Positions 1 through 64,000 of a stretch of 64,000 nucleotides of DNA are shown here, piece by piece (the first letter of the stretch is position 1; the number at the start of each line of letters is the position of its first letter). Both the position numbers and the translations under genes were made by a program. The notes under the pieces are model-generated. The model saw only the letters and a program-made list of their open reading frames with translations, had not been told where the DNA came from and ran no database searches. The stretch is from Christiangramia crocea (lineage in GTDB: Bacteria > Bacteroidota > Bacteroidia > Flavobacteriales > Flavobacteriaceae). The stretch covers positions 62,001 through 126,000 of the forward strand of contig NZ_JAJSON010000026.1 of assembly GCF_022410465.1 (NCBI RefSeq). The letters run 5' to 3'.

Positions 1-2651
1 CCAGACAGGCGAACCTTGCGCTTTCCAAATATGTGGCTGAAGCGGTTGAGGTGCTGAAAGCTTCCGGTTATGACCTCATTATTCTTGAGACTTCGGGAAT
101 AGGCCAGAGTGATACCGAGATACTTGATCATTCCGATGTTTCGCTGTATGTCATGACGCCCGAATTTGGGGCGGCCACCCAGCTTGAAAAAATCGATATG
201 CTTGATTTCGCCGATCTTGTGGCAATCAATAAATTTGATAAACGCGGGGCTCAGGATGCCTTACGAGATGTTAAGAAACAATATCAGCGTAATCATCAAC
301 TATGGCATGAAAACTCAGAAAAACTTCCGGTTTTTGGAACCATCGCTTCTCAGTTCAACGATCCCGGAATGAATACGCTTTACAAGAGTATTATGGATAA
401 GGTGGAAGAAAAGACTAATTCTGGTCTTTCTTCAACTTTTGAGATCTCCAGCGAAATGAGTGAAAAGATCTTTGTGATCCCGCCAAAACGTACCCGTTAT
501 CTTTCTGAAATTGCTGAAAATAACAGGAGTTATGATGAAAAAGCTGAGTCACAGTCGGAGATTGCTCAAAAGCTCTACGGGATCTATAAGACTATACTTT
601 CGGTTGCAAATGTCCCATCGGGAGGAGTAGAGACCTCTTATTTAGATAAAAATGGTATAGATCAGGATGAGATCTATGAATATGCTGAAAATTCCCAGGC
701 AGAATTCTTAAAGCTTCTTTTTGCTGAATTCGATAAGATCAAAATGGACCTGGATCCTTATAACTGGGAGATTATTTTAGGCTGGAATGAAAAAGTCTCA
801 AAATATACCGAGCCGGTTTACAGTTTCAAGGTTCGTGACAAGGAGATCAAAATAGAGACACATACGGAATCCCTTTCCCATACAAAAATTCCGAAGGTTG
901 CATTGCCAAAATATAAGGCCTGGGGTGATATCCTGAGATGGTGTCTCCAGGAAAATGTTCCGGGCGAATTCCCATATACTGCCGGGTTATATCCATTTAA
1001 AAGAACCGGGGAAGATCCAACAAGGATGTTTGCCGGTGAAGGCGGTCCTGAAAGGACGAACCGTCGTTTTCACTATGTAAGTCAGGGACTGCCAGCTAAA
1101 CGCCTGTCTACGGCTTTTGATTCGGTAACACTTTATGGAAATGATCCGAATCATCGACCGGATATCTACGGTAAGGTAGGAAACTCCGGAGTTTCAATCT
1201 GTTGTCTTGATGATGCGAAGAAACTTTATTCAGGTTTTGATCTCGCCGATCCCATGACCTCGGTGAGTATGACCATCAATGGTCCTGCACCAATGTTGCT
1301 TGGATTCTTCATGAACGCAGCCATAGATCAGCAATGTGAAAAATACATCAAAGAGAATGGTCTCGAAGATAAGGTAGAAGCAAAATTACAGGAGCTCTAT
1401 GATGATAATGATATAGCCCGTCCTCATTACAGGGGAGAATTACCGGAAGGAAATAATGGTCTTGGGCTTATGCTTTTAGGACTTACAGGAGATCAGGTTC
1501 TGCCTAAGGATGTCTATGAAAAAATAAAAGCGGAAACCATAAGTGTAGTACGGGGTACCGTTCAGGCTGATATTCTTAAGGAAGATCAGGCACAGAATAC
1601 CTGTATCTTTTCTACAGAATTTGCACTGAGGCTGATGGGAGACGTTCAGGAATATTTTATTAAAGAGAAGGTTAGAAATTTCTATTCGGTTTCAATTTCC
1701 GGTTACCATATCGCTGAAGCCGGAGCGAATCCAATTACACAGCTCGCATTCACTCTTGCTAATGGTTTCACCTATGTGGAATACTATCTGAGCAGGGGAA
1801 TGGATATCAATAAATTTGGTCCAAACCTGTCGTTCTTCTTTTCAAATGGAGTAGATCCGGAATATGCGGTGATAGGCCGGGTAGCCAGAAAGATCTGGTC
1901 AAAGGCCCTGAAGCATAAATATGGAGCCAATGCGAGGGCGCAGATGCTGAAATATCATATTCAAACTTCAGGCCGTTCATTGCATGCGCAGGAGATCGAC
2001 TTCAATGATATCAGGACCACCCTTCAGGCACTGTATGCGATCTATGATAATTGTAATTCATTGCATACCAATGCCTATGATGAAGCAATCACAACTCCAA
2101 CCGAAGCTTCAGTAAGAAGGGCGATGGCCATTCAGCTGATCATCAATAAAGAATTGGGATTGACCAAAAATGAGAATCCTATCCAGGGATCATTTATTAT
2201 CGAAGAACTTACAGATCTTGTAGAGGAAGCCGTACTTACGGAGTTTGACAGGATCACCGAAAGAGGTGGAGTGCTTGGAGCCATGGAGACCATGTATCAA
2301 CGCGGAAAGATCCAGGAGGAAAGTCTGTATTATGAAACATTGAAGCATAATGGAGAATATCCGATCATTGGAGTGAATACCTTCTTAAGTTCTGAAGGTT
2401 CGCCAACGGTAACGCCGGGTGAAGTAATACGGGCTACCGAGGAGGAAAAAGAACATCAGATCAAAACTCTGGAAACTTTGCACAAGGCTAAGGCAAGTAA
2501 GGCCGAAGAAACCCTTAAAAAGATCCAGAAGGCGGCCATTCATAATGAAAATCTTTTTGAAGAACTGATGGAAGCCACTAAGGTTTGTTCTCTTGGTCAG
2601 ATCACTCATGCCCTTTTTGAAGTCGGCGGACAGTATAGGAGAAATATGTAA
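1..2651 (+). CDS. icmF: Fused isobutyryl-CoA mutase (IcmF type), 5' end outside window
   Basis: The reading frame is open from base 3 and no start is needed inside the window, so the cobalamin-binding domain and the P-loop of the GTPase lie to the left. Visible are the second half of a MeaB-like GTPase domain (ETSGIGQSD switch and NKFD base-recognition motif within the first 80 residues), a linker, and a complete mutase TIM-barrel subunit over roughly the last 600 residues. A GTPase placed ahead of the mutase barrel in one chain is the layout of IcmF, which interconverts isobutyryl-CoA and butyryl-CoA using adenosylcobalamin; the built-in GTPase guards cofactor loading. The exact acyl-CoA substrate cannot be read from the sequence. 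A terminator hairpin follows at once. The adenosyltransferase at 44829-45401 could supply its cofactor. The alternative, a methylmalonyl-CoA mutase fusion, is less likely from the layout. Confidence 0.85.
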
Positions 2652-2704
2652 GCATATTACCGGCTATTCAAAATGAAATAAATGAAAAGCCGTGCAGGCT
2701 GTGT

Positions 2705-2738
2705 ATCCCGATGAGTGGAGAGATATCGGGATTTTTTT
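2705..2738 (+). terminator. Rho-independent terminator of the mutase gene
   Basis: Arms ATCCCGAT (2705-2712) and ATCGGGAT (2725-2732) pair perfectly around a 12-base loop and are followed by seven T. It lies 54 bases after the mutase stop codon. Confidence 0.85.
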
Positions 2739-2743
2739 AATGT

Positions 2744-2782
2744 AACAAACCTCACAGGTCCCCGAGACCTGTGAGGTTTGTT
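2744..2782. repeat. Perfect 17-bp-arm palindrome, CCTCACAGGTC family
   Basis: Arm AACAAACCTCACAGGTC (2744-2760), five-base loop CCCGA, and the exact reverse complement at 2766-2782. From memory, similar CCTCACAGG...CCTGTGAGG hairpins are scattered between genes in many Flavobacteriaceae, so I read it as a REP-type dispersed palindrome rather than a second terminator; no long T run follows on either strand. Confidence 0.75.
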
Positions 2783-2837
2783 CTTTCCCCGGTTACTCAC
2801 AAACTTTTCCGGAATCAGATTTGAAAGTAAGAATTAC

Positions 2838-2875
2838 GTCATGCTCCACCGATAATTATAAGGAGGTTTCAGCAT
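2838..2875. repeat. Degenerate REP-like hairpin (GTCATGCT...CAGCAT family)
   Basis: GTCATGCT at 2838-2845 and TTTCAGCAT at 2867-2875 match the two ends of the common flavobacterial GTCATGCTGAAC...TTTCAGCAT repeat, with CCACC and GGAGG forming an imperfect inner stem. A related copy lies at 38679-38771. The match is partial, so confidence is low. Confidence 0.35.
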
Positions 2876-3064
2876 TCGAATATTTAGTGAGTATATTTAT
2901 CAGGAGAACTTTTCTTTAGGCGGTTCCGTTACTATGTTCGTTGCTTAAGTTCTTTTTTTTGCGATTGCCGACTTAAAATTTATGATCGGCTGATTTTGTG
3001 GTAATTATATAAATCACTACTTTTCACTATCCCTACGATTTTGCGCTAAAATCTGAGATATCGT

Positions 3065-4861
3065 GTGAATTTTAAGAATTACTTTGAGGAATTAAAACGT
3101 CGAAACGTTTTTAAGGCTGCTCTTGCTTATCTGGTGGTTTCATGGGTGATAGTCCAGGTGGCCTCTATAGTATTCCCTGCTTTCAAGGCAACTCCTGGCG
3201 CCTTACGAACTCTTATACTGGTATTGGTAATAGGATTTCCAGTCTGGTTAATCTTCGCCTGGGTTTACGAAGTGACTCCTGACGGGTTAAAAAAGACCAA
3301 AGCAGTAGCCAGGAATGAGTCCATAACTGGCGAGACCAGTAAAAAATTCAATCAGATTATTTTAGGAGCCCTTATTGTCGCAATTGTCCTTCTTGCGGTT
3401 AATGTATATGGCACCTACACCCGTAATGGTCCGGAAGTTTCTGATACAAAACCTGATAAATCCGAAAATTATCCGGCAACCGATGCTGAAAAGGAGCAGG
3501 AAAAATCGGTAGCGGTTCTGGCTTTCGCCGATATGAGTCCGGAGAAGGATCAGGAATACTTTTCAGATGGGATTAGCGAGGAGATCTTAAATTACCTGGC
3601 AAAGAATCCGGAACTCTCAGTGATTAGCCGTACATCTTCCTTCTCTTTCAAAGGTAAGGATACCGATATACGGGAAATAGGAAAGAAGCTTAATGCCAAT
3701 TATGTTTTGGAAGGCAGTGTTCGTAAGGCTGACAGTACCCTGCGTATTACTGCACAATTAATCCATGTGGATGATGGAGCACACCTGTGGTCTGAGACCT
3801 ATGATCGTAAGATGGATGATATCTTCAGGATACAGGATGAGATAGCAGAAGCGGTTACGAAAAATCTTGAAGCAAGTCTTTTGGGAAAAGAAATAGCTGA
3901 AGTGGATACGGAAGCCTATAACAAATACCTGCAAGCTAAATACCTCCAGAATCAGTATACCAAGGAAAGTCTGGAGAGTGCGGATAAGCTAATTAATGAG
4001 GCGCTTACCATTGATGATTCTTATGCTCCGGCCTGGTTGTTATTAGCCAGAATAAAAGAATATAGAGGGAACCTCAATTTCATCAATAGAGAAGAGGCTT
4101 CATTACAGGTCAGGGAGGCAATTAATAAAGCAATCTTCTTAGATCCCAGCTATGCCGAAGCTCATGCCTTTGCAGGCCGCATTGCTGTAAGAAAGGCTGA
4201 GTTTGGAAAAGCTGAAAGGCATTTTAAAAAGGCCCTGGAACTGGCACCTCAGAATCCAGATGTGCTCATTTTGGTTTCCGAATTACCCACCCTGACAATT
4301 GAAGATAGGATAAAGATCATAAAGAAATGCATGGAGCTGGATCCTTTGGAATATTTGAATTATTACAGGCTTGGTTTTCTCTATTTTTATAATAAAGAAT
4401 TTAAGAAAGCTTTAGAGGCCCAGGAGACCTTCTTGGTCTATTATCCAAATTCTCTTGGTGACCATGCCCTTAAAGCAGAGATTCTTGCTCATCTGGGCAA
4501 ACAAAGAAAGGCTTTTGAAACTCTGGAAAAAGAAGAAAGTGGAGTAATGAAAGTTTATGGAACGAGCATTGTGTCAGTAGTTCTTTATTCAGGTACGCAG
4601 GCTAGTGAAGCAATTGAAACCTTTAAAAAAGAATATGGAGCAGAGTACCCCTATCTGCTGGCTCAAATGTATGCGTGGCGGAATAAAAAGGACGAGGCTT
4701 TTGAGTGGTTGAATAAAGCCTATGCAGATAAAAGCCCTAATTTACTTCAATTTTCTTATGATATTTATATGGAAAATCTAAAGGAAGACCCACGGTGGAA
4801 GGAGTTTATAGAAAAGACTGGGATTCCCGGAGAGAGCAGCCTGAAAATTAATTTGGATTAG
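3065..4861 (+). CDS. Membrane-anchored TolB-N/TPR protein
   Basis: A 598-residue protein with GTG start. Three hydrophobic segments lie near residues 18-40, 46-68 and 96-117. Next comes a region of about residues 145-275 beginning KSVAVLAFADMSPEKDQEYF with EGSVRKAD and HLWSETYDR, the pattern of the TolB N-terminal-like domain found in adenylate-cyclase-like and TPR proteins. The rest is helical tetratricopeptide repeats. In many relatives the N-terminus carries a winged-helix or cyclase domain; here only a membrane anchor is present, so it is probably a protein-interaction scaffold with the TPRs outside the cytoplasm. Function is unknown. It ends two bases before the convergent gene at 4863-5261. 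Confidence 0.8.
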   Translation: MNFKNYFEELKRRNVFKAALAYLVVSWVIVQVASIVFPAFKATPGALRTLILVLVIGFPVWLIFAWVYEVTPDGLKKTKAVARNESITGETSKKFNQIILGALIVAIVLLAVNVYGTYTRNGPEVSDTKPDKSENYPATDAEKEQEKSVAVLAFADMSPEKDQEYFSDGISEEILNYLAKNPELSVISRTSSFSFKGKDTDIREIGKKLNANYVLEGSVRKADSTLRITAQLIHVDDGAHLWSETYDRKMDDIFRIQDEIAEAVTKNLEASLLGKEIAEVDTEAYNKYLQAKYLQNQYTKESLESADKLINEALTIDDSYAPAWLLLARIKEYRGNLNFINREEASLQVREAINKAIFLDPSYAEAHAFAGRIAVRKAEFGKAERHFKKALELAPQNPDVLILVSELPTLTIEDRIKIIKKCMELDPLEYLNYYRLGFLYFYNKEFKKALEAQETFLVYYPNSLGDHALKAEILAHLGKQRKAFETLEKEESGVMKVYGTSIVSVVLYSGTQASEAIETFKKEYGAEYPYLLAQMYAWRNKKDEAFEWLNKAYADKSPNLLQFSYDIYMENLKEDPRWKEFIEKTGIPGESSLKINLD

Positions 4862-4862
4862 G

Positions 4863-5261
4863 TTATAAAGTTAATTTCCAGATCCTTTGCAGCTTCCTGA
4901 ACTTTTGAAGTTCGTGTCTTAAGATCTTTAGAAAATCCCTGCCGTTGCTATTTGTATATTCCAGCCTTTCACAATTTTTGTATAACCTTTCAATAAGGAT
5001 ATTCACACTGGCAATATATTTCATACGGTTATCCTGGAAGTATTCCGTTTCCGCCTTATCTATATTGGTGACAAGGGAATGAGAATGTCTTAGAATATCA
5101 CCTGTAAGGTAAACATGTTTGTCTTCATTTCCGGTTTCATTCAGAACTGCAAGATCGGGCACAAGATAATCTGAGATTCTTCGTGAAATACACATGATCT
5201 CCTGGGCTTTTGCATATAAAGCCGAACGACGATTTTCGTGATGCCCTGAGAAATATTTCAT
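4863..5261 (-). CDS. Conserved hypothetical protein, 132 aa
   Basis: I do not recognise this protein. It has no signal peptide or membrane segment, is rich in charged residues and looks all-helical, with several Cys residues and a very basic C-terminus (LRHELQKFRKLQRIWKL). It is transcribed divergently from the Lrp-family regulator, sharing a 113-base AT-rich gap that holds a palindrome. This makes it a possible target of that regulator, which is inference from position only. It is convergent with the TPR gene, one base apart. The long uninterrupted frame and position between two real genes support coding. Confidence 0.6.
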   Translation of the reverse strand: MKYFSGHHENRRSALYAKAQEIMCISRRISDYLVPDLAVLNETGNEDKHVYLTGDILRHSHSLVTNIDKAETEYFQDNRMKYIASVNILIERLYKNCERLEYTNSNGRDFLKILRHELQKFRKLQRIWKLTL

Positions 5262-5335
5262 GGTGAATTTTCACACTAAATTACTACTCATTTCATTCAC
5301 ATTAATTTTAAAATAAAGGTTAAATCAATAAATAT

Positions 5336-5349
5336 CTTTAAATTTAAAG
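5336..5349. promoter_or_regulatory. Palindrome in the Lrp divergent promoter region, candidate operator
   Basis: CTTTAAATTTAAAG is a perfect 14-base palindrome 25 bases before the Lrp start and 75 bases from the divergent gene. Lrp/AsnC proteins commonly autoregulate through AT-rich palindromes; the assignment here is inference from position. Confidence 0.35.
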
Positions 5350-5374
5350 TAAATTTAGGCTATAAACTTTAAAA

Positions 5375-5824
5375 ATGAATATAGACGATCTAAGCTGGGC
5401 AATTCTCGAACAATTACAAAAAAATGCCAGGGTTTCCTTCTCTGAAATTGGCAGAAAAATAGGGCTCACATCCCCCGCGGTTGCAGAACGTGTAAAGAAA
5501 ATGGAAGACGCCGGTATTATTCAGTCATACAGAACAAATTTGTCTCATCAAAAATCAGGTTATCAGCTAAGGGCGATCATTACTTTGAGAGCATTCACCG
5601 GTAGACTGAAGGCATTTCTCGAAACCGTAAAAACTTTCAAAGAGGTCATCAATTGTTATCGTATTACGGGGAATGAGAATATCATTATGGAAGTGGTACT
5701 TCATGATCAGGTTCACCTTGAGAAACTTATTGATCAGCTTATCACTTATGGCGAGACCAGGACGCATATTGTTCTGTCTAATGTAATTGATGATGCGCCA
5801 ATCAGGCAGCCTCAAAAATCTTGA
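5375..5824 (+). CDS. Lrp/AsnC family transcriptional regulator
   Basis: 149 residues, the normal length for the family. Residues about 4-60 form the helix-turn-helix (LSWAILEQLQKNARVSFSEI then GLTSPAVAERVKKMEDAGII), and residues about 65-142 form the RAM effector-binding domain (VINCYRITGNENIIMEVVL). Such proteins sense amino acids and regulate their metabolism or transport. The ATG start is preceded by an AT-rich palindrome that may be its own operator. The effector cannot be deduced; no amino-acid gene is adjacent, although ilvE lies 10 kb away. Confidence 0.9.
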   Translation: MNIDDLSWAILEQLQKNARVSFSEIGRKIGLTSPAVAERVKKMEDAGIIQSYRTNLSHQKSGYQLRAIITLRAFTGRLKAFLETVKTFKEVINCYRITGNENIIMEVVLHDQVHLEKLIDQLITYGETRTHIVLSNVIDDAPIRQPQKS

Positions 5825-6001
5825 TCATACCGATCTAATCCTTAAATTATATTAAAATCACCTCCTTAAGAGGGGTAAAGGCTTTGTTAAATTAAGCAGG
5901 TTTTTGCCCGGAATATTAACACCTGGTTACCACCTCGTTTTATTTTAGTTAAATCAAATTAAATTGTAATTCTTTTATGATTTAGTCGTCTAAATCGTAG
6001 T

Positions 6002-6009
6002 TAGATTTG
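6002..6009 (+). promoter_or_regulatory. Candidate -7 box of the small membrane protein gene
   Basis: TAGATTTG fits the Bacteroidota -7 consensus TAnnTTTG and would start a transcript about 20 bases before the ATG at 6038. No TTG is seen at the usual -33 spacing, so the call is tentative. Confidence 0.35.
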
Positions 6010-6037
6010 CTTTAGAATTGAAAGTAAAAATCAAGTT

Positions 6038-6238
6038 ATGAAAAAGAAGACGTTGTTATTTTTAGTGCTTGCATTAATTACAGGTTTGATAGGATTTACC
6101 GGATTATCATTTTCCGGAATTGAAGTGGTTAGAGTGATGTTCCTGATTTTTGCAGATCTGGTGATCGTTTCCCTCATGGCCAAATTGTTTTTTCCAGATA
6201 AGCCAAAGGTGAAATATCAGCCTGTGAAGAGTGAGTAA
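6038..6238 (+). CDS. Small two-helix membrane protein, DUF1328-like
   Basis: 66 residues with two hydrophobic helices (about 5-26 and 28-50) and a short basic, proline-containing tail. The first helix (LVLALITGLIGFTG) and the second (VVRVMFLIFADLVIVSLM) resemble DUF1328/YtjA proteins, small envelope proteins often induced by stress. Function is unknown. It is a single-gene unit: a candidate promoter lies at 6002 and a strong terminator follows 24 bases after the stop. Confidence 0.7.
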   Translation: MKKKTLLFLVLALITGLIGFTGLSFSGIEVVRVMFLIFADLVIVSLMAKLFFPDKPKVKYQPVKSE

Positions 6239-6262
6239 ATTGAAAATCATTAAAAAGAATAA

Positions 6263-6294
6263 AAACCCGCCAAGTGCTACTTGCGGGTTTTTTT
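6263..6294 (+). terminator. Rho-independent terminator
   Basis: Arms AAACCCGC (6263-6270) and GCGGGTTT (6283-6290) with a 12-base loop, followed by more T. It ends the 66-residue membrane protein gene. Confidence 0.9.
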
Positions 6295-6344
6295 ATGGAA
6301 TAATTAATGATGCAATTCATTATATTTAAGCTCATTCTTTTATT

Positions 6345-7775
6345 ATGAAAAAACTACTATTAGTAATTATTGCCTTTCTAACTTTGGGTAATTTACATGC
6401 TCAGGAATTCAGGATCATTAAAGGCGGGGTGACCGATTCTTTGCCTATTCCCGGAATGAGCAATAAAACATATGCATTTTACGCTCCAACTAATTATACC
6501 ACACATAGGAAATGGCCGGTAGTATTCGTGTTCGACCCTAAGGGAAGGGGATCTACAACTGCTAACCTTTTCCGGAAGGCAGCCGAAGAACAACAGTATC
6601 TGGTGGCTTCGGCAAATATAGATCTTAAGGCCGAGCCTATAGATAGCATCGTTAAAACGGCTACTGCTATGATGAACTCCATCTTTAGTGCTTTTCCTAT
6701 TGATCCTGTTCAGGTATACACCGCCGGGATGGGAGAAGGTGCTCAGGTAGCATCTGCATTACCTTTATTTTATAAACAAATGGCAGGTGTTATGGCCATA
6801 GGAAACTCGTTTGTTAATCGGGAGTATGTGGATAAAAGTAATCCTTATATGTTTATAGCCATAGCTGGCGATAAGGATTATATGGTCTATGAAATGGAAG
6901 AATACCTTAGGTTTTTTGACGATCTGGACTTCAGGACAGATGTATATTATTTTGATGGGAAGGAGGATCAGTGGCCTGAGACGGCTGTGATTTCCAATGC
7001 TATGACGGGTTTTACCCTTGAAGCTATTAAAAAAGGTAATCGAGTTGCCGATAAAGATTTTATTCAGAAACTCTATCAGAATGAAATTGGGTATACCGAA
7101 CAGTTAGTTCGCACTCGAAACTATTATGAGGCTTATGAGAAGCTGGACAGGATGGAAGATAAGTATGAAGACTTTGGGTTTGAAGATGATATTGAGGATC
7201 GCATGAAGGAACTTAAAAAGACCAATGGATACAGGTCTCAGCGAAGGGATTTCAGGCAGGCGGTCACATTTGAAAAGGAACAGCAGGGCTATTATGAATA
7301 TACCCTGCGTACAGATGTTATGACCGCTAATTTTCAGAATATCGGCTGGTGGGCTTATCAGGTAGACGAACTTGAAAAACTGAAAAAAAGTTCAAATGAG
7401 GCAAAATCCAATATGGCCTACAGGCTGCATGGTTACCTCGATTTTCTTACCAAACGAAAGTTTGATGTAATTGTTAATTCTGATGCCCCAATAGACATTA
7501 AAATTTTCATGAGTGTGCTTCGCACTGCGATCAATAAAGATGATCCTGAAGCTTATTTGAAGATCATTTCACTGGCCGGTTCAGACGGCGACTATGAGAC
7601 GGCGCTATTATATCTAGAGGATCTTTTAAAAACTGGATATTCAAATATGGAAGCTTTATATAATATTGAAGGAACACTGGATCTTCAGTTCACCAGGGAG
7701 TATAACGAGATCATTAAAAAATACCTTGGGGAATCTAAGTTCTATAATGATGGAAAAGAGCCTGAGGAGAATTAA
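6345..7775 (+). CDS. Secreted alpha/beta-hydrolase-like protein without nucleophile
   Basis: 476 residues with a signal peptide (about 1-20, cleavage after LHAQ). Residues 25-225 follow the alpha/beta hydrolase pattern of esterase/PHB-depolymerase-like proteins (KWPVVFVFDPKGRGS, then VYTAGMGEGAQVAS). At the nucleophile elbow the usual GxSxG reads GMGEG at 128-132, with Gly at the serine position, so ordinary serine-esterase catalysis looks impossible. The C-terminal half is helical and charged, perhaps TPR-like. A binding or scaffolding role is more likely than hydrolysis; this is inference. Its stop codon overlaps the convergent MFS gene. Confidence 0.7.
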   Translation: MKKLLLVIIAFLTLGNLHAQEFRIIKGGVTDSLPIPGMSNKTYAFYAPTNYTTHRKWPVVFVFDPKGRGSTTANLFRKAAEEQQYLVASANIDLKAEPIDSIVKTATAMMNSIFSAFPIDPVQVYTAGMGEGAQVASALPLFYKQMAGVMAIGNSFVNREYVDKSNPYMFIAIAGDKDYMVYEMEEYLRFFDDLDFRTDVYYFDGKEDQWPETAVISNAMTGFTLEAIKKGNRVADKDFIQKLYQNEIGYTEQLVRTRNYYEAYEKLDRMEDKYEDFGFEDDIEDRMKELKKTNGYRSQRRDFRQAVTFEKEQQGYYEYTLRTDVMTANFQNIGWWAYQVDELEKLKKSSNEAKSNMAYRLHGYLDFLTKRKFDVIVNSDAPIDIKIFMSVLRTAINKDDPEAYLKIISLAGSDGDYETALLYLEDLLKTGYSNMEALYNIEGTLDLQFTREYNEIIKKYLGESKFYNDGKEPEEN

Positions 7776-8977
7776 ACAGCCTCTTTTTTCAGCATTGCTT
7801 TTAGGATAAATAAGAGTGTGCAGGCAATAAGAGCCAGTACCAGCATGGTATACCAGGTAAATTCAAAGCCGAAATTATCGATTAGCTGCATGCCTGAATT
7901 ATGCCCAAAGATATGGCTTATGGAAAATGAAATACTGTATAGGGCCATATAGGATCCTCTTTTCTTTCCATCAGATCTCGCGAGTGCAAAACTGTTCGAA
8001 AAAGGAAAACCTATCATTTCTCCAATTGTTGCCAGTAGCATTCCTACTATAAGTACTCCTGCCCAGTCGGTAAGGTTTATCACCAGAAAACTTAAACCGG
8101 TAAGTAAAGTTCCAAGTATAACGTAGCCCGTAGCCGTATGTCTTCTGGATTCCATGAATTTGATAAGCGGCATTTCAAAAAGAAAGATCGTCATGCCGTT
8201 AATGCCAAGCAGGAGGCCTATTTCGAATTCATTTAGCCCGCGAGAGTCCGAATAATAAAGAGGCATCGTTGAAAAATACTGCATAAAGATGAATCCAAAC
8301 AGCATCATGGCAAAGATGAAAACAAGGTAAAGTTTATCGCTCATTGCCGATTTTGCATTCACAATAATGTCTTCGTTTTCTGTCTTCGATCTTTTGGGAT
8401 GAAGAAGTTTAAGAAGAAGAATTCCAGCCATTAAACAGGTAAGGCCGTCAATCCAGAAAAGGCCGCTATAACCGCCTGTTTTAATTATGATTCCTCCAAT
8501 GGCCGGTCCTGCCGAAAAACCCAGGTTTATAGCAAGCCTGATAAGTGTTATGGACCTGGTTCGGTTTTGAGGTTTGCTGTAGGCATTTATAGCAACAAAT
8601 ACTGCAGGTCTAAAGATATCGGCTACCGTCATGACCAGGTAAATACCTATGCAAATAGACCAGAAGGATGCTGGAAACTGAAGCAATACGAACAGAATAG
8701 AGGAGAGGATAAGGCTTATGGCCATGGTTTTATAGTGACCAATCTTATCTGTGAGTTTGCCTCCAAGCCATGATCCCGTTACCGATCCAAGACCAAAGAA
8801 AGTAAGTATCCAGCCAACCTCTTCCAGCGAGAAACCCCTGCTCTTGGTAAGGTAAAGAGAAAGAAAGGGGATTACCATGGTTCCTGCCCTGTTGATAAGG
8901 GTGATAAGGGAAAGTAACCAGATCTCCTTTCTTAGTCCGCCAAAGGATTCAAGATATGATCTAAAAAGTTTTTGCAT
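7772..8977 (-). CDS. MFS transporter
   Basis: 401 residues with about twelve hydrophobic segments in two halves. The family loop motif after helix 2 reads GSWLGGKLTDKIGHYKTM, close to the GxLaDrxGrr signature of drug-type major facilitator proteins. It would export or import a small molecule across the inner membrane by proton antiport or symport; the substrate cannot be read. It overlaps the stop codon of the convergent hydrolase-like gene. Nothing nearby indicates the substrate. Confidence 0.85.
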   Translation of the reverse strand: MQKLFRSYLESFGGLRKEIWLLSLITLINRAGTMVIPFLSLYLTKSRGFSLEEVGWILTFFGLGSVTGSWLGGKLTDKIGHYKTMAISLILSSILFVLLQFPASFWSICIGIYLVMTVADIFRPAVFVAINAYSKPQNRTRSITLIRLAINLGFSAGPAIGGIIIKTGGYSGLFWIDGLTCLMAGILLLKLLHPKRSKTENEDIIVNAKSAMSDKLYLVFIFAMMLFGFIFMQYFSTMPLYYSDSRGLNEFEIGLLLGINGMTIFLFEMPLIKFMESRRHTATGYVILGTLLTGLSFLVINLTDWAGVLIVGMLLATIGEMIGFPFSNSFALARSDGKKRGSYMALYSISFSISHIFGHNSGMQLIDNFGFEFTWYTMLVLALIACTLLFILKAMLKKEAV

Positions 8978-9125
8978 GCCAGTTAATGAGCCACTAAAAA
9001 TAAATTAATTTCTGAGTGTTTCAGTCATTAATTCTGGATGCCAGGAAATAATATAAACTAACGGTTTTTATAAAAAGAAGGAAATATGCATAGACAGGAT
9101 GGAATTCAACAGGTTTAATAAAAAA

Positions 9126-9173
9126 AGGGCCGAAACCCTATTTCCACATATTGAGGAAAAAAGCATCGGCCCT
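9126..9173 (-). terminator. Terminator of the porin/amt/PII block
   Basis: On the minus strand AGGGCCGA (9173-9166) pairs with TCGGCCCT (9133-9126) across a long loop, followed by a run of T. It lies 23 bases past the porin stop. Confidence 0.7.
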
Positions 9174-9195
9174 GATGAAGGATAGGTATGATCGT

Positions 9196-10290
9196 TTAAA
9201 ATGCGTAAATAGCGGCAACTAAAAAGGATGCAAGTTCGCTTGACGGATTCAGATCCTTATCTAGAAACGCCGGATAATCATCTGAAACATTATCAAGTCT
9301 GAATTCCGGCTTAATGATTAAGCCTCCTGTCTGGTAACTTCCGGTTAAGGTAAATGCCGTCACACTGGTATCAGCGTCATAGACTATTCCGCCATCTTCA
9401 AGTTCCTTAAAATACTCGGCTCTAAGACCTATACCAAAACTATCTGAAAGGGCCAGCTGTGGATACAAAGCAGCGCCATAAAAACCAACGCCTTCCGTAT
9501 CCTGATAGGTGGTATTTAATCCAAGGTAGAATGTTTCGGTAAGATCCCATCCTGTAGTAAGGTCTATCTGAAATAAGGCATCATCAGAAAGTGATTGCTC
9601 ACCATATAAAAGATTCAGATAAGCACTTCCCGATTCATTTGAATAGCCTAGCTGTCCACCAAAGGAATATTTTCCTATGGGATTGAATTCAGTGTAATCT
9701 GTTGGATTCATAATCGCCAACATTCCCGTCCAGTTATCATTAAAACTGAAATCAGCTTTAATTCCTGTATGGGAAAAGGGTCCGTAAGAAAACATATACG
9801 AAGTTGAATAGTTAAAATTGGCCGCAGGGGAGATCACCTCGTAACCAAGGAATGTATTCCAGTTACCAAGGGTGAATTTCAGAGCGTCATTCACATTGTA
9901 ATAAGCGTATAACTGATTTACGATATTTGTTGAAGGAGCCGATAGAAATACGGCGTCTTCACCTCGTGGTCCAAAGACCAGGTCGGCAACAAAGCCTACT
10001 TTATCCCCTTCGTAACCCAGGATCACATTTGCCATTCCTATGGCAAAGCCGGGATCATTGGCAAAGGATGTCGCAGGGGCAGCAGGAGTAAAACTTTCAA
10101 CATCGCCATCAACGATTTCTTCAGACTGATTTAATCCATTAAAATTGGTGCGGTAATATGCATCTACGCTACCACTGATTGAAAATTTTGGTGTTTCTTC
10201 TTCCTCCTGAGCGATAAGTGTTGAAGTTGTAAAGACTACCGGGAGTAGAAACAGAAATTTTACTAATTTTGAAGTTGTAATTGCTTTCAT
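9196..10290 (-). CDS. Outer-membrane beta-barrel porin (BBP2 family)
   Basis: 364 residues with a signal peptide ending around TLIAQ (residue 28), an acidic EEEE stretch, then alternating amphipathic strands ending in an aromatic C-terminus (AAIYAF), as expected of an outer-membrane barrel. The N-terminal pattern (FSISGSVDAYYRTNF, VADLVFGPRGEDA) matches the putative beta-barrel porin-2 family. It follows amt and the PII gene on the same strand, 143 bases after amt, so a role in letting ammonium or small nitrogen compounds through the outer membrane is a reasonable inference. A terminator lies just downstream; a hairpin between it and amt may reduce read-through. Confidence 0.8.
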   Translation of the reverse strand: MKAITTSKLVKFLFLLPVVFTTSTLIAQEEEETPKFSISGSVDAYYRTNFNGLNQSEEIVDGDVESFTPAAPATSFANDPGFAIGMANVILGYEGDKVGFVADLVFGPRGEDAVFLSAPSTNIVNQLYAYYNVNDALKFTLGNWNTFLGYEVISPAANFNYSTSYMFSYGPFSHTGIKADFSFNDNWTGMLAIMNPTDYTEFNPIGKYSFGGQLGYSNESGSAYLNLLYGEQSLSDDALFQIDLTTGWDLTETFYLGLNTTYQDTEGVGFYGAALYPQLALSDSFGIGLRAEYFKELEDGGIVYDADTSVTAFTLTGSYQTGGLIIKPEFRLDNVSDDYPAFLDKDLNPSSELASFLVAAIYAF

Positions 10291-10383
10291 AATGAAACTG
10301 GTTAATTTTTTTGATTTAACTAATGTTTGGCGACTGCAGTTGATCAGATATTAATCATGTGGAATTATAAGCGGTTATTTTAT

Positions 10384-10415
10384 ACGGAGCGTTCCTCCAA
10401 ACGCTCCGTTTTTTA
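10384..10415. terminator. Strong hairpin between amt and the porin gene
   Basis: ACGGAGCGTT (10384-10393) and AACGCTCCGT (10400-10409) pair perfectly around six bases. The T run lies on the plus side, while the genes run on the minus strand, where the tail is only A/T-mixed. It could be an attenuator or mRNA-end stabiliser between amt and porin. Confidence 0.55.
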
Positions 10416-10433
10416 TTTAACCAACAAGTTTGT

Positions 10434-11663
10434 TTAAGAAGATTGCTTCAATCCGAAATCAGGATAGGCATCCATACCATGTTCATAAATATCGAGGCCT
10501 TCGGTTTCTTCTTTTGCCGATACCCTGATACCAATGGTGACCTTTAGCAGATAGAATATTATAAATGATCCTACTATACATATAGCAGCATAACATGCAA
10601 CTCCTATTAGCTGAGTGATGAACTGATCAAACCCGGCCAGGTTTCCGAAGATACCAACGGCTAGTGTCCCCCATATTCCACAAATTAGGTGAACTGCCAC
10701 GGCTCCTACAGGGTCGTCAAGTCTTATTCTGTCTATCAGAGCAACTCCGAATACAACTATAGCTCCTGCTATGGCTCCTATCAGAACTGCATCGGTTGGA
10801 GACATCTGGTCTGCTCCCGCAGTAATACCAACTAATCCACCCAGGATTCCGTTTAGGAACATGGTTATATCGTAATTCTTATAAAGAATGGAAGAGACGA
10901 TAAAAGATCCTACTCCTCCAGCTGCCGCGGCCAGACAGGTAGTTACAAGCGTGAGAGATGTTAACTCAGGGTCAGCTGAAAGCACCGAGCCTCCGTTAAA
11001 TCCAAACCATCCAAGCCATAGGATAAGCACCCCGGCTGTAGCAAAAGGCATACTGTGTCCCGGAAATGCCCAGATTTTTCCATCTCTGAATTTTCCAATT
11101 CTTGCTCCAAGTAACCATATGGCTACTAAAGCTGCCCAGCCACCTACAGAGTGTACCAGTGTTGAACCTGCAAAGTCATAGAATCCCATTTCATCAAGGA
11201 ATCCGCCTCCCCATTTCCATGAACCGGCAATTGGATAAACTATTCCTACATATAGCACAACAAAAATGAAGAAGCTGTTTATTTTTATACGTTCGGCTAC
11301 AGACCCCGATACAATAGTTGCTGCTGTTGCGGCAAACATACCCTGGAAAAGGAAATCTGTCCAGTAAGTATATCCTTCATTATAGGCCAGGTCCAGAGAT
11401 CCGTTTACAAGCGGACTGTCAAGACCAAAACCGGCAAATCCTATAAAACCGTTGAATTCACCCGGGTACATCAGGTTAAATCCAAGCAGGCAGTATAATA
11501 ACAGCCCAACGGTAATAATAAATACATTTTTGAATAATATGTTAACCGTATTTTTCTGTCTGGTGAGACCGATCTCCAGAAATGCAAAACCAAGGTGCAT
11601 AAAAAATACCAGTCCCGTACAGATCATCATCCATACATTATTTACAGTAAGTAATCCTTCCAT
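10434..11663 (-). CDS. amt: Ammonium transporter
   Basis: 409 residues with about eleven membrane helices. The pore histidines are visible: H171 in STLVHSVGGWAALV and H325 in AVAVHLICGIWGTLAV. The Amt signature WTDFLFQGMFAATAATI is at 101-117. It conducts ammonium/ammonia through the inner membrane and is normally blocked by PII proteins; the PII gene lies 33 bases upstream on the same strand, so the two are surely one operon. There is no signal peptide, as in many short Amt proteins. Confidence 0.95.
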   Translation of the reverse strand: MEGLLTVNNVWMMICTGLVFFMHLGFAFLEIGLTRQKNTVNILFKNVFIITVGLLLYCLLGFNLMYPGEFNGFIGFAGFGLDSPLVNGSLDLAYNEGYTYWTDFLFQGMFAATAATIVSGSVAERIKINSFFIFVVLYVGIVYPIAGSWKWGGGFLDEMGFYDFAGSTLVHSVGGWAALVAIWLLGARIGKFRDGKIWAFPGHSMPFATAGVLILWLGWFGFNGGSVLSADPELTSLTLVTTCLAAAAGGVGSFIVSSILYKNYDITMFLNGILGGLVGITAGADQMSPTDAVLIGAIAGAIVVFGVALIDRIRLDDPVGAVAVHLICGIWGTLAVGIFGNLAGFDQFITQLIGVACYAAICIVGSFIIFYLLKVTIGIRVSAKEETEGLDIYEHGMDAYPDFGLKQSS

Positions 11664-11696
11664 AATTTCTTCTTAGTTAATTGATTCTTTGATATT

Positions 11697-12035
11697 TTAT
11701 TTAAGGGATTCTGCGCCTTTCTCTTTTGTTCTGATGCGGTAAGCTTCATCAATGGTAGAAACAAAGATTTTCCCGTCGCCTACCTCACCGGTATAAGCGG
11801 CCTTTAGCAAGGCTTCAATTGTTTTTTCCATAAAAGAATCTGTTACCACTATAGAAAGGTATCGTCGCTGAATATTGGAGGTGCTGTAACTAACGCCCCG
11901 GTAAACATGACCTACTTTCTCGTTACCTACCCCGGTAACGTCCCAATAACTGAAAAAGGTGACTCCAATATCATGGAGTGCCTCTTTGGTTTCATCGAAC
12001 TCTGACTTCCGAATGATTGCTTCAATTTTTTTCAT
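11697..12035 (-). CDS. glnK: PII nitrogen regulatory protein
   Basis: 112 residues, the normal PII length. The T-loop region reads VYRGVSYSTSNIQRRYL, keeping a tyrosine (Y50) at the position uridylylated in enteric PII but otherwise unlike the usual AEYVVDFLPK. The C-terminal signature GEVGDGKIFVSTIDEAYRIR is present. It binds ATP/ADP and 2-oxoglutarate and should control the neighbouring Amt channel. The altered T-loop suggests partners other than the enteric ones. Two AT-centred palindromes lie upstream and are likely control sites. Confidence 0.93.
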   Translation of the reverse strand: MKKIEAIIRKSEFDETKEALHDIGVTFFSYWDVTGVGNEKVGHVYRGVSYSTSNIQRRYLSIVVTDSFMEKTIEALLKAAYTGEVGDGKIFVSTIDEAYRIRTKEKGAESLK

Positions 12036-12079
12036 AATTTATAATTAAGAATTGGTCAAAAATAGAAAAATAAGATAAC

Positions 12080-12100
12080 ACCCCTAAAAAAAATAGGGGT
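12080..12100. promoter_or_regulatory. Palindromic site 1 upstream of PII-amt
   Basis: ACCCCTA and TAGGGGT flank a run of A (centre 12090), 45 bases before the PII start. The same arms recur, in reverse orientation of the A/T core, at 12133-12152. I read it as an operator for nitrogen control; the binding protein is unknown. Confidence 0.5.
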
Positions 12101-12124
12101 ATCAAATCATTTTTATTAAATAAA

Positions 12125-12160
12125 AAATAAATACCCCTATTTTTTTAGGGGTATTTATTT
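12125..12160. promoter_or_regulatory. Palindromic site 2 upstream of PII-amt, also possible crcB terminator
   Basis: Arms AAATAAATACCCCTA (12125-12139) and TAGGGGTATTTATTT (12146-12160) pair perfectly around six T. It shares the ACCCCTA/TAGGGGT core with site 1; the centres are 52.5 bases apart, five helical turns. It is also positioned to act as a weak terminator for crcB on the minus strand, so the two readings compete. Confidence 0.5.
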
Positions 12161-12202
12161 TAAAAAGATATTTTTAAGGATTTAGCACCCTATTTTGGTA
12201 AT

Positions 12203-12574
12203 TTAGAACATCTTAGCGATTAAAATGCCGATCAGGACCGCCAGAATTCCTAAAAATAAACTCCCAAAAAAGTAAATAGAGAAGCTTAAATAGTCTCCCG
12301 ATTTGAGAAGGGAGTAGTTTTCAAATGAAAATGTGGAGAAAGTGGTGAAGCCACCACAAAACCCTACACCGAGGATAAGATTAGTAGGATGGTTAAGGGT
12401 ATTGGTCTTTATAGCCCATCCCAAAATAGCACCCAGTAAGAGACTGCCCAGGATATTTACAAGAAAGGTGCCGTAGGGTATAAGGCTTGATGCATTTAGA
12501 TACCTACTGATAAGGTAGCGAAGGCTGCTGCCCAATCCACCTCCAATAAATACCAGGATAAGATTTTTAATCAT
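12203..12574 (-). CDS. crcB: Fluoride channel CrcB/Fluc
   Basis: 123 residues with four hydrophobic helices, the usual length. The family motifs are visible: GGGLGSSLRYLISRYL near the N-terminus, the conserved Asn in FLVNILGSLLLG, and GFCGGFTTFSTFSFE with the phenylalanine/threonine track of the pore. It exports fluoride as a dual-topology dimer. Its start overlaps the end of the SRPBCC gene by eight bases, so it is co-transcribed with it. I see no fluoride riboswitch upstream. Confidence 0.93.
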   Translation of the reverse strand: MIKNLILVFIGGGLGSSLRYLISRYLNASSLIPYGTFLVNILGSLLLGAILGWAIKTNTLNHPTNLILGVGFCGGFTTFSTFSFENYSLLKSGDYLSFSIYFFGSLFLGILAVLIGILIAKMF

Positions 12575-13622
12575 TTAGTCCAGGTTTTTCCTGTGATACC
12601 GGAATATATATTTGCGTGATCCATTCTGCAGGATTGGCATTATTATCTGGACCATTCACATATACCTCAAATGGCTGGGCGCTCGCATCGGCCATAAGGC
12701 CATTCTGCTGAAGATATGCATAAGCCGAGTCCCAGGCTTCCTTCAGGTTCTTATAATCACCTTTTAAAGTGGTCTTTAATGTTCTTTGCTTAGGCATATA
12801 ACCATTTAGGACCGTACTCTCAGCAGGAGTTACTACTTCACTGGGGGTGAAATAGGCGGCAGAATAGATAGCAGTTCCCTGTTCTTCGTTCCACTGATTA
12901 TAAAGAACAAAGGGATTACCTATTCTTTCTATATTGTTATTCTCCATATAGGAACCTACTTCACTTATCATCTTTTTCATCCTGTCTGAAACCTGGCTTA
13001 TTTTACTGGCTGTGGTTATGTACATGTAATAACCGCCTCCGTGCTGGGTGATACCGTCTATGTTTATAGAATAGGCTTCCATTTCTTCGGTGATCTGCTC
13101 CTGTAGATTATCCAGCCCCTTTTTGAACATGGGCAGCATCATCTCACTCAGGCTTTGGTCCTGAAAGGTAAAAGCAGCTTTTTCCATAAAGCTCTGCTCC
13201 CCCTTCATTCCCCAGGTAACAAGTGTGCTGTCTCCCTGTTTTTCAAATTCCCAGTATATATCGCTGGTTGAATCCCCAAAAGGAGTGACAAATGTTATCT
13301 TTTGATCTATACTGGAATATGGATTGGCTTTAAGGGTAGTAATTTCCCCTTCCCCCATCTTTTCACTTTTCCAGGAATAATAAGCACCTTCACCTTTGGT
13401 TTTGTCACCATAATTAATGATCATATCATCGGTTTCCTGTGACCATGGCTCCCAGCCTTTCCAGGATGTATAGTCATTTACTTCATTAAAAACCACTTCC
13501 TGAGGGGCGGCTAGCATTTGTTGTTGCTCCAGCTGAAATTCACCATCCTTAGTGGCGATGTAGATTGAAGCACCAATAATAAATATAAGAAACAGAAAAA
13601 AAAGGTATTTAAGGATCTTCAT
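12567..13622 (-). CDS. SRPBCC and GyrI-like effector-binding domain protein
   Basis: 351 residues. A hydrophobic N-terminal helix (about 4-24) anchors or exports the protein. Residues about 35-170 form a polyketide-cyclase/SRPBCC fold (MLAAPQEVVFNEVNDYTSW), and about 180-345 a GyrI/AraC-effector-binding-like domain (GGGYYMYITTASKISQVSDRM through QIYIPVS). Both domains bind small hydrophobic ligands in other proteins, but no DNA-binding part is present. The ligand is unknown. It overlaps crcB by eight bases, indicating one transcript, although a functional link with fluoride export is not evident. Confidence 0.8.
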   Translation of the reverse strand: MKILKYLFFLFLIFIIGASIYIATKDGEFQLEQQQMLAAPQEVVFNEVNDYTSWKGWEPWSQETDDMIINYGDKTKGEGAYYSWKSEKMGEGEITTLKANPYSSIDQKITFVTPFGDSTSDIYWEFEKQGDSTLVTWGMKGEQSFMEKAAFTFQDQSLSEMMLPMFKKGLDNLQEQITEEMEAYSINIDGITQHGGGYYMYITTASKISQVSDRMKKMISEVGSYMENNNIERIGNPFVLYNQWNEEQGTAIYSAAYFTPSEVVTPAESTVLNGYMPKQRTLKTTLKGDYKNLKEAWDSAYAYLQQNGLMADASAQPFEVYVNGPDNNANPAEWITQIYIPVSQEKPGLND

Positions 13623-13692
13623 TGTTGGTTATGATTAGTTTAAGCTAATATAATTAATTTACCAGAGCAATTGTAGGTCAATTCCTATGAAA

Positions 13693-13881
13693 CTAGTGGT
13701 TAAGCTGGGTTTTGATAAGAAAAAGGAGCAGGATGAAAATGATAAACCCGATTAATACATAAATACTTCCCTTATAATATTTCTTGTGTAGTCTGATGTC
13801 TTTTCTATAACTGAATATCATTATTATTATAAAGGCGATTAAAAAAAGCCCGGCAAAGATCAATTGTCCTGTAGAAAACAT
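13693..13881 (-). CDS. Small two-helix membrane protein
   Basis: 62 residues with two hydrophobic helices (about 6-24 and 40-57) separated by a basic loop (SYRKDIRLHKKYYKGS). This layout is common for flavobacterial small proteins of unknown function. A minus-strand -7 box TAACTTTG sits 17 bases upstream of its start, which supports the gene being real. It is transcribed divergently from the MazG-like gene. Confidence 0.65.
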   Translation of the reverse strand: MFSTGQLIFAGLFLIAFIIIMIFSYRKDIRLHKKYYKGSIYVLIGFIIFILLLFLIKTQLNH

Positions 13882-13897
13882 TTTAATTATTTTTATG

Positions 13898-13905
13898 CAA
13901 AGTTA
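13898..13905 (-). promoter_or_regulatory. Flavobacterial -7 box of the 62-aa gene
   Basis: On the minus strand TAACTTTG matches TAnnTTTG and places the start of transcription a few bases before the ATG at 13881. Confidence 0.5.
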
Positions 13906-13927
13906 ACTTTTTAAAGCTTGAAATAAT

Positions 13928-14314
13928 ATGAAGAAAAGAATTGCTGCTGTAAAGGAATTCCATTCAGCCTTTGGCCTGGGGATAAAGGAAAGCCCTGTTG
14001 CCGATCTTGGAAAAGATAAGAATCTGCTTCGGTATAACCTGATGAAGGAAGAAAATGAAGAATATCTGGAAGCTGCCGGTAATAATGATCTTACCGAAGT
14101 TGCCGACGCTCTTGGAGATATGCTCTATATCCTCTGCGGTACTATTATAGAACATGGAATGCAACACAAGATTGAAGAAGTATTTGATGAGATCCAGTCC
14201 AGCAATATGAGCAAACTTGGAGCCGATGGCAAGCCCGTCTATCGCGAAGACGGAAAGGTGCTTAAAGGCCCAAATTATTTCAAACCGGATATCTCGCGTA
14301 TTCTGGATGAATAG
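13928..14314 (+). CDS. MazG-like nucleoside triphosphate pyrophosphohydrolase
   Basis: 128 residues. The all-alpha NTP-pyrophosphohydrolase signature is clear: EENEEY at 41-46 (metal-binding ExxE) and EVADALGDMLY at 57-67 (ExxD). These enzymes split (d)NTPs or phosphoribosyl-ATP to the monophosphate and pyrophosphate, often as housecleaning of damaged nucleotides. The C-terminal SKLGADGKPVYREDGKVLKG matches family members once annotated as phosphoribosyl-ATP pyrophosphatase-like. No histidine genes are near, so a nucleotide-cleaning role is more likely. Confidence 0.85.
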   Translation: MKKRIAAVKEFHSAFGLGIKESPVADLGKDKNLLRYNLMKEENEEYLEAAGNNDLTEVADALGDMLYILCGTIIEHGMQHKIEEVFDEIQSSNMSKLGADGKPVYREDGKVLKGPNYFKPDISRILDE

Positions 14315-14380
14315 TCACTTCAGATTTTTAGAGAATTTTAAAATAATCCGGTTATCTGTTTTTTACCTTGAAAATAAAAA

Positions 14381-15397
14381 ATGAGACCGATTATTATTCT
14401 TTTAGCTCTGTTTCTTTTCTTTTCATGCAAAAATGAACAGGAGGGCCAGGATCGCCAGACCGGGCAGGAAGAAATGCCTGTAGATAAGAATAGGGAGTAT
14501 TCCAGTAAAAGATATACTAATGAAAACTGGAGCTTCTCTCTTGAACACCCTGAAAGTCTGCAAGTACTTGAATCTGAACTTCCGGGCAATTCACCTGTCA
14601 TAAACCTGTATTCTGAACAGGCTGCTTATAATCCTCCATTCGCTATTCATGAGGAACCGGGTAATTCTTACCTGGCTATACTACCTAAGGGCTTCGGAGT
14701 CGATGCACCTTCAGGGAAACGAAAATCACTGGCCGGCTGGAATGGAAATCTTTCAATAGATCCTGAGCTTAATAAAAAAGAAAGTAAAGTTTATTTACTG
14801 GAATCGGGAGAGCCCTGGGGGTTCTATTTAAGGTTTGCCAATCCTCCGTCTAACTGGGGAGAATACGGAAGTGTTTTTGTTCATTTTAAAGTGAATGATT
14901 TTAAAGCCGAATGCTTTTCAGACTCAGGAGAAAAAAAGGAAATGAAGAACTGCGATCCCATGGGCCCTGATGAGGTGAGATATTCTGGAAATGTGGAGGC
15001 TTCCAGCAAGCAGGTTTTGATGGAAGTACTACAAACTTTAAAGTTTAAGGCCTCCGGAGAAACACCGATCTCAGATCTTATTCAGGTTGAAAAACCTATG
15101 CCAAATATGGATGTCACTTCTCCATTGAAGATTAGTGGAAAGGCCAGGGGGTTCTGGTTTTTTGAAGCTAATGCACCTATTGTCCTTCTCGATAAGGATA
15201 ACAATAAGCTTGCAGAAAGTTATATAAAAGCCAAAGGTGAATGGATGACAGAAGATTTTGTAAGCTTTACCGGTAATGTTGAATTTGATGCCCCGGAAGA
15301 TGAAAGAGGTTACCTTGTTTTTAAAAGAGCAAATCCTTCAGATAAAAAGGAAAATGATCGGGAATATCGATTGCCGGTTGTTTTTCCTCCAAAATAA
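14381..15397 (+). CDS. Lipoprotein with C-terminal Gmad2 immunoglobulin-like domain
   Basis: 338 residues. The N-terminus is a lipoprotein signal with lipobox FFSC (Cys16). The middle part is a mixed domain of unknown type. The last ~95 residues (MDVTSPLKISGKARGFWFFE, then ANAPIVLLDKDNNKLAE and GNVEFDAPEDERGYLVFKRA) match the Gmad2 fold first seen in spore-germination proteins and common in periplasmic lipoproteins. It should be attached to the inner or outer membrane facing the periplasm; function unknown. A terminator shared with the convergent ilvE follows. Confidence 0.8.
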   Translation: MRPIIILLALFLFFSCKNEQEGQDRQTGQEEMPVDKNREYSSKRYTNENWSFSLEHPESLQVLESELPGNSPVINLYSEQAAYNPPFAIHEEPGNSYLAILPKGFGVDAPSGKRKSLAGWNGNLSIDPELNKKESKVYLLESGEPWGFYLRFANPPSNWGEYGSVFVHFKVNDFKAECFSDSGEKKEMKNCDPMGPDEVRYSGNVEASSKQVLMEVLQTLKFKASGETPISDLIQVEKPMPNMDVTSPLKISGKARGFWFFEANAPIVLLDKDNNKLAESYIKAKGEWMTEDFVSFTGNVEFDAPEDERGYLVFKRANPSDKKENDREYRLPVVFPPK

Positions 15398-15399
15398 AA

Positions 15400-15420
15400 A
15401 ATCCCGGTAATACCGGGATT
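15400..15420. terminator. Bidirectional terminator between the Gmad2 lipoprotein and ilvE
   Basis: AATCCCGGT and ACCGGGATT form a nearly closed perfect hairpin. On the minus strand it is followed by TTTTTATTTT (end of ilvE); on the plus side by an AT-rich tail. Confidence 0.85.
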
Positions 15421-15442
15421 AATTTTATATAATTGAAGGTTT

Positions 15443-16492
15443 TTACTTTACCTCGTATCTCCAGCCAAATTTATCTTCTGCCTCATTATACTGGATCTTC
15501 ATAAGTTTATCCTTAAAGAATTTGGCATACGAATCTTCCAGCTTAGGCAGGTCAAATTTTTTGCCCTTATGTCCAAAACCTACTATCGGGTTAATCACCG
15601 TTGCTGTGCCAGATCCGAACATTTCCTTTAGTTCTCCTTTTTCTGCAGCTTCAACGATTTCCTGAACACTAACTCTTCTAACTTCAAGATCAATATTATA
15701 CTCCTCGGCAAGGGTGATAACACTTTTACGGGTTACACCGTCCAGGATCCTGTCGCTGATAGGAGCAGTGACGAGTTTGTCACCAATGCGGAAAAAGATA
15801 TTCATGGTGCCGGCTTCTTCCAGATATTCATGGGTATTGGCATCGGTCCATATTATTTGCTGAAATCCTTCTTCATTTGCAAGGTCGGTAGGATAGAATT
15901 GTGCTCCGTAGTTACCAGCAGCCTTGGCAAAACCAACACCTCCATCTGCAGCACGACTAAATTTTTCTGAAAATTTCACCCTTACCTCCCCGCTGTAATA
16001 AGCCTGGGCAGGAGAGCAAATTATCATGAATTTATATTCGTTGGCAGCTGAAGCCGACACTCCGGCCTCGGTAGCAATAACGAATGGTCTTATGTAAAGG
16101 CTGTTTCCAAAGCCTTTTTTGATCCAGTCTTTGTCGAGTTTTAAAAGCTCCTCAAGTCCTTCAAAGAAATATTCTTTAGGAAATTCAGGAATAGCCATGC
16201 GCTTACCCGATCTGTTGATACGCTTAAAGTTTTCATCAGGCCTGAATAGCCAGATCCTGTCATCCTTGTCCTTGTAGGCTTTCATGCCTTCAAATACCGC
16301 CTGCCCATAATGGAAAACCCTCGCTGAAGGGTCCAGGCTTAATGGACCGTATGGTTTGATTACGGGTTTCTGCCATTCACCATCAATATAATCGCACTCC
16401 ATCATATGATCTGTGAAAACCTTTCCGAATAAAAGATTGTCAAAATTGGTGTTTTCTAATTTAGAGCTAGGAGATCTTTGTATATCTATCAT
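15443..16492 (-). CDS. ilvE: Branched-chain amino acid aminotransferase
   Basis: 349 residues, the length of the long-form (class IV fold, type II) branched-chain aminotransferases. The PLP-binding lysine is K190 in FAKAAGNYG, and the family signature runs through EYLEEAGTMNIFF. Other recognisable blocks are HYGQAVFEGMKAYK and the GSGTATVINPI phosphate-binding region. It transfers amino groups between leucine, isoleucine or valine and 2-oxoglutarate. Valine breakdown yields isobutyryl-CoA, a substrate of the mutase at the left edge, though the genes are not adjacent. Confidence 0.95.
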   Translation of the reverse strand: MIDIQRSPSSKLENTNFDNLLFGKVFTDHMMECDYIDGEWQKPVIKPYGPLSLDPSARVFHYGQAVFEGMKAYKDKDDRIWLFRPDENFKRINRSGKRMAIPEFPKEYFFEGLEELLKLDKDWIKKGFGNSLYIRPFVIATEAGVSASAANEYKFMIICSPAQAYYSGEVRVKFSEKFSRAADGGVGFAKAAGNYGAQFYPTDLANEEGFQQIIWTDANTHEYLEEAGTMNIFFRIGDKLVTAPISDRILDGVTRKSVITLAEEYNIDLEVRRVSVQEIVEAAEKGELKEMFGSGTATVINPIVGFGHKGKKFDLPKLEDSYAKFFKDKLMKIQYNEAEDKFGWRYEVK

Positions 16493-16571
16493 CGAAGTGA
16501 GATTTTGATTATTTTCCAGTAAGTGAACAAATTTACCTAATTAAAGGAATATTCAAAATCTAAACTTTTGG

Positions 16572-16579
16572 TAAATTTG
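16572..16579 (+). promoter_or_regulatory. Candidate -7 box of the DUF4920 gene
   Basis: TAAATTTG matches TAnnTTTG; transcription would start near 16586, which favours the ATG at 16610 over the upstream in-frame codon at 16568. Confidence 0.45.
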
Positions 16580-16609
16580 AAGTTTTTCAGTGCATTAGAT
16601 CATTTAGTT

Positions 16610-17116
16610 ATGAGAACATCTCTTTTGATAGGTTTTATTTTGCTGATATTTACCTCCTGTAAGGAGATTAGAACCGAAAAGAAGAAGCTTGCCAGCCCGG
16701 AGATTCAACAGGATTATGAGAGTTTTGGTGAAGAGATCTCTGCCCGGAGTAGTCTATCTGCTGAAGAAATGAAACAAAAATATCAGAATCTCACAGCTGG
16801 AGATACCATCCAGACAAAATTCACGACCACGGTGAACAGCGTTTGTAAGATGAAAGGCTGCTGGATGAGGCTTGAATTGCCCGGGATTGAAGAGAATCCT
16901 ATGGTTAAATTCAAGGATTATGGTTTCTTTGTGCCGAAGGATGTTGAGGGCAGGGAGGTAATCGTTGAAGGACTGGCCTTTATTGAAGAAACTTCTGTTG
17001 AAGATCAGAAACATTTTGCGGAAGATGCCGGGAAGAGCGGTGAAGAAATTGATGCAATAAAAAAACCAAAAAGAACCCTGGGTTTTCTTGCTCATGGAGT
17101 TCTTCTAAAAGAATAG
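16610..17116 (+). CDS. DUF4920 lipoprotein
   Basis: I start at the ATG at 16610, because it is followed directly by a lipoprotein signal (MRTSLLIGF ... IFTSC) and a promoter box overlaps the 14 upstream codons. The mature 150-residue protein holds the DUF4920 pattern: FTTTVNSVCKMKGCWMRLEL, MVKFKDYGFFVPKD, EGREVIVEGLAF. The paired cysteines in VCKMKGCW suggest a disulfide or metal site, as in OB-fold-like periplasmic proteins. Function unknown. The mnmD gene starts one base after its stop, so they are probably co-transcribed. Confidence 0.8.
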   Translation: MRTSLLIGFILLIFTSCKEIRTEKKKLASPEIQQDYESFGEEISARSSLSAEEMKQKYQNLTAGDTIQTKFTTTVNSVCKMKGCWMRLELPGIEENPMVKFKDYGFFVPKDVEGREVIVEGLAFIEETSVEDQKHFAEDAGKSGEEIDAIKKPKRTLGFLAHGVLLKE

Positions 17117-17117
17117 T

Positions 17118-17792
17118 TTGGAGCGAAAGATCATAAAGACCGCCGATGGTTCTGTGACCATCCACCTGCCGGAATGGAATGAGCAATACCACTCCAAGCA
17201 TGGAGCGGTGCAGGAAGCCCGACATGTGTTTTTGAAAATGGGTCTTCATGCCCTGTTGGAAAAAAAGAAGTTTTCAGAGCTTTCCATCCTCGAAATAGGT
17301 TTCGGTACGGGCCTTAATGCATTTCTTACTTTTCTGGAAGCAGAGAGACTTCGGTTAAAGATAAGTTATACTGGGGTTGAAGCTTATCCGGTGGCTTCAG
17401 AAGAAGTGAAACTTCTCAATTATCCGGAAGCTGTCCAGGCAGAAGATAAAGCTGAATATTTTCAGAAGTTACACCAGGCGGAATGGGAAAAAAATACAGA
17501 GGTATCACAACTTTTCAGTCTTAAAAAACAACAGAAAAAATTCAGCAGGATAAGCGATACCGAATTGTATGATCTTATTTACTTTGATGCTTTTGGAGCG
17601 AGGGTACAACCCGAACTCTGGACTGAAGAGATATTCGCTTTAATGTTCCAGGCTCTTAAACCGGATGGGATTTTAGTTACTTATGCAGCCAAAGGCAGTG
17701 TAAGAAGAGCGATGTTGGCCTCAGGGTTTCAAGTGGAAAAGCTGCCTGGACCTCCCGGAAAACGAGAAATGTTAAGGGCTGTTAAATTATAA
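17118..17792 (+). CDS. mnmD: tRNA 5-aminomethyl-2-thiouridine methyltransferase
   Basis: 224 residues with TTG start one base after the preceding stop. The start is supported by the family N-terminus (TADGSVTIHLPEWNEQYHS). The AdoMet-binding motif LEIGFGTGLNAFL lies at 59-71 and the DLIYFDAFGARVQPELWT block matches MnmC methyltransferase domains. It would perform the last step of mnm5s2U34 formation in tRNA. In Bacteroidota the methyltransferase domain commonly stands alone, without the MnmC oxidoreductase domain, which is consistent with the length. Confidence 0.88.
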   Translation: MERKIIKTADGSVTIHLPEWNEQYHSKHGAVQEARHVFLKMGLHALLEKKKFSELSILEIGFGTGLNAFLTFLEAERLRLKISYTGVEAYPVASEEVKLLNYPEAVQAEDKAEYFQKLHQAEWEKNTEVSQLFSLKKQQKKFSRISDTELYDLIYFDAFGARVQPELWTEEIFALMFQALKPDGILVTYAAKGSVRRAMLASGFQVEKLPGPPGKREMLRAVKL

Positions 17793-17865
17793 GCCTACAG
17801 CCGTTAAACCTCATTTAAAATGGGTGGTGGGCGTATTGTCTTATGTATCTTAACAACAAAAAAAT

Positions 17866-18768
17866 ATGCGTGTCTTAATCACAGGTGCAACGGGTTTGAT
17901 TGGCTCACGGCTCAGCAATTTGTGCAGGAAAAAGGGAATACAGATCAATTATCTCACCACCGACAAAAATAAAATAAAGAAAGAGGAAGATTATCAGGGC
18001 TTTTACTGGGATCCAGGGAGTCAGGAAATAGAAAAAGGTTGCATAGAAGGTGTAAAGACTATAGTACATCTTGCCGGAGCCAGTATTGCAGAGCCATGGT
18101 CTAATTCTTATAAAAAGAAGATCATTAAAAGCCGAACAGACACGGCAGCTCTTTTATTCAAAACTTTAGATGATAGCTCTCACCAGGTTGAAAATTTTAT
18201 TTCAGCCAGTGCCATTGGAATCTATCCCAGTTCTCTACAAAAATTATACTTTGAAGATGATAATGTGATAGCCGATAATTTTATCGGGGAAGTTGTACGG
18301 AAATGGGAGACTGCAGCCGATGAGTTTGAAAAATTAGGCCTGGACGTGGCTAAGATAAGAGTTGGGCTTGTACTGGCCGAAGATGGTGGAATGCTGGAAA
18401 AGATTAAAAAACCCATTTCCCTGAATATGGGTGCAGCGCTGGGCAGTGGCAAACAATGGCAGTCCTGGATCCATATTGAAGATCTGGCAGAGATCTTTCT
18501 GTTTGCGATAGAGAATGAATTAACGGGAGTCTATAATGCCGTAGCCCCAAATCCGGTTACAAATAAAGAACTTACAAAAGCGCTCGCCAAACAGATGGGC
18601 AAATCTATATGGCTGCCAAACGTTCCAAAATTTGCATTAAAGGCATTACTGGGAGAGATGTCTCAGATCGTACTTTCCAGCCAGCTGGTAAGCAGTAAGA
18701 AAATTGAAGACCAGGGCTATAATTTCAAATACACTAATCTTTCAAGGGCTCTGGCAGATCTTACCTGA
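17866..18768 (+). CDS. TIGR01777-type SDR epimerase with DUF1731
   Basis: 300 residues. The Rossmann fingerprint GATGLIGSRL (7-16) binds NAD(P); a central LAGASIAEPWSNSYKKKI and SASAIGIYPS follow. The C-terminal ~50 residues (LPNVPKFALKALLGEMSQIV) match DUF1731, typical of YfcH-like proteins. Substrate unknown. It lies 73 bases after mnmD on the same strand, and a terminator follows. Confidence 0.88.
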   Translation: MRVLITGATGLIGSRLSNLCRKKGIQINYLTTDKNKIKKEEDYQGFYWDPGSQEIEKGCIEGVKTIVHLAGASIAEPWSNSYKKKIIKSRTDTAALLFKTLDDSSHQVENFISASAIGIYPSSLQKLYFEDDNVIADNFIGEVVRKWETAADEFEKLGLDVAKIRVGLVLAEDGGMLEKIKKPISLNMGAALGSGKQWQSWIHIEDLAEIFLFAIENELTGVYNAVAPNPVTNKELTKALAKQMGKSIWLPNVPKFALKALLGEMSQIVLSSQLVSSKKIEDQGYNFKYTNLSRALADLT

Positions 18769-18774
18769 AATAAA

Positions 18775-18799
18775 AAAGCCCCGCTCAAGGCAGGGCTTT
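18775..18799. terminator. Terminator between the SDR gene and yceI
   Basis: AAAGCCC (18775-18781) pairs with GGGCTTT (18793-18799). The T-rich tail is best on the minus strand, where it would end the YceI gene. Confidence 0.8.
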
Positions 18800-18819
18800 A
18801 GTTAAATGTGGGTAATAAA

Positions 18820-19488
18820 TTAAGCTTTATTAGCTTTCAGATTTATTTTAAGTTCCACCTCGTCATTAATGAATTTATCACCCAGGCCGTCAAACACAGA
18901 TTTGGAACCGTAATTTACGTTCCACTGGGTTCTGTCTATAGTGAATTCTTCACTGGTGATCTGGATGCTTTCTCCATCTTTCGTAATGTTTACCGGGAAA
19001 GCAATATTCTTGGTCTCTTCCTTTATTGTAAGGTTACCCTGTAACATTTGCTGACCTTCCTCTTCAGTAATTCCGGTCACTTCAAAAGTCGCTTCAGGGT
19101 ATTTGGTAACATTAAAAAAGTCGCCTTCCTTTCCTTCAACCGTACCTTTTAAGTGAGCCTCAAGATCTGCTTTTTTATCTCCATCAAGGTCGGTCACTTC
19201 AATAGAATTCATATCTATTACAAAAGTTCCGCTCTCAATCACACTATCGTTTGCCTTGAATGATCCTTCCATAATCTTGATAGTTCCGGTATGAGTTCCG
19301 GTAGGTTTCTCACCTTGCCATTCAATTACAGAAACGGCTGTATCTACACTGAATTCTGAAGCTTCCGCCTGCGCAGTGGCAGCATCTTTTGCCTCGGTCA
19401 TCTCAGCTTCGTTATTGTTGTTCTTGCATGAAGTAAAAGCAAGTCCAAGACCAGCTATAATCATTGCATTTAGAAATAGTCTCTTCAT
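18820..19488 (-). CDS. YceI family lipoprotein
   Basis: 222 residues with a lipobox ending at Cys21 (GLAFTSC). Residues about 45-220 form the YceI lipocalin-like barrel (VIEWQGEKPTGTHTGTIKI, FFNVTKYPEATFEVTGI, WNVNYGSKSVFDGLGDKFI). YceI proteins bind isoprenoid-like lipids in the periplasm; the precise role here is unknown. It is transcribed divergently from grpE, which has a separate promoter region. Confidence 0.9.
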   Translation of the reverse strand: MKRLFLNAMIIAGLGLAFTSCKNNNNEAEMTEAKDAATAQAEASEFSVDTAVSVIEWQGEKPTGTHTGTIKIMEGSFKANDSVIESGTFVIDMNSIEVTDLDGDKKADLEAHLKGTVEGKEGDFFNVTKYPEATFEVTGITEEEGQQMLQGNLTIKEETKNIAFPVNITKDGESIQITSEEFTIDRTQWNVNYGSKSVFDGLGDKFINDEVELKINLKANKA

Positions 19489-19568
19489 TTGGGTTAATTT
19501 TTATAGTTCGGCACAAAACTAAAAGGAAAATCATTCCTCGGCTCATAAATTTTTACTAAAAAATCTTG

Positions 19569-19585
19569 TGACATTTTGACATTTT
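19569..19585 (+). promoter_or_regulatory. Direct repeat TGACATTT upstream of grpE
   Basis: TGACATTT and TGACATTTT stand head-to-tail 54 bases before the grpE start. Position in front of a heat-shock operon suggests a promoter or regulator element; I cannot name the factor. Confidence 0.3.
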
Positions 19586-19638
19586 AGCCGGATTGGCAAC
19601 GAATTTGACCAGAAGAGGCTGAAAGTAAATTTTAAGTA

Positions 19639-20232
19639 ATGAGCGAAAAAAAGGATAAAGCCAAAAAAAAAGATAAAGAGGTAAAAGATCAGGTAGAAGA
19701 AGTGCTGGACAATGCCATAGATGAAGTAGATGAAAATGGCGAAAATAAAGAGGAACAGCCTGAGGGGAAAGAAAATGAACTTACCCAGGAAGAACGCTTA
19801 AAAGAGGACCTTCAGAAGGAAAAAGATAAATTCTTAAGGCTCTTTGCGGAGTTTGAGAACTATAAAAGACGTACCTCAAAAGAGAGACTGGAATTATTCA
19901 AGACTGCCAATCAGGAAGTAATGACAGCCATGCTGCCTATTCTTGACGATTTTGACAGGGCTCTGAATGAACTTAAAAAATCCGGAGATGAAAATCTTCT
20001 GAAGGGAATTGAGCTGATCCATAATAAACTTAAGGAAACTCTTAAAGCTAAGGGGCTTGAAAGGATGAATGTGGAGCAGGGAGAAGATTTTGATTCGGAG
20101 ATCCATGAAGCTATCACACAGGTGCCTGCCCCTTCTGATGACCTTAAAGGCAAGATTGTTGATGTAGTAGAGCCCGGATATAAGCTGGGGGAAAGGATTA
20201 TTAGATTTCCTAAAGTAGTTACCGGCAAGTAA
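19639..20232 (+). CDS. grpE: Nucleotide exchange factor GrpE
   Basis: 197 residues. A very charged Lys/Glu-rich tail (about 1-55) is followed by the long dimerising helix (RLFAEFENYKRRTSKERLEL) and the C-terminal beta domain (GEDFDSEIHEAITQVP, VDVVEPGYKLGERIIRFPKV). It releases ADP from DnaK and acts as a temperature sensor. dnaJ follows 31 bases later; dnaK is not in the window. Confidence 0.97.
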   Translation: MSEKKDKAKKKDKEVKDQVEEVLDNAIDEVDENGENKEEQPEGKENELTQEERLKEDLQKEKDKFLRLFAEFENYKRRTSKERLELFKTANQEVMTAMLPILDDFDRALNELKKSGDENLLKGIELIHNKLKETLKAKGLERMNVEQGEDFDSEIHEAITQVPAPSDDLKGKIVDVVEPGYKLGERIIRFPKVVTGK

Positions 20233-20263
20233 ACCGCTTTTGCAAAATTTGTAAAAACCCAAC

Positions 20264-21376
20264 ATGAAAGAAGATTATTACGAAATATTAGGCGTAAGTA
20301 AAGACGCTTCAGCTGCAGATATCAAGAGAGCATACCGTAAAATGGCTTTGAAATATCACCCCGATAAAAATCCTGGTGATACCAAAGCAGAGGATATGTT
20401 CAAGAAATCGGCCGAAGCTTATGAAGTATTAGGAAATCAGGAAAAGAGAGCCAAATATGATCGTTTTGGTCACCAGGCCTTTGAAGGTGGCGGATTCGGT
20501 GGAGGTGGAATGAACATGGATGATATCTTCAGCCAGTTCGGTGACATCTTCGGCGGTGGATTTGGGGGCGGATTCTCCGGGTTTGGAGGATTTGGCGGAG
20601 GCCAGCGCCGTTCGAAAGGGAGCAACCTAAGGATCAGGGTTAGTTTAAATCTTGAAGAAATTGCCAATGGTTGTGAGAAAAAGATCAAAGTAAAACGAAA
20701 GGTTCAGGCTCCAGGCACTACCTATAAGACCTGTTCTACCTGTCATGGATCAGGACAGGTTACGCGTGTTACCAATACGATATTAGGTAGGATGCAGACT
20801 GCCTCTCCCTGTGGAACCTGTAGCGGAACCGGACAGATCCTGGATCATAAACCTGAAGGAGCCGACTCGCAAGGGCTTACAATGAAGGAAGAGACTGTAT
20901 CTATTAAAATACCTGCGGGTGTTGAAGATGGAATGCAGTTGAAAGTTGCCGGAAAAGGTAATGAAGCTCCTGGGAATGGTATTCCTGGAGACCTGCTGGT
21001 AGCTATTGAGGAAAAAGAACATCCAAGTCTTCAGAGAGAAGGAGATAACCTTCATTATGACCTGTACATTAGTTTTTCTGAAGCTGCACTGGGAACCTCC
21101 AAGGAAATAGATACCGTAACCGGTAAAGTTCGTATCAAGATAGAGGAAGGTGTGCAGTCTGGTAAGATCTTAAGATTAAGAGGAAAAGGAATTTCAAGTA
21201 TAAATGGTTATGGAAAGGGAGATCTGCTTGTACATGTGAATGTCTGGACTCCTAAAACACTTTCCAGAGAACAAAAGGAGTTTTTCGAAAGGATGGCTGA
21301 TGATGATAATTTCAGACCAAACCCGGAAAAGAGCGATAAATCCTTCTTTGAAAAAGTTAAAGATATGTTTTCTTAA
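20264..21376 (+). CDS. dnaJ: Chaperone DnaJ with two-motif zinc finger
   Basis: 370 residues. The J domain carries HPD at 32-34, then comes a Gly/Phe-rich stretch (about 74-115). The zinc-binding region has only two CxxCxGxG motifs, at 157-164 (CSTCHGSG) and 183-190 (CGTCSGTG), where E. coli DnaJ has four; by spacing these match motifs 2 and 3 (the second zinc site). The C-terminal substrate-binding domains are complete. I recall the same arrangement in other flavobacterial DnaJ proteins, so it is a lineage trait rather than damage. It activates the DnaK ATPase and is co-transcribed with grpE. Confidence 0.96.
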   Translation: MKEDYYEILGVSKDASAADIKRAYRKMALKYHPDKNPGDTKAEDMFKKSAEAYEVLGNQEKRAKYDRFGHQAFEGGGFGGGGMNMDDIFSQFGDIFGGGFGGGFSGFGGFGGGQRRSKGSNLRIRVSLNLEEIANGCEKKIKVKRKVQAPGTTYKTCSTCHGSGQVTRVTNTILGRMQTASPCGTCSGTGQILDHKPEGADSQGLTMKEETVSIKIPAGVEDGMQLKVAGKGNEAPGNGIPGDLLVAIEEKEHPSLQREGDNLHYDLYISFSEAALGTSKEIDTVTGKVRIKIEEGVQSGKILRLRGKGISSINGYGKGDLLVHVNVWTPKTLSREQKEFFERMADDDNFRPNPEKSDKSFFEKVKDMFS

Positions 21377-21411
21377 AAAGCCGCTTTTAAGAAAAAATTT
21401 ATATATTTGAG

Positions 21412-21440
21412 TATCACTAAGTCTTTTAGTGATAATTTTT
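21412..21440 (+). terminator. First hairpin after dnaJ
   Basis: TATCACTAA (21412-21420) pairs with TTAGTGATA (21426-21434), followed by ATTTTTCTTTTT. It lies 35 bases after dnaJ. Confidence 0.65.
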
Positions 21441-21461
21441 CTTTTTCATAGCAATTTTTTT

Positions 21462-21498
21462 CCCATCCTTAATTTTTTTAAGGGTGGGTTTTGTTTTT
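21462..21498 (+). terminator. Second hairpin after dnaJ
   Basis: CCCATCCTTAA and TTAAGGGTGGG pair with one G-T wobble around five T, followed by TTTTGTTTTT. Together with the first hairpin it makes a double terminator separating grpE-dnaJ from the ABC operon. Confidence 0.8.
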
Positions 21499-21585
21499 AG
21501 GAGGATTCCGGAAATTATAAAATCTTCTTAATCAACTGCCACTCTCTTTCTATTTCTATATATTTAACGTTCTATCAAAGACTAT

Positions 21586-22515
21586 ATGGAAAATCTTTTG
21601 GTTGCAGAGAATATCTATAAGCGATTTGGAAATTTTACTGCACTCAACAATGTTTCAATAAATATTCCCAGGGAAAGCATTTTTGGCCTTTTAGGACCAA
21701 ACGGGGCAGGGAAAACCACTCTTTTAAGAATAATCAATCAGATAACAATGCCAGACGAGGGCAAGGTATACCTTGATGGGAAACCCCTGCATCCGGACGA
21801 TATTGTGCATATAGGCTATCTGCCTGAAGAGAGAGGACTTTATAAATCGATGAAGGTTGGCGAGCAGGCATTATATCTGGCGCGCCTCAAAGGCCTCAGT
21901 AAGAGCGAAGCCAAAGAAAGACTTAATTACTGGTTTAAAAGACTGCAAATAGAGGGTTGGTGGGATAAGAAGATACAGGAGCTATCAAAAGGGATGGCTC
22001 AGAAGGTCCAGTTTGTGATCACCGTGCTTCATCGCCCAAAACTGCTCATCTTTGATGAACCTTTCAGCGGATTTGATCCTGTGAATGCCAATCTTATAAA
22101 GGATGAAATCCTTCAGTTGAAAGAAGAAGGAGCTACCATCCTTTTTTCGACCCACCGTATGGAGAGTGTTGAGGAGCTTTGCGACTATATTGCCCTTATC
22201 CATAAATCGAATAAATTGCTGGACGGGAAAGTTTCAGATATCAAAAAGGAGTATAAGTCAAATACCTTTGAGGTGGGGCTCGATGCAATAGACGAAGCCA
22301 CCCTTAGGCAGGAACTCGAATCCCGTTTTAAAACCGGGCCAGCGAGGTTTAGGAGTATTCAGGATGATCTTAAGCTTACCATACAACTTAAGGAACATGA
22401 ATCTTCCAACGACCTGATCAGCTTTTTGCTTAGCCGGGCAAGAGTAAATCATTTTGTTGAGGTGATTCCGTCGGTAAATGATATTTTTATAAAAACGGTG
22501 ACTCAGGATGCGTAA
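21586..22515 (+). CDS. ABC transporter ATPase, NatA type
   Basis: 309 residues. Walker A GPNGAGKTT is near residue 40, the signature is ELSKGMAQKVQ (a LSKGM variant of LSGGQ), and Walker B is LLIFDEPFSGFDP. The C-terminal ~70 residues form the DUF4162 tail seen in NatA/YhaQ-type ATPases. It powers the ABC-2 permease encoded next, with which it overlaps by eight bases. NatAB-like systems export sodium or other small compounds; the substrate here is unknown. It is the first of five overlapping or abutting genes. Confidence 0.92.
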   Translation: MENLLVAENIYKRFGNFTALNNVSINIPRESIFGLLGPNGAGKTTLLRIINQITMPDEGKVYLDGKPLHPDDIVHIGYLPEERGLYKSMKVGEQALYLARLKGLSKSEAKERLNYWFKRLQIEGWWDKKIQELSKGMAQKVQFVITVLHRPKLLIFDEPFSGFDPVNANLIKDEILQLKEEGATILFSTHRMESVEELCDYIALIHKSNKLLDGKVSDIKKEYKSNTFEVGLDAIDEATLRQELESRFKTGPARFRSIQDDLKLTIQLKEHESSNDLISFLLSRARVNHFVEVIPSVNDIFIKTVTQDA

Positions 22516-23800
22516 TCTAAAGCTAATCATAAACCGGGAGTTTCTCGCAAGAATAAGGAACAGGACTTTTATCGTAATGACCTTTTTGAGCCCGCTTATC
22601 TTTGTTGGGATGATATTGCTGATTGCATATTTAAGTATGCTGAACAGTACCGAGCAGAAGATCATTGGCATCCATGATGAAAGTGGAATGTTCGCAGAAG
22701 AATTTAAAGACGGTGAACAGGTTCAGTATTTAAATTATTCAGATAGATCCTTAGATAATGCAAGAAAGGAGGTTCTGGACAATGAATACTTTGGACTTAT
22801 TCATATTTCTGATGTGGCACCCGGTGAAAATGCCAAAATAGAATTCTTTGGGAATGATACACCCGGTTTTGGAACTATCGAAAATATTGAAAAGACGATT
22901 TCAGATAAGCTAACCAGAGAACAACTGATCGCAAAAGGAATCGATGTATCCGAAATAGATAAGGCACGGGCCGACGTGCGAGTGGAGATCCAGAATTTTG
23001 CGGGCGAGCGAAGTTCAAAGATGTCTAATTATATCAAGATGTTTTTTGGAGGAGCGGCGGGTTATCTCTTGATGATGTTCATTATTATTTATGGCAATAT
23101 GGTAATGCGCAGCGTGATTGAAGAAAAGACAAATCGTATAATAGAGATCATTGTATCATCAGTTAAACCTTTTCACTTACTGCTGGGAAAGGTATTGGGC
23201 ACTTCACTGGCGGGAATCACCCAGTTCACTGTATGGGTTATTTTGGGTACGGTACTGTTATTTGGGATTTCTTCCTTTCTGGGAATAGATCCTCTAGCCG
23301 CGCAAATGCCGGCTTCTTCGGTGGTGGAGGAGAGTGTTAAACCGGAGATCAATCAGCTGGTGATCGATATTCTGAATTTACCTTATGCCAGTCTCCTTGG
23401 ATTCTTTGTGATCTATTTTATTGGCGGATATTTTCTTTATAGTGCTATTTACGCGGCAATTGGAGCGGCTGTTGACAGTGAGACAGATACACAGCAATTC
23501 ATGTTTCCTATTATTCTGCCTCTTATTCTAGGGATCTATGTTGGATTCTTTTCGGTAGTAGAAAATCCTCATGGCACGGTTTCAACCATATTTTCAATAA
23601 TTCCGTTAACTTCTCCAATTGTGATGCTTATGAGGATTCCATTTGGGGTACCATGGTGGGAAATTGCGGCCTCAATAATTGCGCTAATTGCAACTAATTT
23701 TGGGGTTCTGTGGTTATCAGCAAAGATCTACCGCGTCGGGATATTGATGTACGGAAAGAAACCAAGTTATAAAGAACTGTATAAATGGCTTAAATATTAG
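22508..23800 (+). CDS. ABC-2 type permease, NatB-like
   Basis: 430 residues with one N-terminal helix (about 22-44), a large outside loop (about 50-175), then five to six helices, the layout of NatB/YhaP permeases. The stretch MVMRSVIEEKTNRIIEIIVS is the characteristic conserved block preceding the second helix. It pairs with the ATPase whose gene overlaps its start by eight bases. The MscS gene begins two bases after its stop. Confidence 0.9.
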   Translation: MRNLKLIINREFLARIRNRTFIVMTFLSPLIFVGMILLIAYLSMLNSTEQKIIGIHDESGMFAEEFKDGEQVQYLNYSDRSLDNARKEVLDNEYFGLIHISDVAPGENAKIEFFGNDTPGFGTIENIEKTISDKLTREQLIAKGIDVSEIDKARADVRVEIQNFAGERSSKMSNYIKMFFGGAAGYLLMMFIIIYGNMVMRSVIEEKTNRIIEIIVSSVKPFHLLLGKVLGTSLAGITQFTVWVILGTVLLFGISSFLGIDPLAAQMPASSVVEESVKPEINQLVIDILNLPYASLLGFFVIYFIGGYFLYSAIYAAIGAAVDSETDTQQFMFPIILPLILGIYVGFFSVVENPHGTVSTIFSIIPLTSPIVMLMRIPFGVPWWEIAASIIALIATNFGVLWLSAKIYRVGILMYGKKPSYKELYKWLKY

Positions 23801-23802
23801 AT

Positions 23803-24738
23803 ATGCAGGACGAACAATCAACGAAGGAAAAAGTTACAGAGGTAATTGAGCAGGATATCTGGGGTCTTATTAAGGATATCTGGAATGCCGGTTTTAGTTA
23901 TTCTATAGGTGGAGAAGATATTAAAATTACTGTTGGCTTAGTTGTTTTAATCATTCTTGCCTTTTTGGTAACAAGCGTTGTTCTAAGGATTGTAAGGTCT
24001 TTTATCACTTCAAAACTGATGGAAGAAGACAAAATGAAGTTCATTAGTGTCTTCAAATTCATTAAGTATTTTGTGTATGTGGTAGTGATTCTTATCACAT
24101 TAAGTTCTACCGGAGTTGACGTAACAATACTATTAACCGCATCGGCAGCTTTATTCGTTGGTCTGGGTCTTGCCTTACAGGAACTCTTTCAGGACGTTAT
24201 TGGGGGAATTTTTATTATTCTGGATAAATCTCTTCTAGTTGGAGATGTTATTGAAATGGACGGTAGAGTTGCAAGGGTATTTGAAATAAAACTTAGAACC
24301 ACTCGCGCCCTTACAAGAGATGATAAGGTAATGATCATTCCCAACCATAAATTCATTAGTGATACGGTTTTTAACTATACCCAAAATCATAAAACTACCC
24401 GGGAGCTCGTTAGAGTAGGGGTGGCTTATGGCAGCGATGTGGAGAAAGTCAGGGAAGTTTTACTGGAATGTGCTCGTGAGCAGAAGGGAATTCTGAAAAA
24501 GCCCGAGCCTTTTGTGCTATTTGAGGATTTTGGTGATTCGGCCCTGCTGTTTGGGCTCCATTTTTATGTTTCAGACAGTTTTGTGGACCCTAAGGTGAAA
24601 AGTGAATTAAGGTTTAAAATTAATAATATGTTCAGGTTGAACGGTATTACTATACCTTTTCCTCAAAGGGATGTACATATGTTCTATCCCCGGAATAATG
24701 CAGAGCCAGATGACTTAACCGATACGGAAGATGTATAA
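23803..24738 (+). CDS. Small-conductance mechanosensitive channel (MscS family)
   Basis: 311 residues. Three hydrophobic helices (about 43-64, 82-103, 107-130) are followed by the MscS beta domain. The pore-helix region TASAALFVGLGLALQELFQDVIGGIFIIL (written here only to locate it at about 107-135) and LVGDVIEMDGRVARVFEIKL match the family. It should release solutes on membrane tension. It starts two bases after the permease stop and overlaps the next gene by eight bases. Confidence 0.9.
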   Translation: MQDEQSTKEKVTEVIEQDIWGLIKDIWNAGFSYSIGGEDIKITVGLVVLIILAFLVTSVVLRIVRSFITSKLMEEDKMKFISVFKFIKYFVYVVVILITLSSTGVDVTILLTASAALFVGLGLALQELFQDVIGGIFIILDKSLLVGDVIEMDGRVARVFEIKLRTTRALTRDDKVMIIPNHKFISDTVFNYTQNHKTTRELVRVGVAYGSDVEKVREVLLECAREQKGILKKPEPFVLFEDFGDSALLFGLHFYVSDSFVDPKVKSELRFKINNMFRLNGITIPFPQRDVHMFYPRNNAEPDDLTDTEDV

Positions 24739-25627
24739 ATTCATTTTAATAAGTGTTATATTCCTGTCGGGAATGGGGGCTATGGCTCAGAATACGGACC
24801 TGGCGAGATTAGAATACACCTATTTTCCACAGAAGAATTCTGATAATTCCTTTCGAAGATTCAGAACGTCACTGGCATTTCCCATAAGATTAAAAAAAGA
24901 GGGTTCTTATCTGGTACCAGGTATTGAATACAGGAATGTACATTTTAAGTATATTGATTCTGAAGATTTCAATACAAAAGAACTTGACAGATTTCAATCT
25001 TTTACAGCTACGCTGGGTTATACCTTTAAAATAAATGAGGACTGGCGTTTTGGAACCCAGGGAGGACTTAAGGTTGCCTCTAATTTTTCCAGAAATAAGA
25101 TTTTAAACGATGATCTTATTTATACGGGGTCTTTGTTCTTTATAAAGATGAGGGAAGATGAAAATTTTGAGGATAACTGGCGCCTGATCCTTGGTTTACA
25201 GTATTCTACGACAACCGGATTTCCATTTCCTCTTCCCATTGTAAATTATTACAGGAGATGGGATGAAAAATGGTCTTTTATGGTAGGTACCCCAAAATCA
25301 AATTTAAAATATTATTTTAACGATAAACATAGCCTTGAAACCTTTGTAACCCTGGATGGTTTTTTCGCTAATGTGCAGAGGAATTTTGATGCTACTCCTT
25401 CAGGTTCTGTAACCGATGAACTGGCTGAAAGTATTTCAATGACGGTTTTATTAAGTGGTTTGGAATATCAGTATAAAATCACTGAGCATCTCAGGTTCTA
25501 TATTTATACAGGGCATACTTTATTAAACGATATCAGGCTGCGTGATGCAGATAAGAATGATATTTATACTATTAACAAAACCAATACATATTACGCTCGT
25601 AGCGGATTAAAATTTTCAATATTCTAA
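24731..25627 (+). CDS. Outer-membrane DUF6268 family protein
   Basis: 298 residues with a signal peptide ending around AMAQ (residue 20). The remainder alternates polar and hydrophobic residues in beta-strand fashion and ends with an aromatic C-terminus (GLKFSIF), as in outer-membrane barrels. The content matches the DUF6268 group of Bacteroidota. Function unknown. It overlaps the MscS gene by eight bases and shares one base with the regulator that follows, tying an outer-membrane protein, an inner-membrane channel and an ABC exporter into one transcript. Confidence 0.8.
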   Translation: MYKFILISVIFLSGMGAMAQNTDLARLEYTYFPQKNSDNSFRRFRTSLAFPIRLKKEGSYLVPGIEYRNVHFKYIDSEDFNTKELDRFQSFTATLGYTFKINEDWRFGTQGGLKVASNFSRNKILNDDLIYTGSLFFIKMREDENFEDNWRLILGLQYSTTTGFPFPLPIVNYYRRWDEKWSFMVGTPKSNLKYYFNDKHSLETFVTLDGFFANVQRNFDATPSGSVTDELAESISMTVLLSGLEYQYKITEHLRFYIYTGHTLLNDIRLRDADKNDIYTINKTNTYYARSGLKFSIF

Positions 25628-26793
25628 TGGCAAAAATATTATTAATAGAAGACGAAGCATCCATCCGAAGGGTTCTTAACAAGATTCTTTCTGAAGAAAG
25701 TAAAGAATATGAAGTTACGGAAGCTGAAGATGGACTTGAAGGAATGGAACTGGTAAAGAATGAAGATTTTGATCTCATTCTTTGTGATATAAAAATGCCC
25801 AAAATGGACGGGGTTGAAGTGCTGGAAGCCGTAAAGAAGGTGAAGCCGGAGATCCCTGTAGTGATGATTTCGGGCCATGGTGATCTGGACACCGCGGTTA
25901 ACACCATGAAAATAGGAGCATTTGATTATATCTCAAAACCACCAGATCTTAATAGGTTGCTTAATACTGTGCGCAATGCGCTGGACAGAAAGGAACTGGT
26001 TGTGGAGAATACCAGGCTTAAAAAGAAAGTCAGCAAAAACTACCAGATGATCGGGGAGTCCGATGCTATCAAACACATTAAGGAGATGATAGAGAAGGTA
26101 GCTCATACCGATGCACGGGTTCTTATCACAGGGCCAAATGGTACCGGAAAGGAGCTGGTGGCCCACTGGCTTCATCAAAAGAGTGATCGCTCCAAAGGAC
26201 CCATGGTCGAGGTTAATTGTGCCGCGATTCCTTCAGAACTTATTGAAAGTGAGTTGTTCGGTCATGTAAAAGGAGCCTTTACTTCTGCCAATAAAGACCG
26301 TGCCGGAAAATTTGAGGCCGCCAATAAAGGGACTATTTTTCTTGATGAGATTGGAGATATGAGCCTTTCAGCTCAGGCCAAAGTGCTTCGTGCCCTTCAG
26401 GAAAATAAGATATCGCGGGTTGGAAGTGATAAGGATATTAAGGTAGATGTACGGGTTATTGCAGCTACCAATAAAGACCTGAAAAAGGAGATAGAAGAGA
26501 ACAATTTCCGGGAAGATCTATACCACAGGCTTGCGGTGATCCTGATTGAAGTTCCGCCATTAAAGGAAAGAAAAGAAGATATTCCGCTTTTGGTAGATTA
26601 TTTCAGTGATAAGATCGCACAGGAACAGGGAACCAATAAAAAGCATTTTACTGAAGAAGCAATTAAGGTTCTCAAGGAAAATGAATGGCGAGGCAATATT
26701 CGGGAATTAAGGAATGTGGTAGAACGACTTATCATCCTTGGTGGGAATGAAATCACCGATGAGGATGTAAAGTTATTTGGAAGCAGGTTTTAA
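25627..26793 (+). CDS. NtrC-like response regulator without DNA-binding domain
   Basis: 388 residues. Receiver domain 1-120 with phospho-acceptor D54 (LCDIKMP) and K104. The AAA+ domain 140-375 has Walker A GPNGTGKE (169-176) and Walker B TIFLDEIG (236-243). The loop that contacts sigma-54 reads GAFTSA (216-221) instead of GAFTGA. The protein ends right after the AAA+ lid (RGNIRELRNVVERLIILGG, then 14 residues), so the C-terminal Fis-type helix-turn-helix is absent. It may act as an ATPase switch on a partner, or activate from solution. No histidine kinase is adjacent. It shares one base with the gene upstream. Confidence 0.9.
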   Translation: MAKILLIEDEASIRRVLNKILSEESKEYEVTEAEDGLEGMELVKNEDFDLILCDIKMPKMDGVEVLEAVKKVKPEIPVVMISGHGDLDTAVNTMKIGAFDYISKPPDLNRLLNTVRNALDRKELVVENTRLKKKVSKNYQMIGESDAIKHIKEMIEKVAHTDARVLITGPNGTGKELVAHWLHQKSDRSKGPMVEVNCAAIPSELIESELFGHVKGAFTSANKDRAGKFEAANKGTIFLDEIGDMSLSAQAKVLRALQENKISRVGSDKDIKVDVRVIAATNKDLKKEIEENNFREDLYHRLAVILIEVPPLKERKEDIPLLVDYFSDKIAQEQGTNKKHFTEEAIKVLKENEWRGNIRELRNVVERLIILGGNEITDEDVKLFGSRF

Positions 26794-27395
26794 GGTCTTT
26801 TATTCCTTGGATTTTTGGGATCGTATTTTAGAAAATACATGGTGTCACCACTTGGATGATCCCACTCATGAAAAAGATCAAAACCAACCCGTTGGTAGAC
26901 AATAGCATTCGTTCTTCCGCGGGTTTCTGCATATAAAGCCAGTCCGGTATCATGGGCGGTCCTGAAAAAAACATCTTTCATTTCCTTTCCTACCTGAGTC
27001 TCTGCGCCACGAGATTCCTTAAGAATTCCCCAAAACCAGCAGTACAGATATTCTCCTTCCTGAGGACGCTGATTCTTGATATATTTTTGAGTTTTCAGAA
27101 TATTCATGGCATTCTTAACTCCCGTAACGTTGGCCACAAGTTTAAGCTGAGACCATAAATCTTTCCAAATATTATCGTCCTTCTTACTGGTTTTAAATAG
27201 GATTGCTATTCCCTGGCGGTTTTCTGAAACTATGAGCGCATCCTTTTCTATCGCCTTTTCAACCATATGAGTGGCAAGGTAGCGGAATCTCCTGTCTCTG
27301 TCCCCTCCTTTTCTAACCACATCCATAGAAGAAGGTATCTCCTTTAATAGGGTGGTTACTTTATCAATTATATCTTGTTTTTCCAGTTTATCCAA
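26790..27395 (-). CDS. GNAT-like acetyltransferase
   Basis: The open frame extends upstream to 27515, but that part would overlap the divergent ppk2 start and encodes an unlikely Phe/Ile-rich run. I therefore start at TTG 27395 (MLDKLEKQDIIDKV), which is uncertain. The C-terminal half shows a GNAT pattern: GLALYAETRGRTNAIVYQRV followed by GFDLFHEW, the acetyl-CoA-side helix and strand of acetyltransferases. Substrate unknown. It is convergent with the response regulator, overlapping four bases at the stops. Confidence 0.7.
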   Translation of the reverse strand: MDKLEKQDIIDKVTTLLKEIPSSMDVVRKGGDRDRRFRYLATHMVEKAIEKDALIVSENRQGIAILFKTSKKDDNIWKDLWSQLKLVANVTGVKNAMNILKTQKYIKNQRPQEGEYLYCWFWGILKESRGAETQVGKEMKDVFFRTAHDTGLALYAETRGRTNAIVYQRVGFDLFHEWDHPSGDTMYFLKYDPKNPRNKRP

Positions 27396-27471
27396 GGTGG
27401 TAATATTTAATGCGAAGATAAAAAAATAAAATCTCTTAAAGATCGTATATTTAAAGGCAAAGCTTAAAAAT

Positions 27472-28356
27472 ATGAAGCATAAAGACCTGCAGGAATTTAA
27501 GGTGAGATCCCGCATACTACTCTCAGATCTAAAAACTACTACGGATCTTGGCTTGAATGAAGATGAACTTAAAGACCTGCTTGAAGATACACGGGAAGAC
27601 CTGGGGGAATGGCAGGATACACTATATGCTTACGGAAAATACTCCGTTCTTATTTGTTTGCAGGGAATGGATACTGCAGGTAAGGACAGTCTTATTAGGG
27701 AGGTATTTAAGGATTTTAATACCAGGGGAGTGGTCGTGCATAGCTTTAAAGTGCCTACTCATAAAGAATTAAAACATGATTTTCTTTGGAGACATTATCT
27801 GGCCCTGCCAGAACGTGGAAAGTTTGGAGTGTTTAACAGGACGCATTATGAAAATGTCCTGGTGACCAGGGTGCATCCTGAATACATCTTGAACGAAAAC
27901 CTGCCTGGTATAGAGAATGTTTCAGATTTAGGTGAGGATTTCTGGGAACGGCGTTTTGAGCAGATCAGGAACTTTGAAGAACATCTCGTCCGGAACGGAA
28001 CCATCATTTTTAAATTCTTTTTGAATATTTCCAAGGAAGAACAAAGGCAAAGAATCCTGAGAAGACTGGATAAACCCAATAAGAACTGGAAGTTCTCTCC
28101 AGGAGATCTTAAAGAACGGGAGTTGTGGCAAGAATATCAAAGATGTTATGAAGATGCTATAAACAGAACTTCGACTGAAAATGCTCCCTGGTACGTTATT
28201 CCATCTGATGAAAAACCTGTGGCCCGGTATTTGGTTGCAAAGATCCTTTATGAAGTACTAACCAGATATAAAGAGGTACAGGAGCCTGAATTAGCTCCTG
28301 AAATTCGTAAAAATCTTGACGAATATCGTGAACAGCTAAAACAGGAAAAGAATTAA
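27472..28356 (+). CDS. ppk2: Polyphosphate kinase 2 family protein
   Basis: 294 residues, the length of single-domain PPK2. Walker A is GMDTAGKDS (65-73); the lid/Walker B block FNRTHYENVLVTRVHPEYIL is at 121-140; the conserved FLWRHYLALPERGKFGVF lies between. The enzyme phosphorylates AMP, ADP or both from polyphosphate; the FNRTHYE motif recalls the class III enzymes known from Cytophaga, but I cannot assign the class firmly. It is transcribed divergently from the acetyltransferase gene. Confidence 0.92.
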   Translation: MKHKDLQEFKVRSRILLSDLKTTTDLGLNEDELKDLLEDTREDLGEWQDTLYAYGKYSVLICLQGMDTAGKDSLIREVFKDFNTRGVVVHSFKVPTHKELKHDFLWRHYLALPERGKFGVFNRTHYENVLVTRVHPEYILNENLPGIENVSDLGEDFWERRFEQIRNFEEHLVRNGTIIFKFFLNISKEEQRQRILRRLDKPNKNWKFSPGDLKERELWQEYQRCYEDAINRTSTENAPWYVIPSDEKPVARYLVAKILYEVLTRYKEVQEPELAPEIRKNLDEYREQLKQEKN

Positions 28357-28413
28357 AAAGTAGTTCGCATAAGTGAAAATTTTACTGTTATTTAGCAGCC
28401 AAAATTGTATAAA

Positions 28414-29835
28414 ATGAAGTCATTCCATATAGCCATTGTTTTATTATTTACCGGTATTTCAGTATCCGGGCAGAACCAGTATATAAACGATTCCCTTACT
28501 ATTCGTAAGATCTACGATATGTCTCTGCTCAACGGTAAGAGTTATCAATGGCTGGATCATTTGTCTAATGAGATCGGCGGAAGGCTATCGGGTTCTTATA
28601 ATGCCCAGCAGGCAGTAGAATATACCAAATCTGAACTTGAGGAGCTTGGATTAGATAAAGTGTGGCTTCAGCCCGTAATGGTCCCAAAATGGACACGGGG
28701 AGAAAGGGAGTTTGCCTATGTGCAAACAGGTCCAGGAGTTACGAGGAATGTTAATATCACTGCTTTGGGAGGTTCCATAGCTACACCTTCGGGCGGTACC
28801 AAAGCTCAGGTGATAGAGGTTCAGGGGCTGGAACAACTGGCTGAATATGGCCGTGAGAATATAGAGGGAAAGATCGTTTTTTATAATCGCCCCATGCGTG
28901 CAGACCTTATACATACTTTTGAGGCCTACGGCGGATGTGTAGATCAGCGTTATTCAGGAGCCGAGGAAGCGGCCAAATATGGTGCAGTTGGAGTGATCGT
29001 TAGATCCATGAATCTCAGGCTTGATGATTTTCCCCATACTGGATCCATGAGTTACGGGGATACTCCTGTTGAAAAACGTATTCCTGCAGCGGCTATTTCT
29101 ACCAATGATGCCGAATATTTAAGCAGTATCTTAAAGATCAAGAAAGACCTGGAGCTTTATTTTAAGCTCAATTGCGAGCAACATGAAGATGTGGAATCCT
29201 ATAATGTAATAGGTGAAATTACAGGTTCAGAATATCCTGAAGAAATTATGGTTGTTGGCGGTCATCTGGATTCCTGGGACCTGGGAGATGGAGCGCATGA
29301 TGACGGAGCCGGAGTGGTCCAGTCCATGGAAGTACTCCGTCTGTTTAAAGAGATTGGTTACAAGCCTAAAAGAACAATCAGGGTTGTACTTTTTATGAAT
29401 GAGGAGAACGGACTTCGCGGAGGTAATAAATATGCCGATGTAGCCAAGTCTAAGAACGAAGATCACGTTTTTGCTTTAGAAAGTGATTCCGGTGGATTTA
29501 CACCAAGAGGCTTTAGTATTACTGCCAGCGATGCACAGTACAGTAAGATCCTGGACTGGAAAAAACTATTCGAACCTTATCTTATTCATTATTTTGGAAG
29601 AGGTGGTGGAGGTGCTGATATTGGCCCTCTTAAAGGAGGAGACATTGTGCTGGCCGGTTTGAGACCCGATTCCCAGCGATATTTTGATTATCACCACGCT
29701 TCAAACGATACTTTTGAACATGTGAATAAACGGGAGCTGGAACTTGGGGCAGCCACAATGACTTCATTGATGTACCTGGTCGATAAATATGGTCTGGATA
29801 ATATCAGTAATGAGACCGTTGAAATGCCTGATTAG
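28414..29835 (+). CDS. Secreted M28 family metallopeptidase
   Basis: I start at ATG 28414 rather than TTG 28405 because a clean signal peptide begins there (MKSFHIAIVLLFTGISVSGQ); the product is 473 residues. A PA-type insert (about 125-240) precedes the zinc-binding catalytic part: GGHLDSWDLGDGAHDDGAG (about 283-301), MNEENG, FALESDSGG, and the last ligand in YHHASNDTFEHV. Together these give the co-catalytic di-zinc aminopeptidase/carboxypeptidase Q arrangement. It probably trims peptides in the periplasm or outside the cell. Confidence 0.9.
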   Translation: MKSFHIAIVLLFTGISVSGQNQYINDSLTIRKIYDMSLLNGKSYQWLDHLSNEIGGRLSGSYNAQQAVEYTKSELEELGLDKVWLQPVMVPKWTRGEREFAYVQTGPGVTRNVNITALGGSIATPSGGTKAQVIEVQGLEQLAEYGRENIEGKIVFYNRPMRADLIHTFEAYGGCVDQRYSGAEEAAKYGAVGVIVRSMNLRLDDFPHTGSMSYGDTPVEKRIPAAAISTNDAEYLSSILKIKKDLELYFKLNCEQHEDVESYNVIGEITGSEYPEEIMVVGGHLDSWDLGDGAHDDGAGVVQSMEVLRLFKEIGYKPKRTIRVVLFMNEENGLRGGNKYADVAKSKNEDHVFALESDSGGFTPRGFSITASDAQYSKILDWKKLFEPYLIHYFGRGGGGADIGPLKGGDIVLAGLRPDSQRYFDYHHASNDTFEHVNKRELELGAATMTSLMYLVDKYGLDNISNETVEMPD

Positions 29836-29884
29836 TTCCTCCTAAAGAATTTGAGTTTATACTTTAAAAGAAAAGGAAAGCATA

Positions 29885-29892
29885 TACCTTTG
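29885..29892 (+). promoter_or_regulatory. Flavobacterial -7 box of the MATE operon
   Basis: TACCTTTG followed by CAAA fits the TAnnTTTG consensus and lies 18 bases before the TTG start of the MATE gene. Confidence 0.5.
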
Positions 29893-29910
29893 CAAACCTA
29901 AATTTTAGTT

Positions 29911-31272
29911 TTGCAGCTATCCGCCTATACCAAAGAATTCAGTAAAAATCTTAATATAGCCTATCCCGTTATGCTTGGCCAGTTAGGGCATGTGATGGTG
30001 GGACTGGTGGATAACCTGATGATTGGCCGGCTTGGTGCTGCTCCACTGGCAGCGGTTTCCCTTGGGAATGCACTCGTTTTTATTGCAATGTCCCTTGGTA
30101 TTGGATTTTCCTTCGCCATTACTCCGCTGATAGCTGAAGCAGATGGAGCAGAGGATCTTGAAACCGGCAGGAGTTTTTTTCATCATGGCCTTATTCTGAG
30201 CACGCTGAACGGACTTTTCCTGTTCATTATCCTTCTCATCGCTAAACCTGCTCTTTATTATCTGGACCAGCCACCTGAAGTTGTGGAACTGGCCATACCT
30301 TATCTTAATATTGTGGCATTTTCCATGCTGCCTCTTATGGCTTTTCAGGCTTTTAAACAATTTGCTGACGGGCTCTCACAAACCCGATACGCCATGTATG
30401 CTACTTTACTGGCGAACGTGGTAAATGTGGTGTTCAATTATTTGCTCATCTACGGTATTTGGATCTTCCCTCGATTGGAACTGGAAGGAGCGGCAATAGG
30501 AACCCTTATTTCAAGATTTTTTATGCTCTGGTTCGTTTGGGAAATATTGAGGCGAAAATCCAAGTTCGTTGAATATTTTAAATGGTCTAAAAAGGAAATG
30601 TTGAAATGGGGTATTTTCAAAAGGTTGTTGGAATTAGGTTTTCCCACTGCACTACAAATGTTCTTTGAAGTTGCTATTTTTACCGCAACGGTCTTTCTGG
30701 CTGGAAACCTTGGAACAAATCCCCAGGCAGCGAACCAGATCGCGCTTAACCTTTCCTCCATGACTTTCATGATTGCCGTAGGCCTTGGTGTTACCGCAAC
30801 CATCAGGGTTGGAAATCAGGTTGGCTTAAAGGCGTACAGGGAACTTCGAAGAATCAGCTTTTCTATCTTTTTGCTTGTATTTTTTATAATGGGCATTTTT
30901 GCAATTCTTTTTATAATACTCAACAATATTCTGCCAGCTTTTTATATTGATAATATAGAGGTGGTGAATCTTGCAGCACAACTACTTATCGTAGCGGCCG
31001 TTTTTCAATTAAGCGATGGAATGCAGGTGGTGATCCTCGGGGCTTTGAGAGGACTGCAGGATGTTAAACTTCCAACGCTTATTTGTTTTATAGCTTACTG
31101 GGTTATTGGTTTTCCAGTAAGTTTCTATTTTGGTCAGCCTGAAAGAATGGGAAGTATGGGAATCTGGTTCGGTTTACTTGCCGGATTGACATCCTCGGCA
31201 TTATTACTATATTTCCGTTTTAATTACTTAAGCAAAAAGCTTATTCATCTAAAAGAGAGATTACAAGTTTAA
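29911..31272 (+). CDS. MATE family efflux transporter
   Basis: 453 residues with TTG start and twelve hydrophobic helices. The start is supported by the family N-terminus (FSKNLNIAYPVMLGQLGHVM, DNLMIGRLGAAPLAAVSLG). MATE proteins export cationic drugs or metabolites using a sodium or proton gradient; the substrate is not deducible. The next two genes follow by 10 bases and by a one-base overlap, so the three form one operon driven from the box at 29885. Confidence 0.92.
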   Translation: MQLSAYTKEFSKNLNIAYPVMLGQLGHVMVGLVDNLMIGRLGAAPLAAVSLGNALVFIAMSLGIGFSFAITPLIAEADGAEDLETGRSFFHHGLILSTLNGLFLFIILLIAKPALYYLDQPPEVVELAIPYLNIVAFSMLPLMAFQAFKQFADGLSQTRYAMYATLLANVVNVVFNYLLIYGIWIFPRLELEGAAIGTLISRFFMLWFVWEILRRKSKFVEYFKWSKKEMLKWGIFKRLLELGFPTALQMFFEVAIFTATVFLAGNLGTNPQAANQIALNLSSMTFMIAVGLGVTATIRVGNQVGLKAYRELRRISFSIFLLVFFIMGIFAILFIILNNILPAFYIDNIEVVNLAAQLLIVAAVFQLSDGMQVVILGALRGLQDVKLPTLICFIAYWVIGFPVSFYFGQPERMGSMGIWFGLLAGLTSSALLLYFRFNYLSKKLIHLKERLQV

Positions 31273-31282
31273 AATATAATAT

Positions 31283-31513
31283 ATGGAGCTTCCAAGATTT
31301 ATACTGGGTGATAATACCGATTTTCCCGATTCTATTTTCGTGATACATACAGAATATCCAAGATTTATCATTGATCTGAAGAATGATGAGGTGGAATGGC
31401 TTGAGGATTTTGATAAGGAAGATGAAAAAGAACTCGCAGATGAAGCCGAGAGCCTGATCACTCAGGCAAATGAGTTCTATGATCGTGAAGTTTCCCGATA
31501 CGAGCAGGACTAA
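31283..31513 (+). CDS. Small acidic hypothetical protein
   Basis: 76 residues, strongly acidic in the second half (EWLEDFDKEDEKELADEAES). No signal peptide or membrane helix, so it is cytoplasmic. I do not recognise a domain, though such acidic proteins are often found conserved in flavobacteria. It is flanked tightly by the MATE (10 bases) and PAP2 (shares TAATG) genes, which supports its being translated. Confidence 0.7.
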   Translation: MELPRFILGDNTDFPDSIFVIHTEYPRFIIDLKNDEVEWLEDFDKEDEKELADEAESLITQANEFYDREVSRYEQD

Positions 31514-32091
31514 TGGAAAAACTGGCGGAATTAGACAGAGAACTTTTCTTATTTCTGAATAACCTGGGCTCAGAGCAGTGGGATTGGTTATGGATCGCCA
31601 TTAGTGATAAATGGATGGCAATCCCTCTTTATGCCATTTTACTTTACCTTATTTTCAAGAAATTTGGGCTGAAGCCCACGCTTCTAACACTTGTGGTAGT
31701 AGCTCTGCTTATCACGGCAACCGATCAGCTGGCTAATCTTTTCAAGCATGGTTTTGAAAGACCCCGCCCATGCCGGCAGGAAGGGGTCATGGAATACGCC
31801 CGTTTTATCGCCGTAAGATGTGGTCGATTCGGATATTTTTCAGCTCATGCAGCCAATTCCATGGGTGTGGCTGTATTTTTAAGCCTGTTATTCCAGAAGC
31901 ATTACCCAAAAATTTTCGTATTCCTGCTGTTTTGGGCTGCAGTGGTTTCTTATAGCAGGATTTACCTTGGAGTACATTATCCTGGGGACATCATTACGGG
32001 AATGATGATCGGAGGTATATTCGGTTTCGGTTTCTTCAAATTAAGACAGTATCTGGCAGCCAGGATCCTGAAAGGATCAGGCGAGGCTTAA
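31513..32091 (+). CDS. PAP2 family membrane phosphatase
   Basis: 192 residues with five to six hydrophobic helices. Catalytic motifs are in order: KHGFERPRP (78-86), YFSAHAANS (109-117, with SAH in place of the usual SGH but the catalytic His retained), and SRIYLGVHYPGD (148-159). Members dephosphorylate undecaprenyl pyrophosphate, phosphatidate or similar lipids at the periplasmic face. Its last 15 bases overlap the convergent meaB gene. Confidence 0.88.
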   Translation: MEKLAELDRELFLFLNNLGSEQWDWLWIAISDKWMAIPLYAILLYLIFKKFGLKPTLLTLVVVALLITATDQLANLFKHGFERPRPCRQEGVMEYARFIAVRCGRFGYFSAHAANSMGVAVFLSLLFQKHYPKIFVFLLFWAAVVSYSRIYLGVHYPGDIITGMMIGGIFGFGFFKLRQYLAARILKGSGEA

Positions 32092-33153
32092 AAGGTATCT
32101 GGCAGCGGCAAAGGCTGTGGTCTTATTATCTTCTATAAGCTGCAGCTGTTCCTTTAAGGCAGCTTTTATTTTGGGATCTTCATAGAACCTGCTTTTCAGA
32201 TAATCATTTACGGTTTGAAATAGCCAGAATTTATTCTGTTCCTGCCGGTTATGCTGAAAGTAACCATTCTTATCCACCTTTTTCCTGAATTCTGAAATCA
32301 TCTTCCAGATATCTGAAACACCTTCATTATATAAAGCACTGCATAATTTCACTTCGGGTTTCCATTCACTTTCCTTTGGAGGATAGAGCTGAAGGGCACG
32401 ATTGAATTCCAGTTTAGCTTCCCTGGCGGGTTTTTGATTATCACCGTCAGCTTTATTGATCACGATGGCATCTGCCATTTCCACTATCCCGCGTTTTATT
32501 CCCTGTAGTTCATCTCCGGCACCTGCCAGTTTTAGAAGCAGGAAGAAATCGGTCATACTGTGTACGGTGGTCTCACTCTGGCCAACTCCAACCGTTTCTA
32601 TAAGGATCACGTCAAATCCGGCGGCTTCACATAGAATGATACTTTCCCGGGTCTTTCTCGCAACCCCGCCTAATGACTCTCCACTTGGGGAAGGCCTTAT
32701 AAAGGCATTTTTTTCCTTTACCAGGTTTTCCATTCTGGTCTTATCACCCAGAATACTGCCATGGGAAACCGAGCTGCTTGGATCTACCGCCAGAACTGCC
32801 ACTCTTTTTCCCTGCTGAATCAGGTACGAGCCAAAACTTTCAATAAAGGTACTTTTGCCAACTCCAGGTACTCCGGTAATTCCAATTCTAATCGATTTAT
32901 GGGCATATGGCAATGCACCCTCAATAAGATATTCAGCTTGTTTCTGATGAGTTTTCTGATTGCTTTCTATAAGTGTGATTCCTCTTCCTAAGGCAGTTTT
33001 GTTTCCCTTAATCAGATCCTTCAGAAGATCTTTTTCAGAGAATTTATTCTTTCTGAAACTCCTTATTTTTTTGGCAGACTCAGCACTTACACTTTTTGAA
33101 GAGGGATTGCTTTCAGACTCACTTAAAGCCGATTTTTGATTTTCTTTATCCAA
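32077..33153 (-). CDS. meaB: MeaB-type GTPase chaperone of B12-dependent mutase
   Basis: 358 residues. Walker A GVPGVGKST is near 94-102, the switch motif ETVGVGQSE follows, and NKAD gives guanine specificity, all as in MeaB/ArgK proteins. The first ~35 residues are a polar extension beyond the usual start; a later start is possible, but no better codon is evident. It gates adenosylcobalamin loading and protects methylmalonyl-CoA mutase. The mutase at the left edge has its own fused GTPase, so this stand-alone copy probably serves a separate methylmalonyl-CoA mutase outside the window. Confidence 0.92.
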   Translation of the reverse strand: MDKENQKSALSESESNPSSKSVSAESAKKIRSFRKNKFSEKDLLKDLIKGNKTALGRGITLIESNQKTHQKQAEYLIEGALPYAHKSIRIGITGVPGVGKSTFIESFGSYLIQQGKRVAVLAVDPSSSVSHGSILGDKTRMENLVKEKNAFIRPSPSGESLGGVARKTRESIILCEAAGFDVILIETVGVGQSETTVHSMTDFFLLLKLAGAGDELQGIKRGIVEMADAIVINKADGDNQKPAREAKLEFNRALQLYPPKESEWKPEVKLCSALYNEGVSDIWKMISEFRKKVDKNGYFQHNRQEQNKFWLFQTVNDYLKSRFYEDPKIKAALKEQLQLIEDNKTTAFAAARYLLSLA

Positions 33154-33252
33154 ATTGAACGGAATGTTTATGACAAATTTATGAATTAAGTTTTCGGGTA
33201 TTTTTAATTGTGTATATTGAGTTCAACTAAAATACTTAAATTATTTCACGCA

Positions 33253-33681
33253 ATGAAAAACCTGTATAAAACTGCCATTACTACGAAAGGCGGAAGAGAT
33301 GGTCGCACTACCAGCGATGATGGAATTCTTGATATTAAGCAAACAGTCCCAAAGAGCATGGGAGGTGAAGGCGGAAAAAACACCAATCCGGAACAATTGT
33401 TCGGAGCAGCGTATTCGGCCTGTTTCGGTGCGGCGCTTGAGGCTGCTGCAAAAGATCATAATGCCGACCTGGGTGAATACAGCGTCACGGCTACCGTAAA
33501 ACTGGGAAAGACAGAGGATGATGAGCTTCAGCTTTCAGTCATCCTGGATGCCTATATTCCCGGAGTGGATGTTGAAACCGGAGAACAACTTGTAAATGAG
33601 GCTCACGAGATATGTCCTTATTCCAGGGCTACAAGAGATAATATAGATGTTACTCTTAATTTACTTTTGGAAGAAGATTAA
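33253..33681 (+). CDS. ohr: Organic hydroperoxide resistance protein (Ohr)
   Basis: I start at ATG 33253 (MKNLYKTAITTKGGRDG), the family N-terminus, not at the in-frame TTG 33208; the product is 142 residues, the normal Ohr length. The two redox cysteines lie in GAAYSACFGAALEAA and AHEICPYSRATRDNIDV, the latter being the Ohr signature. It reduces organic and lipid hydroperoxides through a cysteine pair recycled by a lipoylated protein. No OhrR-type regulator is adjacent. Confidence 0.95.
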   Translation: MKNLYKTAITTKGGRDGRTTSDDGILDIKQTVPKSMGGEGGKNTNPEQLFGAAYSACFGAALEAAAKDHNADLGEYSVTATVKLGKTEDDELQLSVILDAYIPGVDVETGEQLVNEAHEICPYSRATRDNIDVTLNLLLEED

Positions 33682-33689
33682 AAAATAGC

Positions 33690-34280
33690 TCAATTACTTA
33701 TAGCAGAGGTGCCGGCAGGTGCCTCTGCTTTTTTTATAGGAACGCTTACGCTGGTTCTATCCCAGGCTAAGACCATATATGCAAAATCACCCGACTCCTC
33801 AAAAAGTATGGTAAACTGCTCCAGGGTGGTGGGAAGTTCTTTAACGGGTCTTTCAAGTACAAGGGCATCAAACTTAGGGTTTCGGTATGCCTTTTCATCC
33901 AGATTAATACCCCAGGGGTACATCTTATCATTAAAAATAATCTTCCAGGTGTCTTCCATCGGTATTGTCCATAATGTATATTTCCCGGCCTTTAGCAGAC
34001 TTCCATCCACCAGAACGTCCTTATTGGTGTCAAAAGTTGTAGCCTCATTGGCACCGGTGCGCCATACCTCATTATAAGGGACCAGCTCTCCAAATATCGT
34101 ACGTTTCTTTTTATAAGGACGGTTGTAGTAGACTTCCAGTTTAAGATCGTCTTTATGATAGGTGACAGTATCTTCAGGGCTATGGGCCTTGGTGGTAAAT
34201 CTGATGATAAGTACCAGCACAATTCCAAGTACCAGAATTGCTCCAACTAACTTTAAACCCGATTTCAAACTTTTGTTCAT
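33690..34280 (-). CDS. DUF2911 membrane-anchored protein
   Basis: I start at ATG 34280; the longer frame upstream to 34550 would run into the sigma-factor gene and lacks any signal. The 196-residue protein has one N-terminal helix (GAILVLGIVLVLIIRF) and the DUF2911 domain: VYYNRPYKKKRTIFGELVPY, EVWRTGANEATTF, LKAGKYTLWTIP. DUF2911 proteins are secreted or anchored beta-rich proteins of unknown function, common in Bacteroidota. Its C-terminal tail is encoded across the ohr terminator hairpin. Confidence 0.85.
   Translation of the reverse strand: MNKSLKSGLKLVGAILVLGIVLVLIIRFTTKAHSPEDTVTYHKDDLKLEVYYNRPYKKKRTIFGELVPYNEVWRTGANEATTFDTNKDVLVDGSLLKAGKYTLWTIPMEDTWKIIFNDKMYPWGINLDEKAYRNPKFDALVLERPVKELPTTLEQFTILFEESGDFAYMVLAWDRTSVSVPIKKAEAPAGTSAISN
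33702..33736 (+). terminator. ohr terminator inside the 3' end of the opposing gene
   Basis: AGCAGAGG (33702-33709) and CCTCTGCT (33722-33729) flank a GC-rich loop and are followed by seven T. The hairpin lies within the last codons of the convergent DUF2911 gene. Confidence 0.8.
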
Positions 34281-34450
34281 AGCATTACCTTTAGAGAGCA
34301 AGACCTTACAAAATTTCAGCCGTAATCTTCTCTTTTCCAATACTAAAAGTATGAATATTGAATGAATTTGAATTTTTTTTCGGAATTTTTGCAACGCGGG
34401 ACATTTCGTCTCGTCTTTAAAGTGAACTAACCCATCAAAAACAAATAGAA

Positions 34451-34996
34451 TTGATACAGCATGAGCTAATAGAAGCTTGTAAACAGAATAGCCGGCGGGC
34501 CCAGCTAAAGCTGTACAACAAATATTGTGACGGGATGTATTATGTGGCATTGCGATTTATGCAGGATACGATGGAAGCCGAAGATGCCATGCAGGAAGCT
34601 TTTATTAAGGCTTTTACCAAAATACATCAGTTTAACGGAGAGGTGACCTTCGGGGCCTGGTTAAAAAGAATCGTTATCAATAAATGTTTGGATAAGCTAA
34701 AAGCAAAAAAACTCGAACTGGTAGCTATTAATGAACAGGTACTGGGCACCGTAGAGGAAGAAGATAACTGGCAGGTGGAAGATGGAATTGGAGTGGAAGA
34801 GGTAAAAAGAGAAATTGAGAATTTACCAGAAAAATATAAATATCCGCTGATGTTATACCTCATAGAAGGCTACGATCACGAGGAGATCAGCGAAATACTC
34901 GGAATAACCCAGATGGCCTCGCGTACCCTGGTACACAGAGGGAAGAAAAAATTACAGGATGAACTTAAAACAATGAGCAATGGGACAGGATATTAG
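34451..34996 (+). CDS. ECF RNA polymerase sigma factor (operon 1)
   Basis: 181 residues with TTG start. Region 2 (KYCDGMYYVALRFMQDTMEA, then EDAMQEAFIKAF) and region 4 (LPEKYKYPLMLYLIEGYDHEEISEILG, ending in a TLVHRGKKKL recognition helix) are present, without extra domains. It should direct RNA polymerase to a small regulon. The next gene overlaps its 3' end by 17 bases and encodes a one-helix membrane protein, a likely partner anti-sigma. The operon continues with a DUF4097 adhesin-like protein. Confidence 0.92.
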   Translation: MIQHELIEACKQNSRRAQLKLYNKYCDGMYYVALRFMQDTMEAEDAMQEAFIKAFTKIHQFNGEVTFGAWLKRIVINKCLDKLKAKKLELVAINEQVLGTVEEEDNWQVEDGIGVEEVKREIENLPEKYKYPLMLYLIEGYDHEEISEILGITQMASRTLVHRGKKKLQDELKTMSNGTGY

Positions 34997-35591
34997 AGAA
35001 ATGTTCCGCAATCAGGAGCATATAGAAAAGGAAAAACTAAGTAAAGGGCATCAAAGAAGATTTGAGGCCAGGCTGGATGAGGCGTTTCCGGTTCAGAAAA
35101 AGAAAACCAGTTATTATCAGGTCCTTCAGATCGCAGCTGTTTTTGTAGTGGCCCTTGGAGTGGGAGCTTTCTTCTACTTCAATAATAACGAGATGCCGGT
35201 TCAGGAGAATAATCAGATCGTGGAAACTCCGGTTAAAGAAGAAGCTTCTGAGGAAACAAAAACTACCGAGTATAGACTTAGTGATGTTTCTCCTGAATTC
35301 AAAAAGATAGAAGATTACTATATGGCGAGTGTAAATATTCAACTTGCCAAGCTGGATATGACTCCAGAGAATAAAGAACTTATAGATGCATTTATGAATA
35401 AACTGGAAACCCTGGATGAAGAATATATAGCGCTGAATTCCGAAATCCAGGAAACCGGTCTCAATGAGGAAACAGTTGAAGCTATGATCGCGAACTTACA
35501 GCTAAGACTGGATCTTCTTAAAAAGTTGAAAATCAAATTAAACGAAATTAAACAATCAAAAGACAACAGATATGAAAACTATCAGGCTTAA
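34980..35591 (+). CDS. Single-pass membrane protein, putative anti-sigma factor
   Basis: 203 residues: a basic and charged cytoplasmic part (1-43), one membrane helix (about 45-66), an acidic linker (about 72-95) and a helical C-terminal part. It has no recognisable ZAS motif. It overlaps the sigma gene by 17 bases and the next gene by 20, so translation is coupled; by position it is the best candidate for controlling the sigma factor. That role is inferred. Confidence 0.7.
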   Translation: MGQDIREMFRNQEHIEKEKLSKGHQRRFEARLDEAFPVQKKKTSYYQVLQIAAVFVVALGVGAFFYFNNNEMPVQENNQIVETPVKEEASEETKTTEYRLSDVSPEFKKIEDYYMASVNIQLAKLDMTPENKELIDAFMNKLETLDEEYIALNSEIQETGLNEETVEAMIANLQLRLDLLKKLKIKLNEIKQSKDNRYENYQA

Positions 35592-36957
35592 ATATATAAT
35601 GCTTTGCTTGCTGTTCATCACGGCAGGAAGTTTTGCCCAGACCAAAAAACTGAGCAAAAATTACAGGACATCGGCAGATGTGAATGTGGAGGTCGATTCC
35701 CGGCACACCAATATCATCATAGAGAACTGGGATAAGAACGAGGTTGAGATCGAAGCTTATCTGGAAGGTGGTTCGGAGAATAAAGAGGAGACACAAAAGC
35801 TTCTGGATGCCTGGAAACTTGAAACTTCTTCAAGTCCTGGAATGGTAAGGATAAAATCGGGTGGGGGAATGAATATGAATGTCGATATTGACATGGCCCG
35901 TTTAGAGGGTTCATTATCTCAATTGCCTGAAATCATGGAACCCTTAATGAATAATCTGGTAGGTCCTATTTTATCAAATATTGCGGAAAACCCACTTCCT
36001 CCGGAATTTGCAGAAAATATGAGAGAAATGAAATTCGATTATGACGCATACAAAAAGGATGGCGATAAGTATCTGGAGAAATGGGAAGCCAATTTTGAGA
36101 AGAAATTCGGAAAGGAATTCGAGGCTAAAATGGAAAAATGGGCTGAAGAAATGGAAAAGAATTCCGAAAAGTACGAAAAGGAATATGAGGCCAAAATGGA
36201 AGTCTGGGCTAAGGATTTTGAAAAGGATATGGAAGCCTGGGGCGAAGAATTTGGAAAGAAAATGGAAGCCTGGGGTGAACAGTTTGGTAAACAGGTCGAG
36301 GCCAGTATGGGGAATGGTAACAAAGTGTTCATTTATGAAGGTGGAAAAACCATCAATTCCAAAAAGACCATTAAACTAAAGGTGCCTAAAGATGCTAAAC
36401 TTCACCTTAACGTTCGCCACGGGGAACTTAAGCTGGGAAGCACTATAAAAAACCTGAAGGCCGATCTGTCTCACAGTCGGCTTTCAGCAAACCGTCTTTC
36501 GGGAAAGGATACCAATGTAAAAGTGGCTTATTCACCGGTAAAGATAGGATACTGGGATTACGGAATACTTTCTACTGAGTTCGTGAAGAATTGTAGTATA
36601 GATAAAGCGGTAAGTATAAAACTGAATTCCAATTCCAGCGACATCAGGATCAAGGAGCTTCAAAAAACAGGAGTGCTTAGCGGTTCTTTTGGCAAGCTTG
36701 ATATAGATAATCTTGGTGCCGGTTTTGAAACTCTTAATATCACCCTGGAGAATAGTGATCTTAAACTGAATGTTCCTGAAACGGCCTTCAACTTTACATT
36801 CAACGGCATGCAAAGTTCTATCAAATATCCTGATAATATGAAGCTTAAGTCTACCAGGTCTTATGATAATGAGATCCTGAATGGTTATAACAAGTCAAGG
36901 GATGGTAGTGGAAGTATCTCAATTAAGGCAAATTTCAGCGATGTATTGATAAATTAA
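35572..36957 (+). CDS. Exported DUF4097-like protein with long charged helix
   Basis: 461 residues with a signal peptide ending around GSFAQ (residue 23). An N-terminal beta part (DVNVEVDSRHTNIIIENWDK) and C-terminal part (about 255-460, SIKLNSNSSDIRIKELQK) look like the DUF4097 repeat-beta domain. Between them, about residues 155-245 form an uninterrupted charged helix rich in Lys, Glu, Met and Trp with a repeat of about 11 residues (KMEKWAEEM, KMEVWAKDF, KMEAWGEEF, KMEAWGEQF). This may be a rigid spacer or oligomer stalk. It follows the sigma and putative anti-sigma genes and may be their envelope-stress output. Confidence 0.8.
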   Translation: MKTIRLKYIMLCLLFITAGSFAQTKKLSKNYRTSADVNVEVDSRHTNIIIENWDKNEVEIEAYLEGGSENKEETQKLLDAWKLETSSSPGMVRIKSGGGMNMNVDIDMARLEGSLSQLPEIMEPLMNNLVGPILSNIAENPLPPEFAENMREMKFDYDAYKKDGDKYLEKWEANFEKKFGKEFEAKMEKWAEEMEKNSEKYEKEYEAKMEVWAKDFEKDMEAWGEEFGKKMEAWGEQFGKQVEASMGNGNKVFIYEGGKTINSKKTIKLKVPKDAKLHLNVRHGELKLGSTIKNLKADLSHSRLSANRLSGKDTNVKVAYSPVKIGYWDYGILSTEFVKNCSIDKAVSIKLNSNSSDIRIKELQKTGVLSGSFGKLDIDNLGAGFETLNITLENSDLKLNVPETAFNFTFNGMQSSIKYPDNMKLKSTRSYDNEILNGYNKSRDGSGSISIKANFSDVLIN

Positions 36958-36999
36958 ATCCTAGCGATTACATTTGGCTTCCTTAAGAAGCTGAATGAG

Positions 37000-37677
37000 A
37001 TGCAGAATTTTTCTAAATTTGTGAATGATATCACCTCTGGTTTTACTCCGGTAATAGGTGGAGATTATAAACAGGAGGACTATGCTTACATAGATCTTTC
37101 GGAAAATAATCCGGAATTGTTAAGGCTTGAGGTTGCTTCTTCGGAAGCATTTTCTGTTTTTATTTCTGAGTTCTTAAAGAATAAGAATGCTAAAGCTGCT
37201 TATGGCGGTTATAATGAGCTCAGAACTTTGTATAACCGAAGTGAACTCTTCAATAATATCCAGGCTAATCGAAATATTCATATAGGTCTGGATATCTGGG
37301 TGCCGGCCTTTTCTGAAATTATAAGTCCGCTAGAAGGCAAAATACACAGCTTTAAGGATAATGATAACTTTGGGGATTATGGTCCTACCCTTATCCTGGA
37401 ACATTCAAATGAGGGTCGTAAGTTTTTTACTTTATACGGGCATTTAAGCAGAAAGTCATTGTCTGATCTCAGTGTGGGCCAAACTGTTAAGGCAGGTGAA
37501 AAGATAGCTGAACTGGGCGATTTCGATGAAAACGGCGATTATGCACCACATTTACATTTCCAGGTGATAGAAGATCTTAAGGGAAATACGGGGGATTTCC
37601 CCGGGGTCATAAAAAAAGAGGACCTGGACAATTATTTAAAAAACTGTCCGGATCCTAATTTGCTTTTGAAAATTTGA
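37000..37677 (+). CDS. M23 family peptidase-like protein
   Basis: 225 residues, no signal peptide. The M23 metal-binding pattern is complete: HIGLDIW (about 92-98, ligands H and D), YGHLS, and PHLHFQ near residue 184. The usual LytM fold spans about 88-200. Without a signal peptide it either is cytoplasmic or is exported by an unrecognised route; M23 enzymes normally cut peptidoglycan cross-bridges. Related cytoplasmic M23 domains occur fused to kinase or aminotransferase domains in other proteins, so a non-wall role is possible. Confidence 0.8.
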   Translation: MQNFSKFVNDITSGFTPVIGGDYKQEDYAYIDLSENNPELLRLEVASSEAFSVFISEFLKNKNAKAAYGGYNELRTLYNRSELFNNIQANRNIHIGLDIWVPAFSEIISPLEGKIHSFKDNDNFGDYGPTLILEHSNEGRKFFTLYGHLSRKSLSDLSVGQTVKAGEKIAELGDFDENGDYAPHLHFQVIEDLKGNTGDFPGVIKKEDLDNYLKNCPDPNLLLKI

Positions 37678-37719
37678 TTTTTCTCTGAAACTAAAATTGA
37701 AACCACGTTGATTTAGTTC

Positions 37720-37756
37720 AAAGTCATTTCGAAGGAACGAAGGGACTGAGAAATCT
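37720..37756. repeat. REP-like element (left copy), GTCATTTCGA family
   Basis: Begins AAAGTCATTTCGA and ends GAGAAATCT. The same ends occur inverted at 38074-38103, so the two copies bracket the GIY-YIG pseudogene. Confidence 0.75.
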
Positions 37757-37772
37757 GAATTGAGAATTCTTT

Positions 37773-38068
37773 TCATAAATTATCAATTTCTATAAACTGC
37801 CAATTCGGATTAAATTCCTCAATCAATTTTACTTTTTTCTCTCTTAGCCATTTTTAATGGGTTTTTCTCTTAAAATTACTTCTGAGGAAATTTCGAATTT
37901 TTCATAGAAAACAAGATGGTAGCAATTGTACTTCCCGGCAAAAGACTTTTTAGCATTCATACTTTCCTGAAAATGCTGGTCTACTCTACGTGAAAGATTA
38001 TTCGTGATGCCAATATAAAGCATGGTCTTTTGAATATTCGTGGTTATGTAGGCAAAATATTCTTTCAT
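37773..38068 (-). pseudogene. Frameshifted single-domain GIY-YIG nuclease gene (unit 1)
   Basis: From ATG 38068 the frame runs 74 codons: YFAYITTNIQ, MLYIGITNNLSRRVDQH and LREKPIKNG, then stop. If one A is restored in the run AAAAA before TGG, the frame continues KWLREKKVKLIEEFNPNWQ and ends at 37773, giving the normal ~98-residue length and the classic C-terminus of stand-alone GIY-YIG proteins. The Y, Y-G and Arg positions of the nuclease are present. So this is either a one-base-deletion pseudogene or a sequencing error. It sits exactly between inverted REP copies, 16 bases from one and 5 from the other. Native role of this protein class is unknown. Confidence 0.85.
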
Positions 38069-38073
38069 AAGGT

Positions 38074-38103
38074 AGATTTCTCCCTTCAGTCGAAATGACT
38101 TTA
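38074..38103. repeat. REP-like element (right copy), GTCATTTCGA family
   Basis: AGATTTCTC at its left end and TCGAAATGACTTT at its right end are the reverse complements of the two ends of the 37720-37756 copy. Confidence 0.75.
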
Positions 38104-38110
38104 CAAATTT

Positions 38111-38587
38111 TTATTTTTTTCTCACAAAAAGAGCAACTATCGCAGAAGTTACTACTCCCACCACCAGAGAGAAAAAGAAAGACTGGAGTATATAGGACTG
38201 AAGGTTAAAATAACCTTCGGCCGCTTCCCGGGTCATTGCACCACTTTCAACTGAATAGTCTATCACATTTGGGAAATAATCGGGCGTTATGAATTCATGG
38301 GTTATATACTGAGCTAAAGGTGAGAAAATGGCTACCACCACACTAATGATGATCCCGGAAATAAATCCCTGTGTCCAGGTCATTTTGCCTTCATAGAAAT
38401 TCTTTCTTTTATCCAGAAGTGCGAAGACATACAGCACGATAGCTACAATTGCAAAAAGATTAGTATAGATAGCATGTTTAGAGATGTTCTCGTCATGCCA
38501 TCCCAGGCCTTTTTCGAGGAACATCCAGAGTAGTGCCACAATGCTGAAGATAATACCCCATTTGATTTCGATAGAGAATTTTTTCAT
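38111..38587 (-). CDS. DUF4199 membrane protein
   Basis: 158 residues with four hydrophobic helices (about 10-24, 42-60, 73-97, 132-155). The pattern matches DUF4199, an inner-membrane family of unknown function common in Bacteroidota (WGIIFSIVALLWMFLEK, KMTWTQGFISGIIISVVV). It stands alone between the GIY-YIG/REP unit and a REP-split terminator. Confidence 0.85.
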   Translation of the reverse strand: MKKFSIEIKWGIIFSIVALLWMFLEKGLGWHDENISKHAIYTNLFAIVAIVLYVFALLDKRKNFYEGKMTWTQGFISGIIISVVVAIFSPLAQYITHEFITPDYFPNVIDYSVESGAMTREAAEGYFNLQSYILQSFFFSLVVGVVTSAIVALFVRKK

Positions 38588-38650
38588 TGAAATGTTTGAT
38601 TGGTTTCAATGTTAAAATTAGTAAAATTCTCGATCTGATCTGGAAGTATA

Positions 38651-38794
38651 AAAAAAGCCTGTTTAAAAACTTAATTACGTCAAGCTGAACTTGTTTCAGC
38701 TTTTCATTGATTCTAATTTCAATTATGAGAGATCCTTAAATAATTCCGATAGTTCTCGGAACAGGATGACGAATTCCAGCTTTTAAGACAGGCC
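38651..38794 (-). terminator. Terminator of the DUF6249 gene with REP inserted in its loop
   Basis: On the minus strand GCCTGTCTTAAAA (38794-38782) pairs with TTTTAAACAGGC (38668-38657, one bulge) and is followed by TTTTTT. The 112-base loop holds a REP-type element, suggesting insertion into an older, compact terminator. Confidence 0.6.
38679..38771. repeat. Composite REP element, GTCA-GCTGAAC family
   Basis: Outer ends CGTCA and TGACG are inverted. Inside are two hairpins: AAGCTGAA with TTCAGCTT (38682-38702), and TTCCGA with TCGGAA (38744-38761). Two inverted palindromes joined by a spacer resemble the REPIN arrangement. Confidence 0.6.
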
Positions 38795-38817
38795 TGTGAT
38801 GAAATTTCTAAAAGGAT

Positions 38818-39168
38818 CTATGCGTCCTCGTTTAGTTTTCTGGTGGCAAAATAGCCGGCAAATAGACCAAGTCCGGCTAGAAGGAAAATAGTTCCGGGAT
38901 AAGCCACATCTTCATCTACTCCCATATTGTTGCTTAATAGGTTGGCAATGAAAATCCCCACTCCTATACCTACTAAAAGCAAAGCCAGGTTTATTACGAT
39001 AACTTTCCATACCGGAGTTACATGTTTCCTTTTGCTGTAGAATATGCTTGCATCGGCTCCCTTTTCAATAAGAGCAAGACGTTCGCGGTTCCTGGCAGAG
39101 ATGTACAAATAATACATTCCGAAAATAACCCCGAAAATGATTGGCATAATAATTACTTCTGATCCCAT
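38818..39168 (-). CDS. DUF6249 membrane protein
   Basis: 116 residues: a hydrophobic first helix (about 5-24), the family block YLYISARNRERLALIEKGAD, then two helices (about 52-73 and 88-107). The function of DUF6249 is unknown. It is transcribed divergently from the second ECF sigma gene, 139 bases away, so it might belong to that regulon; this is inference. Confidence 0.82.
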   Translation of the reverse strand: MGSEVIIMPIIFGVIFGMYYLYISARNRERLALIEKGADASIFYSKRKHVTPVWKVIVINLALLLVGIGVGIFIANLLSNNMGVDEDVAYPGTIFLLAGLGLFAGYFATRKLNEDA

Positions 39169-39307
39169 GATTTCTTGTTTTTAATGTGAAAATAATTGTT
39201 CGTTTGCTATTAGGACGCCGGGATCTCATATCCGGTTACAAAAAAATGTAAATTTATTTTGAAAATCTTTTGTAACCGATGAGCTAATCCCATCGTCTTA
39301 TGTAATA

Positions 39308-39895
39308 ATGAGCAAGAACACTGACCAAGAATTGATTGATAAGATCCTCACTGGGGATGCCGCCGTATTTGGTGAGCTGGTAGATCGTTATCAAAATTTT
39401 GTGTTTACCATTGCCATTAGAATGCTTAAAGTATCCGAAGAGGCTGAAGAAGTTGCTCAGGACAGTTTTATAAAGGCCTTTGAGTCTTTATCCAGTTTTC
39501 GGGGGGAAGCTAAATTTTCGACCTGGTTATACCGTATAGTGTATCATAAAGCCCTGGACAGGATAAAAAAGAATAAACGCCAGCAAACTTATGAGATCAT
39601 TGAAGAGGTTACAGATGATAGTCTGGACCATATTGAAAACGGACTGGAGTATTTGCTTTCGGAAGAAAGGAGCAGGGTGATCAACGACTGTATTAGTATG
39701 TTGCCGGAAGAAGAGGCCGCTATTATAAGTTTATATTATTTTGAGGAGCAATCGGTAAAAGAGATCGCAGAGGTCACAAATTTGACAGAAGAGAATATTA
39801 AAATTAAATTGTATCGTAGCCGGAAAAAACTATTTTCTTTACTTGAAGGCTATATCAAACCAGAAATATCAAAGAGAAATGGAAAAGCAATTTAA
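39308..39895 (+). CDS. ECF RNA polymerase sigma factor (operon 2)
   Basis: 195 residues. Region 2 (FVFTIAIRMLKVSEEAEEVA, QDSFIKAFESL, FSTWLYRIVYHKALDRIKKN) and region 4 (LPEEEAAIISLYYFEEQSVK, then a KIKLYRSRKKL recognition helix) are complete. The downstream membrane protein overlaps its 3' end by 17 bases and is the probable anti-sigma. The length and lack of additional domains are normal for the group. Confidence 0.93.
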   Translation: MSKNTDQELIDKILTGDAAVFGELVDRYQNFVFTIAIRMLKVSEEAEEVAQDSFIKAFESLSSFRGEAKFSTWLYRIVYHKALDRIKKNKRQQTYEIIEEVTDDSLDHIENGLEYLLSEERSRVINDCISMLPEEEAAIISLYYFEEQSVKEIAEVTNLTEENIKIKLYRSRKKLFSLLEGYIKPEISKRNGKAI

Positions 39896-40265
39896 CAGGG
39901 AAGATAAGCTGATGAAAAAGTTGCTGAATGAAGCAGGTACGGAAAGCCCTTCAGCAGATTTCAAAAGCAGGATCATGATGGTAGTGGAAAACAGGAATGC
40001 GACAGTTAAGCCTTACCAGCCGCTTATCCCGAAATTCATGTGGTATGTAGTCGTAACATGTCTCATATGTTCGGTTGCCGGACTATATGTAATGTATGCT
40101 GATATTTCCTTAAGCTGGTCTTTTGACTTTAAAGTTCCCAGATATATGGATATGCCTAGAATAGATCTTTCCAGAACTATGCAATACGCGATCGCCTTTA
40201 TAGCCCTGTTCTTCCTGGAAATCCCTTTTCTTAAGAGGTTTGTGGACAGGCAGTATGGACTTTAA
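39879..40265 (+). CDS. Small membrane protein, putative anti-sigma partner
   Basis: I start at ATG 39879 (MEKQFNREDKLMKKLL) rather than 39843, to limit overlap with the sigma gene. The 128-residue product has a charged N-terminus, a helix (about 53-76) and a second helix (about 98-118) with a short tail. The N-terminal LLNEAGTESPSADFKSRIM is typical of flavobacterial proteins following ECF sigma genes. Role as anti-sigma is inferred from position and topology. Confidence 0.72.
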   Translation: MEKQFNREDKLMKKLLNEAGTESPSADFKSRIMMVVENRNATVKPYQPLIPKFMWYVVVTCLICSVAGLYVMYADISLSWSFDFKVPRYMDMPRIDLSRTMQYAIAFIALFFLEIPFLKRFVDRQYGL

Positions 40266-40267
40266 TT

Positions 40268-40292
40268 GTCGCACTGAGCCTGTCGAAGTGCA
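40268..40292. repeat. REP palindrome, CTTCGACAGGCTCA family, left of GIY-YIG unit 2
   Basis: GCACTGAGCCTGTCGAAGTGC (40271-40291, minus-strand core CTTCGACAGGCTCA) with GCACT/AGTGC arms. It lies three bases after the anti-sigma gene and 18 before the GIY-YIG start. Confidence 0.8.
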
Positions 40293-40309
40293 TTTTATTG
40301 AATGGAATC

Positions 40310-40614
40310 ATGAAATTATATTTCGTTTATATACTTCAATGCAATGATGACTCATACTATGTAGGAATGACATCAAATCTAAAAGAAAGAATTGAAGAAC
40401 ATAATTTAGGGAAATTTCCTGAAGCTTATACTTATAGAAGAAGACCTTTGGATTGAAGTGGTTTGAAGAGTTTACTAATCCTAATATAGCTTTAGACTGG
40501 GAAAAGAAAATTAAAGGCTGGAGTAGAAGAAAGAAAGAAGCACTGATTTTAAAGGATTGGAAGAGATTAGTGATTTTATCTAAGAATTATACGCAGTTCG
40601 GTAAGTCTGAATAA
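40310..40614 (+). pseudogene. Frameshifted single-domain GIY-YIG nuclease gene (unit 2)
   Basis: ATG 40310 opens MKLYFVYILQCNDDSYYVGM, TSNLKERIEEHN and YRRRPLD, then TGA at 40454. If one T is restored in GGATTG the frame continues LKWFEEFTNPNIALDWEKKI, KGWSRRKKEALILKDWKRL and stops at 40614. The total of about 101 residues and the VYI...YYVGMT and Arg motifs are those of stand-alone GIY-YIG proteins. As in unit 1, a single base is missing. It is surrounded by palindromes of the CTTCGACAGGCTCA family. It is not similar enough to unit 1 to be a recent duplicate. Confidence 0.85.
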
Positions 40615-40627
40615 GTAAATTTCCCGG

Positions 40628-40649
40628 CCTTCGACAAGCTCAGTCCGCC
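40628..40649. repeat. REP copy right of GIY-YIG unit 2
   Basis: Contains CCTTCGACAAGCTCAGTCCG, in the opposite orientation to the left copy at 40268-40292, so the pseudogene is bracketed by inverted copies. Confidence 0.75.
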
Positions 40650-40687
40650 AAATTTATTATATCAGGTTTATAATTCGGCATGCTGAC

Positions 40688-40758
40688 CCTTCGACAGGCT
40701 CATCCTTCGACAGGCTCATCCTTCGACAGGCTCATCCTTCGACAGGCTCAGGATGGCA
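40688..40758. repeat. Tandem array of a 16-base REP unit
   Basis: Three perfect copies of CCTTCGACAGGCTCAT begin at 40688, 40704 and 40720; a fourth at 40736 ends CTCAGGATGGC and closes a CATCC/GGATG hairpin. No spacers separate the copies, so this is not CRISPR; it looks like slippage expansion inside a REP. Confidence 0.9.
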
Positions 40759-40775
40759 TTAAGTTGAAGTATTTG

Positions 40776-40800
40776 TTGCACTGAGCTTGTCGAAGTGCAA
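40776..40800. repeat. REP palindrome beside the secA terminator
   Basis: Arms TTGCACT (40776-40782) and AGTGCAA (40794-40800) around GAGCTTGTCGA. Same orientation as the 40268-40292 copy. Confidence 0.8.
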
Positions 40801-40812
40801 TGCGATTGAATT

Positions 40813-40844
40813 AAAAATCCTGAAGTGAAAACTTCAGGATTTTT
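40813..40844 (-). terminator. secA terminator
   Basis: AAAAATCCTGAAGT (40813-40826) and ACTTCAGGATTTTT (40831-40844) pair perfectly around GAAA. It lies 23 bases after the secA stop and could act in both directions. Confidence 0.9.
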
Positions 40845-40866
40845 GATTGTATCTAACTTTTAAGGT

Positions 40867-43800
40867 TTATTCGTCAACAAGCACCCAGTCTCCTTTATCG
40901 AGAAGCGGAATAGCCTGCTTATATTTCATGGTCTTGTTTTCACCACTCATCACATTCTTGATGGTCACTTTATCGTTCCTTCCAATCTTTGGTCTGTCAC
41001 GAACTATGGTTTCGGTGACCTCAGGCTGTCTTTGAGTATTTCCTGCAGCCCTGCTTTGCGCGGCTCTCTCATCAAGATTAGGAATATCCTCTTTTTTTGT
41101 TTCTACTTTTTCCTTTTGTCTCGTTTGACGGGCTTCATGAATACTTGGAGCTCCTGCAGATGGGATCTCTCCTTTGAAAAGGAAGGAGATAACATCCCGG
41201 TTCACATTCTCTAGCATCACTTTAAACAGTTCAAAGGCCTCGAATTTATAGATAAGAAGAGGATCCTTCTGCTCATGAACCGCAAGCTGAACACTTTGTT
41301 TTAGTTCATCCATCTTACGAAGGTGAGTCTTCCAGGCATCATCAATAATTGCCAGAGTGATATTCTTCTCAAAATCCTTGATAAGCTGTTTACCTTCAGT
41401 TTCATAAGCCTTTTCAAGATTGGTTACAACCTGAAGGGTCTTATTTCCATCGGTAAATGGAACTGAAATTCTTTCAAATTTATTTCTTTCATCTTCATGA
41501 ACCTGTTTGATCACAGGGTAGGCTCTCTCAGCATTATGAGCCATTTTCTCATCGTAATGTTTGTAAGCTGCCTTGTAAACCTCTCCGGCAAGCTTCTGGG
41601 AATTGATCTTTTTGAATTCTTCTTCAGTTACCGGGGAACCCATTGAGAAGTTCCTGATCAATTCAAACTCAAAGTTCTTGAAATCTTCAGCTGCTTTATT
41701 AGTTTCGGTAACCGATTCGGCGATATCAAAGATCATATTTGCCAGATCCACCCGCAGTCTTTCTCCAAAAAGTGCATGATAACGACGTTTATAAATTACC
41801 TCTCTCTGGGCATTCATCACATCATCATACTCAAGCAGTCTCTTACGTACCCCAAAGTTGTTCTCCTCAACTTTCTTCTGAGCTCTTTCAATAGACTTGG
41901 AGATCATAGAATGCTGGATAACTTCGCCTTCTTCAAGTCCCATTCGGTCCATCAGTTTCGCAATTCTTTCCGAACCGAATAAACGCATAAGATTATCTTC
42001 CAGAGAAACATAGAATTGAGAACTTCCCGGATCTCCCTGACGTCCGGCACGACCTCTTAACTGACGGTCTACACGTCTGGAATCGTGACGTTCGGTACCT
42101 ACAATTGCAAGTCCGCCTGCTTCCTTCACTTCCTTACTCAGTTTAATATCGGTACCACGACCTGCCATGTTGGTGGCGATGGTCACAATTCCTGATTTAC
42201 CTGCTTCGGCAACGATATCGGCCTCTTTCTTGTGGAGTTTCGCGTTCAGAACATTGTGAGGTACATTTCTAAGTTTCAGCATACGGCTCAGTAATTCTGA
42301 GATCTCAACTGAAGTTGTACCAATTAGCACGGGTCTTCCTGCCCTGGAAAGGTCGGTTACATGATCAATAACCGCGTTATATTTTTCTCTTTTAGTTTTA
42401 TAGACTAAATCCTCTTTATCGTTTCTGGCGATTGGTCTATTGGTAGGAATTTCTACCACATCAAGTTCATAGATCTCCCAGAACTCCCCGGCTTCGGTCA
42501 CTGCTGTACCTGTCATACCAGACAGTTTGCGGTACATTCTGAAGTAGTTCTGCAGTGTTACCGTAGCGAAGGTTTGGGTCGCATCCTCGATCTTCACATT
42601 TTCCTTGGCTTCGATCGCCTGGTGCAGCCCGTCACTGTAACGACGGCCTTCCATTATACGTCCGGTCTGTTCATCAACGATCTTAACTTTATTATCTATC
42701 ACCACATACTCCGTGTCTTTTTCAAATAGGGTATAGGCCTTCAATAACTGGCGAAGTGTATGTATCCTTTCGCTCTTAACACTGTAATCGCGATATAATT
42801 CCTCTTTCTTTTCAGCTTCCTCTTCCTTGGGAAGACCTTCTTTTTCGATCTTGGCGATCTCCATCCCGATCTCGGGCATTACAAAGAAATTAGGATCATC
42901 CTTACCAGAAAGATATTCAATACCCTTATCGGTAAGGTCTATCTGATTGGTTTTTTCATCAATGGTAAAATACAGTTCAGCATCAACCTTCGGCATTTCA
43001 CGGTTGTTGTCCTGCATGTAATGGTTCTCGGTCTTCTGAAGCAGTTGTTTAACTCCTTCCTCACTCAAGAACTTAATAAGTGCCTTATTCTTCGGCAAAC
43101 CACGGTAAACCCGCAGTAACTGGAATCCTCCTTCTTTGGTATCACCTTCCTTGATGAGTCTTTTAGCGTCGGCAAGGACTTTCACAAGGTATTTACGCTG
43201 AACTTCCACAATATTGTTAATTGCGGGTTTAAGTTCCATAAATTCGTGGGTATCACCCTTAGGGACAGGTCCGGAAATAATAAGCGGGGTACGTGCGTCA
43301 TCGATCAGTACTGAATCCACCTCATCCACGATCGCATAATTATGAGGTCTTTGTACAAGATCATCGGGAGCATGGGACATATTATCCCTCAGGTAATCAA
43401 AACCGAATTCGTTGTTGGTTCCGTAGGTAATATCGGCATTATAAGCCTTTCTACGCGCAGCGGAATTAGGACGGTGATAATCTATACAATCAACACTTAG
43501 TCCGTGGAACTCAAAAATTGGAGCCATCCACGCGCTATCACGTTTGGCGAGGTAATCGTTCACAGTTACAAGGTGAACACCACGTCCTGTAAGAGCATTA
43601 AGATACATGGGAAGGGTAGCCACAAGGGTCTTACCTTCACCGGTCTGCATCTCTGCGATCTTACCCTGGTGCATAGCCACACCACCAATAAGCTGAACAT
43701 CATAATGGATCATATCCCAGGTGACCGGTTTACCGGCAGCATCCCAGGAATTGCTCCATATTGCATGATCGCCTTCAAGGCTTATATAATCTTTTTCAGC

Positions 43801-44223
43801 TGAAAGCTCACGATCAAATTCCGAGGCTTTTACTTTCAATTCGGTATTATGAACAAAACGTTTTGCGGTTTCTTTCACAACGGCAAAGGCTTCCGGCAGA
43901 ATTTCATTGAGAATGCCTTCAGAGATTTCATAAGACTTATCCTTTAAGGCATCCACTTCAGCATATATATCTTCCTTTCGGGTAATATCATCAGATTCCT
44001 CAGCCTCTTTATTTAAACTTTCTATTTGTTCTTTTACTTCTTTGGTGGCTTCGGTGATTTTGGCTTTGAACTCGGAAGTTTTCTCGCGAAGTTCATCGAG
44101 GCTCAGGGCCTCCATTTCCGACTCAAGTGCCTTTATCTTATTTACAATAGGTTGTATTTCTTTTACATCTTTCTTTGACTTGTCGCCTACGAAAGCTTTT
44201 AATACAGAATCTAAAAAACTCAT
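40867..44223 (-). CDS. secA: Preprotein translocase ATPase SecA
   Basis: 1118 residues, the long Bacteroidota form. Walker A MQTGEGKTL is at 192-200, DEVDSVLIDDA starts at 300, and the second helicase half carries TNMAGRGTDIKL and RQLRGRAGRQGDPG. The N-terminal helices (about 40-110) are enlarged relative to E. coli. The C-terminus ends GRNDKVTIKNVMSGENKTMK...GDWVLVDE instead of the cysteine-rich SEC-C zinc tail. SecA drives protein export through SecYEG. Its terminator sits among REP elements. Confidence 0.98.
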   Translation of the reverse strand: MSFLDSVLKAFVGDKSKKDVKEIQPIVNKIKALESEMEALSLDELREKTSEFKAKITEATKEVKEQIESLNKEAEESDDITRKEDIYAEVDALKDKSYEISEGILNEILPEAFAVVKETAKRFVHNTELKVKASEFDRELSAEKDYISLEGDHAIWSNSWDAAGKPVTWDMIHYDVQLIGGVAMHQGKIAEMQTGEGKTLVATLPMYLNALTGRGVHLVTVNDYLAKRDSAWMAPIFEFHGLSVDCIDYHRPNSAARRKAYNADITYGTNNEFGFDYLRDNMSHAPDDLVQRPHNYAIVDEVDSVLIDDARTPLIISGPVPKGDTHEFMELKPAINNIVEVQRKYLVKVLADAKRLIKEGDTKEGGFQLLRVYRGLPKNKALIKFLSEEGVKQLLQKTENHYMQDNNREMPKVDAELYFTIDEKTNQIDLTDKGIEYLSGKDDPNFFVMPEIGMEIAKIEKEGLPKEEEAEKKEELYRDYSVKSERIHTLRQLLKAYTLFEKDTEYVVIDNKVKIVDEQTGRIMEGRRYSDGLHQAIEAKENVKIEDATQTFATVTLQNYFRMYRKLSGMTGTAVTEAGEFWEIYELDVVEIPTNRPIARNDKEDLVYKTKREKYNAVIDHVTDLSRAGRPVLIGTTSVEISELLSRMLKLRNVPHNVLNAKLHKKEADIVAEAGKSGIVTIATNMAGRGTDIKLSKEVKEAGGLAIVGTERHDSRRVDRQLRGRAGRQGDPGSSQFYVSLEDNLMRLFGSERIAKLMDRMGLEEGEVIQHSMISKSIERAQKKVEENNFGVRKRLLEYDDVMNAQREVIYKRRYHALFGERLRVDLANMIFDIAESVTETNKAAEDFKNFEFELIRNFSMGSPVTEEEFKKINSQKLAGEVYKAAYKHYDEKMAHNAERAYPVIKQVHEDERNKFERISVPFTDGNKTLQVVTNLEKAYETEGKQLIKDFEKNITLAIIDDAWKTHLRKMDELKQSVQLAVHEQKDPLLIYKFEAFELFKVMLENVNRDVISFLFKGEIPSAGAPSIHEARQTRQKEKVETKKEDIPNLDERAAQSRAAGNTQRQPEVTETIVRDRPKIGRNDKVTIKNVMSGENKTMKYKQAIPLLDKGDWVLVDE

Positions 44224-44401
44224 GCTGGTTTTTTTGTTTATTTGATCATAGTCTTTAACGGAGATAAGCCATTAGTTTTGATTGTCTCTTTAAGGATAGC
44301 CGAAAGGTTTAATACATCTCGACTCCCCTCGATGTGACATCTCATATACTTATCACTATTAAAGCTTAGAATCATTTTATTTAAGGGGTTCAAATTTAAG
44401 C

Positions 44402-44426
44402 AAAAAAAAAGCCTCATGAATGAGAC
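44402..44426 (-). terminator. Terminator of the DUF2795 gene
   Basis: Minus-strand arms GTCTCAT and ATGAGGC pair with one G-T wobble and are followed by nine T. It lies about 30 bases past the stop. Confidence 0.75.
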
Positions 44427-44454
44427 TTTTTTCTATTTTTTGTGTGTTGTCAAT

Positions 44455-44676
44455 TTAATATTCATCCTCATTCCAGAGGTAATCTTCATCGGTTGGATAA
44501 TCAGGCCAGATCTCCTCAATAGAATCATAAGAGTCTCCCTCGTCTTCAATGGCCTGCAGATTTTCCACAACCTCAAGCGGAGCTCCGGTTCTAATTGCAT
44601 AGTCTATTAACTCGTCTTTGGTGGCCGGCCAGGGGGCATCACTTAAATAGGATGCTAATTCTAAAGTCCAATACAT
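44455..44676 (-). CDS. DUF2795 family small protein
   Basis: 73 residues, acidic C-terminus. The sequence YWTLELASYLSDAPWPATKD and ELIDYAIRTGAPLEVVENLQ matches DUF2795, a small helical domain of unknown function that is very widely conserved in Bacteroidota. The gene stands alone between secA and the adenosyltransferase, with a terminator of its own. Confidence 0.88.
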   Translation of the reverse strand: MYWTLELASYLSDAPWPATKDELIDYAIRTGAPLEVVENLQAIEDEGDSYDSIEEIWPDYPTDEDYLWNEDEY

Positions 44677-44828
44677 TGATTAATCGGGTTTTAAATTTTG
44701 GCAAAAATAATTTTTTTGCCGTAATAGCCAAGAAAAAAATCTATTATTTAATCAATAATAATAAGAACGTAATAATTTTTTTAATTCTTTGCAAGAATCA
44801 CAAAGGATAATTCAAAATTAAATGGGAT

Positions 44829-45401
44829 TCAGTTTTTTTTTGGAATCCACTGAATTTCTTCAGCCTGTAATTGTTTAGACAACATCCGTGCCAGTACAAA
44901 CAGGTAGTCTGAAAGGCGGTTTAAGTAGATAAGAACTTCATCGTCAAAAGCCTCAATGTCATACAATGCGCTCGAAAGCCTCTCAGCACGACGGCACACA
45001 CAGCGAGCTATGTGACAGAATGACACGCTTTGGTGGCCTCCTGGAAGTACGAAATGTGTCATTTCAGGCAGCTCATCGTTCATCCTGTCTATGGCTTTTT
45101 CCAGTTTTTGAATATCATCCTGGGAGATCCTGGGGATATTTAACCTTTCTTTTCCGCTTTTAAGGGTAGCTTTTTCCGGATCGGTGGCAAGGATGGATCC
45201 AATGGTAAACAATCGGTCCTGGATCTCAATTAGAAGATCTTTAGTTTTTTTATCTGTGTCCTGGTCACGAAGAAGGCCTATATATGAGTTAAGCTCATCT
45301 ACGGTACCGTAACTTTCTATTCTTATATGGTGTTTTGGAACCCGGGTCCCTCCGAACAGGGAGGTAGTTCCCTTGTCACCGGTCTTGGTGTAAATTTTCA
45401 T
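44829..45401 (-). CDS. Cob(I)alamin adenosyltransferase, PduO type
   Basis: 190 residues. The PduO-family N-terminus TKTGDKGTTSLFGGTRVPK, the ESYGTVDELNSYIGLLRDQ block and the CVCRRAERLSSAL helix with its catalytic arginine are present. It transfers the adenosyl group of ATP to cobalamin, making the cofactor for the B12-dependent mutases. Together with the mutase at the left edge and meaB at 32-33 kb it forms a dispersed adenosylcobalamin set. I see no cobalamin riboswitch upstream. Confidence 0.93.
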   Translation of the reverse strand: MKIYTKTGDKGTTSLFGGTRVPKHHIRIESYGTVDELNSYIGLLRDQDTDKKTKDLLIEIQDRLFTIGSILATDPEKATLKSGKERLNIPRISQDDIQKLEKAIDRMNDELPEMTHFVLPGGHQSVSFCHIARCVCRRAERLSSALYDIEAFDDEVLIYLNRLSDYLFVLARMLSKQLQAEEIQWIPKKN

Positions 45402-45617
45402 GTTTCAGCTTTTGCGCTAAAATACGAAGTTTAGAATAGGTTTGAGAATAATGGAGTATTGGATTGGTGGATTTTGACTATAGTTTAGAGTTACGGAAAG
45501 TGAGTTGCTTATTATTTTTAAGGACCTTTGATCCTGGTTAATCGAAGAGGTGATTGTAAGCTAAACGAGCAATCTCATTTTCCAGTGGCATTCCCTCCAG
45601 ATCCGGGAGGTGTCAAA

Positions 45618-45797
45618 TTACTGAAGCTTGGATTTTGCCTCATTTTCCTGTTTTCTTTCGAAGTATCTTCTTCTGAAGTTTCGGTTTTTCCTGTCCTTTC
45701 TCAGTTTTTTAGCCCGGCGGGAGTTCCACAGGAAATAAGCGAGAAAAACGGCGATAACGGCAAGATAAATCCAGGTTTCCTGGTCTAAATCGATCAT
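45618..45797 (-). CDS. Very small membrane protein, 59 aa
   Basis: Read by translating the minus strand from ATG 45797 to TAA 45618: MIDLDQETWIYLAVIAVFLA followed by YFLWNSRRAKKLRKDRKNRN and an Arg/Lys-rich tail ending SKLQ. One membrane helix (about 9-24) followed by a strongly basic cytoplasmic tail is a common design of flavobacterial micro-proteins. The composition argues for real coding, and the plus-strand frame over the same bases lacks any feature. It occupies the only gene-like part of the 45402-46027 gap; the remainder holds a REP copy and AT-rich sequence without other signals. Function unknown. Confidence 0.6.
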   Translation of the reverse strand: MIDLDQETWIYLAVIAVFLAYFLWNSRRAKKLRKDRKNRNFRRRYFERKQENEAKSKLQ

Positions 45798-45851
45798 TGT
45801 AAATGACTTATAGTAGGGACAATATAGAAAAGATTTTTAGAAGTTCAAAGT

Positions 45852-45876
45852 TCATCCTTCGACATGCTCAGGATGA
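45852..45876. repeat. Solitary REP palindrome, CTTCGACA-GCTCAGG family
   Basis: TCATCC (45852-45857) and GGATGA (45871-45876) flank TTCGACATGCTCA. It is the same family as the copies around GIY-YIG unit 2, 5 kb away. Confidence 0.75.
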
Positions 45877-46027
45877 CAATTACAGGTTTCTAACAGTAGG
45901 TTGAGTTGACCTTCAATTCCATTCGGAGGAATAGAAAAAAATCCATTTAAAATTCATTATTGAAGGGGATACTGAAAAATGAAATGATTCTTAACTTGTT
46001 ACAACTCACAAAAGGTACTCCCTACTG

Positions 46028-46729
46028 CTACTGAAAACTGCCAACTGATTTCTTTTCGTCACTCGCTACTGTTCCATCCATTAAGCGAATAATACGATGT
46101 GCATGCTTAGCAATATCCTCTTCATGGGTTACAAGGATCACGGTATTTCCTGCTGCATGTATCTCATCAAAAAGGTTCATGATCTCTAAGGAGGTTTTGG
46201 AATCCAGGTTTCCTGTTGGTTCATCGGCCAGAATAATGGAAGGTTTATTAACCAGCGCACGGCCAACTGCCACACGCTGTCTCTGACCTCCTGAAAGCTG
46301 ATTAGGCTTGTGATCCATACGGTCTCCAAGACCCACACTTCTAAGTACTTCCTTGGCTCTTTCAATCCTATCATTTTTGGAAGCTCCGGCATAGACCATA
46401 GGTAAAGCCACATTATCCAGCGCAGTGGTTCGGGGAAGCAGGTTAAAGGTCTGAAATACAAAACCGATCTCTTTATTCCTGATCTCGGCAAGTTCGTCAT
46501 CACTCATCTTGCTTACATCTTTACCATTTAGGATATAAGTTCCGGAAGTGGGTGTGTCAAGACATCCCAAAAGGTTCATAAGGGTAGATTTACCTGAACC
46601 TGAAGGTCCCATAAAAGCCACATATTCTCCACGCTCTATATCAAGATCAATTCCTTTTAAAACTTTTACGACTTCCTGACCCAGAGGGAAATCCCTGGTT
46701 ATATCCCGAATCTCGATTACTTTACTCAT
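46028..46729 (-). CDS. ABC transporter ATPase, MacB/LolD type
   Basis: 233 residues. Walker [10 protein letters not shown] is at about 41-49, the signature [16 protein letters not shown] follows, and Walker B is [13 protein letters not shown], all of the MacB/LolD class. These ATPases drive mechanotransmission permeases that move lipoproteins, peptides or drugs. No permease is adjacent, which is usual for orphan members in flavobacteria, so the partner is unknown. Confidence 0.92.
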
Positions 46730-46829
46730 TCAGACTGAATTTTCACTTGTATGACGTGAATTTAGTTTTTTTGTTACAAACAAATTATCTTTCACAAGAA
46801 TTCTTAGATTTACCTACAAAACTAACCTG

Positions 46830-47549
46830 TTGAACAAAAAACTTTCAATTCTTATTCCGGCCTATAATGAAGAAGCTACGATTCTTGAGATCCTGAATGT
46901 TCTTAAAGAATTGGACTTAGGTCTTGAATTGGAAAAGGAGATAGTGGTCGTTGATGATTGTTCTACAGATCCAACCAGCTCTCTTATTGAGAAATTCGTT
47001 AAGGACCATCCTGAATTAGATATTCTGGCATTCAGGCAGGAATTTAATCAGGGCAAGGGAGCGGCATTACATAAAGCCATAGAACTTTGTACAGGGGATA
47101 TTGCGGTTATTCAGGATGCAGATCTCGAATATGATCCTCAGGAATACATTAATTTACTTAGACCAATTCTCAAAGGCAAAGCAGATGTAGTCTATGGTTC
47201 AAGATTCATGGGGGGGTATGCACATAGAATTTTATTCTACTGGCATTCAATCGGAAATAAATTTCTTACCAATCTTAGCAATGCCTTTACAAATCTGAAT
47301 CTTACTGACATGGAGACCTGTTATAAAATGTTCAGGACAGATATCTTAAAAAGTCTGGATTTGAAGGAAAAGCGCTTTGGTTTTGAACCTGAAGTAACGG
47401 CAAAAATTAGTCGGATCCCCGGAATAAGAATCTATGAAGTAGGAATATCCTATTACGGCCGGACCTATGCTGAAGGAAAGAAGATCAACTGGAAGGATGG
47501 GATGAGAGCTTTATGGTGTGTTTTTAAATACAATACTTTTTCAAGATAG
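46830..47549 (+). CDS. Family 2 glycosyltransferase, polyprenyl-phosphate sugar synthase-like
   Basis: 239 residues with TTG start (MNKKLSILIPAYNEEATILE). The catalytic VVVDDCSTDPT and QDADLEYDP motifs fit the dolichyl-phosphate mannose/glucose synthase branch of GT2, with a C-terminal SYYGRTYAEGKKINWKDG block. It would put a sugar on a lipid carrier for a GT-C enzyme; the membrane protein two bases downstream is the obvious partner. Confidence 0.88.
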   Translation: MNKKLSILIPAYNEEATILEILNVLKELDLGLELEKEIVVVDDCSTDPTSSLIEKFVKDHPELDILAFRQEFNQGKGAALHKAIELCTGDIAVIQDADLEYDPQEYINLLRPILKGKADVVYGSRFMGGYAHRILFYWHSIGNKFLTNLSNAFTNLNLTDMETCYKMFRTDILKSLDLKEKRFGFEPEVTAKISRIPGIRIYEVGISYYGRTYAEGKKINWKDGMRALWCVFKYNTFSR

Positions 47550-47551
47550 AA

Positions 47552-48835
47552 ATGTCAAGAATAAAAATCCTTATCATATTTAGTTTAAGCTTTGTGGTAA
47601 TATCTGTCTTGGGTTATAATTTTCATGTTGCAAATAATTTAAAATATGATTTCGGAGGTGATGCTTCAGATTTTATTTATTTAGGTCTGACTCTTGCTAA
47701 AACTGGCAAATATGGAAAATTGAATCTGTCTCACAGTGAATTGGTTGAAGGTTTTAAAAATGGAAGTCATCGTAATCAATCATATAAGTTTAGTAGTCAT
47801 TCTACCTGGAGGCCGCCGGTTTGGCCAGCTATCATCGCTTTTTGTTTTCTTATATCAGGATATTCTTTAGGTTTTCTGGTTGCTTTTAAAATTATATTGC
47901 ATTTACTGGGGAGTTGGTTCTTTTATAAAACACTCGGGTATTTTCGAATTCGGAGGATAATAATTTATGCAGGAGTGTTCTTATATTTAGTGAATCCTGC
48001 CTGGCAGCTTTATTCGCGAGTGTTTCTCTCTGAGCCAATCACTCTTTTCTTTATGACCCTGTTCATATGGTCACTGACAAGATTCCTTAAAACAGGAAAA
48101 TTATTCTGGCTGAATGCTTTGCTTGGGGGTGTTCTAATACTTTCCCATCCCTATTATATTTTTCTCCCTTTTTCGATCTGGTTTTTTCTTTTTTTATATA
48201 AAAAGATTAGTATCAGGAAAACATTCATTTTAAGTGGGCTAGCTATTGCTGTGGTTTCTGTTTGGATAGTACGAAACTATGTGGTACTGGATACAGATAA
48301 GCTTCTGATCACGACCTCTTCAGGTGCAGTAATGGCAAAGGGGTGGAATGGAAAAGTGCCGCAGTTACATACAAATACCAAAGGTGATCTTGCAGACGAG
48401 ACACTGGTCCTTAAAGATTTTGATTATAAAAGATCCGGCTATACAGGACAAACCGGAATGATGGAATTGTATAAGGATGCAACTTTCAATTTTATAAAGT
48501 CCAACCCGGAACTGATATTTCCAATAATTATAAAAAAACTCAAGAGTGCTTACAATCCTTTCCCAGAGACCCCAAGGCCCGGAATTTTGGAGACAGGCAG
48601 GGTGATCTATCAGGTTTTAGCTCTGGTAACTGCTTTGTTTTTATTGTTCAGAGGTTCAATAATAACAAAAGCTATGGTTTGGGGACTGTTTCTGTCTACA
48701 GCTATGATTACTGTCATTACCTATTCAGGTTTCCGTTTCCGTATGCCGCAAAGCAGTCTGGAGATTCTGTTTATCATTCTGGCCGTGCATTTTCTGATAG
48801 AAAAGTATAGAGCAGTTCAAATCAAACACGGATAA
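47552..48835 (+). CDS. GT-C-like membrane glycosyltransferase
   Basis: 427 residues with about ten hydrophobic helices. Features of the GT-C fold are an acidic pair in the first outside loop (DFGGDASDF), the WRPPVWPAI block before a helix and VFLSEPITLFFMT. These enzymes use polyprenyl-phosphate sugars, which fits with the GT2 gene two bases upstream. The acceptor (lipid, protein or polysaccharide) is unknown. Its last 14 bases overlap the convergent methyltransferase gene. Confidence 0.75.
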   Translation: MSRIKILIIFSLSFVVISVLGYNFHVANNLKYDFGGDASDFIYLGLTLAKTGKYGKLNLSHSELVEGFKNGSHRNQSYKFSSHSTWRPPVWPAIIAFCFLISGYSLGFLVAFKIILHLLGSWFFYKTLGYFRIRRIIIYAGVFLYLVNPAWQLYSRVFLSEPITLFFMTLFIWSLTRFLKTGKLFWLNALLGGVLILSHPYYIFLPFSIWFFLFLYKKISIRKTFILSGLAIAVVSVWIVRNYVVLDTDKLLITTSSGAVMAKGWNGKVPQLHTNTKGDLADETLVLKDFDYKRSGYTGQTGMMELYKDATFNFIKSNPELIFPIIIKKLKSAYNPFPETPRPGILETGRVIYQVLALVTALFLLFRGSIITKAMVWGLFLSTAMITVITYSGFRFRMPQSSLEILFIILAVHFLIEKYRAVQIKHG

Positions 48836-49598
48836 TAAAATCCTGCTTAACCTGTTCTTTTCGAAAGAATACAAGACCCCATTTATAAGTATCAATGCTA
48901 ACCTTAACCTTCGGATGTTTTTTGATTTCTTCCCAGGCTTCTTCCATTCCCGGTGACCAGTGGATATCATCAAAAATAAAGACCGAATCGCTATGTGCCT
49001 TAGGAAGTAACTGGTGAAAATATTTGAGGGTAGCTTCCTTCTGATGATTCCCGTCGAAATAAATTAGATCAAGTTCTGCCGGTTCATGTAAAACCTCTTT
49101 GATCCCTTCTTCGAATTGTATGTTTATTAACTGAATATTTTTCAGCTTAAATTTATCCAGTTGATTGCCAGCAATTCTTGCAATTTCAGAGCAGCCTTCC
49201 ATCGTGTTTAACTGCGTTTTTCTATTTGCTCCAATCGAAACAGACGCGATACCCAGAGAAGTGCCTAATTCCAGGGCATTCCTGATATTGAGATATTTCA
49301 CAAGCCTGTATAGCATTTTCGCTCGATATAAAGTGATGCCGGAATTTTTTGCTATCGAAAATACTGGTCTGCGATTAGATTTGAATACCCGGCTTCCTGC
49401 CCCTAAATCGGTAATTTCAATTTGCTTTTTATTCCCGAGAAGGTCGTTCCTGTAATTTTTAATCAGTTCATATTCCGGATAGGGGGTCTTATCATAAAAA
49501 CATTTGGTTACAAGATCATAAACAAATGGTGAGTGGAGGCCATGTTGGTTCTGAGAATTGATAATGAATTTTAGATAAGAAAATAATTGAGAGGTCAT
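48822..49598 (-). CDS. Class I SAM-dependent methyltransferase
   Basis: 258 residues. The AdoMet-binding motif is LELGTSLGIASVSIGA (about residues 104-119); a DLIYFDGNHQKEATLKYF strand and FIFDDIHWSPGMEEAW with an Asp pair suit an O-methyltransferase needing a metal ion. The substrate is not known. It is convergent with the GT-C gene (overlap 14 bases). Proximity to sugar-transfer genes suggests sugar or polysaccharide modification, but this is weak. Confidence 0.8.
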   Translation of the reverse strand: MTSQLFSYLKFIINSQNQHGLHSPFVYDLVTKCFYDKTPYPEYELIKNYRNDLLGNKKQIEITDLGAGSRVFKSNRRPVFSIAKNSGITLYRAKMLYRLVKYLNIRNALELGTSLGIASVSIGANRKTQLNTMEGCSEIARIAGNQLDKFKLKNIQLINIQFEEGIKEVLHEPAELDLIYFDGNHQKEATLKYFHQLLPKAHSDSVFIFDDIHWSPGMEEAWEEIKKHPKVKVSIDTYKWGLVFFRKEQVKQDFIIRV

Positions 49599-49647
49599 AA
49601 CTTTATTGTAGCCTATATATTATAGTGAAAAGAGGAAAGGGGGGAAG

Positions 49648-50022
49648 TTAGTTGTTTTTCTTATTCTTAAGATAATTCTGAAGGCTTCGTATCATTTTAA
49701 GCAGTTCTAATAGTGAAGTTCGGGCTATTTTATTCTCCTCATCGGAAATATAATTTCTTCGAAATGCGATAGTTGCACAGGTTACGCATTCTCTTACAGA
49801 ACCTTCAGCAATTTGAAGAAAACGATGAAATTGAGGATCAGAATCTCCAGATCCTTCCGCGGTATTTAAAGCTATGGAAACAGCTGCTCTGGTAAACTGG
49901 GAACGGAGGGCATATTTTTCATTGACAGGAAAGTTATCTGCAAGGTTATAAGCGAAGTCGGCAAAATCTAAAGCTTTTTGGTAAACTTTTAGATCTTCAA
50001 AATTAAATTTTACATCCTCCAT
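49648..50022 (-). CDS. Four-helix-bundle protein (S23 / IVS family)
   Basis: I start at ATG 50022 (MEDVKFNFEDLKVYQKALDF), because the longer frame to 50070 reads into a tandem heptamer repeat. The 124-residue product follows the family: KVYQKALDFADFAYNLADNF, SQFTRAAVSIALNTAEGSG, FHRFLQIAEGSVRECVTCAT. The family was first seen within 23S rRNA intervening sequences and is frequent as stand-alone genes in Bacteroidota. Function unknown; possibly tied to mobile repeats. Confidence 0.88.
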   Translation of the reverse strand: MEDVKFNFEDLKVYQKALDFADFAYNLADNFPVNEKYALRSQFTRAAVSIALNTAEGSGDSDPQFHRFLQIAEGSVRECVTCATIAFRRNYISDEENKIARTSLLELLKMIRSLQNYLKNKKNN

Positions 50023-50040
50023 ATTTAAGTTTTTTTCTTC

Positions 50041-50068
50041 ACTTTCCACTTTCCACTTTCCACTTTCC
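50041..50068. repeat. Heptanucleotide tandem repeat upstream of the four-helix-bundle gene
   Basis: Four perfect copies of ACTTTCC, with degenerate copies on both sides. On the gene strand the repeat reads GGAAAGT and, if translated, gives the SGKWKVES-type run. From memory the same heptamer occurs upstream of related genes elsewhere. Confidence 0.85.
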
Positions 50069-50104
50069 ACTCTTCACTCCTTCTCTCTCCACTTTATAAA
50101 TTCA

Positions 50105-51970
50105 TTATGATTCTAACTTTTCCATCAATTCAAAGTAACGCATGGTTTTTTCCTCAATTTCATCTTCTACCGATTGTAATTTAACGGAGGTTTTATTAAT
50201 CTCATCACCGCTCAATTCCTTAAGGAACTCTTTCTGAATTTCTTCTTTTTTCTTCTCAAGCTGGCTGATCTCTTTCTCCAGTTTTCCGAATTCCTTTTGT
50301 TCTTTGTAGGTCAGTTTGGAGCCGGTTGAATCGTCCCGCCAGGTATTTTCCTTGGATTTTTTTTCGGGTGTTTTAGAATCTGAGGCAATTTTGCTTTCAG
50401 AATACTCCCGGTAATCGGTATAATTCCCGGGGAAATCCTGTACTTCTGCATTTCCCTGGAAAATAAAGAGATGATCTGTGATCTTGTCCATAAAGTATCG
50501 ATCGTGAGAAACGACGATAACACAGCCCGGAAAATCAAGTAGAAAGTTTTCCAGGACATTCAGGGTTAACACATCCAGGTCGTTCGTAGGTTCATCCAGG
50601 ATCAGGAAATTGGGATTCTGAATAAGAACGGTACATAGATAAAGCCTTTTCTTTTCACCCCCGCTCAGTTTTTCAACATAGTCATATTGTTTCTTACGGT
50701 CAAATAGGAACCTTTCCAGAAGCTGTTCGGCAGATATTTGCCGGCCTTTTTTCAATGGAATGTAATCCCCATATTCCTTGATGACCTCCACTACTTTTTG
50801 TCCGGGCTTTATTTTGATCCCTTTCTGGGTATAGTAACCAAATTTCACGGTTTCACCTACCACAATTTTTCCGGTATCGGGATCCAGATTGCCGGTTAAC
50901 ATATTCAGGAAAGTGGACTTTCCTGTTCCGTTCTTGCCAATGATTCCCAGCCTTTCTCCTTTTTTAAAGGTGTAGCTGAAATTTTTCAATAATTGCTTCC
51001 CGCCGAGTTCCTTGGAGATATTATGAAGTTCCACAATCTTGCTTCCCAGACGCTCCATATTTAGTTCAAGCTGAACCTTATGGTCCTGCCTTCGCTGACT
51101 CGCCCTGTGTTTTATTTCATGAAAGTCATCGATCCGCGATTTGGATTTTGTGGTTCGGGCTTTGGGCTGACGACGCATCCAATCCAGTTCTTTCTTGTAG
51201 AGTTGCTGAGCTTTTTCGGTATTGGTTTGCTCAAGTTGATGTCTTTCTTCCTTTTTATCGAGATAATAGGAATAGTTTCCTTTGTAGGTATATAGTTTAC
51301 CCCCTTCCAGTTCTATGATCTCGTTGCATACCCTTTCCAGAAAGTAGCGATCGTGAGTTACCATAAAGATGGTGAAATCCTGTTTTCTGAAGTATTCTTC
51401 TAACCATTCTATCATATCCAGATCCAGATGGTTAGTTGGTTCATCGAGGATAATAAAGTCGGGATCTTTTAAAAGCATCCGTGCCAGGGCGAGTCTTTTT
51501 TTCTGCCCTCCGGAAAGGTTCTTTACTTCAGCGTCAAGATCTTCCAGGTTCAGTTTAAACAGGATTTGTTTGTAGGTGGTTTCAAAATCCCAGGCATTAT
51601 GGCTTTCCATCTCGTCCATGGCTTTTTGAAGTGCATCTGCATCATCAGGATTCCTTAAAGTCTTTTCATAGTTCTCTATGATTTTAAGGGTCGGGTTATC
51701 ACTTGAGAAAATGGTCTGTTCTATAGTTAAATTAGGGTCCAGGTCTGGTTCCTGAGAGAGGAAGGCTGTTCTTATATCATTGCGATAGATCACCTGTCCT
51801 TCGTCGGGAGAATCGGTTCCGGCAAGAATATTCAAGAGACTGGTTTTTCCCGTCCCGTTCTTGGCCACGAATCCCACTTTCTGCCCTTCGTTTATTCCGA
51901 AAGAGATATTCTTGAAGAGTTCACGCTCTCCATAAGATTTGGCTATATTTTCTACTGAAAGGTAGTTCAT
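50105..51970 (-). CDS. ABC-F family ATPase (Uup-like)
   Basis: 621 residues with two ABC domains and no membrane helices. The first has GKNGTGKTS-like Walker A (VAKNGTGKTSL) and LSGGQKKRLALARML; the second IIGKNGTGKSTFL and KLSGGEKKRLYL. They are joined by a long linker (about 230-310), and the C-terminal ~80 residues form a coiled coil (KEISQLEKKKEEIQKEFLKE), the Uup arrangement. ABC-F proteins act on stalled ribosomes. The alternative of a drug-resistance ABC-F cannot be excluded without alignment. Confidence 0.93.
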   Translation of the reverse strand: MNYLSVENIAKSYGERELFKNISFGINEGQKVGFVAKNGTGKTSLLNILAGTDSPDEGQVIYRNDIRTAFLSQEPDLDPNLTIEQTIFSSDNPTLKIIENYEKTLRNPDDADALQKAMDEMESHNAWDFETTYKQILFKLNLEDLDAEVKNLSGGQKKRLALARMLLKDPDFIILDEPTNHLDLDMIEWLEEYFRKQDFTIFMVTHDRYFLERVCNEIIELEGGKLYTYKGNYSYYLDKKEERHQLEQTNTEKAQQLYKKELDWMRRQPKARTTKSKSRIDDFHEIKHRASQRRQDHKVQLELNMERLGSKIVELHNISKELGGKQLLKNFSYTFKKGERLGIIGKNGTGKSTFLNMLTGNLDPDTGKIVVGETVKFGYYTQKGIKIKPGQKVVEVIKEYGDYIPLKKGRQISAEQLLERFLFDRKKQYDYVEKLSGGEKKRLYLCTVLIQNPNFLILDEPTNDLDVLTLNVLENFLLDFPGCVIVVSHDRYFMDKITDHLFIFQGNAEVQDFPGNYTDYREYSESKIASDSKTPEKKSKENTWRDDSTGSKLTYKEQKEFGKLEKEISQLEKKKEEIQKEFLKELSGDEINKTSVKLQSVEDEIEEKTMRYFELMEKLES

Positions 51971-52042
51971 GTATTTAGTCTGTAATTCGGGCTCAAAAGT
52001 ACGAATAACAATGACGAAATAACAATGTTCATTTTTACCATC

Positions 52043-52122
52043 TTTGAGGGTGAAGCGAAGAAGTCTGATTGATTGATTTGAAGATTGTAAAAAGTTAGGG
52101 TTTGCCTCGGCTTCACCTCAAA
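52043..52122. repeat. Long inverted repeat before the polysaccharide locus
   Basis: TTTGAGGGTGAAGC (52043-52056) and GCTTCACCTCAAA (52110-52122) are reverse complements apart from one inserted G. It is a REP-like stem with a 53-base loop, in the 298-base gap between the ABC-F gene and wza; the rest of the gap shows nothing except the promoter box. Confidence 0.6.
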
Positions 52123-52238
52123 AGGACATTATCTATTGTTTTTTCAAGTACCAGCTAATTGCTGAACAACATGGAGCGTACAGCTTAAAGCTTATAAGAT
52201 AAATTCATGACATTATTTTATTATTAGCTCGTAAAAAC

Positions 52239-52246
52239 TATATTTG
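52239..52246 (+). promoter_or_regulatory. Candidate -7 box of the exopolysaccharide operon
   Basis: TATATTTG matches TAnnTTTG exactly. A transcript starting about 52252 would reach the wza ATG at 52269 after roughly 17 bases. No TTG lies at the -33 position. Confidence 0.45.
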
Positions 52247-52268
52247 TTAAAACTATGTGAAGTCCCCT

Positions 52269-53057
52269 ATGCGATATAGATCAGTACTGTTTTTATTCGC
52301 TGCCCTACTAGCCTTAAGCTCCTGTGTATCTACCAAACAGATGTCCTATCTTCAGGAACATGAAAAGGAGGTAGATAGTATCATTCAGGTGCAAAGGCTT
52401 CGGAAACCCTATCGTATACAAGTTGGAGACCTTCTTAGTATCAGGGTTAAAGCTCTTGATCAGGATATCGTGGGTATGTTTAATCCCATAGGTAGTGAAA
52501 ACCCTAACGCTACCACCGAGGAAGCCGTTTATTTTGATGGATTCACTGTAGATGACCATGGAAACATCCGGGTTCCTACAATGGGAGAAATCAATGTTTT
52601 AGGATTTACTGAAAGGGAAGTAAGGGAAAAGATAGAGCAGAAATTACTGGAAGAGTACTTTAAAGAAGAGGCAAATATATTCGTTACCGTAAAACTTGCC
52701 GGAATAAGATACACTACACTGGGTGAAATAGGCCAGGGTAGCCAGGTTGTTTATAAGGATCAGATTACTCTTATGGAAGCGATCGCAAATGCCGGGGGTA
52801 TTAATGACTATGGGGATCGTGAAAATGTGCAGATTATAAGACAATATCCGCAGGGTGAAGAAGTACATGTGGTGGATGTGACAGATATTGAAATAATGAA
52901 AAGTCCTTATTACTATATCCAGCCGAATGATATGATCGTAGTAAATCCTCTTCCCAGAAAGGCACTGGGACTAGGAACAACCGGACTTGAAGTTTTTAGA
53001 ACCGTATCTAGTCTCATTGCATTAGCTACTTCAATTTATTTCTTAACAACACGATAA
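52269..53057 (+). CDS. wza: Polysaccharide export lipoprotein (Wza family)
   Basis: I start at ATG 52269, four codons after a GTG (52257), because it opens a lipoprotein signal (MRYRSVLFLFAALLALSSC). The 262-residue product has the poly-export domain (RIQVGDLLSIRVKALDQDI) and SLBB-like repeats (VTVKLAGIRYTTLGEIGQGS, TLMEAIANAGGINDYGD), with a helix near the C-terminus for the outer-membrane pore (SSLIALATSIYFLTT). It is the channel through which the capsule or EPS leaves. The kinase gene starts at the next base. Confidence 0.93.
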   Translation: MRYRSVLFLFAALLALSSCVSTKQMSYLQEHEKEVDSIIQVQRLRKPYRIQVGDLLSIRVKALDQDIVGMFNPIGSENPNATTEEAVYFDGFTVDDHGNIRVPTMGEINVLGFTEREVREKIEQKLLEEYFKEEANIFVTVKLAGIRYTTLGEIGQGSQVVYKDQITLMEAIANAGGINDYGDRENVQIIRQYPQGEEVHVVDVTDIEIMKSPYYYIQPNDMIVVNPLPRKALGLGTTGLEVFRTVSSLIALATSIYFLTTR

Positions 53058-55526
53058 ATGGCGCATGAAGATGATCACATATCAGATGTAGGTTCCACCT
53101 TCGATTTTAAGGGGTTTATTCTTAAAGTTATTAGTTATTGGAAGCTTATATTGCTCTCCATAGGTATTAGTCTTGCCGTAGCTTATTATAATAATGTTCG
53201 AAAGTTACCTGTGTATCGTTTGAGCAATATGATCGCTATTAAAGACGATCAGAATCCTTTTTTCACTTCCAATACCAGTCTGACCTTTAACTGGGGAGGG
53301 ACTTCTGATAAGATTAATACAGCAATAACTATTTTAAGATCCCGATCACATAATGAAGAAGTTGTAGAAGAATTACAATTTTATATAAATTATCTTGAGG
53401 ATGGAGAATATCAAAGGGTAGATGCATATGGCAAAACTCCATTTAAAATAGAAGCAGATTCAGCTGCCTTTCAGGCCAATAATGTTACCATGGTCGTTTC
53501 AATGGTTGATGAAATTACTTTTAATATTCAGGCCCAGATTCCTTCCAATTTGTCCAGAACCAATTATAGAACCAGGGAGACAGATAACCGGGTAATGGAG
53601 GCCGGTGAATTTAGCCGAAATTTCAATATAGGGGAACGAATAAAACTTCCTTTTTTTTCAGGGGTTTTTCAAAGGACCAGTAGACCTTTACAGATAGGAA
53701 AAAATTTTTATATCAGTTTCAATGATTTCGACGGAACTGTAGGGAGATATAGAGGTGTAAGTGTAGCCCCCCAAGGGAACGGGTCTTCTGTCTTAAATTT
53801 GAGCATGGTAAATCTAAATAAATTCAGGATAGTAGATTACCTAAATGGATCGGTAGCTGTTTTGAGTGATAATATGCTGGAAAGAAAAAATCTTTTTGCA
53901 ACCAAGACAATCAGATTTATTGATAGTACCCTAAGTGCACAGCAAGATACTCTTAAGTTGGTTCAGGCAGAACTAAACGCTTTCAAAGATGAGAATTCAT
54001 TGATGGAAATATCAACTGAAAATGGGCAACTTTCAGCTAGATTATCTGAATTAGATTTGGAAAAGGAACAAATTAGAAGACAGATAAAATATTATAATAA
54101 TCTGGAGCAATATCTGCAAACCAGGGATGATTATTCAAATGTTCCCGCGCCTTCCGTTGCCGGAATAGATGAAGGAAGTATATCGAATGCAGTATCTAAA
54201 ATTATTAGCCTGGCAGAGGAACGTCGCAATTATCAGTATACTTTAAGAGAGAATTCGCCAGTATTTGATGACATTGACCGCCAGATCAATTCGCTAAAAG
54301 CTATACTTCTCGAGAATATTCAATCTTCAAAAAACTTATTGCAAGGAGAGATTCGTGATATCAATTCAAAAATTTCAAGTTTAGAATCGGAAGTTAGAAA
54401 GTTACCCAAGGGAGAACAGGACCTGTTAAGAATTCAAAGGAAGTATGCGATTAATGAACGCACTTACAATATGTTCCTGGAAAAACGTAGTGAAGCTGGT
54501 TTGATCAAGGCTGCGAATGTAAGTGATGTCCAGATCATAGATAAGGCTAAAGATACGGGAGGAGGGAGAATTGGACCAGATACGCAATTAAATTATGTGA
54601 TGGCGGTTTTAACAGGTGGATTAATCCCTTTAACCTTCGTTTTTCTATTAGTTTTTTTAAACACAAATATTCATAATGCTCAGGAAATCACCAGGCTTTC
54701 TCCTATACCAATTCTGGGATTGATAGGAAGAAATAAAATGAATTCCAATCTGGCAGTTTTCGACTCTCCAAAATCATCTATTGCTGAAAGTTTTCGGGGA
54801 CTGCGTTCTAGTTTGCAGTTTATGTACAAGCGGCAGGGAGTTGTTGGATCCAAAACAGTTTTAATTACATCTTCGGTCTCGGGGGAAGGTAAAACCTTTT
54901 GTGCTATGAACCTGGCTACTGTTTTTGCGCTCAGTGAAAAAAGAACGGTATTAGTTGGAGTCGACCTTAGGAAGCCAAAAATATTTGATGATTTTGAACT
55001 TAATAATGATCTTGGGATAGTAAATTATCTCATTGATCAGGCAGATTCCAAAGAAATTATTCAGAAAAGTAAAATCCCTTATTTAGACGTTATAACTTCT
55101 GGTCCAGTACCTCCAAATCCGTCGGAATTATTGTTAAGCGAAAAAATGGATGTCCTGATTTCTGACCTAAAGAAAGAATATGATTATATTATTCTTGATA
55201 CTCCGCCTATCGGGATGGTTGCTGATGCCTTAAACCTGGTAAAACATGCCGATGCTACCCTATATCTTGTGAGACAGGATTATACTAAGCGTGGTATGCT
55301 GGAGACCATTAATCAAAAATACGCTAAAGAAGAGGTTAAAAACATCAGCTTCGTTTTAAATCACTTTGTGCATAGTGCAAAATATGGTTATGGTTACGGC
55401 TATGGCTATGGCTATGGCTATGGTTATGGTTATAATAGATATGCTAAGGGTTATTACGGTGCTGCACCTTCTAAAATATCACAATTGAAGGAATCGTGGA
55501 GAAAATTCATGCGAAATTTTGAGTAA
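53058..55526 (+). CDS. wzc: Exopolysaccharide co-polymerase / tyrosine autokinase (Wzc)
   Basis: 822 residues. The N-terminal Wzz domain has one helix (about 30-46), a long periplasmic coiled-coil stretch (about 290-480), and a second helix (about 512-535). The cytoplasmic kinase has SSVSGEGKTFCAMNLA (Walker A), VGVDLRKPKIFDDF (Walker A') and YIILDTPPIGMVADA (Walker B). The C-terminus has nine alternating Tyr (residues 776-792) and further Tyr, the expected tail for autophosphorylation. Its phosphorylation state controls chain length and export together with wza, which ends one base upstream. Confidence 0.95.
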   Translation: MAHEDDHISDVGSTFDFKGFILKVISYWKLILLSIGISLAVAYYNNVRKLPVYRLSNMIAIKDDQNPFFTSNTSLTFNWGGTSDKINTAITILRSRSHNEEVVEELQFYINYLEDGEYQRVDAYGKTPFKIEADSAAFQANNVTMVVSMVDEITFNIQAQIPSNLSRTNYRTRETDNRVMEAGEFSRNFNIGERIKLPFFSGVFQRTSRPLQIGKNFYISFNDFDGTVGRYRGVSVAPQGNGSSVLNLSMVNLNKFRIVDYLNGSVAVLSDNMLERKNLFATKTIRFIDSTLSAQQDTLKLVQAELNAFKDENSLMEISTENGQLSARLSELDLEKEQIRRQIKYYNNLEQYLQTRDDYSNVPAPSVAGIDEGSISNAVSKIISLAEERRNYQYTLRENSPVFDDIDRQINSLKAILLENIQSSKNLLQGEIRDINSKISSLESEVRKLPKGEQDLLRIQRKYAINERTYNMFLEKRSEAGLIKAANVSDVQIIDKAKDTGGGRIGPDTQLNYVMAVLTGGLIPLTFVFLLVFLNTNIHNAQEITRLSPIPILGLIGRNKMNSNLAVFDSPKSSIAESFRGLRSSLQFMYKRQGVVGSKTVLITSSVSGEGKTFCAMNLATVFALSEKRTVLVGVDLRKPKIFDDFELNNDLGIVNYLIDQADSKEIIQKSKIPYLDVITSGPVPPNPSELLLSEKMDVLISDLKKEYDYIILDTPPIGMVADALNLVKHADATLYLVRQDYTKRGMLETINQKYAKEEVKNISFVLNHFVHSAKYGYGYGYGYGYGYGYGYNRYAKGYYGAAPSKISQLKESWRKFMRNFE
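55383..55433 (+). repeat. In-frame TATGGY hexamer repeat in wzc
   Basis: Eight and a half copies of TATGGC/TATGGT (TAYGGY) encode (Tyr-Gly)8-Tyr. Slippage would lengthen or shorten the tyrosine tail by two residues without breaking the frame. Confidence 0.9.
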
Positions 55527-55553
55527 AATGTTTTTTCATATAGTTCTTGTTAA

Positions 55554-56276
55554 GTGAAAAAAACAGCTCTTTTTATTCCTTGTTTTAATGAAGAAAAGCG
55601 ACTGAATATACCTGCTTTTGAAAAATTTATTCAGACAGAAACAGATTCAATCGATTTTTTTTTCGTCAATGACGGGAGTATAGATAACACCAGCAAGCTG
55701 CTACAACAAAAGTTATTAAATTATGAAAACGTTTCCCTTATCGAGAACGTACGAAATATTGGAAAAGGACCTGCCTTAAGAAATGCTATATTAAATTCAG
55801 ATCTTGAAGGTTACGATTATTTTGGATTTATAGATGCTGATTCCGATATACCTTTAAATCAGGTTAGGCTTTTAAAAAAGGAAATAGAGGCTGGGAATTA
55901 TTTAATAGCAATTAGTAAAAGAGATTTATTAAAAAATTTAAAAAAGCTCTCTGTTAGAAATTTTGGATCTGTTTTTATTGTTAAGATCGCAAATAAATTA
56001 ATTAAGCTCCAACCCGGATTATCCGATACACAATGTGGATGTAAATTATTTAAAAGGGAAATTTATAGATTGTGTTTTAAAGATCCCTTTATTTCAAAAT
56101 GGTTATTTGATATTGAAATTTTTTTAAGACTTAGAAATGGTATTCCTTACCTAAGAAATCGTATCGTTGAGGTTCCGGTATTGGGATATTCTAAATCCAA
56201 TTTTTCCAACTTCAAATTTAGTCAGAATTTAAGGATATTGAAACAGTTATACTTTATATATAAAACTTATAAGTGA
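55554..56276 (+). CDS. Family 2 glycosyltransferase
   Basis: 240 residues with GTG start (MKKTALFIPCFNEEKRLNIP). The nucleotide-sugar motifs FFVNDGSIDNT and FIDADSDIP follow the GT2 pattern, and LQPGLSDTQCGCKLFKREI with VPVLGYSKSNFSNFK resembles the polyprenyl-phosphate sugar synthase branch. It lies 27 bases after wzc and its stop overlaps the start of the DUF6056 gene. It probably supplies a lipid-linked sugar to that protein. Confidence 0.85.
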   Translation: MKKTALFIPCFNEEKRLNIPAFEKFIQTETDSIDFFFVNDGSIDNTSKLLQQKLLNYENVSLIENVRNIGKGPALRNAILNSDLEGYDYFGFIDADSDIPLNQVRLLKKEIEAGNYLIAISKRDLLKNLKKLSVRNFGSVFIVKIANKLIKLQPGLSDTQCGCKLFKREIYRLCFKDPFISKWLFDIEIFLRLRNGIPYLRNRIVEVPVLGYSKSNFSNFKFSQNLRILKQLYFIYKTYK

Positions 56277-57691
56277 TGAAGAAGAAGGCCTTCCAGTATG
56301 GACTTTTATTGCTTATCTTTCTGCTTTTTCTTTTTCCATTTTTTTTAGTATTTTTTTATATATTTCCTCAGGCAGACGACTTCTGTAGGGCTTTTCTTAA
56401 GAGTGATCAATATTTCTCAAATATTATTCACTGGTATAAAAGTCATAATGGCAGGTATACCAATTCTTTTTTGAGCCTATTACCTGTATACAGCTTGAGT
56501 TTTTATAGGTTTATATGTCTAATCTCATTTATAATCTTTATTTGTGTACAATTCTATTTTGTTAGAAAGCTATTAGTGCTCTATAATCTGAAAAGTTCAT
56601 TCTTCTCAATTATACTAATTGGTTTTCTCTTTGTTATTATTAATTTAACCACCCTGCCTTCGGTATACCAGATGTTTTATTGGTATGCTTCTTTAAATGT
56701 TTATCTGTACAGTTACATATTATTTCTTCTCTTTTTGCGATACTATCTATCAGAATTTTTTGAACCCAGATACTTTTTTCTTTTATCCATTTTAATCTTT
56801 TTAATTATCGGGAATAGTGAAATGCTAATAGTGGCAATAAATTTCTTATTACTTCTTAAACTTATTTATAGTTCGATTAGAAAAAAGAGTGCGGACAAAA
56901 GAAGTTTATGGCTTGTTTTGTTTAGTATAATTTGCAGTATGATAGTGCTCATGTCCCCAGCGACTGAAGGGAAACTTAATAATTATTCAGGAAGTGGTGA
57001 TCTATTACATTCTATGATCTATTCTATTTTATCAACAGGATCGTTTATAATTAAAAATGCATTTCGCTGGCCGCATATTATTATTTACCTCGGACTTTTT
57101 ATATTGTTCATTATCCTAATTGCCAAAAATAAAGGCGGCCGAATAAAAAGCTTTAATCCTTTTATTTTAGCCACAATTTCTTTCTTTTTTCTTAGCACTA
57201 TAGTTTTTGTTCCCTATTATACCATGGGAGTTCCTAATTTGACGGTCAGCAGAATTGGTAATTTGCTCTTTTCCGTTTTGCAGGCAATATTTTTCTTAAA
57301 TTTATTAAACCTAGCGAGTTTTTTTTCCACTAGATTAAATTACTCTAAGTATTTAACTTTGCTTAGCGTAAGTGCTGCCGTTTGTGTTTTAGGCTTTCTT
57401 GGACTTTCGATTGGGAATAATTCAAATTATGCGAATCTTTATTCAGATATTTTTAACTCAAAGTTCCTTCTATATAAGAATGAAGTAGAGAGTAGGTACA
57501 ACATATTAAAGAATACCGAGTCAAAGGAAGTAGAGCTCCCTCCAATTAAGAACTATCCTTCCAGTTTTAGAAATTTTGAAATAAAGTCAGATCCTGGTGA
57601 GTGGGAAAACAGTTGTTTTACTAAGATGATAAACGAAATGTATGATAAACAAATACATTCGATAAGGCTATCTAAAAACCAGGAGGATTGA
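56276..57691 (+). CDS. DUF6056-like membrane protein, probable GT-C
   Basis: 471 residues from ATG 56276, which overlaps the preceding stop by one base. It has ten to eleven hydrophobic helices and a soluble tail. The QADDFCRAFLKSD block after the first helix and VLMSPATEGKLNNY with a late charged tail match the DUF6056 group of O-antigen/teichoic-type sugar transferases. It probably uses the lipid-linked sugar from the gene upstream. A 145-base AT-rich gap follows. Confidence 0.75.
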   Translation: MKKKAFQYGLLLLIFLLFLFPFFLVFFYIFPQADDFCRAFLKSDQYFSNIIHWYKSHNGRYTNSFLSLLPVYSLSFYRFICLISFIIFICVQFYFVRKLLVLYNLKSSFFSIILIGFLFVIINLTTLPSVYQMFYWYASLNVYLYSYILFLLFLRYYLSEFFEPRYFFLLSILIFLIIGNSEMLIVAINFLLLLKLIYSSIRKKSADKRSLWLVLFSIICSMIVLMSPATEGKLNNYSGSGDLLHSMIYSILSTGSFIIKNAFRWPHIIIYLGLFILFIILIAKNKGGRIKSFNPFILATISFFFLSTIVFVPYYTMGVPNLTVSRIGNLLFSVLQAIFFLNLLNLASFFSTRLNYSKYLTLLSVSAAVCVLGFLGLSIGNNSNYANLYSDIFNSKFLLYKNEVESRYNILKNTESKEVELPPIKNYPSSFRNFEIKSDPGEWENSCFTKMINEMYDKQIHSIRLSKNQED

Positions 57692-57836
57692 TCTGTAAAA
57701 TTTTTATTTATCTACTTCCTTCTCCTGAAAAGATGTAGCTTTAGCGGTTATTTAAATTCCTAAAATGTTTTGGGATCAATATTATCGAATTATGTAGAAG
57801 ATTTTTGTATCTATGATCTTATAATACATTTATCAT

Positions 57837-58661
57837 ATGGCCTCTTCATTATCTAAAACTATTCCTCTCTTTTATTGGAGTGAAACCAGATTAATGGGTA
57901 AGTCCAGGGAAAATTATGGTGACCTTTTATCCAGATATATTGTAGAAAAAATATCGGGAAGAGTCGTAAAATGGGTAAACCCATCCAAAACGGCCTGGTA
58001 TACCATAAATAAAAAGAATTACGCTGCTATTGGGAGTATTTTGCATCATACCTCCAAGAATACCATCGTTTGGGGAAGTGGTATAATTGATAGGGAAAAG
58101 GGCATAAAGGCTGATAGATTTTTAGCGGTTAGAGGTCCACTTACTCGTAAATATATCAACAAGCAAGGTATGGACTGTCTAGAGGTTTATGGAGATCCAG
58201 CCTTACTTCTACCAAAATTCTATTACCCTGAAGTAAAGAAAGAATTTGAGCTGGGGATAATTCCACACTATAATGACTACCACCTGGCCTTAGATTTGTT
58301 CAAAGGAATGAACAACGTGAAAGTAATAGATATCATGACCAATAATGTTGAAGAGGTTACTACAGAGATATTAAAATGCCGTAAAACGATTTCATCTTCT
58401 CTTCACGGCATAATTGTGTCACATGCTTATGGAATTCCCAGTATTCAGGTTAAGTTTTCGGAAAGAATTTTTGGAGATGGAGTAAAATATGAGGATTATT
58501 TTAATTCAGTAGATATAGATAATTATGTGGTTCCATTCGTGGATAGTACGGTCTTTTTAGATGAGATGGATAATTACTTTAAAAACTCTAATTCTCTGGT
58601 ATTACCAGAAAGACTTAATGACCTTAGAGAAGGTCTGCTAAGAGTTCAACCTTTTAATTAA
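57837..58661 (+). CDS. Polysaccharide pyruvyl transferase family protein
   Basis: 274 residues. The N-terminal NYGDLLSRYIVEKISG and central IVWGSGIIDREKG, LAVRGPLTRKYI, EVYGDPALLLP blocks are those of the CsaB/WcaK family, and the SSSLHGIIVSHAYGIPSIQV motif forms the C-terminal acceptor site. The enzyme adds a pyruvate ketal from phosphoenolpyruvate to a sugar, giving the polysaccharide a negative charge. It opens a new stretch of modification genes after a 145-base gap. Confidence 0.92.
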   Translation: MASSLSKTIPLFYWSETRLMGKSRENYGDLLSRYIVEKISGRVVKWVNPSKTAWYTINKKNYAAIGSILHHTSKNTIVWGSGIIDREKGIKADRFLAVRGPLTRKYINKQGMDCLEVYGDPALLLPKFYYPEVKKEFELGIIPHYNDYHLALDLFKGMNNVKVIDIMTNNVEEVTTEILKCRKTISSSLHGIIVSHAYGIPSIQVKFSERIFGDGVKYEDYFNSVDIDNYVVPFVDSTVFLDEMDNYFKNSNSLVLPERLNDLREGLLRVQPFN

Positions 58662-58681
58662 ATCTTTATTAATCAAGTTGA

Positions 58682-59527
58682 ATGGAGGAGAACGCTAAGA
58701 ATCAGGAAAAAAACAAGTATTTATACGAGCAACAATATTCGAATTATTCGATTAAGAATATATTGTGGTGGTTAGATCATCTGGATGATTATTTACGATT
58801 TGCCACAAAAACCGAAACCAGCTGGTTTGGGATATATCAGGATAATTTCAGAGAAAAAATAAAGGGAAAGAAAATCCTTGAAATGGGCTGCGGTAATTGT
58901 AATAATGCTGCGGTAATGGCTGCCCTGGGAGCCGAGGTTTATGCGAATGATATTGCTTCTGCAAGTGGCGAAATAGTAGATAAATTAAACCAAAAATATA
59001 CTTTCAAGTATCCAATAAAATTTATTGAAGGGGATTTTCTGAAGAACGACTTAGAAGAAAATTCATTCGATTTTATTATCGGTAAGGCCTTTTTACATCA
59101 TCTCACTATTCCTATTGAAAAAGAATTTCTGAAGGAAACGGCCAGATTATTAAAAGAAAACGGAGAGGCAAGATTCTTTGAGCCAGCAGTGAACAGTAGA
59201 ATTCTGGATGAGATAAGATGGTATATTCCTGTAGATGACAGGCCTTCCAAATTCAATAGAGCAGCTTTTGATAAATGGAAGGCAAACGATCCTCATCCGG
59301 ATAGGAGTTATAGTAGCCGTCATTTTGAAACTGCAGGGAAAGAGTTTTTTAATGAAGTGCAAATCACACCTATAGGATCCCTGGAACGTTTCCGAAGACT
59401 GCTACCTGTTGGAAAATTTAGTGGAAAATATACCAGATGGGCTTTAAAGAATGAAAAGCTTTTACCAAATTTTCTGAATTGCTCTATGGCCAGGAGTCAA
59501 TTAATAGTTCTACGAAGACCAGCCTAA
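58682..59527 (+). CDS. SAM-dependent methyltransferase
   Basis: 281 residues. Motif I is LEMGCGNCNNAAVMAALGAE, followed by YANDIASASGEIVDKL and DFIIGKAFLHHL, the Methyltransf_11/25 type. The C-terminal half is an accessory domain rich in Arg and aromatics. Given its place between a pyruvyltransferase and fucosyltransferase it probably methylates a sugar or lipid-linked intermediate. Its end overlaps the convergent GT11 gene by 18 bases. Confidence 0.85.
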   Translation: MEENAKNQEKNKYLYEQQYSNYSIKNILWWLDHLDDYLRFATKTETSWFGIYQDNFREKIKGKKILEMGCGNCNNAAVMAALGAEVYANDIASASGEIVDKLNQKYTFKYPIKFIEGDFLKNDLEENSFDFIIGKAFLHHLTIPIEKEFLKETARLLKENGEARFFEPAVNSRILDEIRWYIPVDDRPSKFNRAAFDKWKANDPHPDRSYSSRHFETAGKEFFNEVQITPIGSLERFRRLLPVGKFSGKYTRWALKNEKLLPNFLNCSMARSQLIVLRRPA

Positions 59528-60421
59528 TTTATTGGGTAGCCTGATGATTCTGTATTTCATACCTCTTAGTTTGTTATAAATGAATTTCCCGAAGAGATAG
59601 GTGTTAGCTTTAATATAGAGTTTGGAATATCTGGAAGGTATATTTTTTCTCCCGTGATCGTGTATGATCCATCTATCGGGAAAGAAATCTTTTTCATTTG
59701 AAAGCGTACTTTTTTTACCTCTGAATTTGCTCAAAGGCCTTACAATGCGAGTATCTTCTTTTTCACCCAGCCACGCTACCCACCAGGAGAACGTTGAATT
59801 GCTTATTATGTAATCATCACATCTGGATCCTATTGCCAACTGCTCCATAGGACTGAAGCCTTCAAGAAAATAGGCGTTATCAAAATGGCCAAAATGATAT
59901 TTACAATATGCTATATCGTCACTTATAAAAATGAGATTGCGGTCTTCCCAATCTGGAAAATATTCTAAAATAGCAGTGAAATAAAATCTGTATGATAACT
60001 GAAAATAAAAAGGATGATGTATAAAATCGCCTCTTCTTACGCTTATAAGTATGGTTTTCCTGTCAAATAGAAAGGAGTTTTTCTTTAATAGTGGATCTAT
60101 AAAATCATCTTTGAACTTAAAGACCACCTCACGTGTGTAAGGAATGTCAAAATATTGTTCAGACTGTAACCAGCCTTCCAGGTCATAATTACTATCTTGC
60201 TTTAAGTCCCAATCGTATACGTGAAACTGTTTTTCTTTTATATATTTAAATTCAGCGTTTTCCGGAGTTTTAGGAAAATTGAAGTCGAAGAATTCCTCGT
60301 ATCTCCATTCTGGAAAAGAATAAGTGTGGCCTTTCTCTCTGGCAATCCCAATAGTGGACGCCAGGTGGAATAACTGATTACCGAGATTTCCTTTTTTTTC
60401 GAGTTTAGAAAATGTAAGCAT
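59510..60421 (-). CDS. Alpha-1,2-fucosyltransferase family (GT11) protein
   Basis: I start at ATG 60421 (MLTFSKLEKKGNLGNQLFHL), which matches the family N-terminus; the longer frame runs into the neighbouring gene. The 303-residue product has the GDP-fucose-binding motif ISVRRGDFIHHP, the YFLEGFSPMEQLAIGSRCD block and SNSTFSWWVAWLG, all of GT11. It would put fucose (alpha-1,2) on the polysaccharide. It is the only minus-strand gene in this locus, and convergent with the methyltransferase upstream, so it must have its own promoter; a likely later insertion. Confidence 0.9.
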   Translation of the reverse strand: MLTFSKLEKKGNLGNQLFHLASTIGIAREKGHTYSFPEWRYEEFFDFNFPKTPENAEFKYIKEKQFHVYDWDLKQDSNYDLEGWLQSEQYFDIPYTREVVFKFKDDFIDPLLKKNSFLFDRKTILISVRRGDFIHHPFYFQLSYRFYFTAILEYFPDWEDRNLIFISDDIAYCKYHFGHFDNAYFLEGFSPMEQLAIGSRCDDYIISNSTFSWWVAWLGEKEDTRIVRPLSKFRGKKSTLSNEKDFFPDRWIIHDHGRKNIPSRYSKLYIKANTYLFGKFIYNKLRGMKYRIIRLPNKLGWSS

Positions 60422-60459
60422 TAAAGTGGTAGTTTTAACAAAAATAATTAAATTTTGAT

Positions 60460-61137
60460 ATGAACAGGTTTCAATTGATGAAGCACTTAATTGAGGAAAA
60501 AAATTATTCCACTTATGTTGAGATAGGAGTACATCGCGGAAGATTGTTTTTTCCATTAAAATGTAAAAGAAAGATCGCAGTAGATCCGGCCATGAAAATA
60601 AACTGGAAAGGCAAACTTGTCTGGATCAAAAGAAATTTCTTCAATATCAACAATCGATATTTTGAGATAACAAGTGATGAGTTTTTTAAGAGAAAAGCTC
60701 CATCACTTTTTAAGCAGGATGGGGTAGACCTTTTCTTTATAGATGGATTGCATACTTTTGAAGCCAGTCTTAAAGACGTTTTGAATAGTTTACGATATTT
60801 GAATAAGAATGGAACCATAGTTATGCATGATTGTGTTCCCCCAAACAAAGCGGCCGCTACACCAGCATCTTCATTTCATGAAGCAAAAGATAAAAACATT
60901 AAAGGCTGGACAGGACAATGGTGCGGTGATGTCTGGAAAACAATGGAGTATCTTAAAATTAAATACCCCGAAAGCCTGGAAATTTCAGTTATGGAAGATG
61001 ATTTTGGATTGGGAATAATAAACCCAGCAAAAGAACTTAAACATTTGATAGTGGATGAGAAGCTTTTTGAGAGAATTGATAGGATGAAGTATGAAGCATT
61101 TTTGGAGCGAAAGACTGTAAAAAATAATATTGCCTAA
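60460..61137 (+). CDS. Class I methyltransferase (Methyltransf_24 type)
   Basis: 225 residues. The AdoMet site begins YVEIGVHRGRLFFPL; DLFFIDGLHTFEASLKDV and GTIVMHDCVPP follow, which is the Methyltransf_24 / CmcI-like set often found in polysaccharide loci. It would O-methylate a sugar. It starts divergently from the GT11 gene and ends right at the start of the sulfotransferase gene (stop and ATG adjacent), so these are one transcript. Confidence 0.85.
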   Translation: MNRFQLMKHLIEEKNYSTYVEIGVHRGRLFFPLKCKRKIAVDPAMKINWKGKLVWIKRNFFNINNRYFEITSDEFFKRKAPSLFKQDGVDLFFIDGLHTFEASLKDVLNSLRYLNKNGTIVMHDCVPPNKAAATPASSFHEAKDKNIKGWTGQWCGDVWKTMEYLKIKYPESLEISVMEDDFGLGIINPAKELKHLIVDEKLFERIDRMKYEAFLERKTVKNNIA

Positions 61138-61818
61138 ATGATAAACCATAGGTATAAATGCATTTTTATTCATATTCCTAAGACCGGAGGAAGTAGTATA
61201 AACAAATTTTTATCTGGGGGGGTAGCACTAAATTGGGTGGCCCCGGACTACGATTTACTATATGGATGGTGTCCCGAAAGGAAAATACACATGCAACATG
61301 CTACGCCCTTTCAATTACTATCCACAGGTTTAGTAACACCTGAGCAGTGGAACACCTATTTTAAATTTTGTTTTGTTAGGAATCCCTGGGAGAGGGCTCT
61401 GTCCGATTATTTATGGATGATGAAAGATACTCATATTAAGGATAGCTTTAAAAATTTCATATTAAAAAAAGGAAGATTCAAAAGGGTGCTGCTTGATGAT
61501 TCAAGAAAGGCATACAGAGGTGATCATCTTGATCCACAGCATATCTTTGCGAAGCCTGATAATGGTGACCTTGATTATATTGGCAGGTTTGAAAATTTTT
61601 CGGAAGAAATGGCTAAAATATGTGAGATTTTGGACATCCCGAACAGGTTTAGCGAGCATGAAAAAAAAAGTGATACCATGCCGTCTCACTATTCATTGTT
61701 CTATACAGGGAGTCAGCGTAAGTTGATCGAAGAAAATTACCAGGAGGATATCCAACTCTTTGATTATTCCTTTGAGGAACAAAAAAAAGGATTGGAAAAG
61801 TTGAAGAATCTTTTCTAG
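61138..61818 (+). CDS. Sulfotransferase family protein
   Basis: 226 residues. The PAPS 5'-phosphosulfate loop is FIHIPKTGGSSINKFL and the 3'-phosphate-binding part FCFVRNPWERALSDYLW, the pattern of carbohydrate sulfotransferases (Sulfotransfer_2). DYIGRFENFSEEM and the C-terminal GSQRKLIEENYQEDIQLFDY agree. It would add sulfate from PAPS to a sugar of the surface polysaccharide, common in marine bacteria. It starts at the base after the methyltransferase stop. Confidence 0.92.
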   Translation: MINHRYKCIFIHIPKTGGSSINKFLSGGVALNWVAPDYDLLYGWCPERKIHMQHATPFQLLSTGLVTPEQWNTYFKFCFVRNPWERALSDYLWMMKDTHIKDSFKNFILKKGRFKRVLLDDSRKAYRGDHLDPQHIFAKPDNGDLDYIGRFENFSEEMAKICEILDIPNRFSEHEKKSDTMPSHYSLFYTGSQRKLIEENYQEDIQLFDYSFEEQKKGLEKLKNLF

Positions 61819-61819
61819 G

Positions 61820-62740
61820 ATGAGCAAGGAGTTAAGCATAATAATAGTTACTTATAATGCGATGGACTGGATATCGAAATGTTTGCAAAGCGTTTCGGGA
61901 TTTCAGGTGATTGTTGTTGATAATAACTCAGATGATGGCACCAAAAAGTTTATAAAGAATAATTATCCTGAGGTTCAATTAATAGAGCAAGCAAAGAATA
62001 TTGGTTTTGGGCAAGCAAATAATATTGGTATTAGTCAGGCACTTACAAATGGAGCGAAGCATGTATTCTTATTAAATCAGGATGCATGGGTACTAGAGGA
62101 ATGTTTGGGAAATTTGGTAGAGCTCCAAAATAAAAATCCTGAATTTGGGATCTTAAGCCCAGTTCATTTAAATGCTAAAAAAGATAAAATGGACGCCCTG
62201 TTCTCTCAGCACGTTTCTTTTCAATATAATCCATATTTTTTCTCAGATATGGTTCTAAAAAGCGAGCAAAAAGAGCTTTATGAATTTCCTTTTATCAATG
62301 CAGCGGCATGGTTGATCTCAAAGGAATGTATAGAAAACGTTGGCGGGTTTGACCCTATCTTTTTTCATTATGGCGAAGATATTAACTATTGCAGCAGGGC
62401 TCGTTATCATGGGTTTAAAATAGGTCTCGGTGTAAATAATTTTATTGTTCACGACCGTGAAGAACGAAAGCACCAAATCGAAAACTTTACAAGAGCTCAT
62501 TTAAATTATAAGGAACGAAATTATAAGGTTAGATTTGCCAATATTACCGGTTCAGTTTCTGATGAGCTAAAGAAAAAACAAGCCGATCTTAAAAAAGATA
62601 TTTTAAAGAATATTATATTTTTCAGATTTAAAAACGCCCGGTTTCATCTTGATGAACTCTTGATGATCCAAAGGATCATACCTGAAATCAAAGAAAGCCG
62701 GGAGTTGAACAAACTGAAAGGGAAACATTATTTAAATTAG
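61820..62740 (+). CDS. Family 2 glycosyltransferase, rhamnosyltransferase-like
   Basis: 306 residues, starting one base after the sulfotransferase stop. The GT2 motifs are LSIIIVTYNAMDWISKCLQS, VVDNNSDDGT and LLNQDAWVLEE, with GGFDPIFFHYGEDINYCSRA in the acceptor half, the layout of bacterial rhamnosyl/mannosyl transferases (GT2_like). The C-terminal tail (about 230-306) is charged and helical. A degraded copy of this tail lies at the right edge of the window. Confidence 0.92.
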   Translation: MSKELSIIIVTYNAMDWISKCLQSVSGFQVIVVDNNSDDGTKKFIKNNYPEVQLIEQAKNIGFGQANNIGISQALTNGAKHVFLLNQDAWVLEECLGNLVELQNKNPEFGILSPVHLNAKKDKMDALFSQHVSFQYNPYFFSDMVLKSEQKELYEFPFINAAAWLISKECIENVGGFDPIFFHYGEDINYCSRARYHGFKIGLGVNNFIVHDREERKHQIENFTRAHLNYKERNYKVRFANITGSVSDELKKKQADLKKDILKNIIFFRFKNARFHLDELLMIQRIIPEIKESRELNKLKGKHYLN

Positions 62741-62877
62741 ATAAAATAAATCTTTGCAAATAATTGAAAATGTCAAAACATTTATCTCAATATGCAAGAA
62801 AAATATTGTTCTAAATAAATTCAAAACTAAATCTATTAAATTTTAAATTTTTTTAGAATGAGGTAATCATTTTGTAA

Positions 62878-63642
62878 GTGAAAAAGAATATCAAAAATAT
62901 ATATGGTGTTTTGTTAAAATGGCAAAAGCAAAACTTATACAATATTACTGGACACAGTAATTATAAAAAATTCGTCATCATTAGTACCGCAAGGACTGGC
63001 TCTACCTTGCTAGCAACGCTATTAAATAGTCATCAGAATATTATTTGCGAAGGAGAAATTTTTAAAAATTTAAATGGTAAATCTTGTAGTAAGATTTGGC
63101 AAGAATTTTTTAGTAAAAAGCCTAAAAAAATTCATCAGGTTGGGTTTAAATTATTTTATTTTCATCCGTATGATGAGGACAAAGATGTTTGGAATATTAT
63201 CAACAATGATAAGACTATAACAATTATCCATTTAAAGAGAAAAAATCTTCTAAGGATATTTCTTTCTCAGAAAATTGGATTGAAAACAAAATTATGGACA
63301 GATAATATTAATAGACCAAATAATTTGTCTTTGAATACAAAAAAAGTGACTTTAGATTACCATGCTTGTATTGGTGCTTTTGAAGAGATTGAAGATTACG
63401 AAAATATTACCAGACTTAATTTCCAAAGGCATAATTATTTAGAAGTTTATTATGAAGACTTAATAGAAAATAGGCAACTGGAAATTAATAGAATTTTATC
63501 TTCATTGAATTTGCCTGTTGATGTATTGACTGCAAATAATAAACAGCAAAACCCTGAAGGGCTTAATGAACTAATCAATAATTATTCTGAATTAAAAATA
63601 AAATTTGAAAATTCAAAATGGGAATATTTATTTGAAGAATAA
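62878..63642 (+). CDS. Sulfotransferase (Stf0/NodH-like)
   Basis: 254 residues with GTG start 137 bases after the GT2 gene. The PAPS-binding motif ISTARTGSTLLATLLNSHQN and IIHLKRKNLLRIFLSQKIG (3'-phosphate site) are clear, and VYYEDLIENRQLEINRILSS is the usual C-terminal block. It is the second sulfotransferase in 2 kb and only distantly like the first, so two different sugar positions may be sulfated. Base composition here is much more AT-rich than the housekeeping part of the window. Confidence 0.88.
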   Translation: MKKNIKNIYGVLLKWQKQNLYNITGHSNYKKFVIISTARTGSTLLATLLNSHQNIICEGEIFKNLNGKSCSKIWQEFFSKKPKKIHQVGFKLFYFHPYDEDKDVWNIINNDKTITIIHLKRKNLLRIFLSQKIGLKTKLWTDNINRPNNLSLNTKKVTLDYHACIGAFEEIEDYENITRLNFQRHNYLEVYYEDLIENRQLEINRILSSLNLPVDVLTANNKQQNPEGLNELINNYSELKIKFENSKWEYLFEE

Positions 63643-63739
63643 ACAGGTAATTATCATATTGTAACGATTAGAAGACCTTACATGCTTTTACCAATCTATC
63701 TAAAATTTAGAAAGTAAAACTATGTTGAAAAATTTTGTA

Positions 63740-64000
63740 TTAACTATCGCACTAGTTGTTCATGGTCGTAAACAGCAAAAATATCCCTTGAAAAAATTAA
63801 TAAAACCTCATTAGAATTAAAGGGACTTAATTATAGGATTAGATTTGCTAATATTAGCGGTTCCAGTTCTGATGAACTAAAGAAAAAGCAAAGTTATCTT
63901 AAAAAAATATTTTAAGGCAAATTATAATATGCAGAAATAAAAGTATGCGTTTCCATTTTTGAGAACTTAAGATGATTAAGAATTACCGTGAAATTAATGG
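63740..64000 (+). pseudogene. Decayed copy of the neighbouring GT2 gene's 3' part
   Basis: From about 63740 the DNA can be aligned base for base, with small gaps, to the 3' part of the GT2 gene around 62440-62700. The best stretch, 63823-63915, reads LNYRIRFANISGSSSDELKK then KQSYLKKIF stop, against NYKVRFANITGSVSDELKKK. Ahead of it VVHGRKQQKY echoes IVHDREERKH, with stops and shifts; beyond it MRFHF and MIKNYREIN echo RFHLDELLMIQRIIPEI. It is therefore a broken duplicate and continues past the window. The 63643-63740 part shows nothing else. Confidence 0.8.

What the first reader, a model, noticed from the sequence alone, without database searches (positions are those of the whole stretch)
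37720..40800. Hypothesis: GIY-YIG/REP partnership analogous to RAYT/REPIN
In Proteobacteria REP palindromes are tied to RAYT tyrosine transposases of the IS200/IS605 group. Here two independent loci pair a stand-alone GIY-YIG nuclease with its own palindrome family, and solitary copies of the same families lie elsewhere (45852, 38679, 2838). A nicking GIY-YIG enzyme that recognises hairpins could spread or maintain the palindromes. I do not know of a described system of this kind; two loci are too few to prove it.
Basis: inference. Interest (0 to 1): 0.72.

Follow-up and report, generated by a model that had tools for sequence, protein, structure and literature searches.

The report
Nuclease genes paired with hairpin repeats
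Small genes for a DNA-cutting enzyme, found in many bacteria, often sit between two copies of their own hairpin-like DNA repeat, which points to an overlooked kind of mobile DNA and a possible source of some common bacterial repeats.

Summary

Of 119 stand-alone GIY-YIG genes from this genome and relatives, 77 share an exact word of at least 14 nt between their flanks, against 3 of 457 control ORFs. Where both flanks could be labelled, palindrome family follows nuclease clade at unrelated sites: 10 changes on the tree, the minimum, against at least 17 in 1000 shuffles. Of 80 named loci from several phyla, 43 have GTCA-stem-loop-stem-TC hairpins pointing outwards on both sides, against 2 of 200 controls, with covarying stems. 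Gene and palindromes are present or absent together at several orthologous sites. The Y1 transposase family, to which RAYTs belong, was not detected in 16 of 24 congeners.

Copy number rises with the cognate gene only weakly. Cutting and movement are inferred. It works like RAYT/REPIN with an unrelated enzyme; ten library searches showed no paper describing it.

The parts
37723..37756 (+). family A palindrome, long form (GTCATTTCGA...GAGAAATCT), GTCA end pointing away from the gene
   Evidence: sequence; same pattern at G000:C18:99724-99755
37817..38068 (-). broken GIY-YIG gene of clade A (ORF 37844-38068, 74 aa, then in-frame stops)
   Evidence: 122 bits to the clade A profile, 1 TGA and 2 TAA inside; PF01541 6.9e-14
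38074..38099 (-). family A palindrome, short form, inverted relative to 37723
   Evidence: G000:C18:100075-100098
38111..38587 (-). DUF4199-like membrane protein gene, one side of the insertion site compared in 22 species (family name recalled, not from a call)
37000..37677 (+). M23-peptidase-like gene, other side of that site (family name recalled, not from a call)
38679..38770 (.). solitary REPIN-like pair of family H: GTCAAGCTGAACTTGTTTCAGCTT at 38679-38702, and an inverted half with a small hairpin in its loop at 38744-38770 (assignment by eye)
   Evidence: sequence; stems; H family
40271..40291 (-). family B palindrome GCACTGAGCCTGTCGAAGTGC upstream of the second gene
40310..40614 (+). 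broken GIY-YIG gene of clade B, open at 40310-40456 in one frame and at 40438-40614 in another
   Evidence: 81.8 and 86.3 bits to the clade B profile
40630..40642 (+). family B core, downstream
   Evidence: C18:102630-102642
40684..40757 (+). array of four family B cores spaced 16 nt
40778..40798 (-). family B palindrome GCACTGAGCTTGTCGAAGTGC closing the array
45850..45878 (+). solitary family B palindrome
2838..2875 (+). solitary family H-like palindrome GTCATGCT...TTTCAGCAT with an altered loop
   Evidence: assignment by eye

Best explanation
A GIY-YIG gene and the inverted palindromes at its ends form a minimal selfish unit, and solitary palindromes and palindrome pairs are its gene-less (non-autonomous) forms, as REPINs are to RAYT. 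Shown here: the bracketing, the outward GTCA orientation in the D/H design, pairing of each nuclease clade with its own palindrome family, stem covariation, REPIN-like pairs, selection on the protein, and presence or absence of gene plus palindromes together at several orthologous sites. Inferred: the nuclease, a bare GIY-YIG domain whose model resembles UPF0213 and, weakly, the branched-DNA nuclease Slx1, recognises its own hairpin (on exposed single strand or as a cruciform) and cuts at it. Because GIY-YIG enzymes are not known to form a covalent DNA link (recalled), the host's repair must do the joining, most likely by copying the unit from a neighbouring or sister palindrome, which would explain local tandem copies. 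Loss by recombination between short repeats in the two palindromes leaves a solo palindrome.
For: Flank sharing 77 of 119 against 3 of 457, and 51 of 80 against 10 of 199 in named genomes. Outward GTCA hairpins on both sides 43 of 80 against 2 of 200; four scrambled heads gave 0 on both sides. Clade-family match at the parsimony minimum for the 31 both-sided labels. Clade-A profile hits outside the training genomes: 25 of 29 loci read (of 42 listed places) carry an A, F or C palindrome within about 300 nt, 8 of the 9 best family A; 58 control windows held 8 such hits. Pairing at six stem positions 0.83-0.88 against 0.34-0.68 with shuffled partners. Orthologous site in 22 species: 33-38 nt and bare in 4; 8 with a clade-A gene, 7 of them with A palindromes on both sides. 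Homologous Sphingobium plasmids: intact unit, decayed gene with both palindromes, solo palindrome, empty site. In families A and H most palindromes end 14-28 nt before the domain start and start 4-5 nt after the stop codon. dN/dS 0 to 0.32 in the 11 of 18 pairs where dS is not saturated. Y10, Y21, G23, R31, E68 invariant in 47 proteins (that these are catalytic positions is recalled). Fold: 1zg2 (E 2e-4), then Slx1 weakly (E 0.03 and above). Y1 transposase family not detected in 16 of 24 congeners; of its 11 loci 0 have these palindromes on both sides, 2 have one.
Against: No cutting, hairpin binding or transposition is shown. Copy number follows the gene only loosely: G004 and G006 have about 90 H cores without an H gene, gene A also predicts H copies (p = 0.017) and gene H predicts A copies (p = 0.039), B is p = 0.054, and independent pairs are too few. 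No target-site duplication or direct jump was seen; G003/G005 against G001 can be read as loss between direct repeats as well as gain. 47 of 119 genes lack a both-sided label and 28 of 59 tree representatives were set aside for that; when one-sided labels are let in the tree needs 14 changes instead of 10. Palindromes without the gene occur at the same orthologous site in 2 species by pattern and 3 by eye. In the relatives' set the strict GTCA hairpin is mainly family H, and the window's own A and B copies have no perfect stem of 6 bp with a loop of up to 10 nt. In the named set inward-pointing hairpins also occur (18 upstream, 20 downstream of 80).
Confidence: 0.6

Rival explanations
1. Free-standing homing endonuclease genes whose landing sites happen to be repeats: the palindromes are made and spread by something else, and the nuclease gene homes into them.
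For: GIY-YIG is a homing-endonuclease domain (a TIGR01453 group I intron endonuclease hit well below its cut-off). A related class sits beside tRNA genes with a partial tRNA copy, as if aimed at fixed host sites. Solo palindromes exist where the gene is absent.
Against: Bare sites without any palindrome exist beside filled ones. No other dispersal enzyme was found: the Y1 transposase family was not detected in 16 of 24 congeners; other enzyme families were not searched. No separate DNA-binding domain, whereas homing members typically carry NUMOD domains (PMC1564403, passages).
Confidence: 0.22
2. A cellular partnership: the nuclease trims or controls hairpins at its palindromes (DNA or RNA) as a repair or regulatory function, or to regulate its own gene, without mobility.
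For: Purifying selection; weak resemblance to Slx1 and UvrC; palindromes lie a few nt from start and stop codons in families A and H.
Against: Patchy presence, decayed copies, tandem copies, a different family in the same site in another species, and faster divergence than neighbours (GIY 62-76% against 77-87%) look selfish rather than housekeeping.
Confidence: 0.1
3. Passive association: intergenic repeats accumulate round any small dispensable or mobile gene.
For: The palindromes also occur tens of times per genome away from the gene, and some control ORFs have them.
Against: Control ORFs of the same stretches and another mobile family in the same genomes (0 of 11 with the palindromes on both sides, 2 with one) lack the both-sided pattern; the clade-specific match and the orientation are not explained.
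Confidence: 0.05

Closest known systems
REP-associated tyrosine transposases (RAYT) with REPs, BIMEs and REPINs (Nunvar 2010, PMC2817692; abstract and 12 passages read)
   Same: One gene between two inverted palindromes with a fixed head sequence; enzyme and palindrome co-diverge; many solitary copies; alternating arrays; enzyme evolves faster than its neighbours.
   Different: Enzyme is GIY-YIG, not a Y1 (IS200/IS605-type) transposase; head is GTCA, not GTAG or GTGG; seen in several phyla, whereas that paper found RAYTs meeting its criteria only in gammaproteobacteria; copy-number link weaker here.
Free-standing GIY-YIG homing endonucleases such as phage T4 Seg proteins (recalled) and intron enzymes (superfamily paper PMC1564403, passages read)
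   Same: Same catalytic domain; small gene that, in one branch here, lies beside tRNA genes.
   Different: Single ~95-aa domain without a DNA-binding module; bracketed by a repeated palindrome family; no intron seen.
UPF0213 proteins (1zg2, 1ywl) and the Slx1/UvrC GIY-YIG domains
   Same: Nearest solved sequences (1zg2, 1ywl, 1yd6) and folds (1zg2, then Slx1 weakly); Slx1 entries include branched-DNA structures by their titles.
   Different: No palindrome partners reported in what I read; Slx1 needs a partner subunit (recalled).
Neisseria dRS3 repeats (ATTCCC-N8-GGGAAT; consensus recalled, no paper read)
   Same: The GIY-YIG locus of one N. gonorrhoeae record has 10 copies of this word in 1.66 kb, 0 in 500 shuffles: same design as family D.
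   Different: Known to me only as repeats; no paper of the library holds both GIY-YIG and dRS3.

Membership tests
RAYT/REP | Y1 HUH (IS200/IS605-like) transposase | tested here: not met
   Proteins hit PF01541, not PF01797
[quoted passage not shown]
   43 of 80 by the strict hairpin definition, controls 2 of 200; 72 of 119 with one label on both sides, 19 of the 72 being the tRNA class. Not universal, unlike RAYT as described
RAYT/REP | Enzyme and REP co-diverge | tested here: met
   10 changes, the minimum, against 17 or more in 1000 shuffles for 31 both-sided labels; 14 changes with one-sided labels
RAYT/REP | Cognate gene presence predicts REP abundance | tested here: inconclusive
   p 0.007, 0.015, 0.054; cross-effects; 3-4 independent pairs
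RAYT/REP | REPs in alternating pairs (BIME or REPIN) | tested here: met
   H: 15 close pairs among 62 cores in G003, 12 of the 15 being -/+ at 28-47 nt, random mean 0.11; A long/short pairs
RAYT/REP | GTAG/GTGG-type head | tested here: not met
   Head is GTCA
RAYT/REP | Enzyme cleaves REP hairpins | not testable with these tools
   Needs purified protein
Free-standing GIY-YIG homing endonuclease | GIY-YIG catalytic domain with conserved residues | tested here: met
Free-standing GIY-YIG homing endonuclease | Separate DNA-binding module | tested here: not met
   98-aa model has the GIY-YIG fold plus C-terminal helices; no other domain in three proteins scanned
Free-standing GIY-YIG homing endonuclease | Unoccupied alleles carry the enzyme's target | tested here: inconclusive
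   Solo palindromes occur at some empty sites, none at others
Insertion sequence or MITE with target-site duplication | Short direct duplication at the insertion site | tested here: inconclusive
   None seen by eye in the compared sites, but flanks are 80-95% identical and blurred

The most novel reading that the evidence does not exclude
A separate class of bacterial mobile element, found in several phyla: a one-domain GIY-YIG nuclease acting as the sole dispersal enzyme of GTCA-headed hairpin repeats, an origin for repeats such as GTCATTCCCGCGnnnGCGGGAATCCA and Neisseria dRS3, with a sister branch that uses tRNA genes as its hairpin. It would be a second, independent invention of the REP-plus-enzyme lifestyle with different chemistry.
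Probability: 0.5. Interest if true: 0.93.

Novelty: new variant of a known kind. Interest (0 to 1): 0.84.

Why it matters
Hairpin repeats of this type are widespread in bacterial intergenic DNA and mostly lack a known maker (recalled). If a tiny GIY-YIG nuclease makes or keeps them, this is a second and chemically different REP system, it gives a ready way to assign repeats to enzymes by genome reading, and it gives a testable role to GIY-YIG proteins annotated only as nuclease family, hypothetical or excinuclease-like proteins.

Tried and rejected
Rejected: the RAYT family as hidden maker (Y1 transposase matches in 8 of 24 congeners; palindromes on both sides of 0 of 11 loci, one hit in 2 of 11; eight families tested). 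Rejected: chance or generic intergenic enrichment. Considered and not claimed: insertion into a pre-existing palindrome as the rule (bare sites exist). Tried without clear result: copy number with phylogenetic control; search of phages with one Neisseria flank (no match); VIA-align (not on the machine). A first context clustering chained unrelated loci and was replaced, whose clusters are still coarse (52). Weak defence-library hits were not followed up. In one search one held-out locus (L339, cut by a contig end) may be misplaced; it counted as a miss.

Literature: ten searches showed no paper linking GIY-YIG with REP palindromes, RAYT, REPIN or dRS3; two listings were capped (30 of 39, 15 of 63). 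The only paper with both GIY-YIG and 'extragenic palindrom' (PMC9465073, passages read) has GIY-YIG and RAYT as separate pangenome rows. Most subscription papers and all preprints were not searchable.
Full report
What is in the window. Two stand-alone GIY-YIG genes, both broken, lie about 2.3 kb apart. The first (37817-38068, minus strand) is flanked by inverted copies of GTCATTTCGA...GAGAAATCT (family A); the second (40310-40614, plus, two frames) lies among copies of a CTTCGACAGGCTCAG palindrome (family B). Seven of the 14 B cores in the 3.9-Mb genome sit round this one gene and the reversed control pattern has none. The genome also has an intact gene with family C on both sides, a 5'-truncated one with family D on one side, and two genes beside tRNA genes or tRNA remnants.

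Is it more than these two loci? I searched PF01541 in 59 genomes and fetched 97 stretches round listed places whose open frame was at most 200 aa (94's list, 3 from this genome); the listing was cut, so weaker places are missing. This gave 119 genes with the window's two. Their two 200-nt flanks share an exact word of at least 14 nt in 77 of 119, against 3 of 457 other ORFs of the same stretches; at 12 nt 89 of 119 against 12 of 457.

Does each nuclease have its own palindrome? Labels were given from flank DNA alone, by patterns I wrote after reading flanks; 72 of 119 genes carry the same label on both sides (19 of them the tRNA class), 47 do not (29 of these have some label on one side). Taking one gene per genomic context and protein group left 59 representatives, 31 of them labelled on both sides with 11 labels. 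The protein tree needs 10 label changes, the minimum possible; 1000 shuffles gave a mean of 22.2 and a minimum of 17. With one-sided labels let in (43 rows by their names) it needs 14. The tree rests on 100 columns and many forks are weak. As a check outside the training genomes, clade-A profile hits drawn from the phylum (42 listed places, 29 new loci read) carried an A, F or C palindrome in 25 of 29, and the nine best were A in eight; 58 control windows held eight such hits in all.

A common design across phyla. Flanks share a word of at least 14 nt in 51 of 80 against 10 of 199 controls. The palindromes read GTCA-stem-loop-stem-TC with GTCA pointing away from the gene: upstream 50, downstream 59, both 43 of 80 (pointing inwards: 18 and 20); controls 12, 15 and 2 of 200; four scrambled heads 0 to 2 of 80 and never both. 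In the relatives' set the strict form is on both sides of 17 of 119 against 0 of 461, and it is mainly family H (16 of 17 H genes have at least one); A, B, E, F and K are looser relatives of this design. Taking 115 candidates without asking for pairing, six stem positions pair in 0.83-0.88 of cases against 0.34-0.68 with shuffled partners, with three or more pair types at each position: real covariation.

REPIN-like pairs and local arrays. In G003 the 62 H cores form 15 pairs within 100 nt; 12 of the 15 are minus-plus at 28-47 nt; random placement gives 0.11 pairs. Family A alternates a 32-nt and a 24-nt form in inverted pairs, and the gene sits between such pairs; in A and H the next palindrome often starts 4-5 nt after the stop codon (5 of 8 and 8 of 13). 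Several genomes carry two or three related nuclease genes in tandem or within 4 kb.

Gain and loss. The site between the two window genes at 37000-37677 and 38111-38587 was read in 22 of 24 congeners: 33-38 nt and bare in four; a clade-A gene in eight (two of them with stops inside), seven with A palindromes on both sides and one with a single A palindrome left; a clade-F gene with F palindromes in three; only palindromes or remnants in five (two by pattern, three by eye); two unclear. Three genomes about 92-95% identical differ at two sites in an H-type unit; one of these can equally be read as loss between direct repeats. On homologous Sphingobium plasmids the site between fnrL and a response-regulator gene holds an intact unit (TomTYG46 and TomMM15 read; four others by tblastn and full-length DNA match), a frame-shifted gene with both palindromes intact (TomTYG73), a solo symmetrical palindrome that reads like the outer halves of both (TomTYG64; a slightly changed copy in TomTYG74), other or no repeats (TomTYG65, TomTYG72), or about 40 bare nt (S. 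herbicidovorans). Shinella shows presence and absence of the whole unit, with flanks only about 81% identical.

The protein. Single GIY-YIG domain, invariant Y10, Y21, G23, R31, E68 in 47 proteins; model pLDDT 91.8; nearest solved structures UPF0213 BH0048 (E 2e-4, the only hit under 0.001) and, more weakly, Slx1 and UvrC. dN/dS 0 to 0.32 in the 11 of 18 pairs with unsaturated dS; clade-A proteins are 62-76% identical where their neighbours are 77-87%. So the genes are selected and fast-evolving.

Copy number. Among 24 congeners, H cores have median 59.5 in 8 genomes with an intact H gene and 12.5 in 14 without (one-sided p = 0.007; two genomes with only fragments set aside); A 23 in 7 against 5 in 15 (p = 0.015; two set aside); B 18 in 5 against 10 in 18 (p = 0.054; one set aside); no correction for three tests. 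But gene A also predicts H (p = 0.017) and gene H predicts A (p = 0.039), G004 and G006 have about 90 H cores without the gene, and only 3-4 independent pairs exist. This is suggestive, not proof. The Y1 transposase family (PF01797), to which RAYTs belong, was detected in only 8 of 24; its 11 loci have these palindromes on both sides in 0 and a single hit in 2.

Mechanism. Shown: unit architecture, specificity of pairing, joint presence and absence at several sites, selection. Inferred: structure-selective cutting at the hairpin, copying by host repair, loss by recombination between repeats. Membership: not RAYT (wrong enzyme, wrong head), not a classical homing endonuclease (no DNA-binding module). 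It works like RAYT/REP. I rate it a new variant of a known kind; if the enzyme proves to move the repeats it would be a class of its own.

Noticed in passing
own genome L136 (G000:C19) and L137 15499-15744; L062, L080, L086, L089, L096-L099, L106, L125, L127, L130, L134: A sister branch of the nuclease sits beside tRNA genes (Val, Pro, Met, Arg, Leu, His; a tRNA was found within 700 nt of 24 of 33 genes examined) together with a partial tRNA copy; in many of these the copy breaks at a small GC hairpin that replaces the anticodon or another arm, by eye.
   Followed up: partly
window 38744-38770, 2838-2875; L110 6672-6737; L092 1512-1612; matches listed: Small hairpins such as TCCCGAnnTCGGGA replace the loops of some A, F and H palindromes, as in the tRNA copies: possible cut-and-repair scars or a second nested repeat (by eye).
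   Followed up: no
L381 (Neisseria gonorrhoeae record, 1.66 kb; filed as a plasmid but 2.17 Mb long): GIY-YIG gene inside an array of 10 ATTCCC-N8-GGGAAT words, the recalled dRS3 consensus; may give a known Neisseria repeat its enzyme.
   Followed up: partly
L361, L360 (Sphingobium plasmids): Solo palindrome GTCACCCCGGGTCAAGCCCGGGGTGAC (exact in L361, slightly changed in L360) with GTCA at both ends, reading like the outer halves of the two palindromes that flank the gene elsewhere: footprint of loss or an original target.
   Followed up: partly
window 37678-38110 and its orthologues: One short convergent gap is used by nuclease units of different families (A and F) and by H repeats in different species: a possible safe-site hotspot.
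   Followed up: partly
window 40813-40844: Perfect 14-bp stem with GAAA loop just after the secA-like gene, probably its terminator (gene name recalled).
   Followed up: no
L383 (Planktothrix agardhii plasmid p1): A GIY-YIG gene of this group lies between an MmeI-type restriction gene and DISARM drmA.
   Followed up: no
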